Shown here one piece after another: positions 1 to 64,000 of a DNA stretch of 64,000 bases; the first letter of the stretch is position 1, and each line of letters starts with the position of its first letter. Under the pieces are notes generated by a model. It saw nothing but the letters and a program-made list of their open reading frames with translations, ran no database searches and was not told where the DNA came from. A program made the translations under genes and the position numbers. The stretch is from Aurantiochytrium sp. KH105 (taxonomy: Eukaryota; Sar; Bigyra; Thraustochytrida; Thraustochytriidae), in contig BGKB01000030.1 of the NCBI GenBank assembly GCA_003116975.1, positions 127,399 to 191,398 of the forward strand, given 5' to 3'.

Positions 1-790
1 CACTGTGCCCAAGCAGTTCTGTCCCGGGAAGCATGTCGATGTTGGCGGTCAGTCATGCTATGTGCGGGTCCTCTCGTACATTCCAGGACAGCTCTTGGCC
101 AACGAGCCGTCTCCGCAGCCAGCAAACCTGCTGAAAGAATTTGGACGCTGCTTGGGCGCCCTCGATGATGAGCTACGAAACTTTTCGCATCCCGGATCAC
201 AGCGATATCTCATTTGGGATTTGCGCAATGCTCTGAAAACCGTGCAAGAATTTCGTGGCGCGGTCCGCACGCAGGACGACATTGCCTTGATCGACCAAGC
301 CGTTCGTGTCATTTCAGAGCAAGTTATGGCAGTTGCTAAAGAGCTGCGCGTATCAACAATTCATGGGGATGCAAATGACCATAACGTCATTGTTGACGCT
401 CACGGCAGATCGCAGGCGGTGGGACTGATTGACTTTGGTGACCTTGTCGAGTCGTGGATCGCTGCCGAGGCAGCCATTGCCATGGCCTACATCATGGTAG
501 CAGAACCTGTGTCTGATCGAAAGCTCGCGCAAGCACGCCATTTTTTGGGTGGCTATCAGGAGCTTATGGCTCTCGAGTCGTCCGAGCTCGGCGCCTTGTA
601 CGGTTTAATTGTGGCACGACTTGCCACCAGTGTGTGCATCAGCGCTACCGACAGCGTCAACAACCCTGAAAATGCAGAGTATACTCTAGTGCACGCCAAG
701 GGCGCATGGAACACACTTCGCTACCTTTTATGCGATCTCGAGCCCGCGGAGGGGCCACGCCTCTTTATCGTTAACACTGCATCTGCATAA
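1..790 (+). CDS. Hydroxylysine kinase-like phosphotransferase (APH fold), 5'-truncated by the window edge
   Basis: The frame is open to the left edge, and the first in-frame initiator-like codon is only a GTG at 5, so this is the 3' part of a gene; about 261 residues are visible. The segment HGDANDHNVIV is the catalytic loop of the aminoglycoside-phosphotransferase fold (HGDxNxxN), followed by LIDFGDLVES, the metal-binding DFGD seen in hydroxylysine kinases. The upstream WDLRNALKTV and downstream AAIAMAYIM also resemble that family. Family knowledge: hydroxylysine kinase uses GTP to phosphorylate 5-hydroxy-L-lysine, and in some lineages the domain is fused to a class III aminotransferase; a fused N-terminal partner would lie outside the window. 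Another APH-fold small-molecule kinase is the main alternative. The stop is TAA at 788-790. Confidence 0.75.
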   Translation, partial: TVPKQFCPGKHVDVGGQSCYVRVLSYIPGQLLANEPSPQPANLLKEFGRCLGALDDELRNFSHPGSQRYLIWDLRNALKTVQEFRGAVRTQDDIALIDQAVRVISEQVMAVAKELRVSTIHGDANDHNVIVDAHGRSQAVGLIDFGDLVESWIAAEAAIAMAYIMVAEPVSDRKLAQARHFLGGYQELMALESSELGALYGLIVARLATSVCISATDSVNNPENAEYTLVHAKGAWNTLRYLLCDLEPAEGPRLFIVNTASA

Positions 791-1030
791 CAAGAGACGA
801 TGAGCCTCAAAGTTTGAAGCATTACATGTACAAAAAAAAAATGAAGACCTTCTTTTGGATCCAACTTTGTAGTGCACATGGCAGGCATGCAAGCAGGCAA
901 ACCAGCAAGTAAAAGTTGTCGTAATCGACGTCTTGATCAAGGGTCTAGGTGTGGGTGGGCCCAGGCCGACCGGCCGAGGAGGAAAGGAGGCGGGAGGGGA
1001 GGGTGCCAGCTAGGCCTCTTTCGCCAAATT

Positions 1031-2389
1031 TTATGCTTGGCGTGTAAATGAGACCGTGTGGGAATTTGCTGCATAGTGCGCGCGGTCGTAGCGCGAGAGC
1101 TGCAGGTCGCTGAGCGAGAGATTTTGGCGCTGAAAACCGTCGGCTTCGTACGGCGGCTGCAGTGTACCTGGTTCTGGATCAAGAATGTCGTCATCAGAGT
1201 CTGCATCTGCGTCTGCGTTTGAAACCGCGGCCGCCGACGCGGTTTGCGGTCGGCGGTCGCGGCCAAGCCAGTGAAAAAGGTCAACGCTCCGGTCAGGGTT
1301 CGCCTTTGCAAGGTTGGCTCGGTTCTTGGCAAACATGGGATCATTGGAACGGTGCACGTGCACGCCCCAGGTTTTCCACGGGTGTCCACAGCAGCCGTCG
1401 TCAGTCTCCCCGATGAGAATGTATTCCTGCACTGATGACGTCTCGCGCATGGCCTGTGTCCAGTCCTCACCAAGCGGCATCCATGAGCAGAGCACGATGT
1501 CTGGCGAGAAAGATGCGAGCGCCGATGTGTATGATGCGCGCTCGACATTCTGAAGTTCTTGCACAGCGCCGCGCTGATGCCGCGTGCTCCAGGTTCCTGT
1601 ATCGGTGGCAACAAACTTGCAAGTGTAAGAGCGCGCCTTTTGCGCACTCTTGCTCATGCGGGACTTGTTAAAGGCGCGCTCAAGAAGCCATGTGAGCTGA
1701 CCTGTCCCTGCACCAAGCTCGAGAATAGTGATTTCGGTTTTGCCCGTTTCGGCATGCACCTTGTCGCAGCGCTTCTGCAAGTGACGCCAAAGGGCGTTGA
1801 TGTAGTCCTTTGTAAGGAATTCGTAGACGAAGTGACGCTCGCAGTATACGTTGAATTCGTTCATGCCAGCCACGCAGCACCCGATGGCTTCTAGGATCGT
1901 CTCCAGGTCCCAATGCGCGCATGATTGTGGATCTGTCTCATAAGCCTTGACAAGTTTGCGTTGCAAGGCGTCTTCAGACTCCTCTGGATGGCGGTCCCAA
2001 GATCCTGTGCCAAAGATTTCGTCCATCTCGCGCAGCGTCGGCACTGCTGGGAGCTGATGGAAAAAGCGCTGCGTGGCTTGTCGCAGCGCGGGGCTGTTTC
2101 CAAAGCGCTGCTCCAGGTACGCGTTACGGACCCATGAACGAAAGCGGATGTTGGTCTCTACCTCGTGCAGGTCGACTGCGTCCCTGCTACCGGGCTGCAG
2201 CACCGGCAAGACGATCTTTTCCAGCGTCGCAAGACCACTCGCGCCACCCCTGCCCCGTTGTGGGAGCACGGCCATGTCCACGAACTTGTATACCGTCGGC
2301 GACACGAGCGAGTCCACCACGAACTGCGCGCGCTCGCTGCGGCCCCGTGCGCAGAACCGCAGCAGCGTGCGCGCTGTGCTCTGCAGCAT
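1031..2389 (-). CDS. SAM-dependent methyltransferase, family not identified
   Basis: A single-exon frame of 452 residues starting at an ATG (2387-2389). Near the middle, ILELGAGTGQLTWLLERAF is a clear class I SAM-binding motif (LExGxGxGxLT), followed about 40 residues later by KFVATDTGTW (acidic residue of strand 2) and PDIVLCSWMPLGEDW (motif around strand 4). The N-terminal 180 residues look helical and contain no domain I recognise. The C-terminal 100 residues are low complexity, with an Asp/Ala run (ADADADSDDD). The conserved-looking EYILIGETDDGCCGHPWKTW suggests a protist methyltransferase family rather than a histone or RNA enzyme, but I cannot name the substrate. It is transcribed away from the HSD17B8-like gene across 780 bp. 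Confidence 0.8.
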   Translation of the reverse strand: MLQSTARTLLRFCARGRSERAQFVVDSLVSPTVYKFVDMAVLPQRGRGGASGLATLEKIVLPVLQPGSRDAVDLHEVETNIRFRSWVRNAYLEQRFGNSPALRQATQRFFHQLPAVPTLREMDEIFGTGSWDRHPEESEDALQRKLVKAYETDPQSCAHWDLETILEAIGCCVAGMNEFNVYCERHFVYEFLTKDYINALWRHLQKRCDKVHAETGKTEITILELGAGTGQLTWLLERAFNKSRMSKSAQKARSYTCKFVATDTGTWSTRHQRGAVQELQNVERASYTSALASFSPDIVLCSWMPLGEDWTQAMRETSSVQEYILIGETDDGCCGHPWKTWGVHVHRSNDPMFAKNRANLAKANPDRSVDLFHWLGRDRRPQTASAAAVSNADADADSDDDILDPEPGTLQPPYEADGFQRQNLSLSDLQLSRYDRAHYAANSHTVSFTRQA

Positions 2390-3171
2390 CTTGCTTGTTG
2401 GCTTGGTTGCTGGCTGGCGTCCCTTCGCGCTTTACTTGCCACTGGCACACCGTGACATGCGACACACATGCATCATCAGTCGATCATCATCCTTTTTTCC
2501 TTTATCCAAGAAATTCTAGCCATGGCCAGGACTGATGCCGGCAGCAGCAGCATGCACGCGATCGTGACCATGAGCGACATAAGGAGCGGCGGCGCTCGCA
2601 TCGATGGCAAGATTGTTTTGCTCATTTTTACTAGAACTACACAAAGATCGAAAGCTCGCACACACCCCTCCTTCGTATCATGGCAGCTAGCTTGTTTGTT
2701 GGCTGCAAGATTCACCTTGGGTGACAGATCCTACTACCACCCTACTGGCAAAACGAGAAGGTCTTTGGTGATCTGTCTTTGTTGCTCGTGTCGAGTACAG
2801 ATCAAATCAAATCAGACCCTCGCGGACCACAGAAGAAGGGTTTGATCGCGTGGTCGGACCGCGCTTCGTCTGCTTATTCTATTCTCCCTGCTTTTTTTTT
2901 AACTTTCTGTCGATTCGTTGAGTTTTGCTTGCGTTTATCTGTTTGTCTGTTGGTTTGTTTGCTTCTCGTGTCCGGCATCGTCTGTGCTTTTCAGCAGCGC
3001 AGTCTTTGATAAGAGTCATTCCTCGGCTGAGCATCATCATCGCACAGTCAGTCAGTCAGTCAGTCTGTCAGTCTTTCATCAGTGGTGATCTACAAGGCGA
3101 TCTTTGCCTAGGCCTAGGCCTAGAACAAACCAAACTCTGAATCATCCAGCGGCATCCAGCGGCGAGCGACG
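2390..3171. promoter_or_regulatory. Divergent intergenic region between the methyltransferase and HSD17B8-like genes
   Basis: There is no supported gene. The region separates two divergent starts, so it should hold both promoters. It contains a (CAGT)n stretch at 3045-3073 and a palindromic CCTAGG iteration at 3106-3123, about 50 bp before the HSD17B8-like ATG. I see no clear TATA box. Confidence 0.5.
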
Positions 3172-4120
3172 ATGCTCATCAACCTTGCAGGGCGCGCGGG
3201 CGTGGTGACGGGCGCAGGTTCCGGCATCGGGCGGCAGGTGGCGCTGACGCTGGCGACGGCGGGAGCCAATGTCGCGGTTCTCGACATGGACGGCGAGGCC
3301 GCGCGCGCCACTTCGGTCAAGATCAACACCACTCTGAACGCCGCCGGCAAGGGCGGATCCGCCATCGCACTGGCGGTCGATGTCTCGGATGAGGCGCAAG
3401 TCAACGACGCCATCGCGGAGGCCCGCGACCGTCTCGAGGGGAACCTGTAAGTTTTACGCGACGAATGGCATGGAGGACCGGCCTTTGCGACCGGTCTTCG
3501 CGACCGACCTTGACGAGGCTACAGGAAAAAAAAAAAGAAGGAAAGAGCAATCGATCCGCTGACCGATTTGATGACTCGTCCTTGATGATTTATTTGTTTG
3601 TGCATATCATATCAGGACATGCGCCGTGCACTGCGCTGGCATTACTGCGGATGGCTTCATGCACAAGATGTCGGTCTCGCAATGGGATCGTGTACTGGAC
3701 GTGAACCTCAAGGGCACCTTCCTCGTCACCAAAGCCATGGCGGCGGCGATCAAGGCCAACGAGGATCTGGAGACCGGTGGATCCATCGTGAACCTCGCCA
3801 GCATCATTGGCAAGGTTGGAAACCTTGGTCAGGCCAACTATTCGGCATCCAAGGCCGGTGTCGTGGCCTTCAGCAAGACTGCTGCCAAGGAGCTTGCCCG
3901 GAGTAATATTCGCGTCAACGCTGTGTTGCCCGGATTCATCGACACGCCGATGGCGCAAGCGGTTCCGCCCAAGGTGCTCAATCAGATGATTTCGCAGATT
4001 CCGCTTGGTCGCCTCGGGACAACCCATGAGATTGCCAACACTTGCGCTTTTCTCTGCTCGGACATGGCCACATTCATCACCGGAGCTGCCATCGAGGTGA
4101 CGGGCGGGCAGCACATGTAG
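3172..4120 (+). CDS. HSD17B8: HSD17B8-type short-chain dehydrogenase (3-oxoacyl-ACP reductase), two exons
   Basis: Exon 1 is 3172-3446 and exon 2 is 3616-4120. The 169-nt intron starts GTAAGT and ends ATCAG; splicing joins RLEGNL to TCAVHCAGIT in frame and gives about 259 residues. SDR landmarks are present: the NAD(P) loop GAGSGIG, HCAG (usual NNAG/SCAG), VNLKGTF, the catalytic Ser in NLASIIGKVG and Tyr/Lys in YSASKAG, then LPGFIDTPM and the terminal ITGAAIEVTGG. The block from GSIVNLASIIGKVG to VLPGFIDTPM closely resembles vertebrate HSD17B8. In animals that protein pairs with CBR4 to form the mitochondrial 3-oxoacyl-ACP reductase of type II fatty-acid synthesis. No targeting extension is visible before MLINLAGRAG, so the mitochondrial location is inference. 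A bacterial FabG-like role is equivalent chemistry. Confidence 0.88.
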
Positions 4121-4384
4121 TCGCACTAGGCCTACCGCGATTTTTATTTTTTCTTTCCCTGATTTATCATCATTATCATCATCATCACCACCACCACCGT
4201 TACCACGGCCAATTCTTCATGCTTGGCTCTTAAGAACCTTTAGTACATTGCAGTATTCGCTGCTGTTTCTCTTCTTTTGATCAAATTGAAGTTGCAAATG
4301 ATGTCGTGAATGAGTGGTACTTTTTCCAAGTCTCGGTCACGACGACCGCAACGAAGGGAAAAGGAAAGTCTCATGTCCTCTTTC

Positions 4385-4454
<70 letters not shown>
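4385..4454. repeat. (CTTT)n microsatellite
   Basis: An uninterrupted tetranucleotide run of about 70 bp in the 3' flank of the HSD17B8-like gene. Confidence 0.97.
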
Positions 4455-4708
4455 CCTTTTCAAAGCAAAGTGCCTTCGTGCCGGTGTAAAAATCAATACA
4501 ACTCCTTCTCTTCCACGCGCCAGAGATCGCCAGCCGATTTCCCTACAGCACTATTCTCGACCGATACACTTTCTCACCTTCTCAGCCCAAGCCTTTCGCC
4601 ATCCTCTATCATCAAACCATTTTCCGGCCCTCATCTTTCCCCTTGCCTTCCCTTTTGTTCTCTTCTCTTCTCTTCCCTCCCCTTCGCTTTCCTCCACGCT
4701 CGCCATCC

Positions 4709-4831
4709 ATCTCCATCTCCATCTCCATCTCCATCTCCATCTCCATCTCCATCTCCATCTCCATCTCCATCTCCATCTCCATCTCCATCTCCATCTCCAT
4801 CTCCATCTCCATCCGCTCCATCTCCATCTCC
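4709..4831. repeat. (CCATCT)n hexanucleotide array
   Basis: About 17 near-perfect CCATCT units, with one CCATCCG interruption near 4813. It gives periodic Ser-Ile or His-Leu in plus frames and Met-Glu on the minus strand, which explains the long spurious ORFs here. Confidence 0.97.
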
Positions 4832-5037
4832 TCCCCCTTCTCTTCTATCCCCTTCCTAGGCCTCCCTCGTGATTCCGCCTCTGCCTCGCATGCCCCCGCG
4901 TCCCGTACCCTTTCCCCTCTGCAGCCCAATTCCCCCTTCCCCTCTCTCCCCCGCCACCCCCTCCCTCCTCCCGCTCCCCCCTTTCCCTCCATCTTCCCGG
5001 TTCCCCGTCGACCTCCGTCCTCGTGCACCGCAGGACT

Positions 5038-5062
5038 NNNNNNNNNNNNNNNNNNNNNNNNN
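5038..5062. other. Assembly gap (25 N)
   Basis: Twenty-five unresolved bases between a C/T-rich tract and a homopolymer of 18 C at 5069-5086. The true length of missing sequence is unknown. Confidence 1.
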
Positions 5063-5807
5063 GGCCCGCCCCCCCCCCCCCCCCCCGCCTCTCCCCTCCT
5101 CCCGCGCTCCTCCGCGCGCCGGCGCGGCGGCCGCGCGCGCGGCCTCCTCTCCGCGCGGCCTCGCGCGCGCGCCCGCCCTCCCGCCGGCGCCGGCGTGCGC
5201 GGTCGGGCGCCGGCGCGGGGGGCGAGCATGAAGGCGGGAAAGCAAGCGCGCAAGAAGGCGCGCAGCAGACCCCGTACGAGCTCGAGCGCGCGCACGCGGA
5301 CGCGCACGAGGACGCCCAGCGCGCCGTCGACGGAGCGAGCGACCGCGCGCGCGGGACGCAGGCACGCGCGCGGGAAGGCGCGCGCGTAGGCTCGCACGCG
5401 GGAAGGAAGGCACGCAGGCACGCGCGCGCGGACACGGCCGGACGCCGGCGCGGCGAGTCCATCCGGCATCGCGGCGGCGCGGAGAGCGGCGCGGAGAGCG
5501 GCGCGGAGAAGGCCGCGGCGGGCGGGCGGGCGGGCAGAGAGGGAGCCCCGCGCGGCCAGCGGCGGCGGCAGAGCGGCGCGGCTTGCGCGGCTTGCGCGAG
5601 CGGGCGGGCGGGCGAGCGAGCGCGCGAACGAGCGCGGGCGGCCGCTGGGAATCGGGCATCGCGCATCGTCGCCATTGATCGGATCGCCTCGTCTCGTCTC
5701 GTCTCGTCGCGGCTTGGCGAGCTCGCGACGCTGAGCAGCGCAGCGCAGGGCAGCGCAGAGCGGGCGGAGCGCGGGAGGCGCAGCGGAGACGGGCGCGGCG
5801 CGCGAGC

Positions 5808-5955
5808 ATGAGCGCCGAGGAGACCCGCGCAGAGACGCCCGCGGCTGCCGCTCGGCCGGAGAAGATGGACGAGGGGGAGGCGCACGGGGCTGCGGTTACC
5901 GCCGAGCACGCCGCCGAGGCGCGCGAGCCGGCCGGCGGGGCGGCGCCCGCCGCAG

Positions 5956-5996
<41 letters not shown>

Positions 5997-6077
5997 GCCC
6001 CCGCGCAGGCAGCGCAAAGCACGTCGGCGCCCGCCGCGCCTTTGCCCGCCGCAGAAGTCGCAGACATAAAGATGGCA

Positions 6078-6120
<43 letters not shown>

Positions 6121-7760
6121 CGTCGACCACGACGCCCAAGGCCGCCGGGGCGCCGCGCAAGACAGGCCCGGCCTCGCTCTCGCCAAAGGTGCAGCAGGAT
6201 AAGACCGCGGCCAGCGACGCCCACGACGAAGGCGCCGCGGCACAGACCCTCCTCGGCGTGAGCGCGGGCGGAGACACCTTCAAGCAGGCGCACGAGGAGG
6301 CGCCTGCCCAGACCGCCGACGACAGTAATGGCGCGCCGCCCGCGCCCGTCGCCGAGAATGCAGGGGCCGTGGCAGTCGAAGGCGAGGGCGACCAAGACAA
6401 CGCAGAGAACGGTGACCTCGCCGCCGCCGTAGCTGCCGCCAAGGCACGCCAGGCCGCCATTGCCGGGTCCGGGAAAAAAGGATCTGGGCGCTGGACAAAG
6501 GCCGAGGACGAGTCTCTCAAGCTCGCCGTCAAGCTCGTGGGCGCCCGTAACTGGAAGCGTATTGCAAGCGAGTACCTTGCCGACACCCGCACGGACGTGC
6601 AGTGTCTGCATCGCTGGCAAAAGGTACTCCGTCCTGGGCTCGTCAAGGGCCCCTGGCAACCTGAAGAGGACGAGACCATCCGCGCGTGCATCCGGAGCGG
6701 CATCACGCGCTGGAGTGAGATCGCAACGCGCGTACCCGGGCGTATCGGCAAGCAGTGCCGCGAGCGCTGGTTCAACCACCTTGACCCGAACATCAGGACT
6801 GACGAATGGACCGAGGAGGAAGATCAGCTCCTCATCGAAGGCCAAAGCAAGCTGGGCAACAAATGGAGCCAGATCGCCAAGATTTATTTGCCCGGGCGGC
6901 CCGAGAACGCCGTCAAGAACCGCTGGAATGCCGCCACCCGCCGCCATAGAACTGTCAACGCCAAGGAAATGTCGGCCAAGGCTCGCGCGGCCGAAGCTGC
7001 TGCTGCCGCTGCAGAGGCCGCTGCCGCGGCTGCCATCGCCCAGGTCAACGCCAGCGGTGGCAGCGCGATCGACGCGCTCACGCTCGCGGCCTCGACGATG
7101 AAGGCCAGCGCCACCAACAAGCGTGGTCGCAAGGCAGCGTCGGATAAGTCCGGAGCAAAGGCGCCCAAAAAGGCTCGCAAGGAAACGAAACCCCGCGCGC
7201 CCCGCAAGCGCGCTGCCGCGGGCGCTGCCAAACCCAAGCCCAAGGGCAAGAGCAAGGCAGAGCCCTCGATCAGCTCTCTTATTTCCCTGTGCAACGTTGC
7301 GCTCGACGACAAGGCCAAGGGCGCACGCTCGACCCACTCCAAGGAGGAACTCGAGGCCGCAGTAGCCGTCGCGGCTGCTGCAATGGCTTCCGGCCAAGGT
7401 GCGGATTCCTTCTCGTCGACCCTCAGTCCACGTGCGAGACGTGGGGCCAGTTTCAGTGCTTCACGCCCGCATCTCACGACGCCTGCGTCCATTGACACCA
7501 AGCGATCCAGTGCCACCAAGGCGCCCAAGACGTCCTCCACGAGCGCTGCGGAGACGCCTCTGTGGAAGTCGCCTCTGAACGCCGTGCCGAGCTCGATCTC
7601 ACCCAACAAGCCTCCTGAGAAGGACAACGCGATGACGAGTTTGCAAATTCTCAGTCAAATGGTCTCGTCTTCTTCTTCGTCGTCTTCGTTGTCGGTCGGC
7701 GGCCCCACCAAGAAAGGTGCTTCTTCTCGGACAACGCGCGCCTCGGTCAAGACCGTATAA
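5808..7760 (+). CDS. Three-repeat MYB (R1R2R3) transcription factor
   Basis: A 650-residue single-exon frame from an ATG. Residues about 228-382 carry three consecutive MYB repeats with the regular Trp spacing: R1 from GRWTKAEDES, R2 from GPWQPEEDET (with RVPGRIGKQCRERW) and R3 from DEWTEEEDQL (with GRPENAVKNRW). Three repeats make it c-Myb/plant 3R-MYB-like. In animals and plants that class binds the MYB/MSA-type AACNG core and controls cell-cycle genes; the same role here is inference. The N-terminal 220 residues are disordered, with a Gln-Thr run from a (CAGACG)n array and an Ala run from (GCT)n. The C-terminal half holds Ala-rich and Lys-rich stretches (KKARKETKPRAPRKRAA) usable as a nuclear signal. 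The very GC-rich DNA just upstream probably includes its leader. Confidence 0.92.
5954..5997. repeat. (CAGACG)n coding microsatellite in MYB
   Basis: About seven hexanucleotide units encoding alternating Gln-Thr in the N-terminal disordered part. Confidence 0.95.
6079..6119. repeat. (GCT)n coding microsatellite in MYB
   Basis: Thirteen to fourteen GCT codons encoding a poly-Ala tract of the MYB protein. Confidence 0.95.
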
Positions 7761-8246
7761 AGTCTAGGCGTGCGCCTTTCACCCTTTTCTTTTTTCCCCT
7801 CCTTTGCTGGAGAAAAAACCACTTGGCGGAGCCATGGACTGCTTTCATATTGCCGGCATCGCCTGCCTGCCTGCCCCTCATGTCTCGTGTTTCAAACTTG
7901 GGCGACTGTTCTTGCACGTCCGCCCTTCTCTGATCAGGTTTTGCGATCGAACTTTTGCGCTTGGTGATAGATCTTTTTCTCTTTTTCATCTTTGAACAAA
8001 AGAGGTCTTTTTGGCGCGTACTACACGAATCAACGATATTGAACTGTTTCTTCTCTTTGCGTGTTGCTTTCTACATGATGTCTGGATGCTCCAAAGTAAA
8101 ATCCGCAGCGATACATGTTTTACCCACTACGATGCTAGCTAGTACACGGCTCTCGAGAAAGAAGTGCTAATTTGTATCAATGCCTCTCTGGAAATGACCC
8201 GATAAGGCCTCTTCTCGCGTCTCAAATCTAAATTTGATGTGGTTGC
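7761..8246. other. Convergent 3' flanks of the MYB and GPX-A genes
   Basis: 486 bp between two converging stop codons, lower in GC than the coding DNA and rich in T runs on the plus strand. It should hold both 3' UTRs and cleavage sites. No gene is supported. Confidence 0.6.
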
Positions 8247-9198
8247 CTACAAATTGGAGGTTTCACTGGGAGGAGACTGGGCCAGCATTTCCTTGATGCG
8301 ATCTTCGAGAGAAATAGCTGGTGTCTTTGGCTCAAAGCGCTCTACCGTGGCTCCATCTCGGGACACGAGAAACTTGGTAAAGTTCCACTTGATCATTGCC
8401 AGTGGCATGCTTGAGTCGCTCTTGCCGACATCTGTGCGCGCGGTGCGTAAGCACGAAAAGGATCAGGTCAGTGGCTTCGTTCGTTCGTTCTTCATTCCCG
8501 GGCCAAAACAAACATACTTTTTAGGTACGTCCACAAAGGGTGCGCGTCGTCTCCGTTTACGCTAATTTTCTCCGTGAGCGTGAAGGCGATGGGCGGGTCA
8601 AACTGTAAATCAAAGCAAAGAAAAGCAAAAGAAGAGAAGAGAAAGCAACAAGGTTAGGATAACAGGTGTTGGCCCAACGTCTTTCATTCAACCGCCCGCA
8701 AAGATGACGATGATGATGACGATGATGATGATGATGATGAAGATGATGAAGTCTTGTGACTTACCTCGGTCGAGACGAACTTTCGGATGCTCGCAGCATC
8801 TCCAGGCTCCTGGCCAGCAAATCTATTTTTTCCAAAAATGAGGAGATTTAGCGTCAGAAGACTCTCAAAAAGGCTCGTTTCGCTTCGTCCCTTCCCAGCC
8901 CGTGGCCCGTGATCGTCAAAGCACGACCCCGATCTTTTGCAAGTCAAACATACTGGTTGCAAGGAAAACCAACTACGACGAGACCTTCCTGCGCGTACTT
9001 GTCGTGCAACTTTTGCAGTCCCGTGTACTCGCCCTTGGTCAAACCGCACTTGCCCGCCACGTTGACGAGAAGCAAAACCTTGCCCTTCAGATTGGCAAAG
9101 TCCACCGTCTCACCGCCATCGAGCGTCTTGAGTGACGCCTCGTACACGCTCGATAGCTGAGACTGTGGCGTCCACAGTCCGCGCAAGGCCTTGAGCAT
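8247..9198 (-). CDS. Cysteine-type glutathione peroxidase, copy A, four exons
   Basis: Exons on the minus strand: 9198-8954, 8822-8765, 8602-8518 and 8431-8247. All introns are GT-AG with phases 2, 0 and 1, and the 573 nt give 190 residues. The exons assemble the GPX fold in order: NVAGKCGLTKGEY with the peroxidatic Cys, GFPCNQ joined to FAGQEPG across intron 1 (catalytic Gln), FDPPIAFTLTEK, then KWNFTKFLVSRDG with the catalytic Trp/Asn. Cys (TGC) replaces selenocysteine. The resolving Cys that plant and yeast enzymes carry after the Gln helix is absent here. The start at MLKALRGLWTPQSQL gives a basic, amphipathic N terminus longer than copy B's, possibly a mitochondrial presequence (inference). 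Family role: reduction of H2O2 and lipid hydroperoxides. Confidence 0.9.
8700..8752. repeat. (GAT)n-type microsatellite in GPX-A intron 2
   Basis: An interrupted GATGAT/GACGAT array lying wholly inside the intron between exons 2 and 3 of GPX copy A. Copy B lacks it. Confidence 0.9.
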
Positions 9199-9702
9199 CT
9201 CGGCTACCTTGGGTATCCGGGTTTCTTGCCTGCTCTGCCAGGCGCTGCGTCCGCGTCTCCCACGTGCGCGAATCCTCTTTTGCAATCCTTCAGCTTCAGA
9301 GCACGCGAAAAAAAAAAAAAGATGAAGTTGCAAAGAGCGAGGATGAAATAGCAAAGCAAAACAGACCAAGGACTAGGGTGCAAGGAAGCGAGGATTCTGC
9401 GAGAGGCAAAAGGCTTTGTCTAGCTTTACAATATCATGCTAGAAGGAGAAGCCATTTGCTACATCAATGCGAGCGAAGCCGCGCGAAAAAGATGCTGCTT
9501 GAAAAAGCATCCAGGAGAGGGTTGGTTGAAATTCTGCGCTGCATTGCAGCGTTACCCCACAATTGGATAAGATTGAACGTAAGATTCTTCAATTCAGGAG
9601 AAATGCAAAAATAAAGGTCTTGCTCTCTTGAAGAGCATAGTCGAAAGGCCATGTCGGCGTGTTAATTGCCCGACGATGCTCGGCCAAGAATGGTGTTGGT
9701 GC
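9199..9702. promoter_or_regulatory. Spacer between the tandem GPX genes
   Basis: 504 bp holding the promoter of copy A and the 3' flank of copy B, both on the minus strand. The frame of copy A exon 1 stays open upstream to about 9369, so a longer N terminus cannot be excluded. No further gene is seen. Confidence 0.5.
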
Positions 9703-10593
9703 CTAAAGGCTTGGGGCAGGCTGCGCCAGCATTTCCTTGATGCGGTCCTCGAGCGTGAGCACAGGCGTCCGGGGCTCGGCGCGCTCAATCGTCGCGCCGT
9801 CCCGCGAAACCAAAAATTTAGTAAAGTTCCACTTGATATCGGGCTCCTCAGGGTTGGCCGCGCTTACGCCTGCAAATATGCACGCATGGCATTCGTTGTA
9901 TGATTTAAGGCGTGTGTTAGACAGTTCTGGCTTCGTTAGGACCATGGGGAAGAATGTACGGGTAGAACTTACTCTTCAGGTACTTCCAGAGCGGATGCGC
10001 ATCATCGCCGTTCACGTTGATCTTCTCCGTCAGCGTAAAAGCAATGGGAGGATCAAACTGTGTGAGAGTTGGGCATTGTGCTGCGTTGTTAGCATAGCAG
10101 CTTTTGTGTCATGCGTGCAAAAGGGTTCTCTTCTTCGTCTCTGCAAAGACGTACCTTGGTCGAGACGAATTCCCGAATGTCTGCCGCGTCTCCAGGCTCC
10201 TGGCCACCGAATCTTTGCATCGCGTCCGTCAAACTCGTGTTAGTCCAATTGTTACGTCACGCCACGATGGGCTCCCGAAGGCACACGCTTCGCTTTGATT
10301 TGGAGCTCTGCGTCGTAAGGCGAGGGGGAAAAGGAAGATGGGGCTCGAAATGCCAGCCTATCATCTTCGGGAGAAAAGGAAACGTACTGGTTGCAAGGGA
10401 AACCAATGATGGTAAGGCCGTCCTGCGAGTACGTGTCGTGGAGCTTCTGCAGGCCGGTGTACTCGTTCTTGGTGAGGCCGCACTTGCCCGCCACATTGAC
10501 CAAGATGAGAACCTTGCCCTTGAGCGAGGCAAAGTCCAGGGTCTTGTCGCCCTCGAGCGTCTTGAGCGACGCGTCGTACACGCTTTCCGTCAT
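9703..10593 (-). CDS. Cysteine-type glutathione peroxidase, copy B, four exons
   Basis: Exons on the minus strand: 10593-10388, 10212-10155, 10057-9973 and 9869-9703. This gives 516 nt and 171 residues with GT-AG introns in exactly the same positions and phases (2, 0, 1) as copy A; the two middle exons have identical lengths (58 and 85 nt). Landmarks: VNVAGKCGLTKNEYTGL with the peroxidatic Cys, IIGFPCNQ joined to FGGQEPGDAADIR, FDPPIAFTLTEKINVNGDD and IKWNFTKFLVSRDGATIE. It starts at MTESVYDASLKTL with no targeting extension, so it is probably cytosolic. Like copy A it lacks a resolving Cys and selenocysteine. It lies head-to-tail with copy A and is an evident tandem duplicate. Confidence 0.92.
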
Positions 10594-11283
10594 CCTGCTC
10601 CGCTTGCTTCTGCGTCCGCGTGAGGCCTTTCTCTCTCTGCTGCTCTGGCGCGCGCGCTCGGGATATCCTCAAAGTTGGCGCTCTGCTATACTGCTGTCGT
10701 CTGCTTTTGTGATTTAGCCCATTGAATGGCTTTCTTGCTTGCTCCCTGTGAAAGAGCGGAGTGGCGGACTTGGATCATCACCTCTCCTCTTCCCCAAGCC
10801 TGGGAGTTGCTTGCGTTCACCGCGGATTGCGGCTGTGAGGCGGTATGTACCGCAGTCTTGACCACGGCGCACGTGCGTCAACCTGTGCGAGGCGCTGACG
10901 AAGGATGATGCATCATGGAACAAGAGCTGAGGGTCTGCGATGCGCAGCGTCCTTTTTGTAAAAGGGAAAAGCCATCTCGCTCTTCTTAGCAGGCCGAGGG
11001 GGAAAGGAGTCCTGTGCTCACGTTGTGAACTCGCTCGACTAAAGACAAGGGAAAGAATTACGTTGCGTTCGTTCAAATTGTATACTCTGGTTGTGTTCTC
11101 AATTCACCAACAAGAGGGGAAAATCAATTGGAATAGCATTTTGTACATGATGGGACGAAGATAGATGGAGTGGAATATGTACATGGCGGTCTTCGTCATG
11201 AGAAATGGGGGGATTTTGCGCAAGTCCGCTTGGCTTCCCTTTCTGTTTGGCTTGGATCCTATGACCTGGCTTGGTGCACCCAA
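10594..11283. promoter_or_regulatory. GPX-B upstream region and F-box/EF-hand gene 3' flank
   Basis: 690 bp between two minus-strand genes. It should contain the GPX-B promoter (right of 10593) and the 3' UTR of the F-box/EF-hand gene (left of 11284). Short open frames on both strands show no domain or coding bias, so I call no gene. Confidence 0.5.
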
Positions 11284-12711
11284 TTACCACGCTACAGCAG
11301 CGGCGGGTGCCAGATGCTCCGTATCGTCAATGTCGGAGTCTTCGAGGTTCATGCCTGAAAAGTGGGAGTCTTCGTCGTCGACGTCACTGTCGCTACCATC
11401 GCCATCGGCAAACTCCTCGAGCTCAGCTGCTGCTGCTACTGCTGCTGTATGCGTCAAGATCTCAGGGGTGAAGATGTGTGCATTCTGGTTGTCGTTGTTG
11501 TTGTTGTTGTTATTGTTGTTGTTGTTGGCGGTGGCGGCTACTACTGCGGCGTTGGCGATCGTTCGGGCCGCAGGAGCCAAGCTTTCGTCGTTGTGCTGCA
11601 TCTGCGCAAGGACCCGACCCGCGAGCTCGTCGCGGTTGCACGTGTCAAGGTAGTTTGTGAGTCGCATAAGATCCTTGTACATGAGGCGGGGCACGCGAAT
11701 GAAGTTCTCAAGAAACATGGCGTGGTAGCCGGCCCTCGTGAGGCGGCCGTGCGCACCCGTCTCGTAGGAGGCCTGAACCCAAAGGTAGGCGCTGAGACTG
11801 AGAGGGAGTCCTGCCGCCTGGTTGATGGCCGAGAGCTCTTCCCATCCGAGCAAATTGTCTCCGTCGACGTCGAAAAAGTCAAAGATGCGGTTGCACGTCG
11901 CGAGGCCCTGCTTTGTAAGCGTGCCGTCCTGGCGGTTGTCAATCGAGTTTTGCCGTACGCGCTGCACGACGTTGCTTCTGGCGCGCTTACGAGGAGACTC
12001 GGCGTCGTCGGCGTCTTCATCGTCGGGAAACGCAAAGTGGTCGAGGAGGTAACGCTCGCGCTTGGCCGCGACGGCCTGGACGACGTCGTGTAGCTCGACA
12101 AACTTGCCGAAGCAGACGTTGTGTTCCTTGTAGTTGAGAAATTTGACTCCCGTGGCGGTCTGTATCTCGCGATCGTCCATCATGACAATTTTGCCAAACC
12201 TTGAGTCCGAAAATTGCAGGCAGAGGGATTCAAGCGCGCGGCAAAGGTTAAGTTCTCGGTCATTCATTTCAGGGGACAACGGCGCGGCGCTGCTTTCATC
12301 GCTGCTCGTGCTCGTGCTGCTGTTGCTCCTGCTGCTGCGGAGGGAGGCGAGGCTTCCGAAGCTAGCGGTGCTGCCGTCTGTCATACTATCATAGCTTGCG
12401 TGGGAGGCTTGGCTGCCTGCGCGAGCTTGGCGACTCGAGCCCTGCGCAAGTTCTTTGAACATTTTGCGCAGACTTCGGAGCTGTTCGTATCGTGCTGCAA
12501 GGGCTGGCACGGCTTCAACGACAGGCTGACCGCAGTCCCATTCGGGGACGTTGTGCTTGTCGTCGCCGACGATGCCGAGGGCCAACCTATTCATGTTTCT
12601 CGAGCTCGAGGCCACCTTGGTGACCAGGTCCCCAACGCTCAGAAAGCCGAGGGCGTGGCACACGAGTTCCTGAGGTATGGCCTTTTCGAGGCCTTGTTCG
12701 CGCCGCGCCAT
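11284..12711 (-). CDS. F-box-like protein with EF-hand and poly-Asn tract
   Basis: 475 residues from an ATG. Residues about 12-45 (IPQELVCHALGFLSVGDLVT, then SSSRNMNRLA) match the F-box pattern, the Skp1-docking helix pair of SCF ubiquitin ligases. A Ser-rich linker follows (residues about 90-145). Around residue 275, FDFFDVDGDNLLGWEELSAI is a canonical EF-hand loop with D-x-D-x-D and the final Glu, and a second, degenerate hand follows (SYETGAHGRLTRAGYH). Towards the C terminus there is an 11-Asn run encoded by (GTT)n on the plus strand, then an acidic tail (DGDGSDSDVDDEDS). Inference: a calcium-responsive SCF adaptor or simply an F-box-containing calcium sensor. No substrate-recruiting WD40 or LRR domain is visible, and the F-box call rests on pattern alone. 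Confidence 0.75.
   Translation of the reverse strand: MARREQGLEKAIPQELVCHALGFLSVGDLVTKVASSSRNMNRLALGIVGDDKHNVPEWDCGQPVVEAVPALAARYEQLRSLRKMFKELAQGSSRQARAGSQASHASYDSMTDGSTASFGSLASLRSSRSNSSTSTSSDESSAAPLSPEMNDRELNLCRALESLCLQFSDSRFGKIVMMDDREIQTATGVKFLNYKEHNVCFGKFVELHDVVQAVAAKRERYLLDHFAFPDDEDADDAESPRKRARSNVVQRVRQNSIDNRQDGTLTKQGLATCNRIFDFFDVDGDNLLGWEELSAINQAAGLPLSLSAYLWVQASYETGAHGRLTRAGYHAMFLENFIRVPRLMYKDLMRLTNYLDTCNRDELAGRVLAQMQHNDESLAPAARTIANAAVVAATANNNNNNNNNNNDNQNAHIFTPEILTHTAAVAAAAELEEFADGDGSDSDVDDEDSHFSGMNLEDSDIDDTEHLAPAAAVAW
11488..11527. repeat. (GTT)n coding microsatellite
   Basis: Encodes the poly-Asn stretch of the F-box/EF-hand protein on the minus strand. The array has one ATT interruption. 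Confidence 0.9.
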
Positions 12712-14412
12712 TATGCTTGCTTCTCCTCCTCCTCCTCCTCCTTCTTGTCCTTGTTCTTCTTGGTCTGCCTCGCTCGCCTGCCTGCTCGCCCGTGCTTGCT
12801 TCCAATGAATGTGCCAATGTCAACCGTCCACTGGCACTACACTACTACTGTTAGGCCTCCTCTCCTGCCTCGCTTTCGAGGCTCTCGGTTCTTGCCTTGC
12901 TGGCTAGCGAGCGAGCGGGCTGCCCACCTCTCCCCCAGCAGCAGCTCCGGGCGCCGGGGTCGAGGCCGAGTTTGCCGTTGCCGGCCTCGGCCAGCTCGGG
13001 CAGCGGCTCGCTGCGCTGTTTCTCCTCCGCGTGCTGCCGCTCCTCCTTGTTGACGCTCTTCGACGCGTCGGCCAGGTCCGCCTGCCGGGTCCTGATGGTC
13101 GGTCCCTAACCTGCGCTGCCTGCTCGCCTCGCGCCCGATCTTCCTGCTGCTCGATCGATCTCGCGCCGCCGAGTCCTCGCTCGGCCGCGCTCGCCTCGCC
13201 TTCTCCGCGCCGCGCGGGGCCGTGCAGAGCGTCTTGGCTTTGCCTGCGCCCTCTCCGCGCGGCGCCGCTGCGCCTCGCGTCCCCGTTGTGCACCGCCGGC
13301 AAAATGCAGGAGCTGCTGTTCGAGGCTCTTCTTGCGCAAGGAAGGGAGCAAGAGAAAGAAGTGCAACCAGAGCACGTTGCAGGCGAGGCAACCCAAGCCG
13401 ACAGCCCGCCGAGCGAATGAAACGAGCAGCACTTCTGATTCCCCCGCCCTGTCTGAGCTTGCAACGCAGCGCAGCGCAGTGCAGCGCTCAGCGTGCGGGC
13501 GGTGCACCCAACGTATGCAATGCAATGTAGAGCACAATGCAACGCAACGCAATGAATGTGATGCGATGCGGTGTCAAGAAATGTAGTAGTGTAATGTAAT
13601 GTATAATGTAATGCACAGCGGGCGGTTGTAACAGCGAACGAACTCCTCGCCAGCCTCGCCCGCCAACGAACTGGTCACCCGCCCGCCCGCCCGCACGCCG
13701 ATCGATCGCCTCCGTTCGTGGGTGCTCGGGACACCGCATCACTTCACCGCGGCGGAAACCACTTTCGCGCGGCCGCTCGCTCCTCCCGCGTTGAGACGCA
13801 CAAGCACCCCAACTCGGGCTGGCAACCTTTCTCTCCCTGCGGGAGCTCGCTCCTTGCCGCCTTTCGCCTCCGGTTTTTCCCCCTCCTGCTCGCCCGCGCA
13901 CACCCCCGCGCACACACGCGCACACCCGCCCGCCATCGCGCACAAGCCAGCCCAGCCCCGGCGGCGGCCTCTCGAGACCTCGCCGCGCCCGCTGCGCTGC
14001 TCGCGCTGGCCGCCGCCGCGCCGCGACCTGAGCCCGGGACGAGCCGGGACGCCGCGATGTCCACGGGCGAGGCGCAGCGCGGCGGCGTTGCAGCTCGCTT
14101 CGCTCTCGCCCGAGCGAGCTGCCTCTGCTGCTGCTCGCAGCGCATCGCGCGGCTGCGGCGGTTTCCCGCGCGCTGCGGGACGCGCAGGCCCTCGCCGCCG
14201 CGCTCAACAAAATGCAACACGCAACTGACCGCCCGCCGTCTTCGCCGTCTTCGCCGTCTTCGCCGTCTTCGCCGTCTTCGCCGTCTTCGCCGTCTTCGCC
14301 GTCTCCGCCAAGACCGCGAGGCCGAGCTCGGCCTAGCTCGGCCAGGATGAAGGCAGGCAGCTGGCGGAGACGGGGCGAAGAGGCCGAGCTCGCGCGCTGC
14401 ATAATGCTGCCG
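12712..14412. other. GC-rich, gene-poor region upstream of the F-box/EF-hand gene
   Basis: 1.7 kb with open frames on all strands that encode Arg/Ala/Ser-rich sequence without domains. It includes a 9-bp array at 14235-14308 and a low-complexity stretch near 13450-13620 built from GCAATGCAA-like words. The part nearest 12712 must hold the F-box/EF-hand promoter. I see no supportable gene. Confidence 0.6.
14235..14308. repeat. (CCGTCTTCG)n nonanucleotide array
   Basis: About eight tandem 9-bp units. They read as Ser-Pro-Ser on one strand and Gly-Glu-Asp on the other, which inflates ORFs in both directions. Confidence 0.95.
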
Positions 14413-14664
14413 CTAAGAACGCCGGCAGGCGCGAGCCGCTTCCGAGGAAATGTCCTCAGACTCATCGCCGCGCGGCGACACGAGGAGGATGATGCTCAAG
14501 GTGAAGAGGGCGGTCACCACGGCCATGAAGAAGAGCCTCGAGCTCGAGCGAACGACGCGCTGCACTGACATGGGGCCGAGGGCGCGAAGGCATCCATGCG
14601 TCATCCATCGGTCGCGAAAGACGCTGCAGCTTTCTGCAGCAGCTTTCTGCAGCAGCAGCTGCAT
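14413..14664 (-). CDS. Possible small single-pass membrane protein (83 residues), uncertain
   Basis: An ATG-initiated minus-strand frame. Its only notable feature is a central hydrophobic stretch, FFMAVVTALFTLSIILLV, flanked by basic residues before (RVVRSSSR) and acidic residues after (DESEDISSEAA), which is the charge pattern of a signal anchor. It ends at TAG 14413-14415. It lies downstream of the multi-EF-hand gene stop (14881) on the same strand, so it would need its own promoter in about 220 bp or be an exon of a larger gene. The opposite strand is also open, and no homologue comes to mind. It may be chance. Confidence 0.25.
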   Translation of the reverse strand: MQLLLQKAAAESCSVFRDRWMTHGCLRALGPMSVQRVVRSSSRLFFMAVVTALFTLSIILLVSPRGDESEDISSEAARACRRS

Positions 14665-14880
14665 GGCGGCGGGACTGGAACGTCGGTTAAGTGGCGACCG
14701 CCAGAGAGCAGCTTGCAGGGGTGAGGTTGGGCGGAAAGGAGGGTGGTTGGCCCACCTACGGCAAGAGAGCAACGGCGACGGGAACGAGGACAAGGACGAG
14801 GAAGAGGACAGAGCCAACGGCTGCGTTATTTGTTAGCATTTATTATTTTTAACAGCGCGGCGACGTTCGGGACCATGTCG

Positions 14881-17695
14881 TCAGAAAGGCCGCGAGGCGA
14901 GGTAATACCTCTTCACCTGGGCCGAAGTCGTTGCAGGGTCGATCGTGTTGTGAACCGCCGTCGTTGCAGTTGGCAACGGTACGAGACTTTGCTTGGACAT
15001 GGCCGACTGCGACTCGACATGAGGCGGAAGAACCCCTTGCGACGGGGCGTCGCGGACTTGCGACGACGCCGACTGAAGCGCGAAACGAACGAACTCGTCG
15101 TAAGAAATACGGCGCGAGTGCAGATCCTGCCGGACCAGGCCCGAAGCAAGCAACTTGGATACGTCTGCGCGGGAGAGCCCAAGCCCAAGACGCATGACCC
15201 CGCGCTCGAAATCAGGCTCGGAAATAGCCCCAGAACCGCTCGGGTCGAAGATCTCAAAGAAGCGTCGAATGGCCATTCCTGCCAGACTTTTGCGCTTGAG
15301 CGCACGCTGGATCCGCGCCGCCACGTCGTGCAGCGTCGGCGCTGCAGCAGGAAAAACAAAGTCAACAAAGGCCGTGTAATCGTGAGGCTTGGCGACGCCC
15401 TCGTAAATCATGCGAAAGGCCTCGTCGCGCCGCAGTTGTAAATCCAAGCCAGCTTTGGCGCCTTGACGCAGCGAATCCGCAGTCATGACCCCATCCGCTT
15501 CGCTCTCGGGCACCGAAGGGATGGACGCTGCGGGTTCGGCGAGGAGCATAAAAATCTCGCGCAGGTTATACGTGCCCTTGCGCCACGTGGCCAGAATTGC
15601 ACTTCGCAAAACCTCTCGAAGTTGATCAATTGATCGCTGCGGCGCAGACTGCAAAAGCTTCGTGAGGCCCGTCACGCCCAAACCAGCGGTGCGCGAGCTT
15701 GGTGCTGGTGCTGCTGCAGCTGGCATTCCCCCACTCCCTCCTTGCAGACACTCGATCACCCTGTGCAAACTGGGAACGTTTGTCTCCACAGAGGGCTCGA
15801 ATCTGAGCAGCGACCTTTGCAAATCGATTGCCGAGACTATGCCGTCTCCATCCGTGTCAAGCGATTCGAATGCGCGCGCGAGGTTTACAGATCTTGTTTC
15901 TTGGTCAAAAAAGGCGTTGTGCAAGGCAATAGATATTGTTCGAGTAAGAGCTGGAATGCTGGCCCATCGATCATGACCGCGCTCCAGCATTGCCACAAAA
16001 TCTCCGTAGACAATCTTGCCCTTGTACTCGGGATCAAAGCGGTAAAGGACTTGATTAATTTGCTCCGAGGACAGTGGGATGCCCAGGTCGTGTCGTAAAA
16101 AGGCGCCAAAGTCCTGGGCGTTAATACTTCCAGTGCCCCGCGGATCGAGCTTGGCAAAGAGCTGCTGGAGACGTGCGCCCGCAAACGACAAGCGCAAAAG
16201 CTCAGTCTGAACACGTGAGAGTGTGTCTTCGAGAAGAGCTGATCTTTCCTCTTTTGTACGTGGAATGGCGTGCTCAAGTAAGCCGACATAGTCGTATGCG
16301 TTGCCAGACACATGAAATCGCGAAAGTGCTGATCGCAGACGGGCCTTTTCGAGAGCACCGACGCACTCCCATCGGCGAAGATGCGCAGCAAGCGTCTCGA
16401 ACGACAGCGTTCCAGCCTTTGGCTTGTCACTTTCGCCCAGAATTGCAAAAAGGGGCACACGGCGCGCTACAAAAGTAACCAGGGCGCCGTTTCCCTCAAC
16501 CTCGCCACGCACACCCAATCCGGGATGCAAGAAGGGACCTTCACCATGAGCAGTTGTGCTGGCATTGCATGCTTGGATGAGCTCGTGTCTTGCGATCCTT
16601 TGACGCAGGCCATCCCGGTGTAAATCGGCGAGCTTACCGCAGAGATGTGCGAGGTCTTGTTCAGCTCCTTGACATGCAGATGAAATTCGTTCACTCTTGG
16701 TCTGCAAATGCTTGGGTAAACATTGAACGAGCTGAGCATAAGAGATTCCTCCATTTTGATCAGCACCCAGACGTCCAAAGGCGCGCACAACGTCTTCTCG
16801 AAGCATGGAAGTTGTCGGGCCTTGAAGTCGCTCAAGTGCACCCTCGATAACCGCCTTAAGCTCTGCAAAGGTAATCTCGCCGCTTGCCTCCTTTTCGACG
16901 CGCGCAAGAAGGACTGTTAATACTTTGCGTCCGCACTGCGCCACGAGCTTGGCAATGATACTTGACACTTCTTCCAGAGACGTTCCTTCCCCTTTGACGT
17001 TAGATAATAGAGCTTGTGTCTCGGCATTCTGTGCGTATCTAGAAGCGTGGTTTCCTTGCAATCGCATGTTGATTTGAAGTGGCCTCGCGCTTCCGAAAAC
17101 ACCGATACCGCAGAGGGACTCCTGAAGGGGATTCAAGGGCCCGCTGCCGGGAACAAGAAAGGTCACTTCGGTTTCAGATGGAATCTTGCCTGTCGATATA
17201 AGGGTCGAGCGCAGCTGGCTGACTTTTGGGTTCATTGTAAGACATTTAAGACTTGCAAAGGGCGACTGAGCGCCTTCCCAATAGACCTTGATGTCCCAAT
17301 GGGCCGGGTCCCCAAGCTTGCGAAAAACATGATGGTCTTCATTACGCATATCATGTTCGTCCTGAAGGGCAAAGCTGTCAAGGAGATTGAAAGAATGTTA
17401 GTACAAGACATTGCGTGACCAAAAAGGACTAGAGAGGAGAATGAACGTACGGACCTTGCAGAGCACCGTGCGACTTTTCTCGATGAGCTTGCAAAACGCT
17501 GAGCGCGACATTTGCAAATCCAGACCCTTTCAATCGAGGCGCACCTGGTCTCAGCGCTGCGTTTGCCGACTCATGATCTTCTTGCTGTGCGTGCTGCATT
17601 TCGGACGTGCATTTTGCGCCAGGCCGTGGTCTTCTGACTGAGGAAGACGACGACGAAGTTGATCTCTGGAGAACCGAGTGTGGCCACATGTTCAC
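14881..17695 (-). CDS. Large multi-EF-hand calcium-binding protein, two exons
   Basis: Exon 1 is 17695-17451 and exon 2 is 17374-14881. The 76-nt intron starts GTACGT and ends TTGACAG, with a perfect TACTAAC branch motif in between. The joined frame encodes 912 residues. Canonical or near-canonical EF loops are FESLDTDGDGIVSAIDLQ, FAKLDPRGTGSINAQDF and FEIFDPSGSGAISEPDF. Weaker ones are RFDPEYKGKIVYGDF, LGADQNGGISYAQL and EKEASGEITFAEL, giving at least six helix-loop-helix units spread over the protein. The N-terminal 90 residues are Ser-rich and disordered. No kinase, protease or transmembrane segment is evident. Inference: a calcium-sensing scaffold, with an arrangement loosely like protist cytoskeletal or ciliary EF-hand proteins. 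Without the upstream exon, an internal ATG at 17349 would give 822 residues. Confidence 0.82.
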
Positions 17696-17806
17696 GGTTG
17701 CGCGTAAGTTCTAAACGCGCGCAAGTTCTAAACACGCACGAGTAATGTGCTAAGTAGACAAGCGAAGACGTTCTCTGCAATTGGTCTGAAGCGTCGAGAA
17801 CCTGCG

Positions 17807-17846
<40 letters not shown>

Positions 17847-18184
17847 TTGATGATACTTTGCCAAAAGCCGCTTTGCGAAAAAAAACGAACCGTTGGGAGA
17901 ATGAATTTCTTTTCTTTTCTTTTCTTTTTTTGAAGGAAATGAGGGAGAGAAGGAGGGAGGAAAACAAGGTTAGCTTTCACTTCGGCTGATCGAGGAGCTT
18001 GCTAGATCCATGACCACGACAAAGAGTTCGACAACTGTGCTTTGTGCGCAGTAGTGATGAATTTTCCGAAGTGCGAGCCACTTTCTTGGTCCTTGGCAGC
18101 GACTTGGCAGAGCTTCTTGGCTATTGTTGCGCTTAACCGTCGCGACGATGATGAGCGAGCCCCCAACCAAAAGCCAATGATAGG
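17696..18184. promoter_or_regulatory. Divergent promoter region, EF-hand protein / HDAC
   Basis: 489 bp between divergent starts. It contains a (CTGT)n tract at 17808-17849 and a nearby (TTTTC)n-like stretch. It probably serves as a bidirectional promoter; no TATA box is obvious. Confidence 0.5.
17808..17849. repeat. (CTGT)n microsatellite
   Basis: About ten tetranucleotide units with late CTGTTT variants, in the divergent promoter region. Confidence 0.95.
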
Positions 18185-19384
18185 ATGGACCCTCCGAAGC
18201 CAGAAGACGCTCGCGTGACACTCGTGACGAGCCGCAACCTCGTTCGAGCCTCCGACGCGGTCCCAGCCCACCACCGAATCGCCGACGTGCGGCACGGGCG
18301 CGGACTCACTGCGCTCCCAGAAGATGTTTGGGGCGGGAGCGACGAGGATGAGAGCGCCGACGAGGATAGCGCAGACAAGAGCCCGGAACGCGTGAGGGCA
18401 AGAAAGCGGCGGCGGCGGCGTTGCGACGCGGGCCGCAACGAGATCGTGCAGGCGCTCATTACAGCAAGCGGACTTCTCAATCGCGTCAAGGTGGTCGAAC
18501 CGCAACCTGCAAGCTTGGAGGCAGCGCGTGCTCTTCACGAGGACGCATATCTCCAGGTGTTGGGTGCTTTCGAGGAGGCGTCTCGCGAGGAGCTCATGGC
18601 GTACAATTTGGTAGACGATGCAGCACCGTTTCCGCACGTGTTGCAGCACGCTCTGTGGATCGCTGGTGCAAGTCTCTGCGCGGCCGCCGAGCTCGCGGCC
18701 CGAAGTGCAGATATTGCGGTAAATTTGTGTGGAGGGCGACATCACGCCGCGAGCAGTCGGGCGTCCGGGTTTTGCTTTGTAAATGACATTGTGCTTGCCG
18801 CTCAGGAGCTGCAGCGACGATTTGGCCGTGTCATGATTGTTGACATTGACGTGCATCATGGCGATGGCACGGAACGCGCCTTTTTGCATTCGAACAAGGT
18901 GCTCACTATCTCGTTTCACCAGCGAGAGCCTGGTTTCTTCCCCGGGACAGGCGATTCCGCGTGTCGTGGAAAGGGAAAGGGCGAGGGCTATAACGTAAAC
19001 GTCCCCTTTACGCATGAGTCGGATCGCGCTGCTTTTCTTTTCGCCTTTGAGAAAGTCTTTCGCGATTCCTTTGCGTTTTTCTCTCCCGGCGCGGTCGTTT
19101 TTGTGTGTGGTGTGGATGCGCTCAAGGCAGACCCGCGAGGAGGTTTGAGTCTTGAGGCGGAGGATATCGTTGCTTGTACGAGGATAATTCGGGAGCTCTG
19201 CGTCGATGGTCCAACGCGTGTACCACTGCTCGTGACGGGAGCGGGGGGTTACGATTTTGCAGCAGCTGCGAAAACGTGGACGCGCGTCGTGGCAGAGCTA
19301 GCGAATGCTCAATCGAGTTTACCCGAGGATGTACCGGAGCACGAGTTTTTCGAAATGTATGGACCCTCGTGGCGTCTGCGATGA
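18185..19384 (+). CDS. Class I histone deacetylase
   Basis: A 399-residue single-exon frame from an ATG. The arginase-fold deacetylase signature is complete: the His pair in CGGRHHAASSRASGFCFVND, the zinc Asp/His in VDIDVHHGDGTERAF, FHQREPGFFPGTGD, the third zinc ligand Asp in CGVDALKADPRGG, and the catalytic Tyr in TGAGGY. Two spots are unusual: class I enzymes usually read CGADSL and LGGGGY. Residues 45-85 hold an acidic stretch followed by a five-Arg run (KRRRRR) that may act as a nuclear signal. Family role: removal of acetyl groups from histone lysines with Zn2+. Similarity is to the HDAC1/2/3/8 group rather than class II; the subtype is not resolved. Confidence 0.93.
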   Translation: MDPPKPEDARVTLVTSRNLVRASDAVPAHHRIADVRHGRGLTALPEDVWGGSDEDESADEDSADKSPERVRARKRRRRRCDAGRNEIVQALITASGLLNRVKVVEPQPASLEAARALHEDAYLQVLGAFEEASREELMAYNLVDDAAPFPHVLQHALWIAGASLCAAAELAARSADIAVNLCGGRHHAASSRASGFCFVNDIVLAAQELQRRFGRVMIVDIDVHHGDGTERAFLHSNKVLTISFHQREPGFFPGTGDSACRGKGKGEGYNVNVPFTHESDRAAFLFAFEKVFRDSFAFFSPGAVVFVCGVDALKADPRGGLSLEAEDIVACTRIIRELCVDGPTRVPLLVTGAGGYDFAAAAKTWTRVVAELANAQSSLPEDVPEHEFFEMYGPSWRLR

Positions 19385-19717
19385 GGATTCGCGCGAGAGT
19401 CGAAAGAGAAATGCATGTGTTGTTCATGACAGAAAGCAAGCGATTACGTGTGTGCAACAACAAAACCTTTCTTCTTGCACGGCAGGCAGGCGATGCAATT
19501 GCAATATATAAAGAATCAGAGAAAAGAGATGATAAAAAAGAGAAGGAAAAAAACTGAACGAGTTACGTAACGTGAGCGTCCGCGTTATCTTTGACATTGG
19601 AGTCAAGCGCTATCGCATTGAGCTAGCTAGCAGGCAACGCAAGAACACGCAAGAGATGAAGTTGAACATGCCCTATCGGGCACAGTAGTCATCATCATCA
19701 TCATTGAAGGTTCCAAC
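19385..19717. other. Convergent 3' flanks of the HDAC and cyclophilin genes
   Basis: 333 bp between converging stops, A-rich around 19500-19560. No gene is seen. Confidence 0.6.
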
Positions 19718-20245
19718 TTAGGCGATCTGGCCGCAGTCGGCAATTTCGACATCCTTGGAGGTGGCGCCGCTGCCGCTGCCGACAGCCTCCATGGACTTGA
19801 GGACATCGTCGCCCTTGAGGAGCTTGCCGAAGACAACGTGCTTGCCGTCGAGCCAAGGGGTATCGGCGGTGCAGATAAAGAACTGCGAGCCGTTGGTGTT
19901 GGGGCCAGCGTTGGCCATGGAGAGGCAACCGAAGCCGGTGTGCTTACCGGCCTTGCCAGCGAAGGACTCATCGGCGAACTTCTCGCCGTAAATGGACTCA
20001 CCGCCGGTGCCGTTGCCGCGGGTAAAGTCACCACCCTGGCACATGAACTCTTTGATGATGCGGTGGAACTTGGAGCCCTTGTAGTGAAGGGGCTTGCCGG
20101 ACTTGCCGGTGCCCTTCTCGCCGGTGCAGAGAGCGCGGAAGTTCTCAGCGGTCTTGGGCACGGTGTCGGCGTAGAGCTCGAACTCAAGACGGCCGGCGTC
20201 GGCGCCGCCGATCTTGATGTCAAAGAAAACCGTGGGGTTCGACAT
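19718..20245 (-). CDS. Cyclophilin A-type peptidyl-prolyl cis-trans isomerase
   Basis: 175 residues, intronless, the usual length for a cytosolic single-domain cyclophilin. The active-site set is intact: [20 protein letters not shown] (Arg, Phe, Met, Gln), [20 protein letters not shown], then [12 protein letters not shown] with the Trp that confers cyclosporin binding. It starts at [14 protein letters not shown] with no signal peptide. Family role: catalysis of prolyl isomerisation and folding assistance in the cytosol. Codon use is strongly C/G-biased at third positions, consistent with a highly expressed gene. Confidence 0.97.
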
Positions 20246-22260
20246 TTTGCTTGTTGGAGTAGGTCTTTAGTAGATTTCTGTCACAGGTCATGTTTGGCGC
20301 GCCGTTAGTCAAAATCAATTCCGCGTTTCAAAGTTTCAAGAGGGTCAAGAAGCCACGTAAGGCGAGTCCATGCTGCCCGTCCCAAGCTTGCCGCACGAGC
20401 TGCAGCCTAGGCTTCGTCGCTTCTGCAAAAGCGGCCAGGCAGGCATCCCCTTGTGCCAGACTGGCTCGTTCGTATCTTTGGGCAACGAAGACGACCCAAG
20501 GGTCCCCCCGCAACGTTTCGCAACGTCCAGAAGACGGAGCGCGAGACCATTCCGAGGGAGCGGTGACGAAACGTCTGCATGCGTGGTCGGTGGCAGCGAT
20601 GAAGAACCTTCGCAGCGGCGACGACGGCCTCGTCTGCGACGCGGATGGGACGTACCTGTTGCGTGCGATTGGTGGATTCTAGTTTTGATGGTTTCGAGAG
20701 GCTGAGCGCCTTCGGAGAAAAAGTTCCCAGGCCAGGATTCACCACCACTGCGATCTTCTACGTTACTGCGGTGTCCTTTGCCACTGCAGCTAATCTCAGA
20801 CTCGCCTCTCCCCCACATGATCCATTCCAATGTCAGTGTGTATGTTTCATGGCTGTGGATTTTTATCTTTTATAATTGTATTTAGCCGTGAGACGTACCA
20901 CTACAGTAATTACGCACACACGACTGACCGTTACGGCATAAATCAATGCTCCGTGACACATGAAATCTTTTCATTGGTGGAGAAACCTTCTCAGTGACGT
21001 CAATCGAGCGGGCTGGTTCAGTGTCGGTAAAACTATCGGAATATTCCCGCGGCGTGCTTGAGGAACGCGCGCCGAGGAACGCGCGTTGGAAAAGAACGCG
21101 CGCAACGCAAATTTGAGAAGGTGTTCTCAAAGTTGCAGAAGCTCTGGACGCGCTCCGGTCCCTCCGCTGTGACGTTGCCGCCGACACGGGCGCTGTGGAA
21201 GATGAAGTTTGACGGACCAGTGCAGCACAGCAACCAGCCTGTCCCGGTCGTGGTGAATAAGAGAAAAACCGAATTAGGACAGCTGCTGCGCTGCAGCTGC
21301 GGCTGCAGAAAAGTTTTCGGAGGACCGCGTCCATCGCCAAGAAATGCCGCAACGATGCGAAGCGAAGCGATGCGATGAGCTGAGGTGAGGACAAGTCTTT
21401 ATTATGCCTAGCTGCCAAGATTCTGGCAGCGGACAGGTCCAAGAACGTGCCATCATCCCAATGACCTAGACGGAAAGTTACTTGCCTATACCTATCTATA
21501 CCGCCATTGCGAGAGTTTGTTTGATTGGTTGGTGATAGTTTATCTATCTGTCCATCCATCCATCCATCCATTCATACATCCAGGCGTGCACGGTTGGGGA
21601 CTTTATACTTTCAAGGGCGGCTGGCCACTGCGCAGGCGTTCTGCAGCGTTCCGAACCGTCGTATGGGATGGACTGTCGTCAGCCCTTCCGGGCCCCGTAT
21701 GTGGCCCTCCCCCATCCCTGGCCATTCATGTCCGTGCAGACATCCGCTTCAAGCTTCAGAGAGCGGCACCAGCCAGTTCGGAGCGCGGCTCATCATGCGC
21801 GCGAGTTTTTTACCTCCTCGGTCTCGACCTTCATCCTCGTCTTCATCATCAGCAGATGGCAGATGCACCAGTCCATCATGACGATCATGACCACCCCGTA
21901 TACATCTCTATCCAATGGCTTATACATTGAATGGTTTCTCTGACAGTACAGACAACCCGACGTCTTCTCCAAAAGCAACCTTCGAAAAGAAGAAGAAACC
22001 AAGGGCTCGGAGCGTCCCACCGACATCCACACCAGCGCCAGAGTGCTCGCCTTGCCTTGCCTTGCCTTGCCTTGCCTTGCCTTCCTTGCCTCGCCGTAGC
22101 CTCGGTAGCCTCTGCGAGTAGCAACGCGAGATTTTCCTTCCGCCTCCTTCCCTTCCTTTCTTTCTTCGCTCCGGCAAACAAACGTCAGTCTCGCAGCGAC
22201 GTCACCACCGCCGCGCCGCGGTCTGCGCAACGCATTATGGGACGCGCTACACTGGCGCCG
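20246..22260. other. Gene-poor region right of the cyclophilin gene
   Basis: 2 kb with several ORFs of 60-230 codons on both strands, none with a recognisable domain. The first part (20246 onward) must carry the cyclophilin promoter. Repeats include (ATCC)n at about 21550-21572 and a (CCTTG)n run at 22049-22090. I call no gene; a spliced gene made of small exons cannot be excluded by eye. Confidence 0.5.
22049..22090. repeat. (CCTTG)n pentanucleotide array
   Basis: About eight units, slightly degenerate at the right end. Confidence 0.95.
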
Positions 22261-22861
22261 TGAGCGCAGGCTGGGGGGACAATATTTTTTTACGGACTGT
22301 TTTCTTTTCTTTAGGCTGTTTTTCTTCTGTCGCTGGCAGCAGCAGGTGGGTTGATTGCAAGCTAATAATTACCTGGGTCGATGTTGCTGGCCGTATTCCG
22401 CACCGCTCGCTTCTTCATCGCTTCGCCATAAATGGTCGTTACCGCTCGCTTCGCTTGCTTGGCTTTGCTTCCTCCGCTTGCTTTTTGGATGCTGCTGTGC
22501 TGCTGCTGTTGCTGCTGTTTGCGAGCAATTATTAGTCCGGTGGATGGCCGTTTTTTTACGTGAATCACAGCTGGGTGCGTGCGAGCAGCCAGCTGGCAGG
22601 CAGAGGCCGGCTGCGGCCGTGGCCGAGCCGTTATGATCTTTTCTTGCAGTGTCGCCACCCACCATGGCCACACTACCACTTTTATTAGACTTGCAGCGCT
22701 CTTCTTCTCGAGTCTCAGGACGGAGGTTTCGCTTCTTTTTTTTTTTGGCAAAAGCTCCCTGCTGCGCTGCAGCTGGCTTGAAGATGCTTCCTCTCGCCTT
22801 ACCATAGCCGGCAGCTGAGGAAAGTACAAGCAAGCAGGCTTGCAGCAATCATCCGCGTCTT

Positions 22862-22893
<32 letters not shown>

Positions 22894-24637
22894 AGATTTT
22901 GTGCGTGCTTTCGTTCGTGCGTGCGTGCGCGCGTTTGTCCGCCCATCCCGTGAATCGACCGTCATTTTATAGCCCTCGCTCCGTCGCTGGCCACTCGCAA
23001 CTGGGAGGCTGTGTTGGCCACTCTCACCTGCATCTGTTTGCAGCTGCGGCTGCCGCAGTCCGATGCACGTGCACGATCAATCAAACACATCCTGGCCTGG
23101 CCTGGCCTGGCCTGGCCATGCCGCCAAACAATGATGATCAATTTTCGATCGCTGTACCGTTGCTGACCAGCGCACAGTGTACTCGCTCCTCCGCACGCCG
23201 GCCGCCAGGATTGTCCCTCCGTCCCTCCATCCTCATGCATGCACGCTTCGGCACCCGCCCGACCCTGGCGGCGAGTCCATGCTGCTGCTGCTGCTGCTGC
23301 CTTCGCGCGCGCGCACGGCGAGGACAATGCGCGCAGCGTCTGATAGACGGGTCGCCTCGCCGGCCGGTCGGCCGTCACAGCGGTCGCAGTCTCTCCGGCA
23401 AAGAAGAAAAAACAAACAAAGTCCGGGGGGTCGCGCGCGACCTAACCACCGCGGCAGAGGCCAGCGCCGCGTGGGCGGTGACGTTCGTGAGGGACAGCCA
23501 AGCCCTTGGAACGCGCCTTGGAACGAAGAGAACGCGGCCTCGAGAGCGCCGCTCCCTTGCCCTCGCTCCGTGCCTCCCTCCCGCCGCGCCGCGCCGCTGC
23601 AGCCGGCCGCGCTCCTCGCCGTTTCCCCGCGCGGGCTGCCGCCTGCCGTGCCGCCGGCCCTGCCGCCCGCCTCGCCCCGGGCGCGCGGCGCGAGGCCGAC
23701 AGAGACCGGCGCTCGGCGCCGTCGTCACCGCCATCATCATCGTCATCTCGCGGCAAACGCAAGCACGGAAAAACGAAAACGTTCCAACCGTGCAGAATTG
23801 AGAGAGAGGAGCAGAGAGAAGGAAAACAGAAAGAAGAAAAGAAAGAAAAGAAAGGAAGAAAAGAAGGAAAGAAAGAAAGAAGAAAGAAGAAAAGAAAAGC
23901 GGCCTCTCTCGGCCTCGGGCGCTCGGGCCAGCCGTGCGCCGAGGCCGGCCCGGCTTGGCTTGGCTTGGCTTGGCTGGGCGTGTCTTGGCTTTTGGCGCGG
24001 CGCGGGTGGCGGGAGGAGCTCGGCAGACGCCGCGGTTGGCGCGAGTTTTCTTTCTGCGATTTCCCGACGGCGGCCGGGTGCTCGAGGCGGGTGGACCTCC
24101 TCCGGCCGTGGCCGGTGAGCGGCTCGCGCTAGCGGGTGGTGACGACGATAAAAAGAAAGAAAAAGAAAAAGAAAATTGAAAGAAAAGATAGAAAGATGAG
24201 GGAAGAGAGAGGCGCAGCGTACAAACATCACTCACACAATCAACGAAACAATCAATCAACCAACCAACCAACCAAACAACCAAACAACAAACAAACGAAC
24301 GAACGACAAGAAGGGAAGAAAGAAGCTCTGAGAGGCATCGAGAAAGGGAATCGAGAAAAAGAAAAGGGAGTCGGCGAGAACAGCGAGAGCGCCGAAGAAA
24401 AGAGGAGAAGAAAGAAGAAACCAGCCAAGCAAAGCAAGCGCGAGCGAGGCAAAAGCAAATCCCCAATCGCCGAGACCTCGAAAGTCGTAGCGTCTTGGCG
24501 CGAGGCCGCAGCGCAGCAGACAAAAGCCTTCGATCGATCGTTCGCTCGCTCGCTCGCTCGCTAGCTCGTCCGCTCGTTCCCCTTCCTCGCGCACCGTCGC
24601 GGCGCAAGAGAGAGAAACATACAAACAAATAGAGACC
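22261..24637. other. Repeat-rich upstream region of the PAPS reductase gene
   Basis: 2.4 kb without a supportable gene. It contains (CCAG)n at 22863-22895, (CTGGC)n at 23091-23117, (GGCTT)n at 23952-23975, an A/G-only low-complexity stretch at about 23800-23910, (CAAC/CAAA)n at 24246-24306 and (CTCG)n at 24537-24563. Open frames in all directions give compositionally biased sequence only. The right end should contain the promoter and leader of the PAPS reductase gene. Confidence 0.6.
23091..23117. repeat. (CTGGC)n pentanucleotide array
   Basis: Five consecutive CTGGC units. A related (GGCTT)n run follows at 23952-23975. Confidence 0.93.
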
Positions 24638-26239
24638 ATGTACCGCGCGTCAACGTCACTGGCCCGCACGGCCGTCCGCAAGAGGGCCTTCAGCGTGGCG
24701 GGCAGGACGTGGAGGTCGACGGCCAGCAAGGACGTGGTCCGCGGATTCTCCGCCTCGACGCTCTCCAGCGGAGGCGTCAACGGTGCCGGACTCGACCAGA
24801 AGAACAGGCGCCGCCAGCAAAAGCTTAGCACCGCCGCAGCGGCCCTCCATCAGGCCCCCTCCCCGGAACATGACACCGTGTCAGAACTCGAGCGCATGAA
24901 CGGAGAGCTGTCGAGCTTGGAGCAAGACCCGCTCTCCGTGCTGCGCTGGGCCCTTGAAGAGTTCGATGGCCGCCTCGCCATGTCCACCTCGTTTGGCATC
25001 CAGTCGGCCGTCCTTCTCCACCTCGCCACCCAGGTCAAGCCCGACATCCCCGTTGTATGGGTCGACACCGGATACCTGCCCCCGGAGACCTACCAGTACG
25101 CCGAGACGCTTCGGGAGACGCTCAACCTCAACCTTACCGTTTCCACGAACTCGCAGTGGAGCGCCGCCCGTATGGAGGCCCTCTACGGCAAGCTCTGGGA
25201 AGCCGAGGATGCCGAGTCTCACTCGCTCTATGGCCGCCTCACCAAGGTCGAGCCCATGCAGGCCGGCCTCGAGTCCCTCGAGCCCAACCCGCTCGTGCTT
25301 CTCTCTGGCCTGCGCGCCTCGCAGACAAAGGCTCGTGCCAACATGAAGCCCATCGGCTTCCAGCAGGGCCGCTTCAAGCTGTTGCCCATGCTCCGCATGA
25401 CCGATGATGACGTCGCCGAGTACATGGACCGCTTCGATCTCCCTGCGCACCCGCTCCAGGCCAAGGGCTACGCTACCGTCGGAGACTGGCACTCCTCGCG
25501 CCCCGTGCAGGAGGGCGAGGACCCGCGCAACACCCGATTCGGCGGCAAGTTCCAGGAGTGTGGCCTCCACGTCGAGTCCCACGAACCCGTCGAGACTCCG
25601 ACTCCTGCCCCGAGCGTCGCGGTGGCCGCCAAGCCTGCCAAGGCCTCCAAGCCGGCACAGCCCGAGGTCCTCAAGCCCGAGTCTCTCGAGAAGACCGGCG
25701 TCAAGGCCCTCGCGCTCACCCGCCACCACCCGGAGACTGACATTGCCTGCATCATGGTCAAAAAGCTCACCGAGGACGGATCTTACTGCCGCAAGTGCAA
25801 TGACGTCGCGGAAAAGATTGTCAAGGACAGTGTCGAGGACTGGATTGGCTACACTGCTGTTGCTGACGTCCTCGACCCCTCGAGCGAGGGTGCCGTCCTT
25901 GCCAAGCACTTTGGCGTCGCCACTGCTCCCTTCTTCCTCGTCCGCGACGCCGAAACCGAGTCTGCTGATGGTGAGTGGAAGGTCGTGCGCTCGTACCTGC
26001 AGCTCCGCAAGCAGCTCGAAAAGGCTGCCGATCACAAGCTCGCCACTGTAGAGGCTGCCACTCCGGAAGCCCACGCCAAGGCCGAGCACGACCCTGCTCT
26101 CCTTGAGGCCAAGGTCAACTTCGACTCTCTCAAGGCCGAAATTGCCAAGCTTCAGGTCGAACTTCGTGAGAAGCAGAACGCCGCCATCGCCGCTGAGAAG
26201 CAGGTGCACGGCCGCGCCGCGGAGCTCGGTCTCGAGTAA
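24638..26239 (+). CDS. PAPS reductase with C-terminal thioredoxin-like domain
   Basis: 533 residues from an ATG, intronless. The first 75 residues are Arg/Ser/Ala-rich (MYRASTSLARTAVRKRAFSV) and look like an organelle-targeting presequence. The reductase domain (about 80-310) has the nucleotide loop STSFGIQSAV, VDTGYLPPETY, LLSGLRASQTKAR and the catalytic ECGLH. The paired cysteines that hold the 4Fe-4S cluster in APS reductases are missing, so PAPS-type chemistry (PAPS to sulfite plus PAP) is expected. After a Pro/Ala linker, residues about 355-460 form a thioredoxin/glutaredoxin-like domain with CRKC and the cis-Pro segment TAPFFLV. This resembles plant APS reductase architecture and would supply electrons in cis. 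The last 50 residues are a charged coiled coil. Confidence 0.9.
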   Translation: MYRASTSLARTAVRKRAFSVAGRTWRSTASKDVVRGFSASTLSSGGVNGAGLDQKNRRRQQKLSTAAAALHQAPSPEHDTVSELERMNGELSSLEQDPLSVLRWALEEFDGRLAMSTSFGIQSAVLLHLATQVKPDIPVVWVDTGYLPPETYQYAETLRETLNLNLTVSTNSQWSAARMEALYGKLWEAEDAESHSLYGRLTKVEPMQAGLESLEPNPLVLLSGLRASQTKARANMKPIGFQQGRFKLLPMLRMTDDDVAEYMDRFDLPAHPLQAKGYATVGDWHSSRPVQEGEDPRNTRFGGKFQECGLHVESHEPVETPTPAPSVAVAAKPAKASKPAQPEVLKPESLEKTGVKALALTRHHPETDIACIMVKKLTEDGSYCRKCNDVAEKIVKDSVEDWIGYTAVADVLDPSSEGAVLAKHFGVATAPFFLVRDAETESADGEWKVVRSYLQLRKQLEKAADHKLATVEAATPEAHAKAEHDPALLEAKVNFDSLKAEIAKLQVELREKQNAAIAAEKQVHGRAAELGLE

Positions 26240-26987
26240 ACCCGTTGTGCCCTTTTCCTCTTTTTGAAAATGGTCGGTGGTGCTGTATCTTTGTAACTTC
26301 TTCTCTTCGACAGTGCGCCGACTCTCGTGATCTGTCCCTTAAAGCTTTATGATTTTACCCCTTTCTATCTATCTTTCTCTTTTGATGATGATGATGATGA
26401 CGACGACGACGACGACGACAACGTCAGGAGGGTAGTTTTTTTGCTGCAACAATAACAACCAAAGATGAATGACATTGTTGATGCTTCCTCTCTTCGATCA
26501 TGTAGTCGTAGTCGAAGTCGTACACAACACATGTTTTTTTCTTCCAGGACTCATGTTTGGGAATCTCCCTCGCTTTTCTTCCTCGTCCCCCTTTTATTTG
26601 TGGAAGCAAAAGGCATCAACATCATGAAAGACTTTCTTTCTCTTGCAATCAACAACAAACCGCAAGCCTTGCAGCGGTCACTGTCTCTGTCAGCAAGAAC
26701 TACCACAGCTCACTTCAGTTTTGCAAGTGACAAGTTTTCCGATAGAATCATTTCCCTTCTTCTGCTCAATTTCGTTTCTTTTCTTCTGCATCCAAATCGA
26801 GTCGACGAGACAAAGTATCTACTTTTGTATTGTTTTCTACTATCCAGTTGCACGCACATCTTTTCCAGGGCAGCGAACCTTCCTATGGTAGGCCCATTTT
26901 AAGTCAATGTACTTCCAGTTGTCAAAAGCAAGGAAAAGAGACACAGGCAGATTAGAGACGAAAACCGTACGTAGCGGCAATCACTGT
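26240..26987. other. Convergent 3' flanks, PAPS reductase / unknown gene
   Basis: 748 bp of lower-GC sequence between converging stops, with a (GAT)n/(GAC)n array at 26383-26420. An ATG-initiated 145-codon frame at 26465-26902 (+) has no domain and an AT-rich, non-coding composition; I do not call it. Confidence 0.6.
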
Positions 26988-27668
26988 TCAGTCGTCTCCA
27001 GCAAGCTCCGTGGCCAGAGTGAACCATCCCTGCAGCTCGCGGTCTGACATGTCACGGTATCCGCGAATGGAATCGCGCCCCTCTACAAGAAAGCCACGTC
27101 GCTTATCCTTGACGGATCGGAGGAGATCGTCAATCATCTTCTCGCGCTCATCCCACGTCATGTTCGTACACCGATTAAGCCGGGACTTGATGCGATTGAA
27201 CTCGGAGCAAATCGGGCCATTCTTGTCCACGCTGGTCTCTCCAATTTTGTTCTCCATAAATATCGAGAGCGCCCGATAGTCAATTTTTGACTTGGCCTTC
27301 TCCACCAGAGACTCATAGTGGCTCACCAGCTTGCGCAGCGGGGGCAGCTTGCCCTCGTCCTGCGTGCAAAGCTTGTCCTTGGCCACCACCAGGAACTCGG
27401 CAACGTCCAGGAGCGCGCGCTGGATGTCTTCGCGTCGGCCCTCGCTCGCGAGCGTCTCGGCGAGGAGGACGAGACCATTGAGGACCTCCGTAAGGCCATC
27501 AATCTCCTGCTCCGCCAGCCCGCTCAGCGGCAGGATCGTCGACACCGGCACGTTGAGCGCGACCGTCTTGTTGAAGGACTCCAACTGCTCCGCCAGCTTT
27601 TGCCGCTTCGCGACGCGATCCTCCTCGCCGCCCAGCTGCGAGGGTGCGTCGCGTTTCTTCTCCGCCAT
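26988..27668 (-). CDS. Protein of unknown function (226 residues)
   Basis: I take the ATG at 27666-27668 (MAEKKRDAPSQLGG); the frame remains open further upstream, but only through a GCGTC repeat and with no earlier ATG. The protein is soluble and mainly helical, with no signal peptide or transmembrane segment. The N terminus has a basic/helical piece (DRVAKRQKLAEQLESFNKTV), followed by Leu-rich helices (GLTEVLNGLVLLAETLAS) and a C-terminal part rich in Arg/Asp (SVKDKRRGFLVEGRDSI). I do not recognise the family. The dense hydrophobic heptads and C/G-biased third codon positions support a real gene. It is divergent from the five-module repeat gene across 1.36 kb. Confidence 0.7.
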   Translation of the reverse strand: MAEKKRDAPSQLGGEEDRVAKRQKLAEQLESFNKTVALNVPVSTILPLSGLAEQEIDGLTEVLNGLVLLAETLASEGRREDIQRALLDVAEFLVVAKDKLCTQDEGKLPPLRKLVSHYESLVEKAKSKIDYRALSIFMENKIGETSVDKNGPICSEFNRIKSRLNRCTNMTWDEREKMIDDLLRSVKDKRRGFLVEGRDSIRGYRDMSDRELQGWFTLATELAGDD

Positions 27669-27839
27669 GTTCACCCCCGCAAGCTCGCCTCGCCCGTCTC
27701 TCCTCCGCCCACCTTCCCGCGCGTCGACGAGGTCGGGCTCCAGGTCGGGTTCAAGCTCCGGCTCGGCGTCGCCGTGCAGCTTTTGGGGCCGCCCGGTCCC
27801 TGCGCTTCGCGAGCGCGGCGAGAGAGTCGCCGGCGCGCG

Positions 27840-27877
27840 GCGCGTCGCGTCGCGTCGCGTCGCGTCGCGTCGCGTCG
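27840..27877. repeat. (GCGTC)n pentanucleotide array
   Basis: About seven units upstream of the ATG at 27668, within the presumed leader or promoter of the minus-strand gene. Confidence 0.95.
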
Positions 27878-28216
27878 CAGCGCGGCGCGGCAAGCTCGTC
27901 GGGGCCGTCGCGGCGAGGGGATCCAGAGCGGGGATTGCCGCGCTCGCGCCGCGCTCACGCGCCGCGATCGATGCGCGCCCGGTTCGGCCTCCGCGTGCAA
28001 TTCTTGCGCTGCGTTGCAGGCGTGCCCTGCTCGAAGCCCCGGAGCGCCTGCTTGGCCCCGCTGCACTTTCTGTAACCCCCGCCCCGCGGCACTTCCCGGT
28101 ATTTTGCAGCCGCGTACGCGCAAGAACGGGGGTGGGTATGGGGGAGGGCAGGGACGCAGCTTAGAAGGCGGGGCGATCGCAAGCGCGGCAGCGTTATCGT
28201 GCGAGCGCGGCGGCGA

Positions 28217-28267
28217 GCAGGCAGGCAGGCAGGTAGGCTAGCTAGCAAGCAAGCAAGCAAGCAAGCA
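28217..28267. repeat. (GCAG)n grading into (CAAG)n
   Basis: A compound tetranucleotide tract with a short GCTAGCTAG junction. Confidence 0.9.
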
Positions 28268-29029
28268 CGAGCCTCGTTTGTGCGCTTTTCGTGGCAGCAA
28301 GGCCAAGTGAGCTGCAGCGAGCGAGCATATATACATAATCAGCGATCGTCAACAATCTGCTCTGCGTGGCACACGCCACGAGAACTGCTCGCCCGCCTCT
28401 GCGCAGACCCAGGTCACGTCGACAGCGACATTAGTCGCAGCAGCAGCAGCAGCAGCAGCAGCAGGGGCGGCGGAAGCAAATCTGGTCTTCACGCCTCTCC
28501 CCTGCGCTTTTGCAGCCCGCGGACGCGGCTCGAGTGCCAGTCCGAGTGAGCAGCAGGTCCAATCGAAAACCGCGACGGGTCAACTTGCCCGAAGAGTCTC
28601 AGGTTTACACGCACGCGTCCCACCCGCGTCCCCACTCGCCCACCCTTGGCCGCGTCGCGGCAAGAGACTCCGCTCTGCGCGAGGCCAGCTCCAGCTCTCA
28701 CGCCCGAGCTCGCACGCTCGAGTCCGAGCTCGAGGCGCGGCCGGCGTCGAGCGGAGGGAGCGGCACGCGCCGCGCGGTTTAGGTTTGCGAGCTGCCATCA
28801 AACAGACCATCAATCGCTCATCCCGGGCGCCGCGAGAGCCGCGCGAGGCGCCGCGCACGCCGGTGTCCAGGCGCAGCCGCGTATCGCGCCAGCGCGCGAC
28901 GAGCCGGGGTCGCCTCGCCGGATTCGGTCGCCTTGCCGGGCGGGCGATCGACTCATCCATCGAGCGGTGTGGAGGCGCAGAACCGCAACCTCGAGGACCC
29001 CGCCAGCGACCGCGAGCGAGCGCGAGACC

Positions 29030-30244
29030 ATGGCCGACCGGGCTCGGGCGGTGTTCGCCGCCGCCTCGGGCGCAGCCTCGGGCGCGGTCGCAGGGGCCGT
29101 CACGGTGACCGGCGCGGTGACCGGCGCGGTGACCGGCGGCGGGAACAGGCTCTCGAGGAGGGGGCTCGAGTCTCTGCGCGACAAACTCGTCGACTTCTAC
29201 TCGGTGTACGCGCCGCACAAGCTCGAGGATGAGACCAAGGTGAATGAGCTGCTTCGGTGGACGCGCAAGTACGGCGAGGAGGCACTCAACCGCTTCATCC
29301 GGGAAAAGTACGGCGTCGAACTCGACAGCGTCGACGCCACCGACGCAGGCTGGGCACAGATTTTCGCGGACATCAGGGAGTTCTACGCCATTCACGACAA
29401 GGGTAAGACGCCAGAGGAAATCGCCAAGATTTTTCGCTGGACACGCAAAGAAGGCGTCTTTGCGCTCAACGCCAAACTCGTCGATAAGTACGGCGTCCCG
29501 CTCAGCTCCATCAAGAAGGCCGGAGGCTGGAAAGCTCGTTGGAAGCATATTCTCACCAACAACATCACCAACAACCTCAGCGACGAGATCCGCTCCTTCT
29601 TTGGTAAGTTCGACCCCGAGACGCCCCACGCCGAGATCCAGCGCTACGTGCTCATGGGCGTACAGCAGGGCCGGGAAGCCATCGACGCCGTACTCCAGCG
29701 CAAGTTCGGACACGGTCTCGCAGACGTGCGCATGGTCGAGGGCGCCACCTCGGAGGAGCGGGCTTTCAACCTTCGCACAAGGCTCGTGCGCTTCTTTGAG
29801 AAGCACGATCCTTCGAGACTCATTGACGAAAAAATCTCCTCCATGGTCGAGTGGGGCATGCACAATTATGAAGCGCTCAACGAGCAGCTCCGCCTCGACT
29901 TTGGATACGATCTCGATTCACAGGAAATTGATCCGGCGCGTCTTCGCGTCGAACTCTTTCGCTTCTTTGGCATCCATGACCCGACGAACAAGAAACAGCG
30001 CCGCAAAGGAATCATGGACGAGCTCATCGAATATGCTGCCGAACACGGCCGCGCCGCGCTCAACAAGCGTCTTTTGGCCGACTACGGCGCCTCCCTCTCC
30101 GCGCAAGCAGACCCATATACTGAAGCCGATGAGGAAGAACAGGCCGCCCTTCTTCGAGCAGAGCTTCCCGCTCCGCCACAGAGTATTCGCGAGGGGGTTG
30201 TTTCCTTCCTGCGCAGATCTATCGACCGTCACGCGGGGTCTTAA
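29030..30244 (+). CDS. Five-module repeat protein with Ala/Gly/Val-rich N terminus
   Basis: 404 residues from the ATG at 29030. After a 40-residue Ala/Gly/Val/Thr stretch (GAVTVTGAVTGAVTGGG), the rest is five tandem modules of about 60-65 residues. Each begins with a helix ending in an aromatic pair and a charged 'D/Y-P' turn and closes with 'ALN-x2-L-x2-KYG-x-L': DFYSVYAPHK...KYGVEL, EFYAIHDKGK...KYGVPL, SFFGKFDPET...KFGHGL, RFFEKHDPSR...DFGYDL and RFFGIHDPTN...DYGASL. A W-x-R-K/E-G core helix sits in the middle of modules 1 and 2. Similar 'LxxFYxxYNPxK...KYG' units recur in kinetoplastid and alveolate proteins in my recollection, but I know no assigned function. The N-terminal stretch might insert in a membrane or self-associate (inference). 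Confidence 0.85.
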   Translation: MADRARAVFAAASGAASGAVAGAVTVTGAVTGAVTGGGNRLSRRGLESLRDKLVDFYSVYAPHKLEDETKVNELLRWTRKYGEEALNRFIREKYGVELDSVDATDAGWAQIFADIREFYAIHDKGKTPEEIAKIFRWTRKEGVFALNAKLVDKYGVPLSSIKKAGGWKARWKHILTNNITNNLSDEIRSFFGKFDPETPHAEIQRYVLMGVQQGREAIDAVLQRKFGHGLADVRMVEGATSEERAFNLRTRLVRFFEKHDPSRLIDEKISSMVEWGMHNYEALNEQLRLDFGYDLDSQEIDPARLRVELFRFFGIHDPTNKKQRRKGIMDELIEYAAEHGRAALNKRLLADYGASLSAQADPYTEADEEEQAALLRAELPAPPQSIREGVVSFLRRSIDRHAGS

Positions 30245-31442
30245 GATTCGGCTTGCTTTGCAGTTGCGGCGCGGCGCGGCGCGGTCAATTCTTCGCGGGG
30301 GAGGCCGTGCCGTTTACACTGTCTCGCCGCATCATCAGCGTCGGATTTGTCGAGCCTAAATCATTCAGAGAGAAGCGCGAGGAAAAAGACGTCGAAAGAT
30401 TGTGACCGCAAGCAATCTAAAGCAACCTCGCGAATCTTGCTTTCTGGGCATCATTCCAATCGAACATTGCCATCCTATGTAGTTTTTCACAAATATTGCA
30501 GACTAATCAAAACATATATGTTCCTTTTTCGCAAGTTTTCCAAGTGTTCAGTTCAGGCCATGCGCAGGAAAGACCTCGTGGGCTTCCGTAAGACAACATC
30601 GTATATGTTGATTTGTTTTGGCGAGGCTCCTTGCTCCAAAAACAAACAATTAAGTTTCGTAATAAGACGAGGCAAACGAATACGAAAACCGAAACCGAGG
30701 CACCTCCCAATCACTGTTGTCCTCCTCGCTCACTTTGATCTTTTCTCACGTTTTCGCCTCGACTCAATCTAGTGCCTCATCGCACATGCTTTCCATCTGT
30801 CTCGACTCTTTGAGCCAACCGAGAATTTTGTCACGAACAAACAAATCACAGTAAATTGCCTAAGTGGCAGCCTAAGACAAAGCAAGTCACCTTGGGACAT
30901 TCAACATTGCTCGTTCTTCGCCTTAACAGTGAATGCTCGTCACTGTGAACTTCTTAGTAACGGGCCGGGCGGACGAAAGCATCTTGACCACCTCCCCACA
31001 GTGTTTGGCTGCGGGAAATCCGGGCGATTGGTCTAGCTGCAGGCGCCTGCAAATGTCTCGGGACACACGCGTGAACCCGGGCTTCTCGGGGGCGCATGTT
31101 CGACCAAGTACCGTGCCGCGCCGTCCGAAAAAGCGTCGGTGATACGCTGCTTAGCGTGAGAGCGCGGGAGATGGTCTGTACCCCGGACAGGAAAAGGCCC
31201 CGGGGTCCCACGTTCGCGTCCGCGCCCCGACCTGTCCAAGCAGAAGCTCAAGCCTCGCTCACGCCCGCAAGGCTAGCAAGCAAAGCGCACTCGGAAGGCG
31301 GCTCTAGGTGCTAGTGGTGCTAGTGGTGGCGGTGCTACTGCTGCTATTCTTCTTTTTAGATCGTCAAAACGTAGACCTTGTGCGCTGCTGGAAAATCAAG
31401 CACCCAAGACAACGAACGCGAGCAAGCATCTGACCTCGTCTC
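30245..31442. other. Intergenic region, five-module gene to RhoGAP gene
   Basis: 1.2 kb between two plus-strand genes, AT-richer in the first 700 bp. It should contain the 3' UTR of the first gene and the promoter of the second. A GTGCTA-type iteration lies near 31308-31340. No gene is supported. Confidence 0.55.
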
Positions 31443-32612
31443 ATGTCGGATCCACTCGACATTGTTCGGGGCAGCACGGGCGTCGGCGCCGATGTTCGGC
31501 GCGAAAGCGGAAATATGCCCAAGCGCAAAGCGTCCGCAATTTTTGGCCATCGTCTGCACTTCTGGGGCGCGACCAGCACCGATCCGAAGCGTGCGAATAC
31601 TGGTCTTGACGAGAGCTCCGACGATGACATGCTCCAGGATGAAGACCTTGCGGACAATAATACGCAAGTCGTGGCAAACAAGCCCAGCAAGAGATGGAGC
31701 TTGCGAGCGACTCGACTTCCAAGTCTCGCTGACGCGGTCCATGGCAGCAGAAGCTGCGATAATCTCTCTGGGATCGATCCCACCGATGACGCCGCGAACG
31801 TGAGCATATTTATGCCGCCCGTGATCTGCGAGTGCGTGCTCTATCTCAAAGCGCACGGCTTGCAAACCCAAGGAATCTTTCGTATACCCGGAGAAAATAG
31901 CCGCGTCAAGGCACTCGCCGAGGCGTACGCTCGTGGCCAAAAAGGATTGCTCGAGGAAAATCCAAGTGTCTCCGTACACGATGTTGCCACACTCCTCAAA
32001 ACCAGTATTCGCAACCTGCCCGAGCCCCTTGTACCGTTTCACGTTTACAAAAAGTTCCTTCGTGCCATGCGCAAATTCGAAGACGGGGGCTTCAAGCCGT
32101 CCGGACATAGTGCCTTTGGCGCCAGCGCAAACGGTCCTGGACATGCAAATAATCTCGCCACAAAACGAACTTCATTCTTCGCGCGGCATTTGCGTTCAGA
32201 CACGGGCTCTAGCATCACCTCGGTGGGCGGATTGAGCAACGTCACGACGGAGGGCAGCTTTGCCTCGTCGCAAACGCTCGTGGACGACCCGCATGTGGCC
32301 CGCCGCGCCCGTGTCATCTGCGAAGTGGCTCTTACGCTACCTTTGCGGCAGTGCCAGTGTTTATCTATGGTTCTCAATCTCTTGTACATTGTCAGTGAGT
32401 TGGCCGCTGAGAATAAGATGACCACGCAGGCCTTGGCCGTAGTCTTTGCGCCAACGCTCATGCATACTCCGGACAATGTGCCTCCAGAGACAGTTTTGCG
32501 CGACATGCCGATCGCCATCGCAGCCACAAAGGTTCTCATCGAGAATGCCGAAGCGTTGCCCCATCCTGATCCATATCTCATGAATCGCATCTCCTCCGCA
32601 ATGGTTGCTTGA
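31443..32612 (+). CDS. RhoGAP-domain protein
   Basis: 389 residues, intronless, from an ATG. The N-terminal 115 residues are polar and disordered. The RhoGAP domain starts near residue 120: IFMPPVICECVLYLKAHGLQ, then the arginine finger in TQGIFRIPGENSRVK (usual GIFRxSG), LLKTSIRNLPEPLVPF and, near the end, LNLLYIVSELAAENKMTTQALAVVFAPTLM, which is the conserved NKM and VFxPxLM segment. Between YKKFLRAMRKF and VICEVALTLPLRQC, about 85 residues of Ser/Gly/Ala-rich sequence are inserted where RhoGAP domains normally have a short loop. Family role: stimulation of GTP hydrolysis by Rho/Rac/Cdc42 GTPases, controlling actin and membrane dynamics. No lipid-binding domain is visible. Confidence 0.9.
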   Translation: MSDPLDIVRGSTGVGADVRRESGNMPKRKASAIFGHRLHFWGATSTDPKRANTGLDESSDDDMLQDEDLADNNTQVVANKPSKRWSLRATRLPSLADAVHGSRSCDNLSGIDPTDDAANVSIFMPPVICECVLYLKAHGLQTQGIFRIPGENSRVKALAEAYARGQKGLLEENPSVSVHDVATLLKTSIRNLPEPLVPFHVYKKFLRAMRKFEDGGFKPSGHSAFGASANGPGHANNLATKRTSFFARHLRSDTGSSITSVGGLSNVTTEGSFASSQTLVDDPHVARRARVICEVALTLPLRQCQCLSMVLNLLYIVSELAAENKMTTQALAVVFAPTLMHTPDNVPPETVLRDMPIAIAATKVLIENAEALPHPDPYLMNRISSAMVA

Positions 32613-33177
32613 GTGACATAGAAGGGGGAACCCAATAGCCTACACATCATAAAGGACTTTTTTTTAAAACCCAAATAACGAACATTTTGCCGAGTGCAGC
32701 TGGTTGCTCTTTCGCGTCGTGCGCTTTTATTCTACCCGCAACATCGGTCGAGAGCAAGCAAGAACCTTTCCATGGCCTGATACTAGTGGCAGCGAAGAAG
32801 CAAGGTAATACAAGCTCGACACATCGATCGAAGACAGACGGTTTTTGTAACAGATTGGTATTGTCAATACCTGGCTGGCTGAACAAGCTTCGAGTCAGCA
32901 GGCATCCCATGATCGAGATGACGCGCCATGTCTACGCAGATATGAAAAGCTCTCGTCCGGCTGGGCCGAGTCCGTCTCGACTTCTATACATAATAAACAT
33001 CGGTATACATTGATGACTTCGTGACCTGGTCATCGCCAAATCCGAAGCTCTCGATTTTTACGCGGCCGGTGGCGAGCCGTGTGGCGACGGGGCGCACCTG
33101 TCGCGGAGTGGAAACGTAGAAGCGGACGGAGTGGCGAGGAGCGGGGAGCGCCGTCGGCTCTTGACGCCAAGAGCAGC
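32613..33177. other. Intergenic region, RhoGAP to RCE1
   Basis: 565 bp between two plus-strand genes, with no feature beyond a TACATAATAAACAT AT-rich patch near 32987-33000 in the RCE1 upstream region. Confidence 0.5.
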
Positions 33178-34176
33178 ATGTGGCTCGAGGCGAGCTCCGC
33201 CGGGGCACTTCTCGGCTGCGCAAGTCTCGCGACCATCTTCGTGGGCAGGTAGGTTGGCCAGGCGCAGCTACGCCGGCGCAAGCAGAGCCAGAGCGGCAGA
33301 GGGTGACGGGATGGCTAACGGGACGGGAATGGCAATAACACGCATAGTCTTTACCTGGCGCCTGCCTCTGTGCGGCACCGTGGCCACGATGACGAAGTGC
33401 AAATCAAGTGGAGGTTGCGCTCAACGGCAATCACGTGCATCCTCTCCCCGCTCGCCCTACTTTTCTGGAAAGTCTCTGCGGAGGACGGCAACTACGGTAG
33501 CACAGGCCCAAGTTTGTTTCACTGGATTGGCGTGCGCACGGCCGGCCTTGTTAACGCAACAATTTTGCCCTTGTCCCTCGTCATTGTGCTCTTTACGGGC
33601 CCGCTCGTCGACATGTACCTGATCTTTAATCGTGCCAGGGCTACGGGACAAATTGAGAAGTTTACGTTTGACCAATTCTTCCCCAACTGCCCAGAAAACC
33701 CAGTGGTACAGATTCGTAACCTCATCGCTGCGCCATTTGCGGAGGAACTCGTTTTTCGGTGCTGTATGGGCGCTCTGCTCAAGGCGGCAAACTGGCGACA
33801 CGCTTTTATCATCGGCTTTGCCCCTCTTTTCTTTGGCGTTGCGCACTTACATCACTGCCATGGGATGATCAAGGAAGGCATGCCAGCGAAACGGGCCATC
33901 ATTATATCTCTTGTGCAAATGACATACACGACGCTTTTCGGCGCGCTTGAAATGTTCTTTTTCTTGCGAACTGGACATTTGATCAGCGTCTTCCTCATTC
34001 ACAGCTGGTGCAACCTTCTTGGTCTTCCGCCGCTTGGCTTCCTCGGCAAGACTCATCCGAATCATGAGCACGCCGCATTCATCATTTTTGGCTACATATC
34101 TGGGATTTTCATCTTTGTCATGGGGCTTGGCCCTTTGACAAGTCCAGAACTTTACAAGAACCAAATTTATAGCTGA
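33178..34176 (+). CDS. RCE1: CAAX prenyl protease 2 (Rce1), two exons
   Basis: Exon 1 is 33178-33248 and exon 2 is 33348-34176. The 99-nt intron starts GTAGGT and ends GCATAG, and the split Ser codon restores FVGSLYLAPASVRHRG, matching the VGSLY segment of animal Rce1. The protein is 299 residues with several membrane segments. Catalytic features of the CPBP/ABI family are present: EELVFRCC (EExxxR), FFGVAHLHH with the second-motif His, and the HSWCN box. Family role: an ER-membrane endoprotease that removes the -AAX tripeptide from farnesylated or geranylgeranylated CAAX proteins such as Ras and Rho, before carboxyl methylation. Without exon 1 the protein would lack its first transmembrane helix. 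Confidence 0.93.
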
Positions 34177-34400
34177 TTTCAACTCTGTCACTGCGTTCGC
34201 AATGTGTAGGTCGGGCCACCGTTTTGCAAGACCGGCCCCGTTGGTCTCCTTTACCTTGCTCGCCCACGCAGCAGGTCGATAGCTTTCGTTTCCTTCCAAA
34301 AATAAGAGTAAACAATCTGCTACTCATGCGCGGGTCGTGTGATGATCGAGCGTGAAATCATGCGGTCTCGTGGTTATTTACATTGCTTACTTTTTCTCGT

Positions 34401-35864
34401 TTATGCAGCGGAGGGAAGCGTCGAATCCAGCTCACAATTCTCTATAGATGTCACGTAATTGCTGGGGAAAAGCCCACAAGCTCCGTCGTTGACCCGTTCG
34501 CCCGTCCACCAGCCGCATGGGTCCTTTTGAATGACACGAACAACGTCACCGGCTGCCAGTGCAATCATGTCATCCTGCATGGGCTCGAATGCAAAGCTGG
34601 CTTGTACGAGTTCGCCTTCCGGCTGAGCCTGTTCGGATGCCTCGTTCTCAATCTCATTCTGGACGTCAGCTCTCTGGCTCGCCAAATCGCTTTCACTGGG
34701 ATCTCGGTTCTCGGAATGATCAGCCTTCGGCAAGTTAGTCGTCGCCCCTGAGCTTCTTGTATCCGCAGAGGCTGGCGCAGGCTTTACCCCGGCGGGAGGC
34801 AGCGAAGACCTCGAAGGAATGACGCCGAGCGCGACCATGGAGCCTCCTGTAGACCCGCGCCGTTCGCGCACACTTTTGTCGAGCTTCTCGCTCTCGAAGC
34901 GAACGAAATCTTCGAATTGAATGTCGGGCGCCACTCCGCCAGTCAAGGCCTCGACAAAGCCTGCAAGATCGCGATCCGCCTCGATTTGACCGGCCGTCTT
35001 GTCCAGGTCGCCGAGCAAACTGCGCATGTACTCGGCTTGTTCAATGTGCACTTGGGCGACGCGTGCGAGGGTGGAGCGGATGCGTAAGGCTCGAATTCGC
35101 TCGAGGGCCTGGAACTCTTTGGCGAGTTTCTCCTTTGCAGCGCGATGCCGTTCCTGAGCGCGTCGCGTCTCGTGCACGACCTGTTTGTGCATGCGCTCGG
35201 CTTGAAAGCAGGCATCAATCTGCTCGGCTGCCTTGGTTTGCAACTTGAGAATCTCCGCTGGGCTCCGTTGCAAGTCTGTGCGGTCGCGTTGCTCAATGAG
35301 CTTTTCTGCTTCCCGGCATGCTTTAAAGTATTTGTTCCGCGACCGCTGCAAAATGTAACGCTGCGCCTGAAGCTGCTTGTCGAGGCGGGTGTTATCAGCG
35401 ACAAGCTGTTTCTGTGCCTTTTTCTGATCGGCGCGAAATGGGCCCAGCTTCTTGCCCAGAGTGGCGTATTCGTGAGCCATGACAACGCGGCTCTTGATGA
35501 GGTTGTCGACAAAGACGCAGCCAAAGGATACAAGCGCATTTTCCAACGTCGATTCTGGCGCAGAAGTTGCTCCTTTTTGTTGCTGAGTGTTCTTCGACTT
35601 TTGCTGCGTCAGAGGGTTCTTTTTCCGGTAGAGCCCGAGACTCTGCGCATGCTGCTCTTCAAGCTGAGCAGCTTGCGAAAAGGTGCCAGCCAGTGCTTTG
35701 AGGGATGCCACCCGAGCGTTAGCCTGCGCGATGCAGGTGTCCACATCGGCCCATAGGAGCGCGTAGTCTCCCTCGCATTTGGATTCCGCCACGGTTTCCT
35801 CGTCCGTTTTCTCCTCTTTCTCAGCGACAATCTGTTGCTGCTGTTGCTGGGGCTCGGCCTCCAT
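34401..35864 (-). CDS. F-BAR and SH3 domain protein
   Basis: 487 residues, starting at the ATG 35862-35864 (MEAEPQQQQQQ); the frame extends upstream only to a GTG. An acidic/Gln-rich N terminus precedes a long helical region (residues about 30-330) with the F-BAR layout: YALLWADVDTCIAQANARVA, EEQHAQSLGLYRKKN, VVMAHEYATLGKKLGPFRAD and many Lys/Arg heptads (ETRRAQERHRAAKEKLAKEF). The middle, about residues 330-415, is disordered. Residues about 425-480 form an SH3 domain: VQASFAFEPMQDDMIAL, GWWTGE and GLFPSNYV. Family role: membrane-curving adaptors of endocytosis and actin nucleation (CIP4/syndapin/PSTPIP-like). The partner is unknown. The gene converges with RCE1, 224 bp between stops. Confidence 0.88.
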   Translation of the reverse strand: MEAEPQQQQQQIVAEKEEKTDEETVAESKCEGDYALLWADVDTCIAQANARVASLKALAGTFSQAAQLEEQHAQSLGLYRKKNPLTQQKSKNTQQQKGATSAPESTLENALVSFGCVFVDNLIKSRVVMAHEYATLGKKLGPFRADQKKAQKQLVADNTRLDKQLQAQRYILQRSRNKYFKACREAEKLIEQRDRTDLQRSPAEILKLQTKAAEQIDACFQAERMHKQVVHETRRAQERHRAAKEKLAKEFQALERIRALRIRSTLARVAQVHIEQAEYMRSLLGDLDKTAGQIEADRDLAGFVEALTGGVAPDIQFEDFVRFESEKLDKSVRERRGSTGGSMVALGVIPSRSSLPPAGVKPAPASADTRSSGATTNLPKADHSENRDPSESDLASQRADVQNEIENEASEQAQPEGELVQASFAFEPMQDDMIALAAGDVVRVIQKDPCGWWTGERVNDGACGLFPSNYVTSIENCELDSTLPSAA

Positions 35865-36839
35865 AGTCCTTGGCTTCTTTTGCCTGCGCCTTCTCCCTCT
35901 CGCCTTTTCTCTCACACACTCTTACTGTCGCTCTCGCGGCGTCCGCGATTCCGAGACCTTTTGTTTTCTCTGATTCGTCGACTGCTCTCGAACGATGGCA
36001 TCTTCGAGCGAGCGACGGAAACTCATGGGCCAACTGTATGTATGCCAGGCCCTGCGGGCGGGGACCGATCGCGCAAGAGTCCGATGGAGGCAGCCGCAGA
36101 ATTTTTCGCTCAGCCATGCGCCCACGCGCATTCGAAGAGTCCCCAACAACCCCACAGTCATGGTCTGGGAGCTTGGCGAAGGAGACTCAGTAAAGAATGG
36201 AAAAAAAAAGCCGTACGACGATGGCCAACCGGGGGGCGGTCGGCGTGCCCCAGGCCAGCGTACGGCATATGGCTCCGATGCTCTCGTGTTAGCTCACGGC
36301 TAGGCCCATCTCTTGCCAAGGACATTTCTTCGTTTGTCTCTTTCTCTTTCGTGGCCCCACCAAAAATGGTGAAGAATGATACGAAAATAAGAAAATAAAT
36401 TGATTCCATTTCATGATTTAGAAAATGGGAAGGCAGGGGCGGTAAACTTATACCGCGTCAAGTCCGGCGATAGCAGAGCAATCTGCATGGATGGTGGGTT
36501 GTGTGCTTTGTCCATGCTGGCGATTTACGTATACATGAGTGCAAATTGACAGGCGTGGTGTGTAGAAAATAAAAAAGAGAAATGCAATGCGGCCGCTCTC
36601 CCTGGCTCTTCTCTTTGGTTTGAGGGGAAGACGAGGGAAGAAGGGCGTGCGCACGTGTGTATGTGTGTGGTTGCGTGCATGTACATTTGCTTCCTCCGTG
36701 ATTGCAAGAGAAAACAAGGGCACGATTGCACGGTGCGTGGGCTGTCCTTTGGAACAAAAGAATTGCTCGGCTTCGCGCTCTCTCCTTTTCTCCTTTTCTC
36801 GTTGTTCGCTCTTTCTCATTCTCTCTCTGTCTCTCTCTT
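35865..36839. promoter_or_regulatory. F-BAR upstream region and TLDc 3' flank
   Basis: 975 bp between two minus-strand genes. Its right part, T/C-rich on the plus strand, lies just past the TLDc stop. At 35995 there is a well-placed plus-strand ATG with a splice donor 41 nt later (see findings), suggesting a possible small divergent gene. Otherwise no feature is supported. Confidence 0.45.
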
Positions 36840-37838
36840 TCAGCATGGAAGCAGCACCCAGGCCTCGAGGGCAAGGATATCAAAGAATCGATCCTTGCAA
36901 AGCGAGGTAGCAAGGCCGAAACGCCGACTCGCCGAGGACCCACCCTGAGAAAGGTCGGCATCAAGCCAGAAGCCATCTTCTGCGAAGCTGATGTGGCCCG
37001 CGCATGTCTTTACAAAAACAGCGTTTGGGTCCAGAGGACGGTAAATTTGAGTTGAAGGGATGATGTGACGTGGCTCGCTGGACGTTGCGTAATTGTGATG
37101 GTGACGCCCACGCGCAGCGTTGCGATGGCCCAGCAGCTTGGGCTTCATGAGCGAGCTGCATGCCGTGGCGGGAAGCGAAAAGAGAAAAGATTCGGAAGAC
37201 CCAAACGAGACGCTCGTGCCAGGCGAGGTGGGTCCCGCACGCCATCCTTGGCCGGGGCATGCGACGCAAGCACCCACGAGTGTGCCATCGTTCACGCGAA
37301 CAACAACGACAGCCGCTTGGCTGCCGGCCAGACGCTGGTTCAGCTTCTTCAACGACGATCCTGCATAGCTGAGGCAATACGACTTTTGCCATGCGCATTC
37401 CCGCAAATGACGCGGAAGCGCCCTGCGCAGCTCGGCCAGGTGGATGGGCTGCAGAAGAGACGCATGCCGGCTCGCCACGATCATCGGCGGCGTGTGCGGC
37501 AGGGGCGATTCGTCGCCGCGCTGCAAGGCGTCCTCGTAGAGGCTCCGCGTCGACGCCGGCTGCAGCGAGAGCCGCCGCTTCGACGTGGGTCGCGTGGGAC
37601 CGTCCAGCATGGCCGCTGCGCTCTCGCTCCGCGCGGGCGCCTCGGGGTCCGGCTCCGCGCCATCTCGCCCCCAGCGCGAAGCCTCATTCACGCCGCGAGC
37701 CTCGCCGTCGCTCTCGGCGTCGCCCTCGCCCTCGCCCTCGTCTTGGGCGTGGACCTGCGCGTACTGCGTGTGCCACTGCCAGCCCGAGCTCGTGTCCTGC
37801 CACTCGTCCTCGCAGCACTTGCAGAACACGCCGCCCAT
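36840..37838 (-). CDS. TLDc-domain protein with N-terminal myristoylation/palmitoylation motif
   Basis: 332 residues from the ATG at 37836-37838; the longer open frame upstream runs through a GCGAC repeat and has no better start. The N terminus MGGVFCKCCEDEW has Gly2 and nearby Cys, the usual dual-acylation signal, predicting a membrane-tethered protein. The TLDc domain occupies the C-terminal two-thirds: AWQKSYCLSYAGSSLKKLNQ, VVVVRVNDGTLVGACVACP, FGSSESFLFSLPA, PNAVFVKTCAGHISF, GFWLDADLSQGGSS and the closing FFDILALEAWVLL. Family knowledge: TLDc proteins (OXR1, NCOA7, TLDC1/mEAK7) bind the V-ATPase and protect against oxidative stress. About 40 residues of Pro/Ser-rich sequence are inserted within the domain. 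The gene is downstream, on the same strand, of a 2.8 kb gene-poor stretch. Confidence 0.87.
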   Translation of the reverse strand: MGGVFCKCCEDEWQDTSSGWQWHTQYAQVHAQDEGEGEGDAESDGEARGVNEASRWGRDGAEPDPEAPARSESAAAMLDGPTRPTSKRRLSLQPASTRSLYEDALQRGDESPLPHTPPMIVASRHASLLQPIHLAELRRALPRHLRECAWQKSYCLSYAGSSLKKLNQRLAGSQAAVVVVRVNDGTLVGACVACPGQGWRAGPTSPGTSVSFGSSESFLFSLPATACSSLMKPKLLGHRNAARGRHHHNYATSSEPRHIIPSTQIYRPLDPNAVFVKTCAGHISFAEDGFWLDADLSQGGSSASRRFGLATSLCKDRFFDILALEAWVLLPC

Positions 37839-37963
37839 CGCGGCCGCCCTCTGCGGCGCCTCCGCGCGCGCGAGCTGTCCGCGTCGCGCGTTTGTTTGCT
37901 CGCCGTCGCGTCGGAGTCGCGGCGGCGAGGCGCAAGCCGGCCGTCCGGGCCGATCTTGGCCTC

Positions 37964-38047
37964 GATGCCGCGCGATGCGACGCGATGCCGCGCGATGCGA
38001 CGCGACGCGACGCGACGCGACGCGACGCGACGCGACGCGATGCGATG
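37964..38047. repeat. (GCGAC)n/(GCGAT)n array
   Basis: An interrupted array of pentanucleotide units with CCGC interspersions, in the leader of the TLDc gene. It causes Arg-Asp-Ala-Thr periodicity in several frames. Confidence 0.93.
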
Positions 38048-39100
38048 CCGCCGCCGCTGGCCGCCGCCGCGCCTGCTGCTGCTGCTGCTGCGCGCGGCCG
38101 ACGGCGCCGCCCTCGGGCGCTGGCCGGCACCGCGGCCTCGTCTCCTTCGGGTTCTGCTCTGCGCTGCTTGCTACAGTACCCAAGGCCTGTTGTGCTGCGA
38201 GGAGAAGCGCTTTTTCCGGGCCCGGCTCGCGGGCGAAAGCCTAGGCCGCCCTATACGCCAGCTAGCGGAAACCCGTCCGTCCGCGCGCGGCCCCGAGGCC
38301 TTCGATCTTCTCTTCTGCATCGACAGCGACATCATCTTCGGCATTGGCGCCGCGCGAGAAGACCGGGGCGAGGATGTGAAGCGGTGGCGATGGACGGGAC
38401 GTGCGAGGCGCGGAGACCGAGATCGCGCGCCACCGGTGGCGGCCGGCCTGCGCGAGGGTTGGTTATCGTGCCGTCAGTGCGGGGGAGGGGCGGTTTGGTT
38501 TCCCGGGACGGGTTTGGGACGTATACCGCAGCTTGGCCATCGAGGATGATGATGAAGATGATGGTGATGATGATGATGATGAACGGCCAGTGAACAAACG
38601 ACCAACGAACGAACGAACGAACGAACGCCACGCGCCTCCGCCGCCGAGAAGGCCAATGTTAGTGTCGCTGATGCGACTCGCCTTCCCTGCATCCAACCGC
38701 GTCAGGCAGCCGGAACGCTCAACATGCACCCGGGCCGACCAGGAGACCAGCGGCGAAAAAAAATCACAGTCGCGTGGAGGCCGAGATGCGACGCGAAGCA
38801 AGAGGAACTCGATGGTAGGAGAAGCCAGCGCTACGAATGGCCAATGGTGGTTGGTTGGTCGGTTGGTCGGTGCGTGCGTGCGTGGTCATTGCCGGGATAC
38901 GTGAGCACGGAGAAGGCTTCTCGGAGGCTAGGCACCAAAGCAAAGTGGCACAAGGAGTCCGACGTTCGCATTCCATGTGGTATAGCAGCTAGCTCTTAAA
39001 ACTGCAGCAGCTGCAGCCGCAGCTGGCAAGCTAGCCAGCGCTGATGGGTAAAAAAAAAAACGGAGCCTCTCGCGGATGCAAGGACATCCGAGTTCTTCGC

Positions 39101-39170
39101 TATGCTGTGCTGTGCTGTGCTGTGCTGTGCTGTGCTGTGCTATGCTGTGCGATACTGTGCGATACTGTGC
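39101..39170. repeat. (TGTGC)n pentanucleotide array with variant units
   Basis: Eight or nine perfect units followed by alternating GATACTGTGC decamers. Confidence 0.93.
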
Positions 39171-40619
39171 TTTGTGGTGGCACGGCGGCGACGGAGAATG
39201 TCGCAGCAGCTAGCTGGCTACGTAGCTTGCTAGCGACCAAGCGATCACGAGCGATTAGCCAAGTGCGGTCGAGAGCCGCCTTTTGCCACGCGCTTGCAAC
39301 GCGCTGAGCTGAGTGGAGCTGGGCTGAGCTTGCTGCACGCACGGCCGCGGCGGCGCGCGCGAGCGCTGCCGCCACCAACGGCCCCGGGTCGCTCAACAGC
39401 GCCCACGATGTCGACGATCGAGCTCGTTGAAATCAGTGGCGGCCCCGGACGAGCTGGGCGTGGCCGCCGACAGTGACTGTGTGGGTGGACGAGCTCAAGT
39501 TGGGACACTTCTTTGAGTACGTATGGCGGGGAAGCTCGTTGTGAAGAGAGGCCGAGGCTTTCGCGTAGCCTCGACTCTCTCTCTCACGTGGAGTCTCTGG
39601 CCCCGGCGAAGCCTCGGCAGGCTCGCTAGGACCAGCTAGGACACGCGCCACCAGCCAGCAGGAGGAATCTATCGTCGCGACGGGATCATGAGTTGATTAG
39701 CCTCAGGCGGGGCGGAGCGGAATCGGAGCGGGCAGCTGCAGCAAGCGGCGAAGCAACGGCTCGACAGCTTCGAAGTCGAAGTGAGTGAGAGGCTCGCGAT
39801 ACGCAACAGGTGGATGAATGCCCGACTTACTTCCTAGCTTGCTTGCTGGTGCATGAAGAAATATAGAAACGAGGCACGGCTTTCGCAATACTAACCGTAA
39901 CTTACGTTGAACGTTTTTTTCGGAGCAGCACTTCGCTCCGTTTGTAATTTTGCTTGTTGATCAAAATTGGTTGATGCGGTACACCAGGCCCTCGCCCATG
40001 AAAACTTTTGTTGCGAGACATTGCGTCAAAAACGCTCAAGGGCAACGGCTCGAATGTTAGGAATACTGAAAGTGAGCCAAGAAAGAAGAGAGAGAGAGAG
40101 AGAGAGAGAGATCAAATGGGTCAACAACATCGTTGATAGGATTTGAGTATGTAATTGCTTTGCGCACTACTACTTACTACCTTTGCAAGCGGAGAAGAAA
40201 GGAAAAGGGGTGGAGCCGTCCGCGCGATGACGCCGGTCGGCGGCTCCAAAGGAAAAGTATTTGCACAGAGCAAGCCTTTCTCGTAAAAGACTCCGAAGAG
40301 GGGGCACCCGATGGTTGGAATTGTATGTTTGCATCAATGCCAGAAGCTCGAAGCTCTCGCGTACACACGGGCTCGAAGGCGCACGCGAGCTTGCTCTCGA
40401 ACGAGCATCCCGGTCTTTTCTTTTGAGTGTGTATATTTTGCTGCGTCAGGGTCTCTCTCACCTTCAATCAATACTAACCTAGCCTGAAAGTGAGCTCGTC
40501 TTCACTAACCCAAACAGAGAGGCCAGGCATGGCGTAAAAGGATGGAAGTGGAAAGAAAGGAGAGGAGAGACCTTCGAATCAATCGACAAACCCAATCAAG
40601 CCAGCAGAGCTGAATTGAC

Positions 40620-42311
40620 TTAGCTAAAGTCGATAGGCGCAAAGTTGAAGCCGTTCTCGGCAGCAGCACCCTGGGGCATGTCACCGAAAGTCATGGGCTT
40701 GAAACCACCGTCTGCCGGAGCAGCGTCGTTCATGGTGGTCGTGCCGAACGAGAACATGCTGCCCGACTCGTCAACGCCCGGAGCGACGTTCGTGCTGTCG
40801 TCATCGTCATCCTCAGCCGAAAAAAAGTTCTCGATGAGCTGTCGGGCCTTCTGGTACACCTCGTCGCTCTTGTGGCCTTGAAGGTTCTCGAGGTGCTCGA
40901 GACCGCCGTACTCCTCGATGAGAAGGCCGTAGCGCTCCTCGTCAATGGCGAGAATCGTCTCAAGACTGGTCATCATGAGCACGAGCACGCGGGTGTCAGC
41001 CTCGGCAAGAAGCGCGCACATGGGCTTAAGGGCGTTGTAGCGCTCGACAATGCAGCGCACATGCTCGGTGGCGCCACCCGAGCAAATGTTGGCCACAGCC
41101 CAGGCGGCCTCCTTGCGCACATGCCACTCGCCGTGCTCGAGGGCATCGACAATGGCCTCGGGCAGGCCAGGCATGGCAAGCAGGGCGCCGATCTGCTCCT
41201 TGGTACCGGCCGTGACGTTGGAGCAAGTCCACGCGACCTCCTTGCGGATCGACATCTTCGGGTGCTGAAAGAGCTCCTGCAGCTCGCGGAGGAGACCAGC
41301 ATCGATGGCCGCCTGCGTGTGCTTGTCCTCGCCCGTAACGATGTTACCGAGCGTACGAAGGCATGGGGGCACGCACTTGGACATGCCGGAGCGCAGAAGC
41401 TTGACAAGCGTCGGGCAGACGCCGGTCTGCACAATGGCATCGAGACGCTCGTTCTCACCGTCACTCACGTACGAGAGGGCCCAGCAAGCATCAACGGTGG
41501 CCTCTTCGTCGCCCGAGCTCTCAATAATGCGAGCCAGAACGGGGACGTACGGCGCGACCATGTTGAGCGCGGGACGAGGCTTGCTGCCGCGGCACAAGTT
41601 CGAGACGGCCCAGGTCACGTTGCGCATCATCGAGACGTTGGCAGGCTGCTGAAGGTTGGCGAGAAGGCCTTCCGGGAGGCCGGGCGTCGCGAGAACTTGG
41701 TCGCGCAGGCTGGAGCAGTCACCAGCGACGTTGCCCACACACCAGGCGGCCTGCTCGCGGACAGAGGGCTCCGCAGAGTTGAGAAGAGGCACGAGAAGGG
41801 GGAGAACGCCCACTTCCACGATGCTCTCGGTCAGGTCCGAAGAACCAACGTTGGTGAGTGCCCACGCAGCCTCAAACTGCAGAGCGGTGTCGTCATGGCA
41901 CTGTAGGAACTGGCACAGGTACGGCAAAAAGCCAGCGTCGATGACCTCCTGGACAGGCGGGTCCGTGGGCTTGGACAGTAGCTTGCGCAGCGCCTTGGTG
42001 CCGGCGATGCGCTGCTCGGCGCTGCCGTCCTGCATTGCCTGCAGCATTTGTGGGAGAGCCGACAGCTTGGCGGGGATCTCGGCGGCATCGTTGCTCGCGT
42101 TTGCGCCCTCCTTGGCCGGAGTCGAAGGCGCGGTCACCTCTTGGTTGGCGGTCTGTCGCCTCTTGCGGAGGTTATCCTCCCTGCGGCTCTTGCGGATCTG
42201 TACGGAGACCTCTTGCCTCTTCTTGCGGCACTCCTCCTGGTCGATGCCGCTCTTGGCGTTGCCCTTGCCGGCGACGGCGTTCGCGTCCATCTGAAAGTCG
42301 CTGAAAAGCAT
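40620..42311 (-). CDS. Importin subunit alpha (karyopherin alpha)
   Basis: 563 residues, intronless. It starts at ATG 42309-42311 (MLFSDFQMDANAV); a second ATG seven codons in (42290) is an equal choice. Residues about 25-55 are the importin-beta-binding domain: CRKKRQEVSVQIRKSRREDN followed by LRKRRQ. Residues about 85-500 are ten Armadillo repeats, with the NLS-groove Trp/Asn ladder (EAAWALTNVGSSD, EQAAWCVGNVAGD, VTWAVSNLCRG, DACWALSYVSDG, EVAWTCSNVTAG, EAAWAVANICSG). The acidic C terminus (AEDDDDDSTN) precedes a Phe/Gly-Met-rich tail (GSMFSFGTTTM). Family role: the classical NLS adaptor that docks with importin beta for nuclear import. Confidence 0.97.
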   Translation of the reverse strand: MLFSDFQMDANAVAGKGNAKSGIDQEECRKKRQEVSVQIRKSRREDNLRKRRQTANQEVTAPSTPAKEGANASNDAAEIPAKLSALPQMLQAMQDGSAEQRIAGTKALRKLLSKPTDPPVQEVIDAGFLPYLCQFLQCHDDTALQFEAAWALTNVGSSDLTESIVEVGVLPLLVPLLNSAEPSVREQAAWCVGNVAGDCSSLRDQVLATPGLPEGLLANLQQPANVSMMRNVTWAVSNLCRGSKPRPALNMVAPYVPVLARIIESSGDEEATVDACWALSYVSDGENERLDAIVQTGVCPTLVKLLRSGMSKCVPPCLRTLGNIVTGEDKHTQAAIDAGLLRELQELFQHPKMSIRKEVAWTCSNVTAGTKEQIGALLAMPGLPEAIVDALEHGEWHVRKEAAWAVANICSGGATEHVRCIVERYNALKPMCALLAEADTRVLVLMMTSLETILAIDEERYGLLIEEYGGLEHLENLQGHKSDEVYQKARQLIENFFSAEDDDDDSTNVAPGVDESGSMFSFGTTTMNDAAPADGGFKPMTFGDMPQGAAAENGFNFAPIDFS

Positions 42312-43197
42312 CTTTGCTTTCGCTCTCCAAGTCTGTCTGTTGTTTGTTTGGCTGTTTGTTTGCTTGTTTGTTTGTTTCGGCCGTGTGTTCGGTCGGTCGA
42401 TCTCTGCTTGTCCTGAGTCTGGCGTGCTCGGTCGTGAGCTCCTCTTTTTTCTCTAGCTGCCGAGCTTCGTCAAGGTTTCGGGTTTGCCGCGCCCGCGCGC
42501 GACTTTGCTCTCGCACGTGCGTCGCTCGCCTTTTCGAACGCCGATTTTGCGTTGCGCCGGACTAACCACCGACAGTTTCGGCCCCCGGCCAACGCCGTTG
42601 AACGTGGATATTCTCGAATACAGGGTATATCCTCGGCGAAAGGTCCGAGCTTCGGCCTCGAGTGGGGAGAGTTTTTACTAGCGAGGTTACGATAGCAGTA
42701 GGACCGCGACATTTGAATTTTTGAATTTTTGAATTTTTGAAGTTTGAGACCGGGACGGGAGCGGGACCGAGAGCGGTAAGGAAAAATGAATGTCACTATA
42801 GAGACAGAGAGCCTCGAAGATCGGGATGCGATCGATTACATTGCGCCCACCCACCACACACATGCAGAAAATTCACGCTTTGAGGCTGGAGAACTCGCGG
42901 TGCTGTTCTTCTCCAAAACAAAAGGAAGTAAAGAATGTTGCGAGAGCGTCTTGAGAGAGAGCGCGAGCGCCTTGAGAGAGAGGATTTGTGTGTGTCTTGA
43001 GAGAGAGCAAGAGCGTCTTGAGAGAGTGGGCCTTGAGAGCGGCGTGGGTTCTCTGCCTTGGCTCAAGATCGAGAGCGTGACACAGTCCTTTGGCAGTGGC
43101 CGCTCTCATTTCTTGCCTACGACTGCATTCATTGGTTGCTCGCCTTTTCCGTACTCCACCTCTTACATCAGAAAACAAACGAAGCCTTGGCTAGAGC
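42312..43197. promoter_or_regulatory. Importin alpha upstream region and TPR-IQ-LRR 3' flank
   Basis: 886 bp between two minus-strand genes. Near the importin start there is a (TTTG)n/(CTGT)n mixture (about 42320-42382). Further right are an octanucleotide GAATTTTT iteration (42713-42741) and a degenerate CTTGAGAGAG array (42946-43040). A 213-codon plus-strand frame from ATG 42786 overlaps the neighbouring gene antisense and is not called. Confidence 0.5.
42946..43040. repeat. Degenerate CTTGAGAGAG-type tandem repeat
   Basis: Five copies of a CTTGAGAGA core with 8-25 nt spacing. Confidence 0.8.
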
Positions 43198-45705
43198 CTA
43201 GCCTTCTGCTTGAACAAGTTTGCACAATCGCCCTCCCGCACCTTGCAAAGGTAGAGATCTCTCCGGTTTATGACCAAGATAACTTGCCGCAACAGGAGCG
43301 CGATGAAAGGACCGAACGAGAGCGTCCGCACAGATCTGCGAGATCTCGTGACAGAGCCGTACGGAGACAAAGTTGCTGTGCAGAGTCACGTCGTGCAAGG
43401 TTCCACGACGCGCCGCGCCCCGAATAACGAGAGCTCCGACTTCCGTCACAAAGTTTTCCGCCAGATGCAAAGCCGATAACCGGCTTCCAGGACGGGTCGT
43501 TGCTTCGGCCAGGGCTTGCGCGCCATTGTCCCCAATTCGATTCGCTCGCAAATCAAGCTCTTCCAAAGAAACGGCCAAACCCGCGAGCGTACATGCCCCC
43601 CTGTCGCCGATTTCGTTGCCCTCGAGTCCGAGCCGCCGGAGGCGTGGACTTCCGGCAAGTGCGACGACGATGGCCTCACACGAGGCATCGCCAAGCTGCA
43701 TCGCGCAAAGTCTCACGGTCGAAAGTTGGCTAGCTTGCAACAACCGTGGAAAGAGCGTACGCGAGAAGTGAGCATCTGCGCATGAGTTTCCGGAAGCTGT
43801 GCTTTGCAGATTGATGGTTCGCAGACTCTGCAATTCGCCATGCTCGACGCGCTCCCAAATATGCTCGCTCACCGAAGGATCTGCCCCTGCGCCGCTTATT
43901 CCAAGTTCGACGAGATTGTCCGCATTCGTCGCAATGTGCTTCACAGCGTCCAAGGACGCTACAGGATCTGGGCTCGAGATCAGTCCATGAGCTTGATGCG
44001 AAGAAGAAGAAGAAAAAGGAGAAGGACATTTTCTCTTTCCTCTTTTTGACAATGGGTTAAACGTTGCACCGCTGCTGTGGAGTTTGCCTCGCGAGTGGAG
44101 ACGCGAGATTCGATCGGGAATGGAATTCCATCGAAGAAGATCGTAGTTCCGTTGTCGCTGCAAACGCGAGTCCACACAACCTCGTGCCACGAGCCGCCTT
44201 CGGTGTATTGCTTGCAGACGAGTCAGAGGAACGACGACGCATCGTACAAACTTCTCCTCACGGAGGCGCCGCGCACGTGCTCTTGCCAAGAGCATTCGCA
44301 CAAAAGCTTCGATACGGGTTGCAGCACGGCGCCATCTTTGCAAGCGCTTAACTTGACGAGCCACTGCGTAGCCTCGATAAATCCGCTGAATTGTTGTCGC
44401 GGCATAGCGTACACGACGCATATCTGCCAGCATTGCACGGCACTGCAAGCGTGCAAAGTAGCCTCGAAGAAAGCATTGGATTCGGAGTGCCGCGCGTTCC
44501 CGTTCGCGCCGTACACGCAGATGCGCAAGCGATGCGCGTGTCCGGACCCCGCGCCAGATGGCTGCCAGTTTGGTCATACCGCGCCGAAAACGGCTCATGC
44601 GAAAGGCTACACTTTGGCCAATTGTCTCCCACAATGCGCAGCTTAGCATACAGGCCGCAATGCGAAGTTCTTTTTGCGCCTCGATCACCGAGCGAAAGCG
44701 CTTTCTTGCATAGTGGCCCCTGACGCGGGCCTGAACTTTGCTTACCATGGCGTGCTCATAGTCAAAATAGGATCCCCAAGACGCCGGACTCCAGCGACGC
44801 AAGGCAACTCGTGCGCGAGCATCCATTGGACGCATATGGAACGCGGTCGCAGCAGCCTGCTCAGCATTGGCGTCGTCACCAATACTCTTGTACGCGAAAG
44901 CCAGGTGCAGCCATAAACGAGGACATTGCTGGCCTTGCTCAGTATTGAGGCCGTGAAGTGTGGCCTTTATGGACAGCTGGGTCTGATTCTCTTTCTGACA
45001 GCGGGTTGCAAGGTTGTACCAGGTGTCAGCTGCCTCGCACCACGCTTTCACCGATGTGACATCTTTGCGACGATCGCGGCGTTTCGAAAAGGCATCTTCA
45101 AATGCTTGATCTGCGTGCTCCTCATACCTTCCCCTATATGCGCGTCCCTGCGCTCTGTTGCTCGCTTGCTGCTCTTGCAAACAGACGCCGAGAAGCAAGA
45201 GCACCTCGCTCTCGCGAAGAATTGGCTTTTTTGCCATCGATGTAGTGTCGTCAAACTCGTCACCGGCAAGAACGCCGAGTAGATACTCTGCCGCATCGTC
45301 GTGCGCACCCATATTCCATGCCGCGCTTGCCTGTGTTAGCGCGAGACGTTGAAGCTGTGCCTTGGAAGCAAGAGCTCGCGCCTCGGCAAGGACAAGCTCT
45401 GTTTCCTCAAATCTGCACTGCAACGTGAGTGCGTTTGCGAGAGTCATCAGATTTTCAGCTCGTACGCGTGCAGCTCTTCGTTTGCTCTTGTTCTTCTTCT
45501 TCTTGCTCGACATTATCTGCGTCCCCTCCGCGTCGACCTGGACGCTGCGTCGAAGCAGCTCCGTGGCCTCTGCCAGCGCATCGACAATATGCACGGCGGC
45601 GTCAGCATCGTTTTCGGCTTCGCCGTCCTCGCAGAACGCGCGTCGCTCGCATCTTTCAAGAATGCCCTTCGCGCGTGCCGCGGTCTCCTCGGCGTCCGCG
45701 GCCAT
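43198..45705 (-). CDS. TPR-IQ-LRR multidomain protein
   Basis: Taken from the ATG at 45703-45705 (MAADAEETAARAKG): 835 residues. A farther ATG at 46005 would add 100 residues, but that segment runs through a GCGTC-type leader repeat. Order of parts: N-terminal TPR-like helices (AENLMTLANALTLQCRFEET, SVKAWCEAADTWYNLATRCQ, WLHLAFAYKSIGDDANAEQA); then at least four IQ motifs for calmodulin (VSKVQARVRGHYARKRF, LRIQCFLRGYFARLQCR, TTIQRIYRGYAVARQVKRL, TRLQAIHRRRLVARG); then a basic linker; and from about residue 630 ribonuclease-inhibitor-type leucine-rich repeats (RLRRLGLEGNEIGDRGACTL, SLEELDLRANRIGDNGAQAL, RLSALHLAENFVTEVGAL). No kinase or motor domain is seen. Inference: a calmodulin-dependent scaffold, possibly ciliary or cytoskeletal. 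Confidence 0.85.
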   Translation of the reverse strand: MAADAEETAARAKGILERCERRAFCEDGEAENDADAAVHIVDALAEATELLRRSVQVDAEGTQIMSSKKKKNKSKRRAARVRAENLMTLANALTLQCRFEETELVLAEARALASKAQLQRLALTQASAAWNMGAHDDAAEYLLGVLAGDEFDDTTSMAKKPILRESEVLLLLGVCLQEQQASNRAQGRAYRGRYEEHADQAFEDAFSKRRDRRKDVTSVKAWCEAADTWYNLATRCQKENQTQLSIKATLHGLNTEQGQQCPRLWLHLAFAYKSIGDDANAEQAAATAFHMRPMDARARVALRRWSPASWGSYFDYEHAMVSKVQARVRGHYARKRFRSVIEAQKELRIAACMLSCALWETIGQSVAFRMSRFRRGMTKLAAIWRGVRTRASLAHLRVRRERERAALRIQCFLRGYFARLQCRAMLADMRRVRYAATTIQRIYRGYAVARQVKRLQRWRRAATRIEAFVRMLLARARARRLREEKFVRCVVVPLTRLQAIHRRRLVARGCVDSRLQRQRNYDLLRWNSIPDRISRLHSRGKLHSSGATFNPLSKRGKRKCPSPFSSSSSHQAHGLISSPDPVASLDAVKHIATNADNLVELGISGAGADPSVSEHIWERVEHGELQSLRTINLQSTASGNSCADAHFSRTLFPRLLQASQLSTVRLCAMQLGDASCEAIVVALAGSPRLRRLGLEGNEIGDRGACTLAGLAVSLEELDLRANRIGDNGAQALAEATTRPGSRLSALHLAENFVTEVGALVIRGAARRGTLHDVTLHSNFVSVRLCHEISQICADALVRSFHRAPVAASYLGHKPERSLPLQGAGGRLCKLVQAEG

Positions 45706-46250
45706 TTCCTCGGAGGCCGCGCCCGCGTCGAGCGTCGCCTTGGTTCTTGGTTCTCTTTTCTCAGCCAAGTCGCGTCGCGTCGCGTCGAGTCCAAGAGCGC
45801 CTCGGGCGCGGAAGCCTTCGCGCCCCCCTCTTAAAACTGAGACACCTGTTCTGAGCGGAGTGTAGAGGGGTAATGCAGGAGTCTCTGTAAGTTTGCTACA
45901 AGCCCCTCTGGGCGGGGACGATTTTCGGGAACAACAGGAGGGTAGGGGGGTTATGCGAGGAAACGCAAGGAGGAGGACTAAGCAAGGCGTCAACAAGGCG
46001 AGCATTGTGCATAAGCTGTACGCGAATCCTGTTCGAGAAGACGAAACCGGGCGTCGACGGGAAGCGCGCAGAGACTGCTCTGGCCTGGCGGGAGGGCTCG
46101 AAAGGCCGGGGAACACAGCGTCAGCTCGCAAGGCTTGCTTGCTCGCTTCCTAAGCTTGCTTGCTTGCTCTGCTCTGTCGGTCGGGCCAGCGGCGCGGCGG
46201 GTACTCCTGCACGGCCGGAGGGAACGTACCGTGCGAAGCTGGCGAGCACG
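45706..46250. promoter_or_regulatory. Divergent region between TPR-IQ-LRR and VTT genes
   Basis: 545 bp between divergent starts. It carries a short (GCGTC)n run near 45770-45788 on the side of the minus-strand gene. No separate gene is supported. Confidence 0.5.
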
Positions 46251-47027
46251 ATGAGCGTCAAGGTGGCGCTCGTCGGCGGCGTGACGGCGGCGGCCGTTGC
46301 CGGGGCAGCGCTATGGCAAAGCGGCATGACCGTGGAGGAAGTAATCGTCCTGGCCAAAGACCAAATGGACAACCTGGAGGACGTGCTCCGAGAGCTCGGG
46401 CCGGTCAAGGGCCCTTTCTTGCTCTTTATCATTTATGTCATTTCAACGATCTTCATGCTTCCGCTCTGGGGATTCCACATGACCACGGGCTACGTGTATG
46501 GAACCTTTTACGCAGCAATGCTCATCGCCACGACCCAGGCACTTGCTGCGGGAGCAGCCTTTACGATGTCGCGCTACGTTGTCGGGCCGTACGTGCGCGG
46601 CTTTCTCGAGCGAAAGTACGGACGAAAATTCTTTGCCATTGATCGTGCCGTCAGTGACGAGGGCCTCAAAATCACTCTCTTGTTGCGCCTCTCTCCTTTG
46701 ATCCCCTTTGGCATGAACAATTACCTGTGTGGCATTACGCAAATGAAGCTTTGGGAATTCGTTGTTGGCACCTGGCTCGGCGTCTTGCCAGGCACGACTG
46801 CTTACTGCAATGTTGGCGCCATGGGTAAAACGGCTCTTGACAAGGGCACCACGCCATTGCAAAAGGGCGTCATGGTGCTTGGGCTTTGCGCAGGTCTCGC
46901 CGTCGTCAAGATTCTCTCAGACCTTAGCAGCAAGGCTCTCAAAGACGCTGGCATCGGAGACGAGGGCGCCGAGGACGCCAACAAATCTGCCGCAGTGTCT
47001 TCGCCCGAGTCGAAAAAATCCAAGTAG
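46251..47027 (+). CDS. VTT-domain (SNARE-associated Golgi / TVP38-TMEM64 family) membrane protein
   Basis: 258 residues from the ATG at 46251. It has a hydrophobic N terminus and four to five further membrane segments. The VTT/DedA signature is clear: LPLWGFHMTTGYVYGTFYAA, then LLRLSPLIPFGMNNYLCG and EFVVGTWLGVLPGTTAYCNVG, where the Arg-Pro-x-x-P and G-x2-P elements are the re-entrant-loop residues of the family. The tail ends SKKSK, a KxKxx-like ER-retrieval signal (inference). Family knowledge: VTT proteins (VMP1, TMEM41B, TVP38, DedA) act at ER/Golgi membranes, and several are phospholipid scramblases. The subgroup is nearest TVP38/TMEM64. Confidence 0.9.
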   Translation: MSVKVALVGGVTAAAVAGAALWQSGMTVEEVIVLAKDQMDNLEDVLRELGPVKGPFLLFIIYVISTIFMLPLWGFHMTTGYVYGTFYAAMLIATTQALAAGAAFTMSRYVVGPYVRGFLERKYGRKFFAIDRAVSDEGLKITLLLRLSPLIPFGMNNYLCGITQMKLWEFVVGTWLGVLPGTTAYCNVGAMGKTALDKGTTPLQKGVMVLGLCAGLAVVKILSDLSSKALKDAGIGDEGAEDANKSAAVSSPESKKSK

Positions 47028-47419
47028 AGTTTTGTCCGTTCGCACTGGCATGCGGACACCATGTAGTTTTCGAGCCGCGCTCCGTTGGTTTGCTTCGCGG
47101 CGGCAGGTCGGCTTGTTTGCATCATTCCCCACTCCGCCAACTTCCCCTCCCCACAATCCTATTTTCTCATTTCTCTCTTTCCTTCTCTCGTTTCCACCGA
47201 CTATGTCTCTCTTTGGCTCACAGTAAAGTCTCCTTCGCATACACCTTTGATCAAAGCAATCTATCAACTTTCTTTTCTTTCATTTGCAGATTTTGCTAAA
47301 GCACAGTGCAAAAGCCCCGGCGTCGCATACGAGTCGTGGGTATACTTTCCATGGTGCACAATCGCTGATAATTCGCCGCTGAAGCGAAAAAAGAAGAAAA
47401 ATGAAAAGTTTATAAACAC
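47028..47419. other. Convergent 3' flanks, VTT / FYVE-EHD genes
   Basis: 392 bp between converging stops, T-rich on the plus strand (47150-47300) and A-rich near 47390. No gene is seen. Confidence 0.6.
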
Positions 47420-49303
47420 CTACTGCGCGTCACTCGTGGGCATCCAGGATGGTGGAAGCTCCTCAGGCAAGGGCTCGTCCTTGAGAGCAAAAATCTCAAT
47501 GAGATGTCTGGCAATGGCAAACTCCTCGAGCGTGAGAGACCCATCTTGATCAAGGTCGCTCAGGTTCCAGATTTGCCGGAGCTTGGACTTGGCGACCCCT
47601 GTGGCCACGAGAAGATCACGCACCTCGTTTCCATGAATCTTCCGCTTCCCATCGACATCACGCACAGGACCAAGGGCATCAAACTCGCCGCTGTAAAGCG
47701 CAAGTGACTCGGGATCGACAGCCCAATCCTTGTTTGTGACGCTCAACGGAGGCGTGGCACCATCTTTTGCGCCAAAAGGATTCTCATCGCCGGCTGATCG
47801 CTTCGCCTCCGCGGCTCGCTTTCGACCGGCTTCTGCCGTATGCTGCGCATGTAGTCGAGGAAGATGAGAAGAGAGTATATCGTTGAGCTCAACGATCATG
47901 CGCTGATTAAGCGGAGGGAACTTGGAGAGATCGTTGTCAGTGTGCGTCTTGAGGGCGCGACGAAAGGTTTCGGGCCGCGGAAAATCGCCGAGGGGCACGC
48001 CGTGCTTGCGGTGAATTTCCTGGTACTCGTTCTCCAACGAGTCGAGCATCTTTTGCAGCGCTTTCTCCTTGAACATAAGAGGGAGTTTGTTACGCAAATG
48101 GTCAACGATGAGTGCGTGCGTCTTGGCAGCACGTGCGCGCTTGACAACTTCATTGACCTTGCGCGTGATGGCCGATCCGGGTAGGGAGCGAAGGTCATCG
48201 ATGAGATCAGTGCTCTCCTTACGAAAGAGCTCCTCAAAGATGCGGTTTTGCAAGGGGTTATCCCAAAAGCTGCCCACGTAGACGCGCACCACCTCTGGAG
48301 TTCGAATGATCTTACCAAGGGACCACATGAGGGCGCCATGCACGCGCATGAGCTGCTGCGCATCGACGGCATCTGCCTTGTTGAGCACGACGCGAATTTT
48401 TTCGTCGTGGCCGCGCAGCGCGGCAATCGCTGTCTGGAACTCGTCACTAATGTCCAGCTTATGAGCATCAAAAAGCAAGAGGATGCGGTCGCAGCGGCCC
48501 GCAAACCATTCCACCACACCTGTGTAATCGTACGAGCGGCCGATTCGCTGCTTCTCTCCAGCGAGGACGCCCGGGGTGTCGACAAAGGTAATGTGCTTCA
48601 AGATGCTCGCTTTGTTGCCCTCCGCCGTCGTGCTCGTTTGGGCGCACTCTAATTTGTCAAGAAAGGCGGCGCCAAAGCGCTGCAGCGAGCGAAACGGACG
48701 ATCCGACTGCACGGCGAGAGCGTTGCCAGGGATCACTGTGTCAGTGCTGCTGGGGTCGTCGCTACCTGCAACAATGGTGAAGCGGTCGGTTGTGGGCTCC
48801 GGGCCGATGCGCTGGCCTGGGAAGTCGCGTCCCACGAGATACCGGATAAATGACGTCTTGCCCACGGAGTACTGGCCGATGAGGAGTACCATGGGCTTGG
48901 CGTCAAAGTCAGCATCGGTCATGACGGGCGAATAGAATTCGCCAAACTTGAATTGGACCTCTAGCGGCTTGATGCCTGCGCGGTAGAGCCGCTTCAAACC
49001 TTCGACGGTGGCGTCGTTATGGGTCGCGTTGGTGCTGCCTGCGCCAGAGTCGCTGCTGGTGATGCTTGTGTAGCAGCTTTCGCATACGCGTTGCGGCGAG
49101 TTCTTGCTAAAGCCGAGCTCAGGGAGCGCCACGTACCGGGCTGCGCACCGTGCGCAAAACACGGATCCGCACTTGCGGCAGTGGTGCTTGCGGACCGACA
49201 TGGAGAACTTGGTGTCGCACGCCTCGCAGTTCAGGACAAACTCATCCTTCACCCAGTGCGACACGTCCGGGCCCGTTGCCGTCGCGCTGCTGCTCGACGA
49301 CAT
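47420..49303 (-). CDS. FYVE-EHD fusion: FYVE zinc finger, EHD ATPase and C-terminal EH domain
   Basis: 627 residues, intronless, ATG at 49301-49303. Residues about 16-82 are a FYVE finger: WVKDEF, eight Cys in CEAC/CRKCG/CARC/CESC spacing, the PI3P-binding RKHHCRKCG, and RVCESC. From residue about 105 comes the dynamin-like EHD module: YRAGIKPLEVQFKFGEFYSP, the P-loop GQYSVGKTSF, PTTDRFT (switch I), FVDTPGVLAG and LNKADAV, then the helical segment. The last 100 residues are an EH domain with an EF-hand loop (SDLDQDGSLTLEEF) and the NPF-pocket Trp (QIWNLSD). Family role: EHDs oligomerise on endosomal membranes and drive tubulation/scission. Animal EHDs lack FYVE, so PI3P binding in cis is the oddity. 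Confidence 0.93.
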   Translation of the reverse strand: MSSSSSATATGPDVSHWVKDEFVLNCEACDTKFSMSVRKHHCRKCGSVFCARCAARYVALPELGFSKNSPQRVCESCYTSITSSDSGAGSTNATHNDATVEGLKRLYRAGIKPLEVQFKFGEFYSPVMTDADFDAKPMVLLIGQYSVGKTSFIRYLVGRDFPGQRIGPEPTTDRFTIVAGSDDPSSTDTVIPGNALAVQSDRPFRSLQRFGAAFLDKLECAQTSTTAEGNKASILKHITFVDTPGVLAGEKQRIGRSYDYTGVVEWFAGRCDRILLLFDAHKLDISDEFQTAIAALRGHDEKIRVVLNKADAVDAQQLMRVHGALMWSLGKIIRTPEVVRVYVGSFWDNPLQNRIFEELFRKESTDLIDDLRSLPGSAITRKVNEVVKRARAAKTHALIVDHLRNKLPLMFKEKALQKMLDSLENEYQEIHRKHGVPLGDFPRPETFRRALKTHTDNDLSKFPPLNQRMIVELNDILSSHLPRLHAQHTAEAGRKRAAEAKRSAGDENPFGAKDGATPPLSVTNKDWAVDPESLALYSGEFDALGPVRDVDGKRKIHGNEVRDLLVATGVAKSKLRQIWNLSDLDQDGSLTLEEFAIARHLIEIFALKDEPLPEELPPSWMPTSDAQ

Positions 49304-50354
49304 CTTGTCTCCGCCTCACTTGCCCGAATGAATGCGACGAGGAAGAGAGACTCGAACCGTCTGCCCTCGCGACGAGCTCGCCGCGAGGCTCGCGTGTCAC
49401 AAGGGGCACAAGACGCGCTTCGCTCGGGCCCCGTCAGCTGAGATGGCCTACGCGCCCGTTTGCTCGCTGTCTATCGCTTGGCTTTTGCTTGCTTGCTTGG
49501 CTTCGAAAGATTCTGGATCCATTCGATTCATTCAAGGTGTTTGCCCCTAGCTATTGCGGTAGCTGCAGCAGCTGCTGCTGCTCAATATGACGCTCATGGC
49601 GAGGGACGAGATGGAGTTGTTCATGAATGAGACGCGGAGGAGGAGAAAAAGTATACAAGAACAACGAGAAGAACATCAGGCTGGAGATGCCATGCATGAT
49701 GATGTCGTGGTTAGATGACGCTGGTTGCCACGAGCAAACCAACCCACTCGATTCTCACACCAACCAACCAAGACGCTCACTTATCTCCGACCAAATCGAT
49801 GCTCATAACGTCAACGATGATGGGGACTCGTGACCGCCAGTCAGCCTCATCACGGGCCTCGCAGGCCTCGCAGACATTGCAGCGTTAGCCCACCCCCCTT
49901 GGCAGCGCACCGTCTCCACCGGAGCCGGCCGGCCTCCACTGGCACCCTCGTCGCCATCCAGGCCTCGCCAATCTTCTGAGGCTCGGCAGCGAGCTAGCCA
50001 GCGACAGCGACAACGACCCGCGTGCCGCTGCCGCTGGAAGAGTCCTCGTTTGCACGGACCGTGGGTGCTCACAACTCGTGCGCATGTCAATTGTAAAAAA
50101 AAAAATTCAGGCCGCCCAAAATTGCCGCAAGGAGGGAGCTCTCTCTTCCGCTTCCAGCTCAGCCGTCGGTGGGAGCGACGCCGCGCAAGAGAGCAGAACC
50201 CAAACATATGTCTCGCCGTGGACGTTTCCTTCGTACCGCGAGAGGCCAGAAAGACCCCCTCCGCGACGGGGCGACGCCTCCTCGCGCGTCTGGCTCGAGG
50301 CAGGCGGCCGCGGTGATCATCTGACCCTCCAGGGTGGACGGAGACTCTGGCCGA
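49304..50354. promoter_or_regulatory. Divergent region between FYVE-EHD and the first GT8 gene
   Basis: 1.05 kb. The last 150-180 bp (about 50180-50354) are homologous to the region upstream of the second GT8 gene (about 52815-53050), sharing GGCGACGCCTCCTCGCGCGT, so the promoter was duplicated with the gene. No separate gene is supported. Confidence 0.6.
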
Positions 50355-52109
50355 ATGGACGGAGCCGCAAAGGGTGCGAGGGGCCTCACGAGCTCGTCTC
50401 TCGCGAGGGAAATGTCGCTCTCCCCGTTCAGACGAGGGTGCCTCTTGGCCTTCTCGCTCATGGCGCTCACCTACGCGTGTTTTATGGTGCTCGAAAGGAC
50501 GTACATGTTCGATGACTCTCGCGTCTTCGCGGAACGTGAAAGCGAGTATGCACACGAAAATAACACCACGTCCTCTCCTTGGATGTTGAATCCGCCCTCG
50601 CTGAGCGAACTGAGCCACCAGGCTAGCATCGGGACCCGCTGGGTGACCTTGCTCGACGGCTCCGTGTCCCCGCGTGCCTTTAAGCGCCACATGTTCACAA
50701 AGCATCAGAATGGAAACATTGCATGGCTTGAGATGAGCGTCCTGGCGACTCCGGGCGCCCCGGAAGAGCTCTTGACATGGGCCAAGGACCTGGGCGTGAT
50801 GATTCACCCAGTACCGTCTCTTACATGCAAGAACACGACAGCACCAGCGTCGCAGAGACACCACATGGCCAGAGTCTACGCGTGGTGCTTGACCGGCGGG
50901 CCCATTGTGTTTACACGGGCTCACACGCTCATCCTGCGTGACCTGCGTCAATTTGAATCGCGATGTAGAAGCGATCTCGCCTATTGCGGTCCAGGGGCAT
51001 TCGAGAATCTCCCAGAGTTTGAAATTGATTCGGGAATCTTCATGGCTCGACCCCACGAAGCACATTGCCAGGCGCTTCGCTCGATGGCCGAAAATAGCAC
51101 CCAGCATCCCAAAGATTGCGAAAAGGGTATTCTCAACTCGTACTTTGACCCTGTCAACCGGACTGTGCTTGATTTCCGGTACAACGCGGCACTAGGAGGG
51201 AAGAAGAATGGCGTGCAGTCGTTCGCAAATGCCATCATCGCCCAGTACGAGCCCTCACAAGAAGCTCGCTTGAAGCGTGGGGAAGGAGTGCGCGACGTTA
51301 TAGACTCGATCGATCGAGCGTTCGATCGCTTTGAGGCTGTTCGCGCGGGGCGTATCCCAAGGCGGGTCATTTATGCGACGATTTTGACGCCAGCGCCAAA
51401 GGGTTTCACGCATTCGACCACTCCCGAGGCCTTCAAGGCCCATCATGTTAGCAAATTTGTCAATGGCAAGATTCCTTGGGAGAATCAAGCGATCATCTAC
51501 ACAGAGAACGCTTTCCCGGAATACAGGGCGTGGCTCAAAGCTCGCGGGGGGCATATTATAGAAGTGCCGCCGTTGTTTTGTGAGAATGGCCGTGACAAGC
51601 GCTACAAGTACCAGTTCACCAAGCTCCAGATGTGGAATCTCACAGAGTGGGATACCATTGTGTACACAGATCTCGACACGCTCGTGACGGGCGATATCTC
51701 ACAGCTATGGCAATCGTGTCCGGATGGTGTCAATCTCTGTGGCGCGGCTGAGAGCTTTCGTTTACCGGATGCGCAATACATCAATGGGGGTCTTATGCTT
51801 GCGCGGCCGAACAAGGAGTTCTATCAAGATCTGATTGAGGGTCGTGAAACATACAAAAACTCGACGTATCTCTGCGAGCAAGATTATCTCAACTTCTTTC
51901 TTACAGAGCAACGAATCGGTATTGTCGATCCGAAGTACAATATCATGAGCTTTGATAAGGCGCGCACAATCCCCTATGAAGACGCAAGGCTTATCCACTC
52001 CAAAAAGGAGCATGAGAAAATACTGCAGTTTGCAGTCACGAAAGAAGATCGTAGCTTCATCGACAGAGAGCGCAAGAGGATTGCGCGGCTCGTGTCAGAC
52101 TTTGATTGA
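50355..52109 (+). CDS. Double-domain GT8-like glycosyltransferase, tandem copy 1 (type II membrane protein)
   Basis: 584 residues from ATG 50355; an in-frame ATG at 50412 (MSLSPFRRGC) aligns with one in copy 2 and is also possible. A signal anchor (RGCLLAFSLMALTYACFMVL) follows basic residues, then a short stem and two GT8-like halves. The C-terminal half has YTDLDTLVTGDISQLW, with the metal-binding DxD, and YINGGLMLARPNKEFYQDL. The N-terminal half aligns with it, but DxD has become RxH (FTRAHTLILRDLRQF), with FEIDSGIFMARPHEAHCQAL as the counterpart, so it is probably non-catalytic. Several N-glycosylation sequons (NTT, NST, NRT, NLT) fit a Golgi lumenal enzyme. Sugar donor and acceptor are unknown; GT8 includes glycogenin and plant glucuronyltransferases. 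Confidence 0.88.
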   Translation: MDGAAKGARGLTSSSLAREMSLSPFRRGCLLAFSLMALTYACFMVLERTYMFDDSRVFAERESEYAHENNTTSSPWMLNPPSLSELSHQASIGTRWVTLLDGSVSPRAFKRHMFTKHQNGNIAWLEMSVLATPGAPEELLTWAKDLGVMIHPVPSLTCKNTTAPASQRHHMARVYAWCLTGGPIVFTRAHTLILRDLRQFESRCRSDLAYCGPGAFENLPEFEIDSGIFMARPHEAHCQALRSMAENSTQHPKDCEKGILNSYFDPVNRTVLDFRYNAALGGKKNGVQSFANAIIAQYEPSQEARLKRGEGVRDVIDSIDRAFDRFEAVRAGRIPRRVIYATILTPAPKGFTHSTTPEAFKAHHVSKFVNGKIPWENQAIIYTENAFPEYRAWLKARGGHIIEVPPLFCENGRDKRYKYQFTKLQMWNLTEWDTIVYTDLDTLVTGDISQLWQSCPDGVNLCGAAESFRLPDAQYINGGLMLARPNKEFYQDLIEGRETYKNSTYLCEQDYLNFFLTEQRIGIVDPKYNIMSFDKARTIPYEDARLIHSKKEHEKILQFAVTKEDRSFIDRERKRIARLVSDFD

Positions 52110-53052
52110 TTGATGGGCTGCAAGTGAAATGAGTCGCTCAAAGTCAGTAAGGTCATGCAATCGCGATCTAGCTGCAGGTTCTTTAATCCTTCGCTCTGTC
52201 CGTTCATTTGACGATTACACGGACGGCTATTGTGTGCAAGCGATCTTGTAAGCCAAAATGAAAGGTGTTTAGGTTAAATTAGGCTCCAAGAAAAAAGTCA
52301 AGAACACCTAGATTAATATGTCCTGCCTGCTCTTCCCTTGATCGCTGACTTGTGAGAGATCTTCGAAAAGCTTTGCTTTGGTCAAAAACATCTGAACAAG
52401 CGTTTTACGTCGAATTTTCAATCTAATTTTTTCCCGATAAATTCAGGTGGTAGACAATCATTCCGTCAGTTCGAAACCGACCCGAGTCATTTCTTTGAGA
52501 CAGTGAAAAACTTTTGTAAGCGCTGCATTCAATTTCAAATTTGGAAAAGAAAAATCAATTGCACATTTATGGCCTCTCATTTACCACAAGCGCACCCAAA
52601 CAAACCTTCGCTATACCTATCTGCCACAGCTACAATCTCTCGGCATCTTTTGGATGATCAGACTGCCAACTAATCCACAATCGCATCACAACGCGTATCA
52701 GCTTGCGCGCAAAGTTTCTGTGGCTATTCACAGTCAAGTAGGACGCAGCACGAGCTATCCGTTATTGAGGGAGATGCCCGGGCCTGGTTCGAACGAAGGC
52801 GTAAAGTATTTTTTTGAAGAGAGCAAACCGCAGAAAATCGCAAAGAAGTCTCGTCGCGAGGCTTTTCTTCGTGCCGAGCGAGGCCAGCCAGACCACCACC
52901 AGCCCCCGCTCTGGGGACAAAGGCGACGCCTCCTCGCGCGTCTGTCTCGCTGCCGGCAGCGGGGCGCAGGGAGGCGCGGCGGCGACCTTCTCTAGCGGCA
53001 CGGAGACGACTCTTGAGGGGTAGACTAAAACCCATAGGGCTCGAGGGGCCTC
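52110..53052. promoter_or_regulatory. Spacer between tandem GT8 genes
   Basis: 943 bp. The first part is the 3' flank of copy 1 and has similarity to the 3' flank of copy 2 (CGCTCTGTC...CATTTGACGATT in both). The middle (about 52200-52700) is AT-rich and unique, and the last 230 bp resemble the copy 1 promoter. No gene is seen. Confidence 0.6.
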
Positions 53053-54861
53053 ATGAGCCCGAGCCTCGCTCGCGAGTGGCCGTGCGTGAGAGAAATGTCG
53101 GTCTTCCCGTTAAGACGAGGGTGCCTTCTCACCTCCTTGCTCATGGTGCTCGCCTACGCGGGCTTCATGTCGCTCGAAACGGCCTACATGATTCATGACT
53201 TCCACGTTCTTGCAGTCATCGAAAGCGAGTACGCCTACGAAGATATCACGACGCCTTCTCCTGATGACGTCCACACCTTTGCGGAACGTGGAAGCGAGTA
53301 TGCTCACGAAAACAACACCACGTCCTCTCCTTGGTCGTCGATTACCCCCTCGCAGAGCGAAGTGAACCACCAGGCTAGCATCGGGACCCGCTGGGTGACC
53401 TTGCTCGACGGCTCTGTGTCCCCGCGTGCCTTTAAGCGCCACATGTTCACAAAGCATCAGAATGGAAACATTGCATGGCTCGAGATGAGCGTCCTGGCGA
53501 CTCCGGGCGCCCCGGAAGAGCTCTTGACATGGGCCAAGGACCTGGGCGTGATGGTTCACCCAGTACCGTCTCTTACATGCAAGAACACGACAGCACCAGC
53601 GTCGCAGAGACACCACATGGCCAGAGTCTACGCGTGGTGCTTGACCGGCGGGCCCATTGTGTTTACACGGGCTCACACGCTCATCCTGCGTGACCTGCGT
53701 CAATTTGAATCTCAATGTGGAAGCGATGCTGCCTATTGCGGGCCAGTGGCATTCAGGAATCTCCCAAAGTTTGAGATTGATTCGGGAATCTTCATGGCTC
53801 GGCCCCATGAAGCACATTGCCAGGCGCTTCGCTCGATGGCCGAAAATAGCACCCAGCATCCCAAAGATTGCGAAAAGGGTATTCTCGACTCTTACTTTGT
53901 CACTGTCAACCGGACTGTGCTTGATTCCCGGTACAACGCGGTGCTACGAATGAAGAAGTATAGCGTGCAGTCGTTCGCAAATGCCATCGTTGCTCAGTAC
54001 GAGCCCTCACAAGAAGCTCGCTTGAAGCGTGAGGAGGGAGTTCGCGACGTTATAGACTCGATCGATCGAGCGTTCGATCGCTTTGAGGCTGTTCGCGCGG
54101 GGCGTATCCCAAAGCGGGTCATTTATGCGACGATTTTAACGCCAGCGCCAAAGGGTTTCACGCATTCGACCACTCCCGAGGCCTTCAAGGCCCATCATGT
54201 TAGCAAATTTGTCAATGGCAAAATACCTTGGGATAACCATGCGATCATCTACACAGAGAACGCTTTCCCGGAATACAGGGCGTGGGTGAAAGCTCGCGGA
54301 GGGCATATTATAGAAGTGCCGCCGTTGTTTTGTGAGAATGGCCGCGACAAGCGCTACAAGTACCAGTTCACCAAGCTCCAGATGTGGAATCTCACAGAGT
54401 GGGATACTATTGTGTACACAGATCTCGACACGCTCGTGACGGGCGATATCTCGCAGCTATGGCGATCGTGTCCGGATGGTGTCAATCTCTGTGGCGCGGC
54501 GGAGAGCCATCGTTTTCCTCGTAGACAATACATCAATGGGGGTCTTATACTTGCGCGACCGAACAAGGAGTTCTATCAAGATCTGATTGAGGGTCGTGAA
54601 ACGTACGAGGGATCGATGGTCATGTGCGAGCAGCATTACCTCAACTACTTTCTTACAGAGCAACGAATCGGTATTGTCGACCCGAAGTACAATATCATGA
54701 GCTTTGATAAGGCGCGCACAATCCCCTATGAAGACGCAAGGCTTATCCACTCCAAAAAAGAACATGAGGAAGGACTTAAATTTGCAGTCACGGAAGAAGA
54801 TCGTAGCTTCATCGACAGAGAGCGCAAGAGGATTGCGCGGCTCGTGTCAGACTTTGATTGA
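53053..54861 (+). CDS. Double-domain GT8-like glycosyltransferase, tandem copy 2 (type II membrane protein)
   Basis: 602 residues from ATG 53053; an alternative ATG at 53095 matches copy 1. Same plan as copy 1: anchor RGCLLTSLLMVLAYAGFMSL, stem, degenerate N-terminal GT8 half (FTRAHTLILRDLRQF in place of DxD) and intact C-terminal half (YTDLDTLVTGDISQLW, YINGGLILARPNKEFYQDL). The stem is longer than in copy 1 because a short segment is duplicated (ESEYAYEDITTPSPDDV and then GSEYAHENNTTSSPW). Most of the catalytic region is near-identical to copy 1. Differences cluster at the start, in the part after the first half (VTVNRTVLDSRYNAVLRMKK) and near the donor-site loop (SHRFPRRQ for SFRLPDAQ; GSMVMCEQHYLNYF for NSTYLCEQDYLNFF), so substrate preference could differ (inference). 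Confidence 0.88.
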   Translation: MSPSLAREWPCVREMSVFPLRRGCLLTSLLMVLAYAGFMSLETAYMIHDFHVLAVIESEYAYEDITTPSPDDVHTFAERGSEYAHENNTTSSPWSSITPSQSEVNHQASIGTRWVTLLDGSVSPRAFKRHMFTKHQNGNIAWLEMSVLATPGAPEELLTWAKDLGVMVHPVPSLTCKNTTAPASQRHHMARVYAWCLTGGPIVFTRAHTLILRDLRQFESQCGSDAAYCGPVAFRNLPKFEIDSGIFMARPHEAHCQALRSMAENSTQHPKDCEKGILDSYFVTVNRTVLDSRYNAVLRMKKYSVQSFANAIVAQYEPSQEARLKREEGVRDVIDSIDRAFDRFEAVRAGRIPKRVIYATILTPAPKGFTHSTTPEAFKAHHVSKFVNGKIPWDNHAIIYTENAFPEYRAWVKARGGHIIEVPPLFCENGRDKRYKYQFTKLQMWNLTEWDTIVYTDLDTLVTGDISQLWRSCPDGVNLCGAAESHRFPRRQYINGGLILARPNKEFYQDLIEGRETYEGSMVMCEQHYLNYFLTEQRIGIVDPKYNIMSFDKARTIPYEDARLIHSKKEHEEGLKFAVTEEDRSFIDRERKRIARLVSDFD

Positions 54862-55108
54862 CTGATGCGCTGCGAACAAATCAGGTCGCGCAAAGTCAGT
54901 CAGGTCATGCATACGTGGTCTGACTGTAAGTGCTTTTGTCCGTCGCTCTGTCAGCCCATTTGACGATTGCATTATTGTTGTGTGCAAGCTAGCTTGCAAG
55001 TTCTTTAGTTACTTACAACTATGAATTATTATTATAAAATATTACCAACGTAGCAGCATCACATATGCACGAGAGCTGACAATGAGGTCTCACAAACCCC
55101 TTGTTAGG

Positions 55109-56935
55109 CTACTTATCTTGCTGAGGAAAGTAGTACATGGGAAGCTCGGCTCGCTCACCAAAGAGCGCACTTGCCTCGTTAACATTTGTAATGGAACGCA
55201 AAAGTATTGAGCGGATTCCATCAAAGACTTTGGCTGTATATGTGAAGTTCCACACGCCAGCAAGCTCGCCATGGGCCGCCAGTGGGGCCTCAAGCGCTTC
55301 CTTGTAGAGGACCGGGTCTGCGTCCAGTCTTTTGATTCGATCGATGCAGGGGGCGAAATGAGACGATAGACGCTCTTGCAAATCGGAGTCAAAGCTGGCT
55401 TGGCATGTCGATGAATGGCTGTCGGGGCACATGGCTTTGAAGGCTTTGTTTAAAGCTTTGTCGGACACCATATCGCTGGGGATGTCACAGTGAACATAGG
55501 CTGCGGGATTCAGTACTTGATTGAGAGAGAACTTGTCAGGCCCAAAATAAATGGGAATAGAATGAGCCAAATACGCGTCAACGATCTTCTCGCTAATGTA
55601 GCCATCGCACGGCCCGTTCTCAAACACGATTGCGAATTTGTGCTCCGAATGTACCGCGTTTGCCGAGGCGCGTTGAAAGTAGTCTTTCAGAGCGAGACGT
55701 TCTGCATTGGGAACTCCCAAGCGCTCCACAGCATCTCCTCTTGGACAGTGGCCGAGCGAAGATACAGGGCGCGCCTTGGCCGCCAACTCGAACGCAAAAG
55801 CAGTACGAATGGCAGTTGTATGTCTGTACTGGTGGCAGTTCGATTGCAAAAAGGAAGCGAAATACCGTTTGTGCCTCAAGACAGTGTTGATGTCAAAGAG
55901 ACCGCGCCGAAAGACAACTTCCTCGACGCCAGTGCCATCAGGGATGCAACATCCGTGGCGCTTTTGGTAGTCGGCGAGAGGTTCCGAAGGAGAGATAGGG
56001 CCAAGGCGTCTGCCGATTGACACAAGCCCAAATGGAGCGTAGACCGCGATAGAACTGAAGGGAAGCATTTCTCTCTTTGTTTCCAGTTGGATCTCGACAC
56101 CTTCGACGAATTGGAGCCACGGCTCAAAGCACAAGCGAATATTCACTGGGCCCACACGAGCCTTTGTGACGGGGTCGCCAACGTACTTTACATTGCGCGG
56201 CAAGGAAACCATACGAGCCTCAGAGGTCCACAAGGACGATTCGTTCATCTCAAATGTGTGGTGAAGCAACGTCGCGTTGCGCAGACGCTTGATTGTTTCC
56301 ACAACGCTTGTTTGACCGAACCAACACAATCTAAAATCCGCGTCGAGGCCCAGCATGAGCCACAGCTCTTCGTCGGTAAAGCTTTTTGATCTATACTTTT
56401 GGGCAATATACTTCTCCTCGGGTGCCACTGCAATGACTCGCACGCTCTCGTAGAGGCGTGTCATCCCCTTAGCAAGCTCAAATGTATACCATCGCACCTC
56501 CGTGTTTGAATAATCAATACGAAAGCTGTTCTCGTTGGTACAGTAGGCCAGCGTAACCTGCGATCCCTTGGGTCCAAAGCCTGGGAGTACGGCCATCTTT
56601 CTTCCGGGCACGGTGCCATCATCCACTTCATTCGGAAATCCTGGCAAACCCGCGGACCAAGAAGAGGCTGAAGCGCGCTCTGTGTATTCGTTGGTGCCAA
56701 GACGGGGCGAATTTGACTCTCTAACGAAGGCATCTCCAGACACAGCAGCAAAGACATCTTCGTATTTTCCTGTGGAAAAAAAAATGCTCGTCGCCATGCT
56801 GCCCATCGTGAAGGCTAGAGCTGCGGCAAGGGCAATTCGCAGCACGCCTGCTCGGTTGCCGCCGGTCCCGCTAACGCTGACGCTGTTGGTGCCACCTTGC
56901 CGCCCGCGGGCGTGGTCCAGCCGTTGCTGCGCCAT
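55109..56935 (-). CDS. GT10 alpha-1,3-fucosyltransferase-like protein (type II membrane)
   Basis: 608 residues, ATG at 56933-56935. A cytosolic basic N terminus is followed by a signal anchor (RAGVLRIALAAALAFTMGSM), then a long stem/N-terminal domain. The GT10 signature lies near residue 450: KFAIVFENGPCDGYISEKIV followed by DAYLAHSIPIYFGPDKF. It corresponds to the family pattern FEN-x4-Y-x-(S/T)EK...P(V/I)-x-x-G that binds GDP-fucose. The downstream CDIPSDMVS and ACPD/ATCQ-like Cys-rich tail also suit the fold. At 608 residues it is longer than animal FUTs (about 350-400), the extra length being N-terminal. Predicted role: a Golgi fucosyltransferase acting on glycans; the acceptor is unknown. 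It converges with the second GT8 gene (247 bp between stops). Confidence 0.87.
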   Translation of the reverse strand: MAQQRLDHARGRQGGTNSVSVSGTGGNRAGVLRIALAAALAFTMGSMATSIFFSTGKYEDVFAAVSGDAFVRESNSPRLGTNEYTERASASSWSAGLPGFPNEVDDGTVPGRKMAVLPGFGPKGSQVTLAYCTNENSFRIDYSNTEVRWYTFELAKGMTRLYESVRVIAVAPEEKYIAQKYRSKSFTDEELWLMLGLDADFRLCWFGQTSVVETIKRLRNATLLHHTFEMNESSLWTSEARMVSLPRNVKYVGDPVTKARVGPVNIRLCFEPWLQFVEGVEIQLETKREMLPFSSIAVYAPFGLVSIGRRLGPISPSEPLADYQKRHGCCIPDGTGVEEVVFRRGLFDINTVLRHKRYFASFLQSNCHQYRHTTAIRTAFAFELAAKARPVSSLGHCPRGDAVERLGVPNAERLALKDYFQRASANAVHSEHKFAIVFENGPCDGYISEKIVDAYLAHSIPIYFGPDKFSLNQVLNPAAYVHCDIPSDMVSDKALNKAFKAMCPDSHSSTCQASFDSDLQERLSSHFAPCIDRIKRLDADPVLYKEALEAPLAAHGELAGVWNFTYTAKVFDGIRSILLRSITNVNEASALFGERAELPMYYFPQQDK

Positions 56936-57582
56936 CGTATACTGCGTTGTGAGATATCCTATCTCACTTCAGCCTTGGCAGTAACGCCTGTCACCTTGCC
57001 GCACGCAGCAGCGCACAGCGTATAGAAGCGCCGCGAACGAGTCCGTCGTCTCGCTCGACTCGCGCGCCCAGCGGTCGCGCGAGCGCCGCACAACTGCAGT
57101 CCTTACTGTATGCTCTCGCTGATTTGCTGGCTGAACGTTGGGTGAGTCGACTTGCCACCTGAGAGGTATTGAAGGTGACACAAGTGTGAGTCTATTTTGC
57201 GCATCGTTGTCGTGAATTGAGACCTCGCTGTTCTGTCGAAGAATTCACTGGCGCGGACATCCTTTCGCTTGTTGCGAGTGCTCTGTCCTATACCCGGACG
57301 CCGTTGTGATTTGTTCTGCTTTTTTTACGTTTTTATTGAAGTATACCTTTCAACACGCAAGCTCTCCAACTATTTGATGTTCCATCGAGAGACGGGGAAC
57401 AGAAATCTGTGGGTCTTGTGTTGTGGACCAAACGTAATCTAAACCCTACCCTTCATTTTTCCTGCGCAAGATAAGATCTTGTGAACGAGTTTGATCTGAT
57501 TGAATGTTTGTTTGTCTGTCGGAGTTAAACTTTAGGTAAAAAAAAAAGGACAACAACAACTACTACAACATGGCACAGGAGG
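56936..57582. promoter_or_regulatory. GT10 upstream region and GCN5 3' flank
   Basis: 647 bp between two minus-strand genes, AT-richer in 57300-57550. It ends in a short A run (57537-57548) just beyond the GCN5 stop. No gene is supported. Confidence 0.55.
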
Positions 57583-59652
57583 CTAAGTGGATGTTGTCGT
57601 GACAGGGCCCGACAAGGAGTCCGGCGGTAGCACCTGCTCGTGCTCAGCAGCCTCTTTGGGCAAAAATGAAGGGGCCGACTCTGGTGCAAGCTCAAAGTGC
57701 TCCGAGAATAAATTGAGAATGTACGTGCGCAGGTTGGCAGCCGAGCGATAGTACGAGGTGTCTGGGCCGTTATACGCGCAACAGTTGTCGCACATGCGCA
57801 ACATGTCGTCGCGAAGCGGCTCTGGGGCAGAATAGTGTCGACCGTGGTCAAGGCGCTTTTTGATGAGCGAAATATCGATCGGGTCTCTGATGACGTCAAT
57901 GTAGTCCGCGACAACGTCACCGACAGGCTCTTGAAATGGCCATGCCTCACGGTGGGCCTTGACGAGCCGCATCACCGTGTACAGGCGACTCTGCATTTGG
58001 TAGTACTCCGGGTAGTCGACAGGATCGCCTGACCCATCTTTGCTGTGATGCACTTGTCGTGAAAGGAAGCGCACAGGCATCGCCCAGCCAGCTTCACGCA
58101 CGCCGCGGACCTGGTCCTGCAAATGCGTCACCACGGTCCCATCCTTGAAATTGAGTCCTGGAAAAACGTGGTCTGAGTCGATTTTCTCCTTGATTTTCGC
58201 AAAGAGAAATTTGCGTTGCGCAGCGATCATCTCGGGTATTCGCAGATAGTCCACGTACTCGTTGATGCTGCATTCCATGAGCGTACCGCCGTCGTAGTCC
58301 TTGATGTAGCCACGCCATCGCTCGCGAGGCATGGTGATGGTCTTTGTGAAGCCCTGCTTGCGAAAGTAGCCAATCGCAAAATTGTCGGCATAAGTGAGGA
58401 AATGCGTCACTTGAATTGATTTCACCCACTGCTTGAGGTTGTTCATGAGTTTAGTCCCGACACCCTTGACCTGGCGCGCCGCTGAAACAGCCAGAAAGGC
58501 AATCTCCGCGAAGCGTTGCTCAAGATACGGCCGAAAGCAGATCCCGCCTACAACAACGCCCTTGTCAATGCAGACGAGCGAGTAGTGTTTCCGATCCATC
58601 ACTAGCCGTACAATGTACTCTTTTGGCATTTTGGGCAGCTGCTTCGCAAAGATCTCCTTTACGTTGATGAGCCACACCAAGTTCTCTTCGGTGCCATCAT
58701 TGGTGATGATGCGAAATTCGAGGCCATCCTTTAGGGCTGTCGGCGCGCTCTTGGCAAATTCCTCTGCCTGTTTGCGGCGCTTCAAGTCCGACTGCTCCTT
58801 GTTTTCCTGCTCACTACTGGTCACGCCTGGGGCCGAAGACGCATTAGAAGTCGGAAGGTCATCGCCTGCGTGGTCGCGCTTTTTTCCCACGAGCGTGGCC
58901 TCCTCCTTTTCCTTTTCCTTTTCCTTTTCCTTTTCTTTCTCTTCTTCGGCCTCATCTGACTTGGCCAATCGGGTCGCCTCTTCGGGACTTTCCTTTAGGA
59001 ATCGAACCAGATTAGCGCTAATGGTTCCCACAGGCTCGTCAGCAAGCTCCTTGAAGGCGCTGAGAACCGTCTCCCAGGTTTCGATGGTCGCGAAACCCCT
59101 TTTCTCGAGGAGCTGCAAGACTGCTGTAATTGCATCTTCTCGAGTCTGCTGCTCGTGGTCGGCGCTTCCATTGGCTGTCTCTGTAGATTCTGGCACTTCG
59201 GAAAGGTCCTCTTTCTTCGCAAGGGCGTCCGCAACGCGGCCCAATTTGACCCGAAGCCAATGTAAGCCCGGCTTGGGTCTCGTATTGTCGCCCTGCTCTT
59301 CGACGTCTTGTGCCGGCGCTCCGGTAGCCTGTGGCGCCGGCGGCTGAGCCTGCTGCACCTGCGAGCTTTCCGTGGTGGTCTGCTTTGCAATATTAGTGTT
59401 CGCGGCCGCTGGCGGTGGCACTGGAGGAGCTACCGCCGGCGTCGTCGCTGGCGCTGTGGTTGTTGTGGAAGAAGTCGTCGTTGTCGGCGTCGGCGTCGGC
59501 GTCGCCGTCGTCATTGTCGGCGTCGTTGCTGCCGGCAGCGCTGTCGCCGCCTCCGCCAATGTCGCCTCTGGTGCTGCCTCTGCGGTCTCGGGGGCGGCGG
59601 CCTCGGCGGGCAGGGCGGCCGGTGCGGCGGCCTCCGGGGCCGCGTCAGCCAT
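57583..59652 (-). CDS. GCN5: Histone acetyltransferase Gcn5 (GNAT plus bromodomain)
   Basis: 689 residues from the ATG 59650-59652 (MADAAPEAAAP); the frame extends upstream only to a TTG. The first 300 residues are low-complexity Ala/Pro/Thr, including a Lys-Glu run encoded by (TTTTCC)n. The GNAT domain holds EYIVRLVMDRKHYSLVCID, the catalytic Glu in RFAEIAFLAVSA, the acetyl-CoA loop QVKGVGTKLM (usual QxRGYG), and HFLTYADNFAIGYFRKQGF. An intervening Gcn5-specific stretch (RWRGYIKDYDGGTLMEC) leads to a C-terminal bromodomain with PFQEPVG, DYIDVIRDPIDISLIKKRL and the acetyl-lysine Asn in CCAYNGPD. Family role: the catalytic subunit of SAGA/ADA complexes acetylating histone H3. No PCAF N-terminal domain is visible. 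Confidence 0.95.
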   Translation of the reverse strand: MADAAPEAAAPAALPAEAAAPETAEAAPEATLAEAATALPAATTPTMTTATPTPTPTTTTSSTTTTAPATTPAVAPPVPPPAAANTNIAKQTTTESSQVQQAQPPAPQATGAPAQDVEEQGDNTRPKPGLHWLRVKLGRVADALAKKEDLSEVPESTETANGSADHEQQTREDAITAVLQLLEKRGFATIETWETVLSAFKELADEPVGTISANLVRFLKESPEEATRLAKSDEAEEEKEKEKEKEKEKEEATLVGKKRDHAGDDLPTSNASSAPGVTSSEQENKEQSDLKRRKQAEEFAKSAPTALKDGLEFRIITNDGTEENLVWLINVKEIFAKQLPKMPKEYIVRLVMDRKHYSLVCIDKGVVVGGICFRPYLEQRFAEIAFLAVSAARQVKGVGTKLMNNLKQWVKSIQVTHFLTYADNFAIGYFRKQGFTKTITMPRERWRGYIKDYDGGTLMECSINEYVDYLRIPEMIAAQRKFLFAKIKEKIDSDHVFPGLNFKDGTVVTHLQDQVRGVREAGWAMPVRFLSRQVHHSKDGSGDPVDYPEYYQMQSRLYTVMRLVKAHREAWPFQEPVGDVVADYIDVIRDPIDISLIKKRLDHGRHYSAPEPLRDDMLRMCDNCCAYNGPDTSYYRSAANLRTYILNLFSEHFELAPESAPSFLPKEAAEHEQVLPPDSLSGPVTTTST
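58905..58952. repeat. (TTTTCC)n coding microsatellite in GCN5
   Basis: Encodes alternating Lys-Glu in the N-terminal disordered region on the minus strand. Confidence 0.92.
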
Positions 59653-60142
59653 GGCGAGGCCGGGCGCGGGGCGCTTGCCGTCTGCTTTGATGCTGTATTC
59701 ACGTTTGCGATAGCCAGGATCGTGCAACGAGGGCTTTTCACTAAATGAGCACTAGGACGCCCTACAAAGCTGTTAAGCCGCATTATTTTCTATGATTTCT
59801 GGACCACATGGGATGGATGTTTTTTCAAGACTGTCCCCGGCTCGAGCGAGCAGCTGCTCGCTCAAGCCGTTCAGTAGCTTTGGAGAAACTCGACGTCGTC
59901 AAGTGTCCGTTCAGACATGGCATGGCATGGCATGGCATGGCCTGGCATGGCATGGCATGACTCGTTGTCCACCGGACATGGAATCCATCATGAAAGTCTG
60001 GGATAACTTCGTTACTTATCGATTAGCCCACTGCGGGAGATGATTTGCCCGGCTTGACTCGGAGTGAGAGTACGATGGGGACATGTTCTGCCTGCCTTCC
60101 TTACTTCTTCTCGAGAGGAAAAAGAAAAAGATGGGCGGAAAA
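59653..60142. promoter_or_regulatory. GCN5 upstream region and SDR 3' flank
   Basis: 490 bp between two minus-strand genes, with a (CATGG)n array at 59915-59959. No gene is supported. Confidence 0.55.
59915..59959. repeat. (CATGG)n pentanucleotide array
   Basis: Eight to nine units with one CCTGG variant, upstream of GCN5. Confidence 0.95.
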
Positions 60143-60883
60143 TCACCACGGGATGAGGTCACCGGTGGTGGCGTCGACCAAAGCGCCGTGGTACGACTTG
60201 GTAGTGCTGGGGTCGTCACTGGAAGCGACCTCGCTGAGCGACATGCGCTCGATAACGCGCACAAGTCCGGAGACGGAGTCGTCGACGCTGATCGCGCCAT
60301 CCATGTAGTTGGTCATGTCAGTTTTGACGAGACCTGGATGCGCGAGTGTAACGGCGATGCCGCGCTTGCCGTACTCGAAGCTGATGTTCTTGCCAAGCAT
60401 ATTGAGCGCTGCCTTCGAAGCGCGGTACCCGTGCATGGTACCCTTGAAGTCCGTCTGAAGCGAAGCGAGGATGGTGCTTAGAAATAAGACTTTGGCGCCG
60501 CGCTTGAGCTTGTCATCGACGGCCTGAAGAATGCGGAGCGCACCGATGGCATTGACATCCATTTGTCTCGCCACGCCGTCAATGTCAACGTCGGCGACAG
60601 GTTCCGTGGCGAATTTGTCAACAAGAACGGCAATGCCGGCGTTATACACGAGAAGGTCAATCTGATCAACGTCAGCAAGCCCGGCGCGCAGAACGTCGCG
60701 GCATGCTTGGGTGTCCGTGACATCCACGCCCTCGATAACTTTGTCGAACGCGGACAAGGGCTCGCCAGAAGGAGCTTTGCGAACCGTGGCGATGACCTTG
60801 TAGCCATCATTTTTTAGACGAGTGGCGAGCCCACGTCCAATGCCACGCGAAGCGCCCACAACCAAAGCTGTACCCTTGCTCAT
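60143..60883 (-). CDS. Short-chain dehydrogenase/reductase (classical SDR)
   Basis: 246 residues from the ATG at 60881-60883, intronless. Rossmann loop GASRGIG near the N terminus, VTDTQACRDVLRAG (Asp after strand 3), VYNAG (NNAG-like), DVNAIGALRILQAV, the catalytic Ser in LFLSTILAS, Tyr/Lys in YRASKAALNM, and HPGLVKTDM. The motif set and length fit the CsgA/sniffer-like or carbonyl-reductase type SDRs, usually NADPH-dependent. The loop GASRGIGRG favours NADP(H) through the Arg. The substrate is not predictable. No signal peptide is visible, so it is probably cytosolic. It is unrelated to the HSD17B8-like gene at 3172 beyond the shared fold. Confidence 0.9.
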   Translation of the reverse strand: MSKGTALVVGASRGIGRGLATRLKNDGYKVIATVRKAPSGEPLSAFDKVIEGVDVTDTQACRDVLRAGLADVDQIDLLVYNAGIAVLVDKFATEPVADVDIDGVARQMDVNAIGALRILQAVDDKLKRGAKVLFLSTILASLQTDFKGTMHGYRASKAALNMLGKNISFEYGKRGIAVTLAHPGLVKTDMTNYMDGAISVDDSVSGLVRVIERMSLSEVASSDDPSTTKSYHGALVDATTGDLIPW

Positions 60884-61013
60884 TTTTTCCTGTGTGGTAT
60901 CGTAGAGGAATTTCTACTTCTTGGTTTTGCTTTGCTTGATTTGACTTTGCTTTTCTGGTTGACTTTTCTGCTGGCTGGTGTTGCGGTTTTGCTCGCTCTC
61001 CGATTGGCCTTGC

Positions 61014-61112
61014 TTTCTGCCTTGCCTTACCTTCTGCCTTTTGCCTTCTGCCTTGCCTTGCCTTCTGCCTTTTGCCTTCTGCCTTATGCACTGCGTTGCC
61101 TTGCCTTGCCTC
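61014..61112. repeat. CCTTCTGCCTT-type array mixed with (CCTTG)n
   Basis: Compound tandem repeat of CTGCCTT/TTGCCTT words. Confidence 0.9.
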
Positions 61113-61747
61113 GCATAAATTTGCGGTCCGCCTCATGCTTTGGCGCGGCCAAACCAGGTTTCGTGACGTCCGGATCGGCGCGGCGCGACGCGACTCGGTC
61201 ATAACCCGGCTTGGGTCATCATCGTCGAGAGCAAGGGACGCCTGAGCACAGCACGATTCGAGACGACTCAGCTCAGAACGCCTTGGCTTCGGGCTCGGTC
61301 GACTCGGCTCGGCTCGGCTCGGCTCGGCAGCTCGCACTTTTCATGATGCACTGTTGGGACCTCGGAACTTCGGCCCTGCTTACCGGAAAGGCCGTGCCGC
61401 TGCCTGGATTGTTCTCCGTGGAATGCACATGTACCCATCAGGTCCGCTGAGCTGCGTTGTCAGTGATGGTATACATCATCCAGGCATACTCACATTCAAG
61501 TAGCTGAGCGGCCAATTGCATCAGGCCCGAAGAGAGGCGGCCATTTCGCGCTCGCCCGAGTTGCCGACACCTTCCGACCGAGGATATCTGATCATGCCAT
61601 CAGACCGTGACGTGTCAAGACTATACCAGATGGTCACAACTCCACAGCGTCGGTTAATGTATGCCGCTGCTGCGGCCAAGGGCTCTGGCAGAGTCGCTCA
61701 AGGAGCAACAAAGGCCGAAACGGAGGATAAAAAAGAGATGAAAGAAA

Positions 61748-61842
<95 letters not shown>
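61748..61842. repeat. (GAAA)n microsatellite
   Basis: A pure tetranucleotide tract of about 95 bp, the longest perfect one in the window. Confidence 0.97.
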
Positions 61843-62042
61843 TAAAAAAAGATGATATCAGGCCTTTGCAGCATCAGCCAGCTCTCTTCTTGAGAACCAG
61901 AAGGGCATCGCGCAGGCATAAAACAGTCAGTGAAACACGACCGAAAAGGGAAACGAAGGAGAAGAAGAAGAAGAAAAACAAGCTTGACTTGGATTCGCGC
62001 TTGCTTGCTTACTTGCTCACGTGCATTTTTGTTTTGTTTTGT

Positions 62043-63410
62043 TTAGAAGCCAACGCCAGGCATAGGGAAGGGCTTGGCAAAAGCATGAACATCCTCCTTG
62101 AGCTTTTCGAGCTCAGCGTTGTTGTCAAGGCCGGCCTTGAAGGCCTTGAGGGCCTTGCCGTGCTCCTGCTGGATCTTGCCAGCGATCTCGACGGCGCGGT
62201 GCAAGAACTCGGCAACCTTTTCGAACTCAGACTCGGTGAAGCCGCGCGTGGTGAGCGCAGGCGTTCCGAGGCGGACACCGCCGGGAGAAAGTGCGGACTT
62301 GTCTCCGGGCACTGCGTTCTTGTTCAGCGTAATGTGGCAGCGGTCGCATAGGGTCTCGATCTTGGAGCCCGTGATCTCCTGGGGACGAAGATCCCAGAGG
62401 AGAAGGTGGTTGTCGGTACCGCCGGTGGCGAGCTTGTAGCCGTACTTGCTGAGAGCCGCACCGAGAGCCTGTGCGTTCTTCTTGACCTGGCCAGCGTACT
62501 CCTTGAACTCGGGGCTCATTACCTCCTTGAGCTGCGTGGCGATGGCGCCAATGGCGTTCTCGTGCGGGCCACCCTGAAGACCGGGGAAGACAGCGGCGTC
62601 GATCTTGGGGCCAAACTCGCGCTCATCCTTCTTGTAGAAGATCATGGCCGCGCGCGGGCCACGAAGAGACTTGTGCGTGGTGGTGGTGACAATGTCGGCG
62701 TACTCGAACGGGCTGTCGGCCTCCTCGGTGGCGACGAGGCCCGAGATGTGCGCCATGTCGCAGAGAAGAAGGGCGCCGTTCTCGTTCGCGATCTCGCGGA
62801 AGCGCTTGTAGTCCCACTCGCGGGGGTACGCGGAGCCGCCGCAAATGATGAGCGCCGGCTTGAAGGTGCGCGCAAGATCAGCGAGGCGGTCAAAGTCGAT
62901 GAGTCCGGTCTCCGGGTGCACAGTGTAGGGAAGGCTCTCAAAGTACGCCGAGGTGGCCGAGATGTTTTTGCGCTCGCCGGTCTTCTTGTCGAGCGTGTAA
63001 AAGCCGTGCGTAAGGTGGCCACCCGAGGGCAGGTCAAGACCCATGATGCGGTCGTGCGGGCGCAGGACGGCGGTGAAGGCGGCAAAGTTGGCTGGCGATC
63101 CACTGTACGGCGCCACGTTCACGCCCCACTCCTCCTCGTTGAGCCGGTACGCCTTGAGTGCGCGCTTCATGCACATGGTCTCGACCTGGTCGATGATCTG
63201 GTTGCCACCGTAGTAACGCTTCCCGGGCATGCCCTCGGCATACTTGTTGGTGAGGCAGCTTCCCAGAGTCTGCATCACCGCGGTCGACGTAAAGTTCTCG
63301 CTGGCGATCAGCTCGAGGCCGCCGCGCTGCCGCTCGGCCTCCTGCTCGAGGAGCGCGAACAGCTCCGGGTCATGTTCCTGGAGCGACTTTTGTCCGGGCA
63401 GCTGCGCCAT
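62043..63410 (-). CDS. SHMT: Serine hydroxymethyltransferase (cytosolic type)
   Basis: 455 residues from the ATG 63408-63410 ([14 protein letters not shown]). The open frame upstream has no ATG and is a Ser-rich repeat shadow. PLP-enzyme landmarks: [59 protein letters not shown], and [18 protein letters not shown], where the Lys forms the Schiff base. The end [15 protein letters not shown] and the length fit eukaryotic SHMT without an organelle presequence. Role: interconversion of serine/tetrahydrofolate and glycine/5,10-methylene-THF, the main entry to one-carbon metabolism. Third codon positions are almost all C or G, as expected of a highly expressed gene. Confidence 0.97.
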
Positions 63411-64000
63411 CTTGCTCGCTGCTCGCTCGCTGCTCCTGCTGCTGCCGCTGCTGCTGCTGCTGCTGCTACTTCTGCTCTCCTGCCTCGGCTCTGCGATGCG
63501 TGCGTCGCCAACCAAGTCGTTGTGAATCTGCCGCTGCCGGTTACCAACGCCCTCGGAGGAGAGCGAGCAGCCGGCCGAAGAAGCAGAAGAAGAAGAAGAA
63601 GAAGAAGAAGAACAAAAACCAGCCAACAACAATCCAAAGGAGAGGAACAAGAAGAGCTAAACTTCGTCCAGGAGGCGGTGAGTGAATGGTCACCATACAT
63701 TGGCTAGCCTGCACGCTAGCCAGGCCCTACCTGCCTGCAGTGCATTACATCGCGGGTGCTTTCCCGAAACCTTCAATGGCCGGTGCAGACTCGCTCGGTA
63801 CCCTCCTCTTTGTCTGTGCGCAAGCAGCGGGCGAGGCCCGGAGCAGGCCCTCCTCGGGTAGCAGTATGGGGTCAGAACGCGCCGCGTAGCCCCCTGCCCG
63901 CCGGGCGATCAGTGGCTGTCAGAGAACCAGCGGGCACAAGCGCGGCGAACACCGGCGCGATGGAAGAATTGCGAGCGATACGGACTCCGAGGCGTCGAGA
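63411..64000. promoter_or_regulatory. SHMT upstream region to the window end
   Basis: 590 bp. It contains (CTG)n at about 63431-63470 and (GAA)n at 63577-63612 in the SHMT leader/promoter. The right part, up to the edge, has no supportable gene. Confidence 0.5.

Follow-up and report, generated by a model that had tools for sequence, protein, structure and literature searches.

The stretch of DNA analysed here (hereafter the window) comprises 64,000 nucleotides of the thraustochytrid Aurantiochytrium sp. KH105 and corresponds to C30:127399-191398 in a genome of 76.0 Mb and 367 contigs. Its forward strand carries, in an open frame at 50412..52109, a gene designated A1 that encodes a tandem GT8-type protein, in which two GT8-type halves are preceded by a leader with a single hydrophobic segment. 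The neighbours of A1 include genes for an EHD/FYVE GTPase, a GT10-type protein and a GNAT/bromodomain protein. Parts of the omega-3 PfaA synthase model also match the genome, each match staying under the cut-off of that family; with the long open frames, this might fit a labyrinthulomycete. The reading frame is uninterrupted from 50334 to 52109. The start codon given in the preliminary description, the ATG at 50355, is missing from the partner copy of A1 on contig C87, whereas an ATG that directly precedes the hydrophobic segment, at 50412 in A1, is common to A1, A1b and A2, and for these reasons the A1 protein is probably 565 amino acids long. In A2b the codon at that position specifies Leu, and its ATG sits further upstream. 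The hydrophobic segment GCLLAFSLMALTYACFMVL (50436..50492, forward strand) has 19 residues with a Kyte-Doolittle mean of 2.09, and no second segment above 1.6 on this scale was found in A1. It is probably a signal anchor, and the topology predicted from it is that of a type II membrane protein.

The N-terminal half of A1, with a donor site that appears degenerate, lies at 50625..51335 on the forward strand, as supported by hhalign comparison of the N- and C-terminal halves, a profile match to glycogenin and the table of site residues described below. The C-terminal half, with its donor site apparently intact, follows at 51342..52106 on the same strand, as supported by PF01501, the family profile and the site table. 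Comparison of the two halves bears out the earlier observation that the protein aligns with itself, with the motifs in the same order and at the same spacing. BLASTP of one half against the other gave 81.6 bits with E = 5e-23, the identity being 30% over 206 columns, while 239 of 500 shuffled C-halves gave any hit, the best of these reaching 30.8 bits. Family profiles of the two halves were aligned by hhalign with E = 4.8e-41 over 231 columns, and the first DxD position lies 37 residues ahead of the NGG/DSG position in the N-half and 38 ahead of it in the C-half. A chance origin of the similarity of the N-half is rejected on the basis of the BLASTP comparison, the profile alignment and the 500 shuffles.

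Searches against solved structures place both halves near the known GT8 enzymes. The nearest solved relative of the N-half, by its profile alone, is glycogenin (E = 7e-8), with its DxD column falling on the DAD of glycogenin; the nearest relatives of the C-half by family profile are Pythium Gat1, a UDP-galactose:glucoside-Skp1 alpha-D-galactosyltransferase (7.9e-9), and glycogenin (2.7e-6). The C-half of A1 matches PF01501 with E 1e-7 and 32.2 bits (cut-off 24.3), and, with a limit of E = 1, the Pfam GT8 model matches all 11 C-halves scanned, the best at 2.2e-8, and none of the 11 N-halves scanned. In the genome-wide Pfam GT8 search 14 of the 17 intact genes of the family described below pass the cut-off; A2 and both copies of locus F are not among them, the whole A2 protein scoring 23.8 against 24.3. 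Nucleotid_trans (PF03407) also matches 9 of the 11 C-halves, remaining below its cut-off in A1 and A2. Thus, the claim of two GT8-type halves is supported by the half-against-half comparison, the profiles and the glycogenin match. Judged by its motifs, the C-half is a divergent GT8 that keeps DxD, NGG, (D/E)QD and the C-terminal His and is without the KPW lysine; the N-half is, by its profile relationships, a GT8 by descent that does not show the features expected of a functional GT8 site.

A complete second copy, A2, which is absent from the preliminary description, begins 1 kb downstream of A1 at 53095..54861 (forward strand; a further in-frame ATG is present at 53053) and has the same architecture, with 85% identity to A1 over 591 columns. 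Its degenerate N-half (53377..54087, forward strand) is 92% identical to that of A1 and carries the same Arg-Ala-His replacement, and its C-half occupies 54094..54858 on the forward strand according to the site table. The (D/E)QD motif of the A2 C-half reads EQH, and that of its partner copy on C87 reads EQD. Over part of the N-half, A1 and A2 on C30 show fewer differences from each other than are found between the copies on the paired contigs, and A1b and A2b are likewise closer over part of the C-half. Such patches are what local gene conversion between tandem copies would leave, as far as the few informative sites indicate.

Searches of the genome with three divergent members of the family gave the same set for all three queries, comprising at least 17 intact tandem-GT8 genes and one broken copy. 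The intact genes, all with open frames and all carrying both halves, fall into nine loci, of which A1, A2, B1, B2, D1, E1, F1 and G1 are present on two contigs each and C1 on one. The broken copy (L021, G000:C239:62393-63845) is of E type, is split into several frames and stands outside the count of 17. No stand-alone half was found among the scored matches of the three queries in the genome search, the remaining matches being pieces of the A2 leader and weak matches to a conventional GT8 on C30 and C87. B1, B2 and C1 are clustered within 7 kb of contig C8 and A1 and A2 within 5 kb of C30, an arrangement which suggests that the family grew by local duplication. A single hydrophobic segment above 1.6 is present in 15 of the 17 frames and absent from the two E frames. 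In eight of the nine loci the N-half contains counterparts of all four cysteines that are conserved in the C-half, together with two further ones of its own, D1 being without two of them. Since a closely similar copy on a second contig exists for eight of the nine loci, the assembly is read, from identity, as containing two haplotypes. The synonymous divergence between paired contigs (C30/C87, C8/C132 etc.) ranges from about 0.05 to 0.29 in both halves across the eight pairs; this seems high for alleles, and a hybrid or a very diverse diploid is possible. Relatives were also looked for in viral, phage, bacterial and archaeal collections, none of them eukaryotic, and none was confirmed in viral contigs (scans with C-half and N-half), in bacterial and archaeal genome contigs (C-half scan) or in phage records (protein search).

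The residues of the donor and metal site were compared in an alignment of all 34 halves (17 N and 17 C). The identities of the columns were taken from the alignment of the N-half profile with glycogenin, from the LgtC site residues Asp103, Asn153, Asp188 and Gln189 given in PMC7826918, and from the account of the C-terminal His and the KPW lysine of GT8 in PMC7185993. Counted from the ATG at 50412, the site residues of A1 are R169, H171, D206, K238 and Q278 in the N-half and D420, D422, N458, E489, Q490 and H529 in the C-half. The C-half retains the DxD as Asp-Leu-Asp (51669..51677, forward strand, within the motif YTDLDT at 51663-51680), and in the N-half the facing codons, as read from the sequence and the alignments, specify Arg-Ala-His (50916..50924, forward strand, within FTRAHT at 50910-50927). 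The alignments thereby agree with the preliminary description, in which the DxD of the first half had been replaced by Arg and His, and its further claim that the metal site of this half is lost is supported at the level of the sequence. The Arg-Ala-His is probably not a sequencing slip, because all four copies of the subfamily (A1, A2 and their partners on C87) carry it.

The losses in the N-half of A1 go beyond the Asp pair and include the donor-site Asn, Gln and C-terminal His, and a comparable pattern runs through the family. The first Asp of the DxD is Asp in all 17 C-halves; in the N-halves it is Arg in the four A copies, Ala in the two B1 copies, Glu in one G1 copy and Asp in the other ten. 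The second is Asp in 16 of the 17 C-halves (one locus F copy reads DPG) and Asn, His or Arg in every N-half. The Asn of NGG is invariant in the C-halves and is replaced by Asp in 17/17 N-halves. The Gln of the (D/E)QD motif, a motif termed invariant in GT8 and crucial in LgtC (PMC7826918), is kept in 15 of the 17 C-halves, where the motif reads EQD in 14/17, EQH in A2 and EVD and ETD at locus F; the N-halves have Lys in 13, Arg in two and Val in two, the last being both E copies. The C-terminal His is present in 15 C-halves, with Arg in both locus F copies, and is replaced in the N-halves by Gln (15) or Val (2). This column is the least secure of the set, since the profile and family alignments give Gln and the four-row alignments shift it; the G1 N-half is also hard to align. 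Taken together, the second Asp, Asn, Gln and C-terminal His are all replaced in 17/17 N-halves and all kept in 15/17 C-halves. The KPW that follows the His was found in none of eight C-half tails (one per subfamily) and is present in L024 and L045, two of the other GT8s that this genome encodes. As the C-half lacks this lysine of the GT8 clade, its own activity is putative.

The preliminary description had named an acidic pair elsewhere in the N-half as a feature that might restore metal binding. Of the 11 N-halves listed, 10 contain triplets of the form D/E-x-D/E, the positions of which vary, so that family-wide no such pair is conserved; within the subfamily of the window, EID (at the NGG position) and DCE are common to all four N-halves. 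A rebuilt metal site in this subfamily nevertheless appears unlikely from the alignments.

Locus F (L017 and L018; G000:C25 about 424400-425930 and C163 about 50700-52220) presents a separate case, as both halves look inactive by their residues. In its C-half the His is replaced by Arg and the Gln by Val or Thr, and one copy has DPG for the DxD. This locus, and the missing KPW lysine of the C-half, would fit a protein that is non-catalytic as a whole and serves other transferases as a scaffold or chaperone, in the manner of COSMC with T-synthase. We regard this as very unlikely, as 15 of the 17 C-halves keep DxD, NGG, EQ and His, which would hardly be expected without catalysis.

The selective constraint on the halves was examined from the differences between the paired contigs, pooled over eight pairs, C1 being outside the sums as it has no partner contig. 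The N-halves show 91.5 non-synonymous and 148.5 synonymous differences and the C-halves 96 and 155, giving Nd/Sd of 0.62 for each (p = 1.0). The leader shows 117.2 and 66.8 (Nd/Sd 1.75; N-half against leader p = 3e-7) and is a lenient control, because it was taken from the upstream stop codon and part of it is possibly untranslated. The N-half is under constraint equal to that on the C-half and is kept by natural selection. Among individual loci, dN/dS between contigs is higher in the C-half at F (0.48 against 0.16 in the N-half) and at E (0.44 against 0.29), the C-half site of locus E being intact despite this. Locus F runs against the general trend of the family, with a C-half that is losing site residues as well as showing the higher dN/dS. 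Among the subfamilies, A1/A2 aside, identity is 26-58% for the N-halves and 38-75% for the C-halves, the N-halves diverging faster.

Conservation by column was assessed with one representative for each of eight subfamilies and a threshold of 7/8. The two halves share 19 columns conserved alike and 10 that are conserved but different, with 21 conserved in the N-half only and 54 in the C-half only. The new states conserved in the N-half include Asp for Asn (8/8 subfamilies) and Gln for His (7/8); since both are among the ten conserved-but-different columns, these positions are replaced rather than drifting. An N-half that is a functionless relic in the course of being lost would agree with its faster divergence among paralogues, and is held to be highly improbable in view of an Nd/Sd that equals that of the C-half and is far under that of the leader, the 17 open frames out of 17 and the 50 N-half columns that are conserved in at least seven of the eight subfamilies.

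A tree was inferred from nine halves of each type, N and C, with two further GT8s of the genome, and rooted at the midpoint, the G1 N-half and both outgroups forming long branches. It separates the N-halves from the C-halves with support 99/98 and, against the two outgroup GT8s, recovers the N group with 97/93 and the C group with 99/98; the N- and C-halves group together, apart from the other GT8s of the genome. This split indicates that a single internal duplication most likely predates the radiation of the family. The simplest placement of the four shared site losses (second Asp, Asn, Gln and C-terminal His) is on the N branch, which would put them after the duplication and before the radiation. 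The first Asp appears to have been lost later and more than once, separately in the subfamily of the window (to Arg) and in B1 (to Ala).

An N-half that has lost its site residues and is yet kept by selection is probably a built-in helper of the C-half. The reading that we consider likely is, therefore, that of a duplicated GT8 in which a putatively active C-half is joined to a conserved, non-catalytic N-half as its partner. The protein would reside in the secretory pathway as a type II membrane protein, with a lumenal part that arose from one GT8-type GT-A domain by internal duplication. The C-half would be a retaining transferase dependent on Mn2+, with a nucleotide sugar as donor; activity, metal and sugar are all predicted. 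The N-half, deprived of the metal-donor residues, would be unable to bind the donor, and may stand in for the second subunit of a GT8 dimer, holding or positioning the acceptor or stabilising the active half. The preliminary description, made without sight of the family-wide change and the constraint, had likewise read the first half as a putative pseudoenzyme, with acceptor binding, regulation or dimerisation as its possible roles. Several observations speak against this reading of a partner joined to an active C-half. The Pfam GT8 model misses 11/11 N-halves scanned, the N-halves diverge faster among paralogues, and the His column depends on the alignment. EID and DCE are shared within the subfamily of the window, the KPW lysine is missing from the C-half, locus F has lost C-half site residues, and C-half dN/dS is higher at E and F. 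Besides, DxD loss alone is no proof of inactivity, given GT14 and GT6 (PMC7185993).

This last point leads to readings in which the N-half is itself functional as a binding or catalytic site. GT14 and some GT6 enzymes are active without a DxD, and DxH replaces DxD in GT27 (PMC7185993); DVH is present in the N-half of one member of the present family. If basic residues (in the copies of the window, Arg and His at the DxD and Lys at the Gln) took the place of the cation as in GT14, both halves could be active, the N-half independently of metal, and the protein would be bifunctional. The constraint on the N-half by Nd/Sd, the Lys or Arg at the Gln position in 15/17 N-halves (the two E copies excepted), the Asp at the NGG position in 17/17 and the persistence of activity after DxD loss in GT14 and some GT6 (PMC7185993) are compatible with this. 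The reading is unlikely, as four donor-site residues were lost together, among them the Gln of the D/EQD motif described as invariant in GT8 (PMC7826918), and the letters at the two Asp positions of the DxD differ by locus (RH, AN, DN, DH, DR and EN in the N-halves), unlike what one rebuilt site would be expected to show. Alternatively, the changes of the acidic ligands to Arg, His or Asn, of Gln to Lys, of His to Gln and of Asn to an invariant Asp might mark a rebuilt site that binds a nucleotide sugar metal-free or an anionic acceptor glycan, so that the protein would be a one-chain processive or two-step glycan synthase; this we regard as rather unlikely.

Glycogenin is a homodimer of one GT8 domain, and in both glycogenin and Gat1 each chain carries a single GT8 domain that is active. 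In the tandem family, by contrast, each chain has two GT8 domains, of which one is degenerate, together with a hydrophobic anchor, and the KPW lysine is missing. LARGE combines domains of two different families, both of which are catalytic. LARGE1 and LARGE2 (GT8 + GT49) resemble the present proteins in their tandem GT-A domains, the first of which is in GT8 (PMC7185993). In contrast to LARGE, the two halves here are products of a single internal duplication, and one of them is degenerate. A LARGE-type architecture is rejected, since there is no GT49 match (a Pfam search of the full A1 protein at E up to 1 gave only Glyco_transf_8 and, weakly, Nucleotid_trans) and the halves group with each other in the tree.

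The closest known system in working principle, by analogy, is EXTL3 (GT47 + GT64), in which, according to the account in PMC9178029, the GT64 domain binds UDP and no UDP was seen in the GT47 domain of the same chain. The domains of EXTL3 are unrelated (GT-B and GT-A), whereas those of the tandem family are two copies of one GT-A type domain. Among the plant GT8 pectin synthases, GAUT1 is described with GAUT5/6/7, GT8 homologues that tether the active GT8 in the Golgi (PMC7533613); these partners are separate chains, unlike the tandem GT8. Their role as anchors does not stem from loss of the DxD, because DxD and HxxGxxKPW are stated to be conserved amongst the GAUT1 family (PMC7533613). COSMC (C1GALT1C1, GT31) is a glycosyltransferase homologue without DxD that acts on an active paralogue (PMC7185993), and it differs from the tandem GT8 in being a separate chaperone of another GT family. 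COSMC and the GAUT anchors, as presented in PMC7185993 and PMC7533613, indicate that glycosyltransferase homologues can serve as partners.

Known glycosyltransferase partners that are non-catalytic are thus either chains of their own, as with COSMC, or domains from a different family, as in EXTL3. The present genes hold two copies of a single domain, of which one was apparently disarmed before the radiation, and the pair has been kept in at least nine loci of one genome. None of the open-licence papers listed in literature searches proved to concern a GT8-GT8 protein with a disabled half, which is weak evidence of novelty, nor was a paper on a thraustochytrid GT8 found among them. The family provides a natural series for testing the role of a disarmed partner, in which the first Asp is kept, changed to Ala or changed to Arg, with one locus where the second half is decaying.

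Two other protein-coding regions of the window were noted; nothing in the window matched Rfam at gathering scores. A divergent GT10-type protein is encoded at 55109-56935 on the reverse strand; in a protein search of the genome its only matches were the protein itself and a copy on C87 with 95% identity. GT10 is not a general companion of the family, as only the C30/C87 pair among 8 GT10 matches shares a contig with a member; the six others, read as three pairs, are on other contigs. At 47420-49303, also on the reverse strand, lies a gene for an EHD-type protein of the dynamin family with an N-terminal FYVE zinc finger, a seemingly unusual combination.
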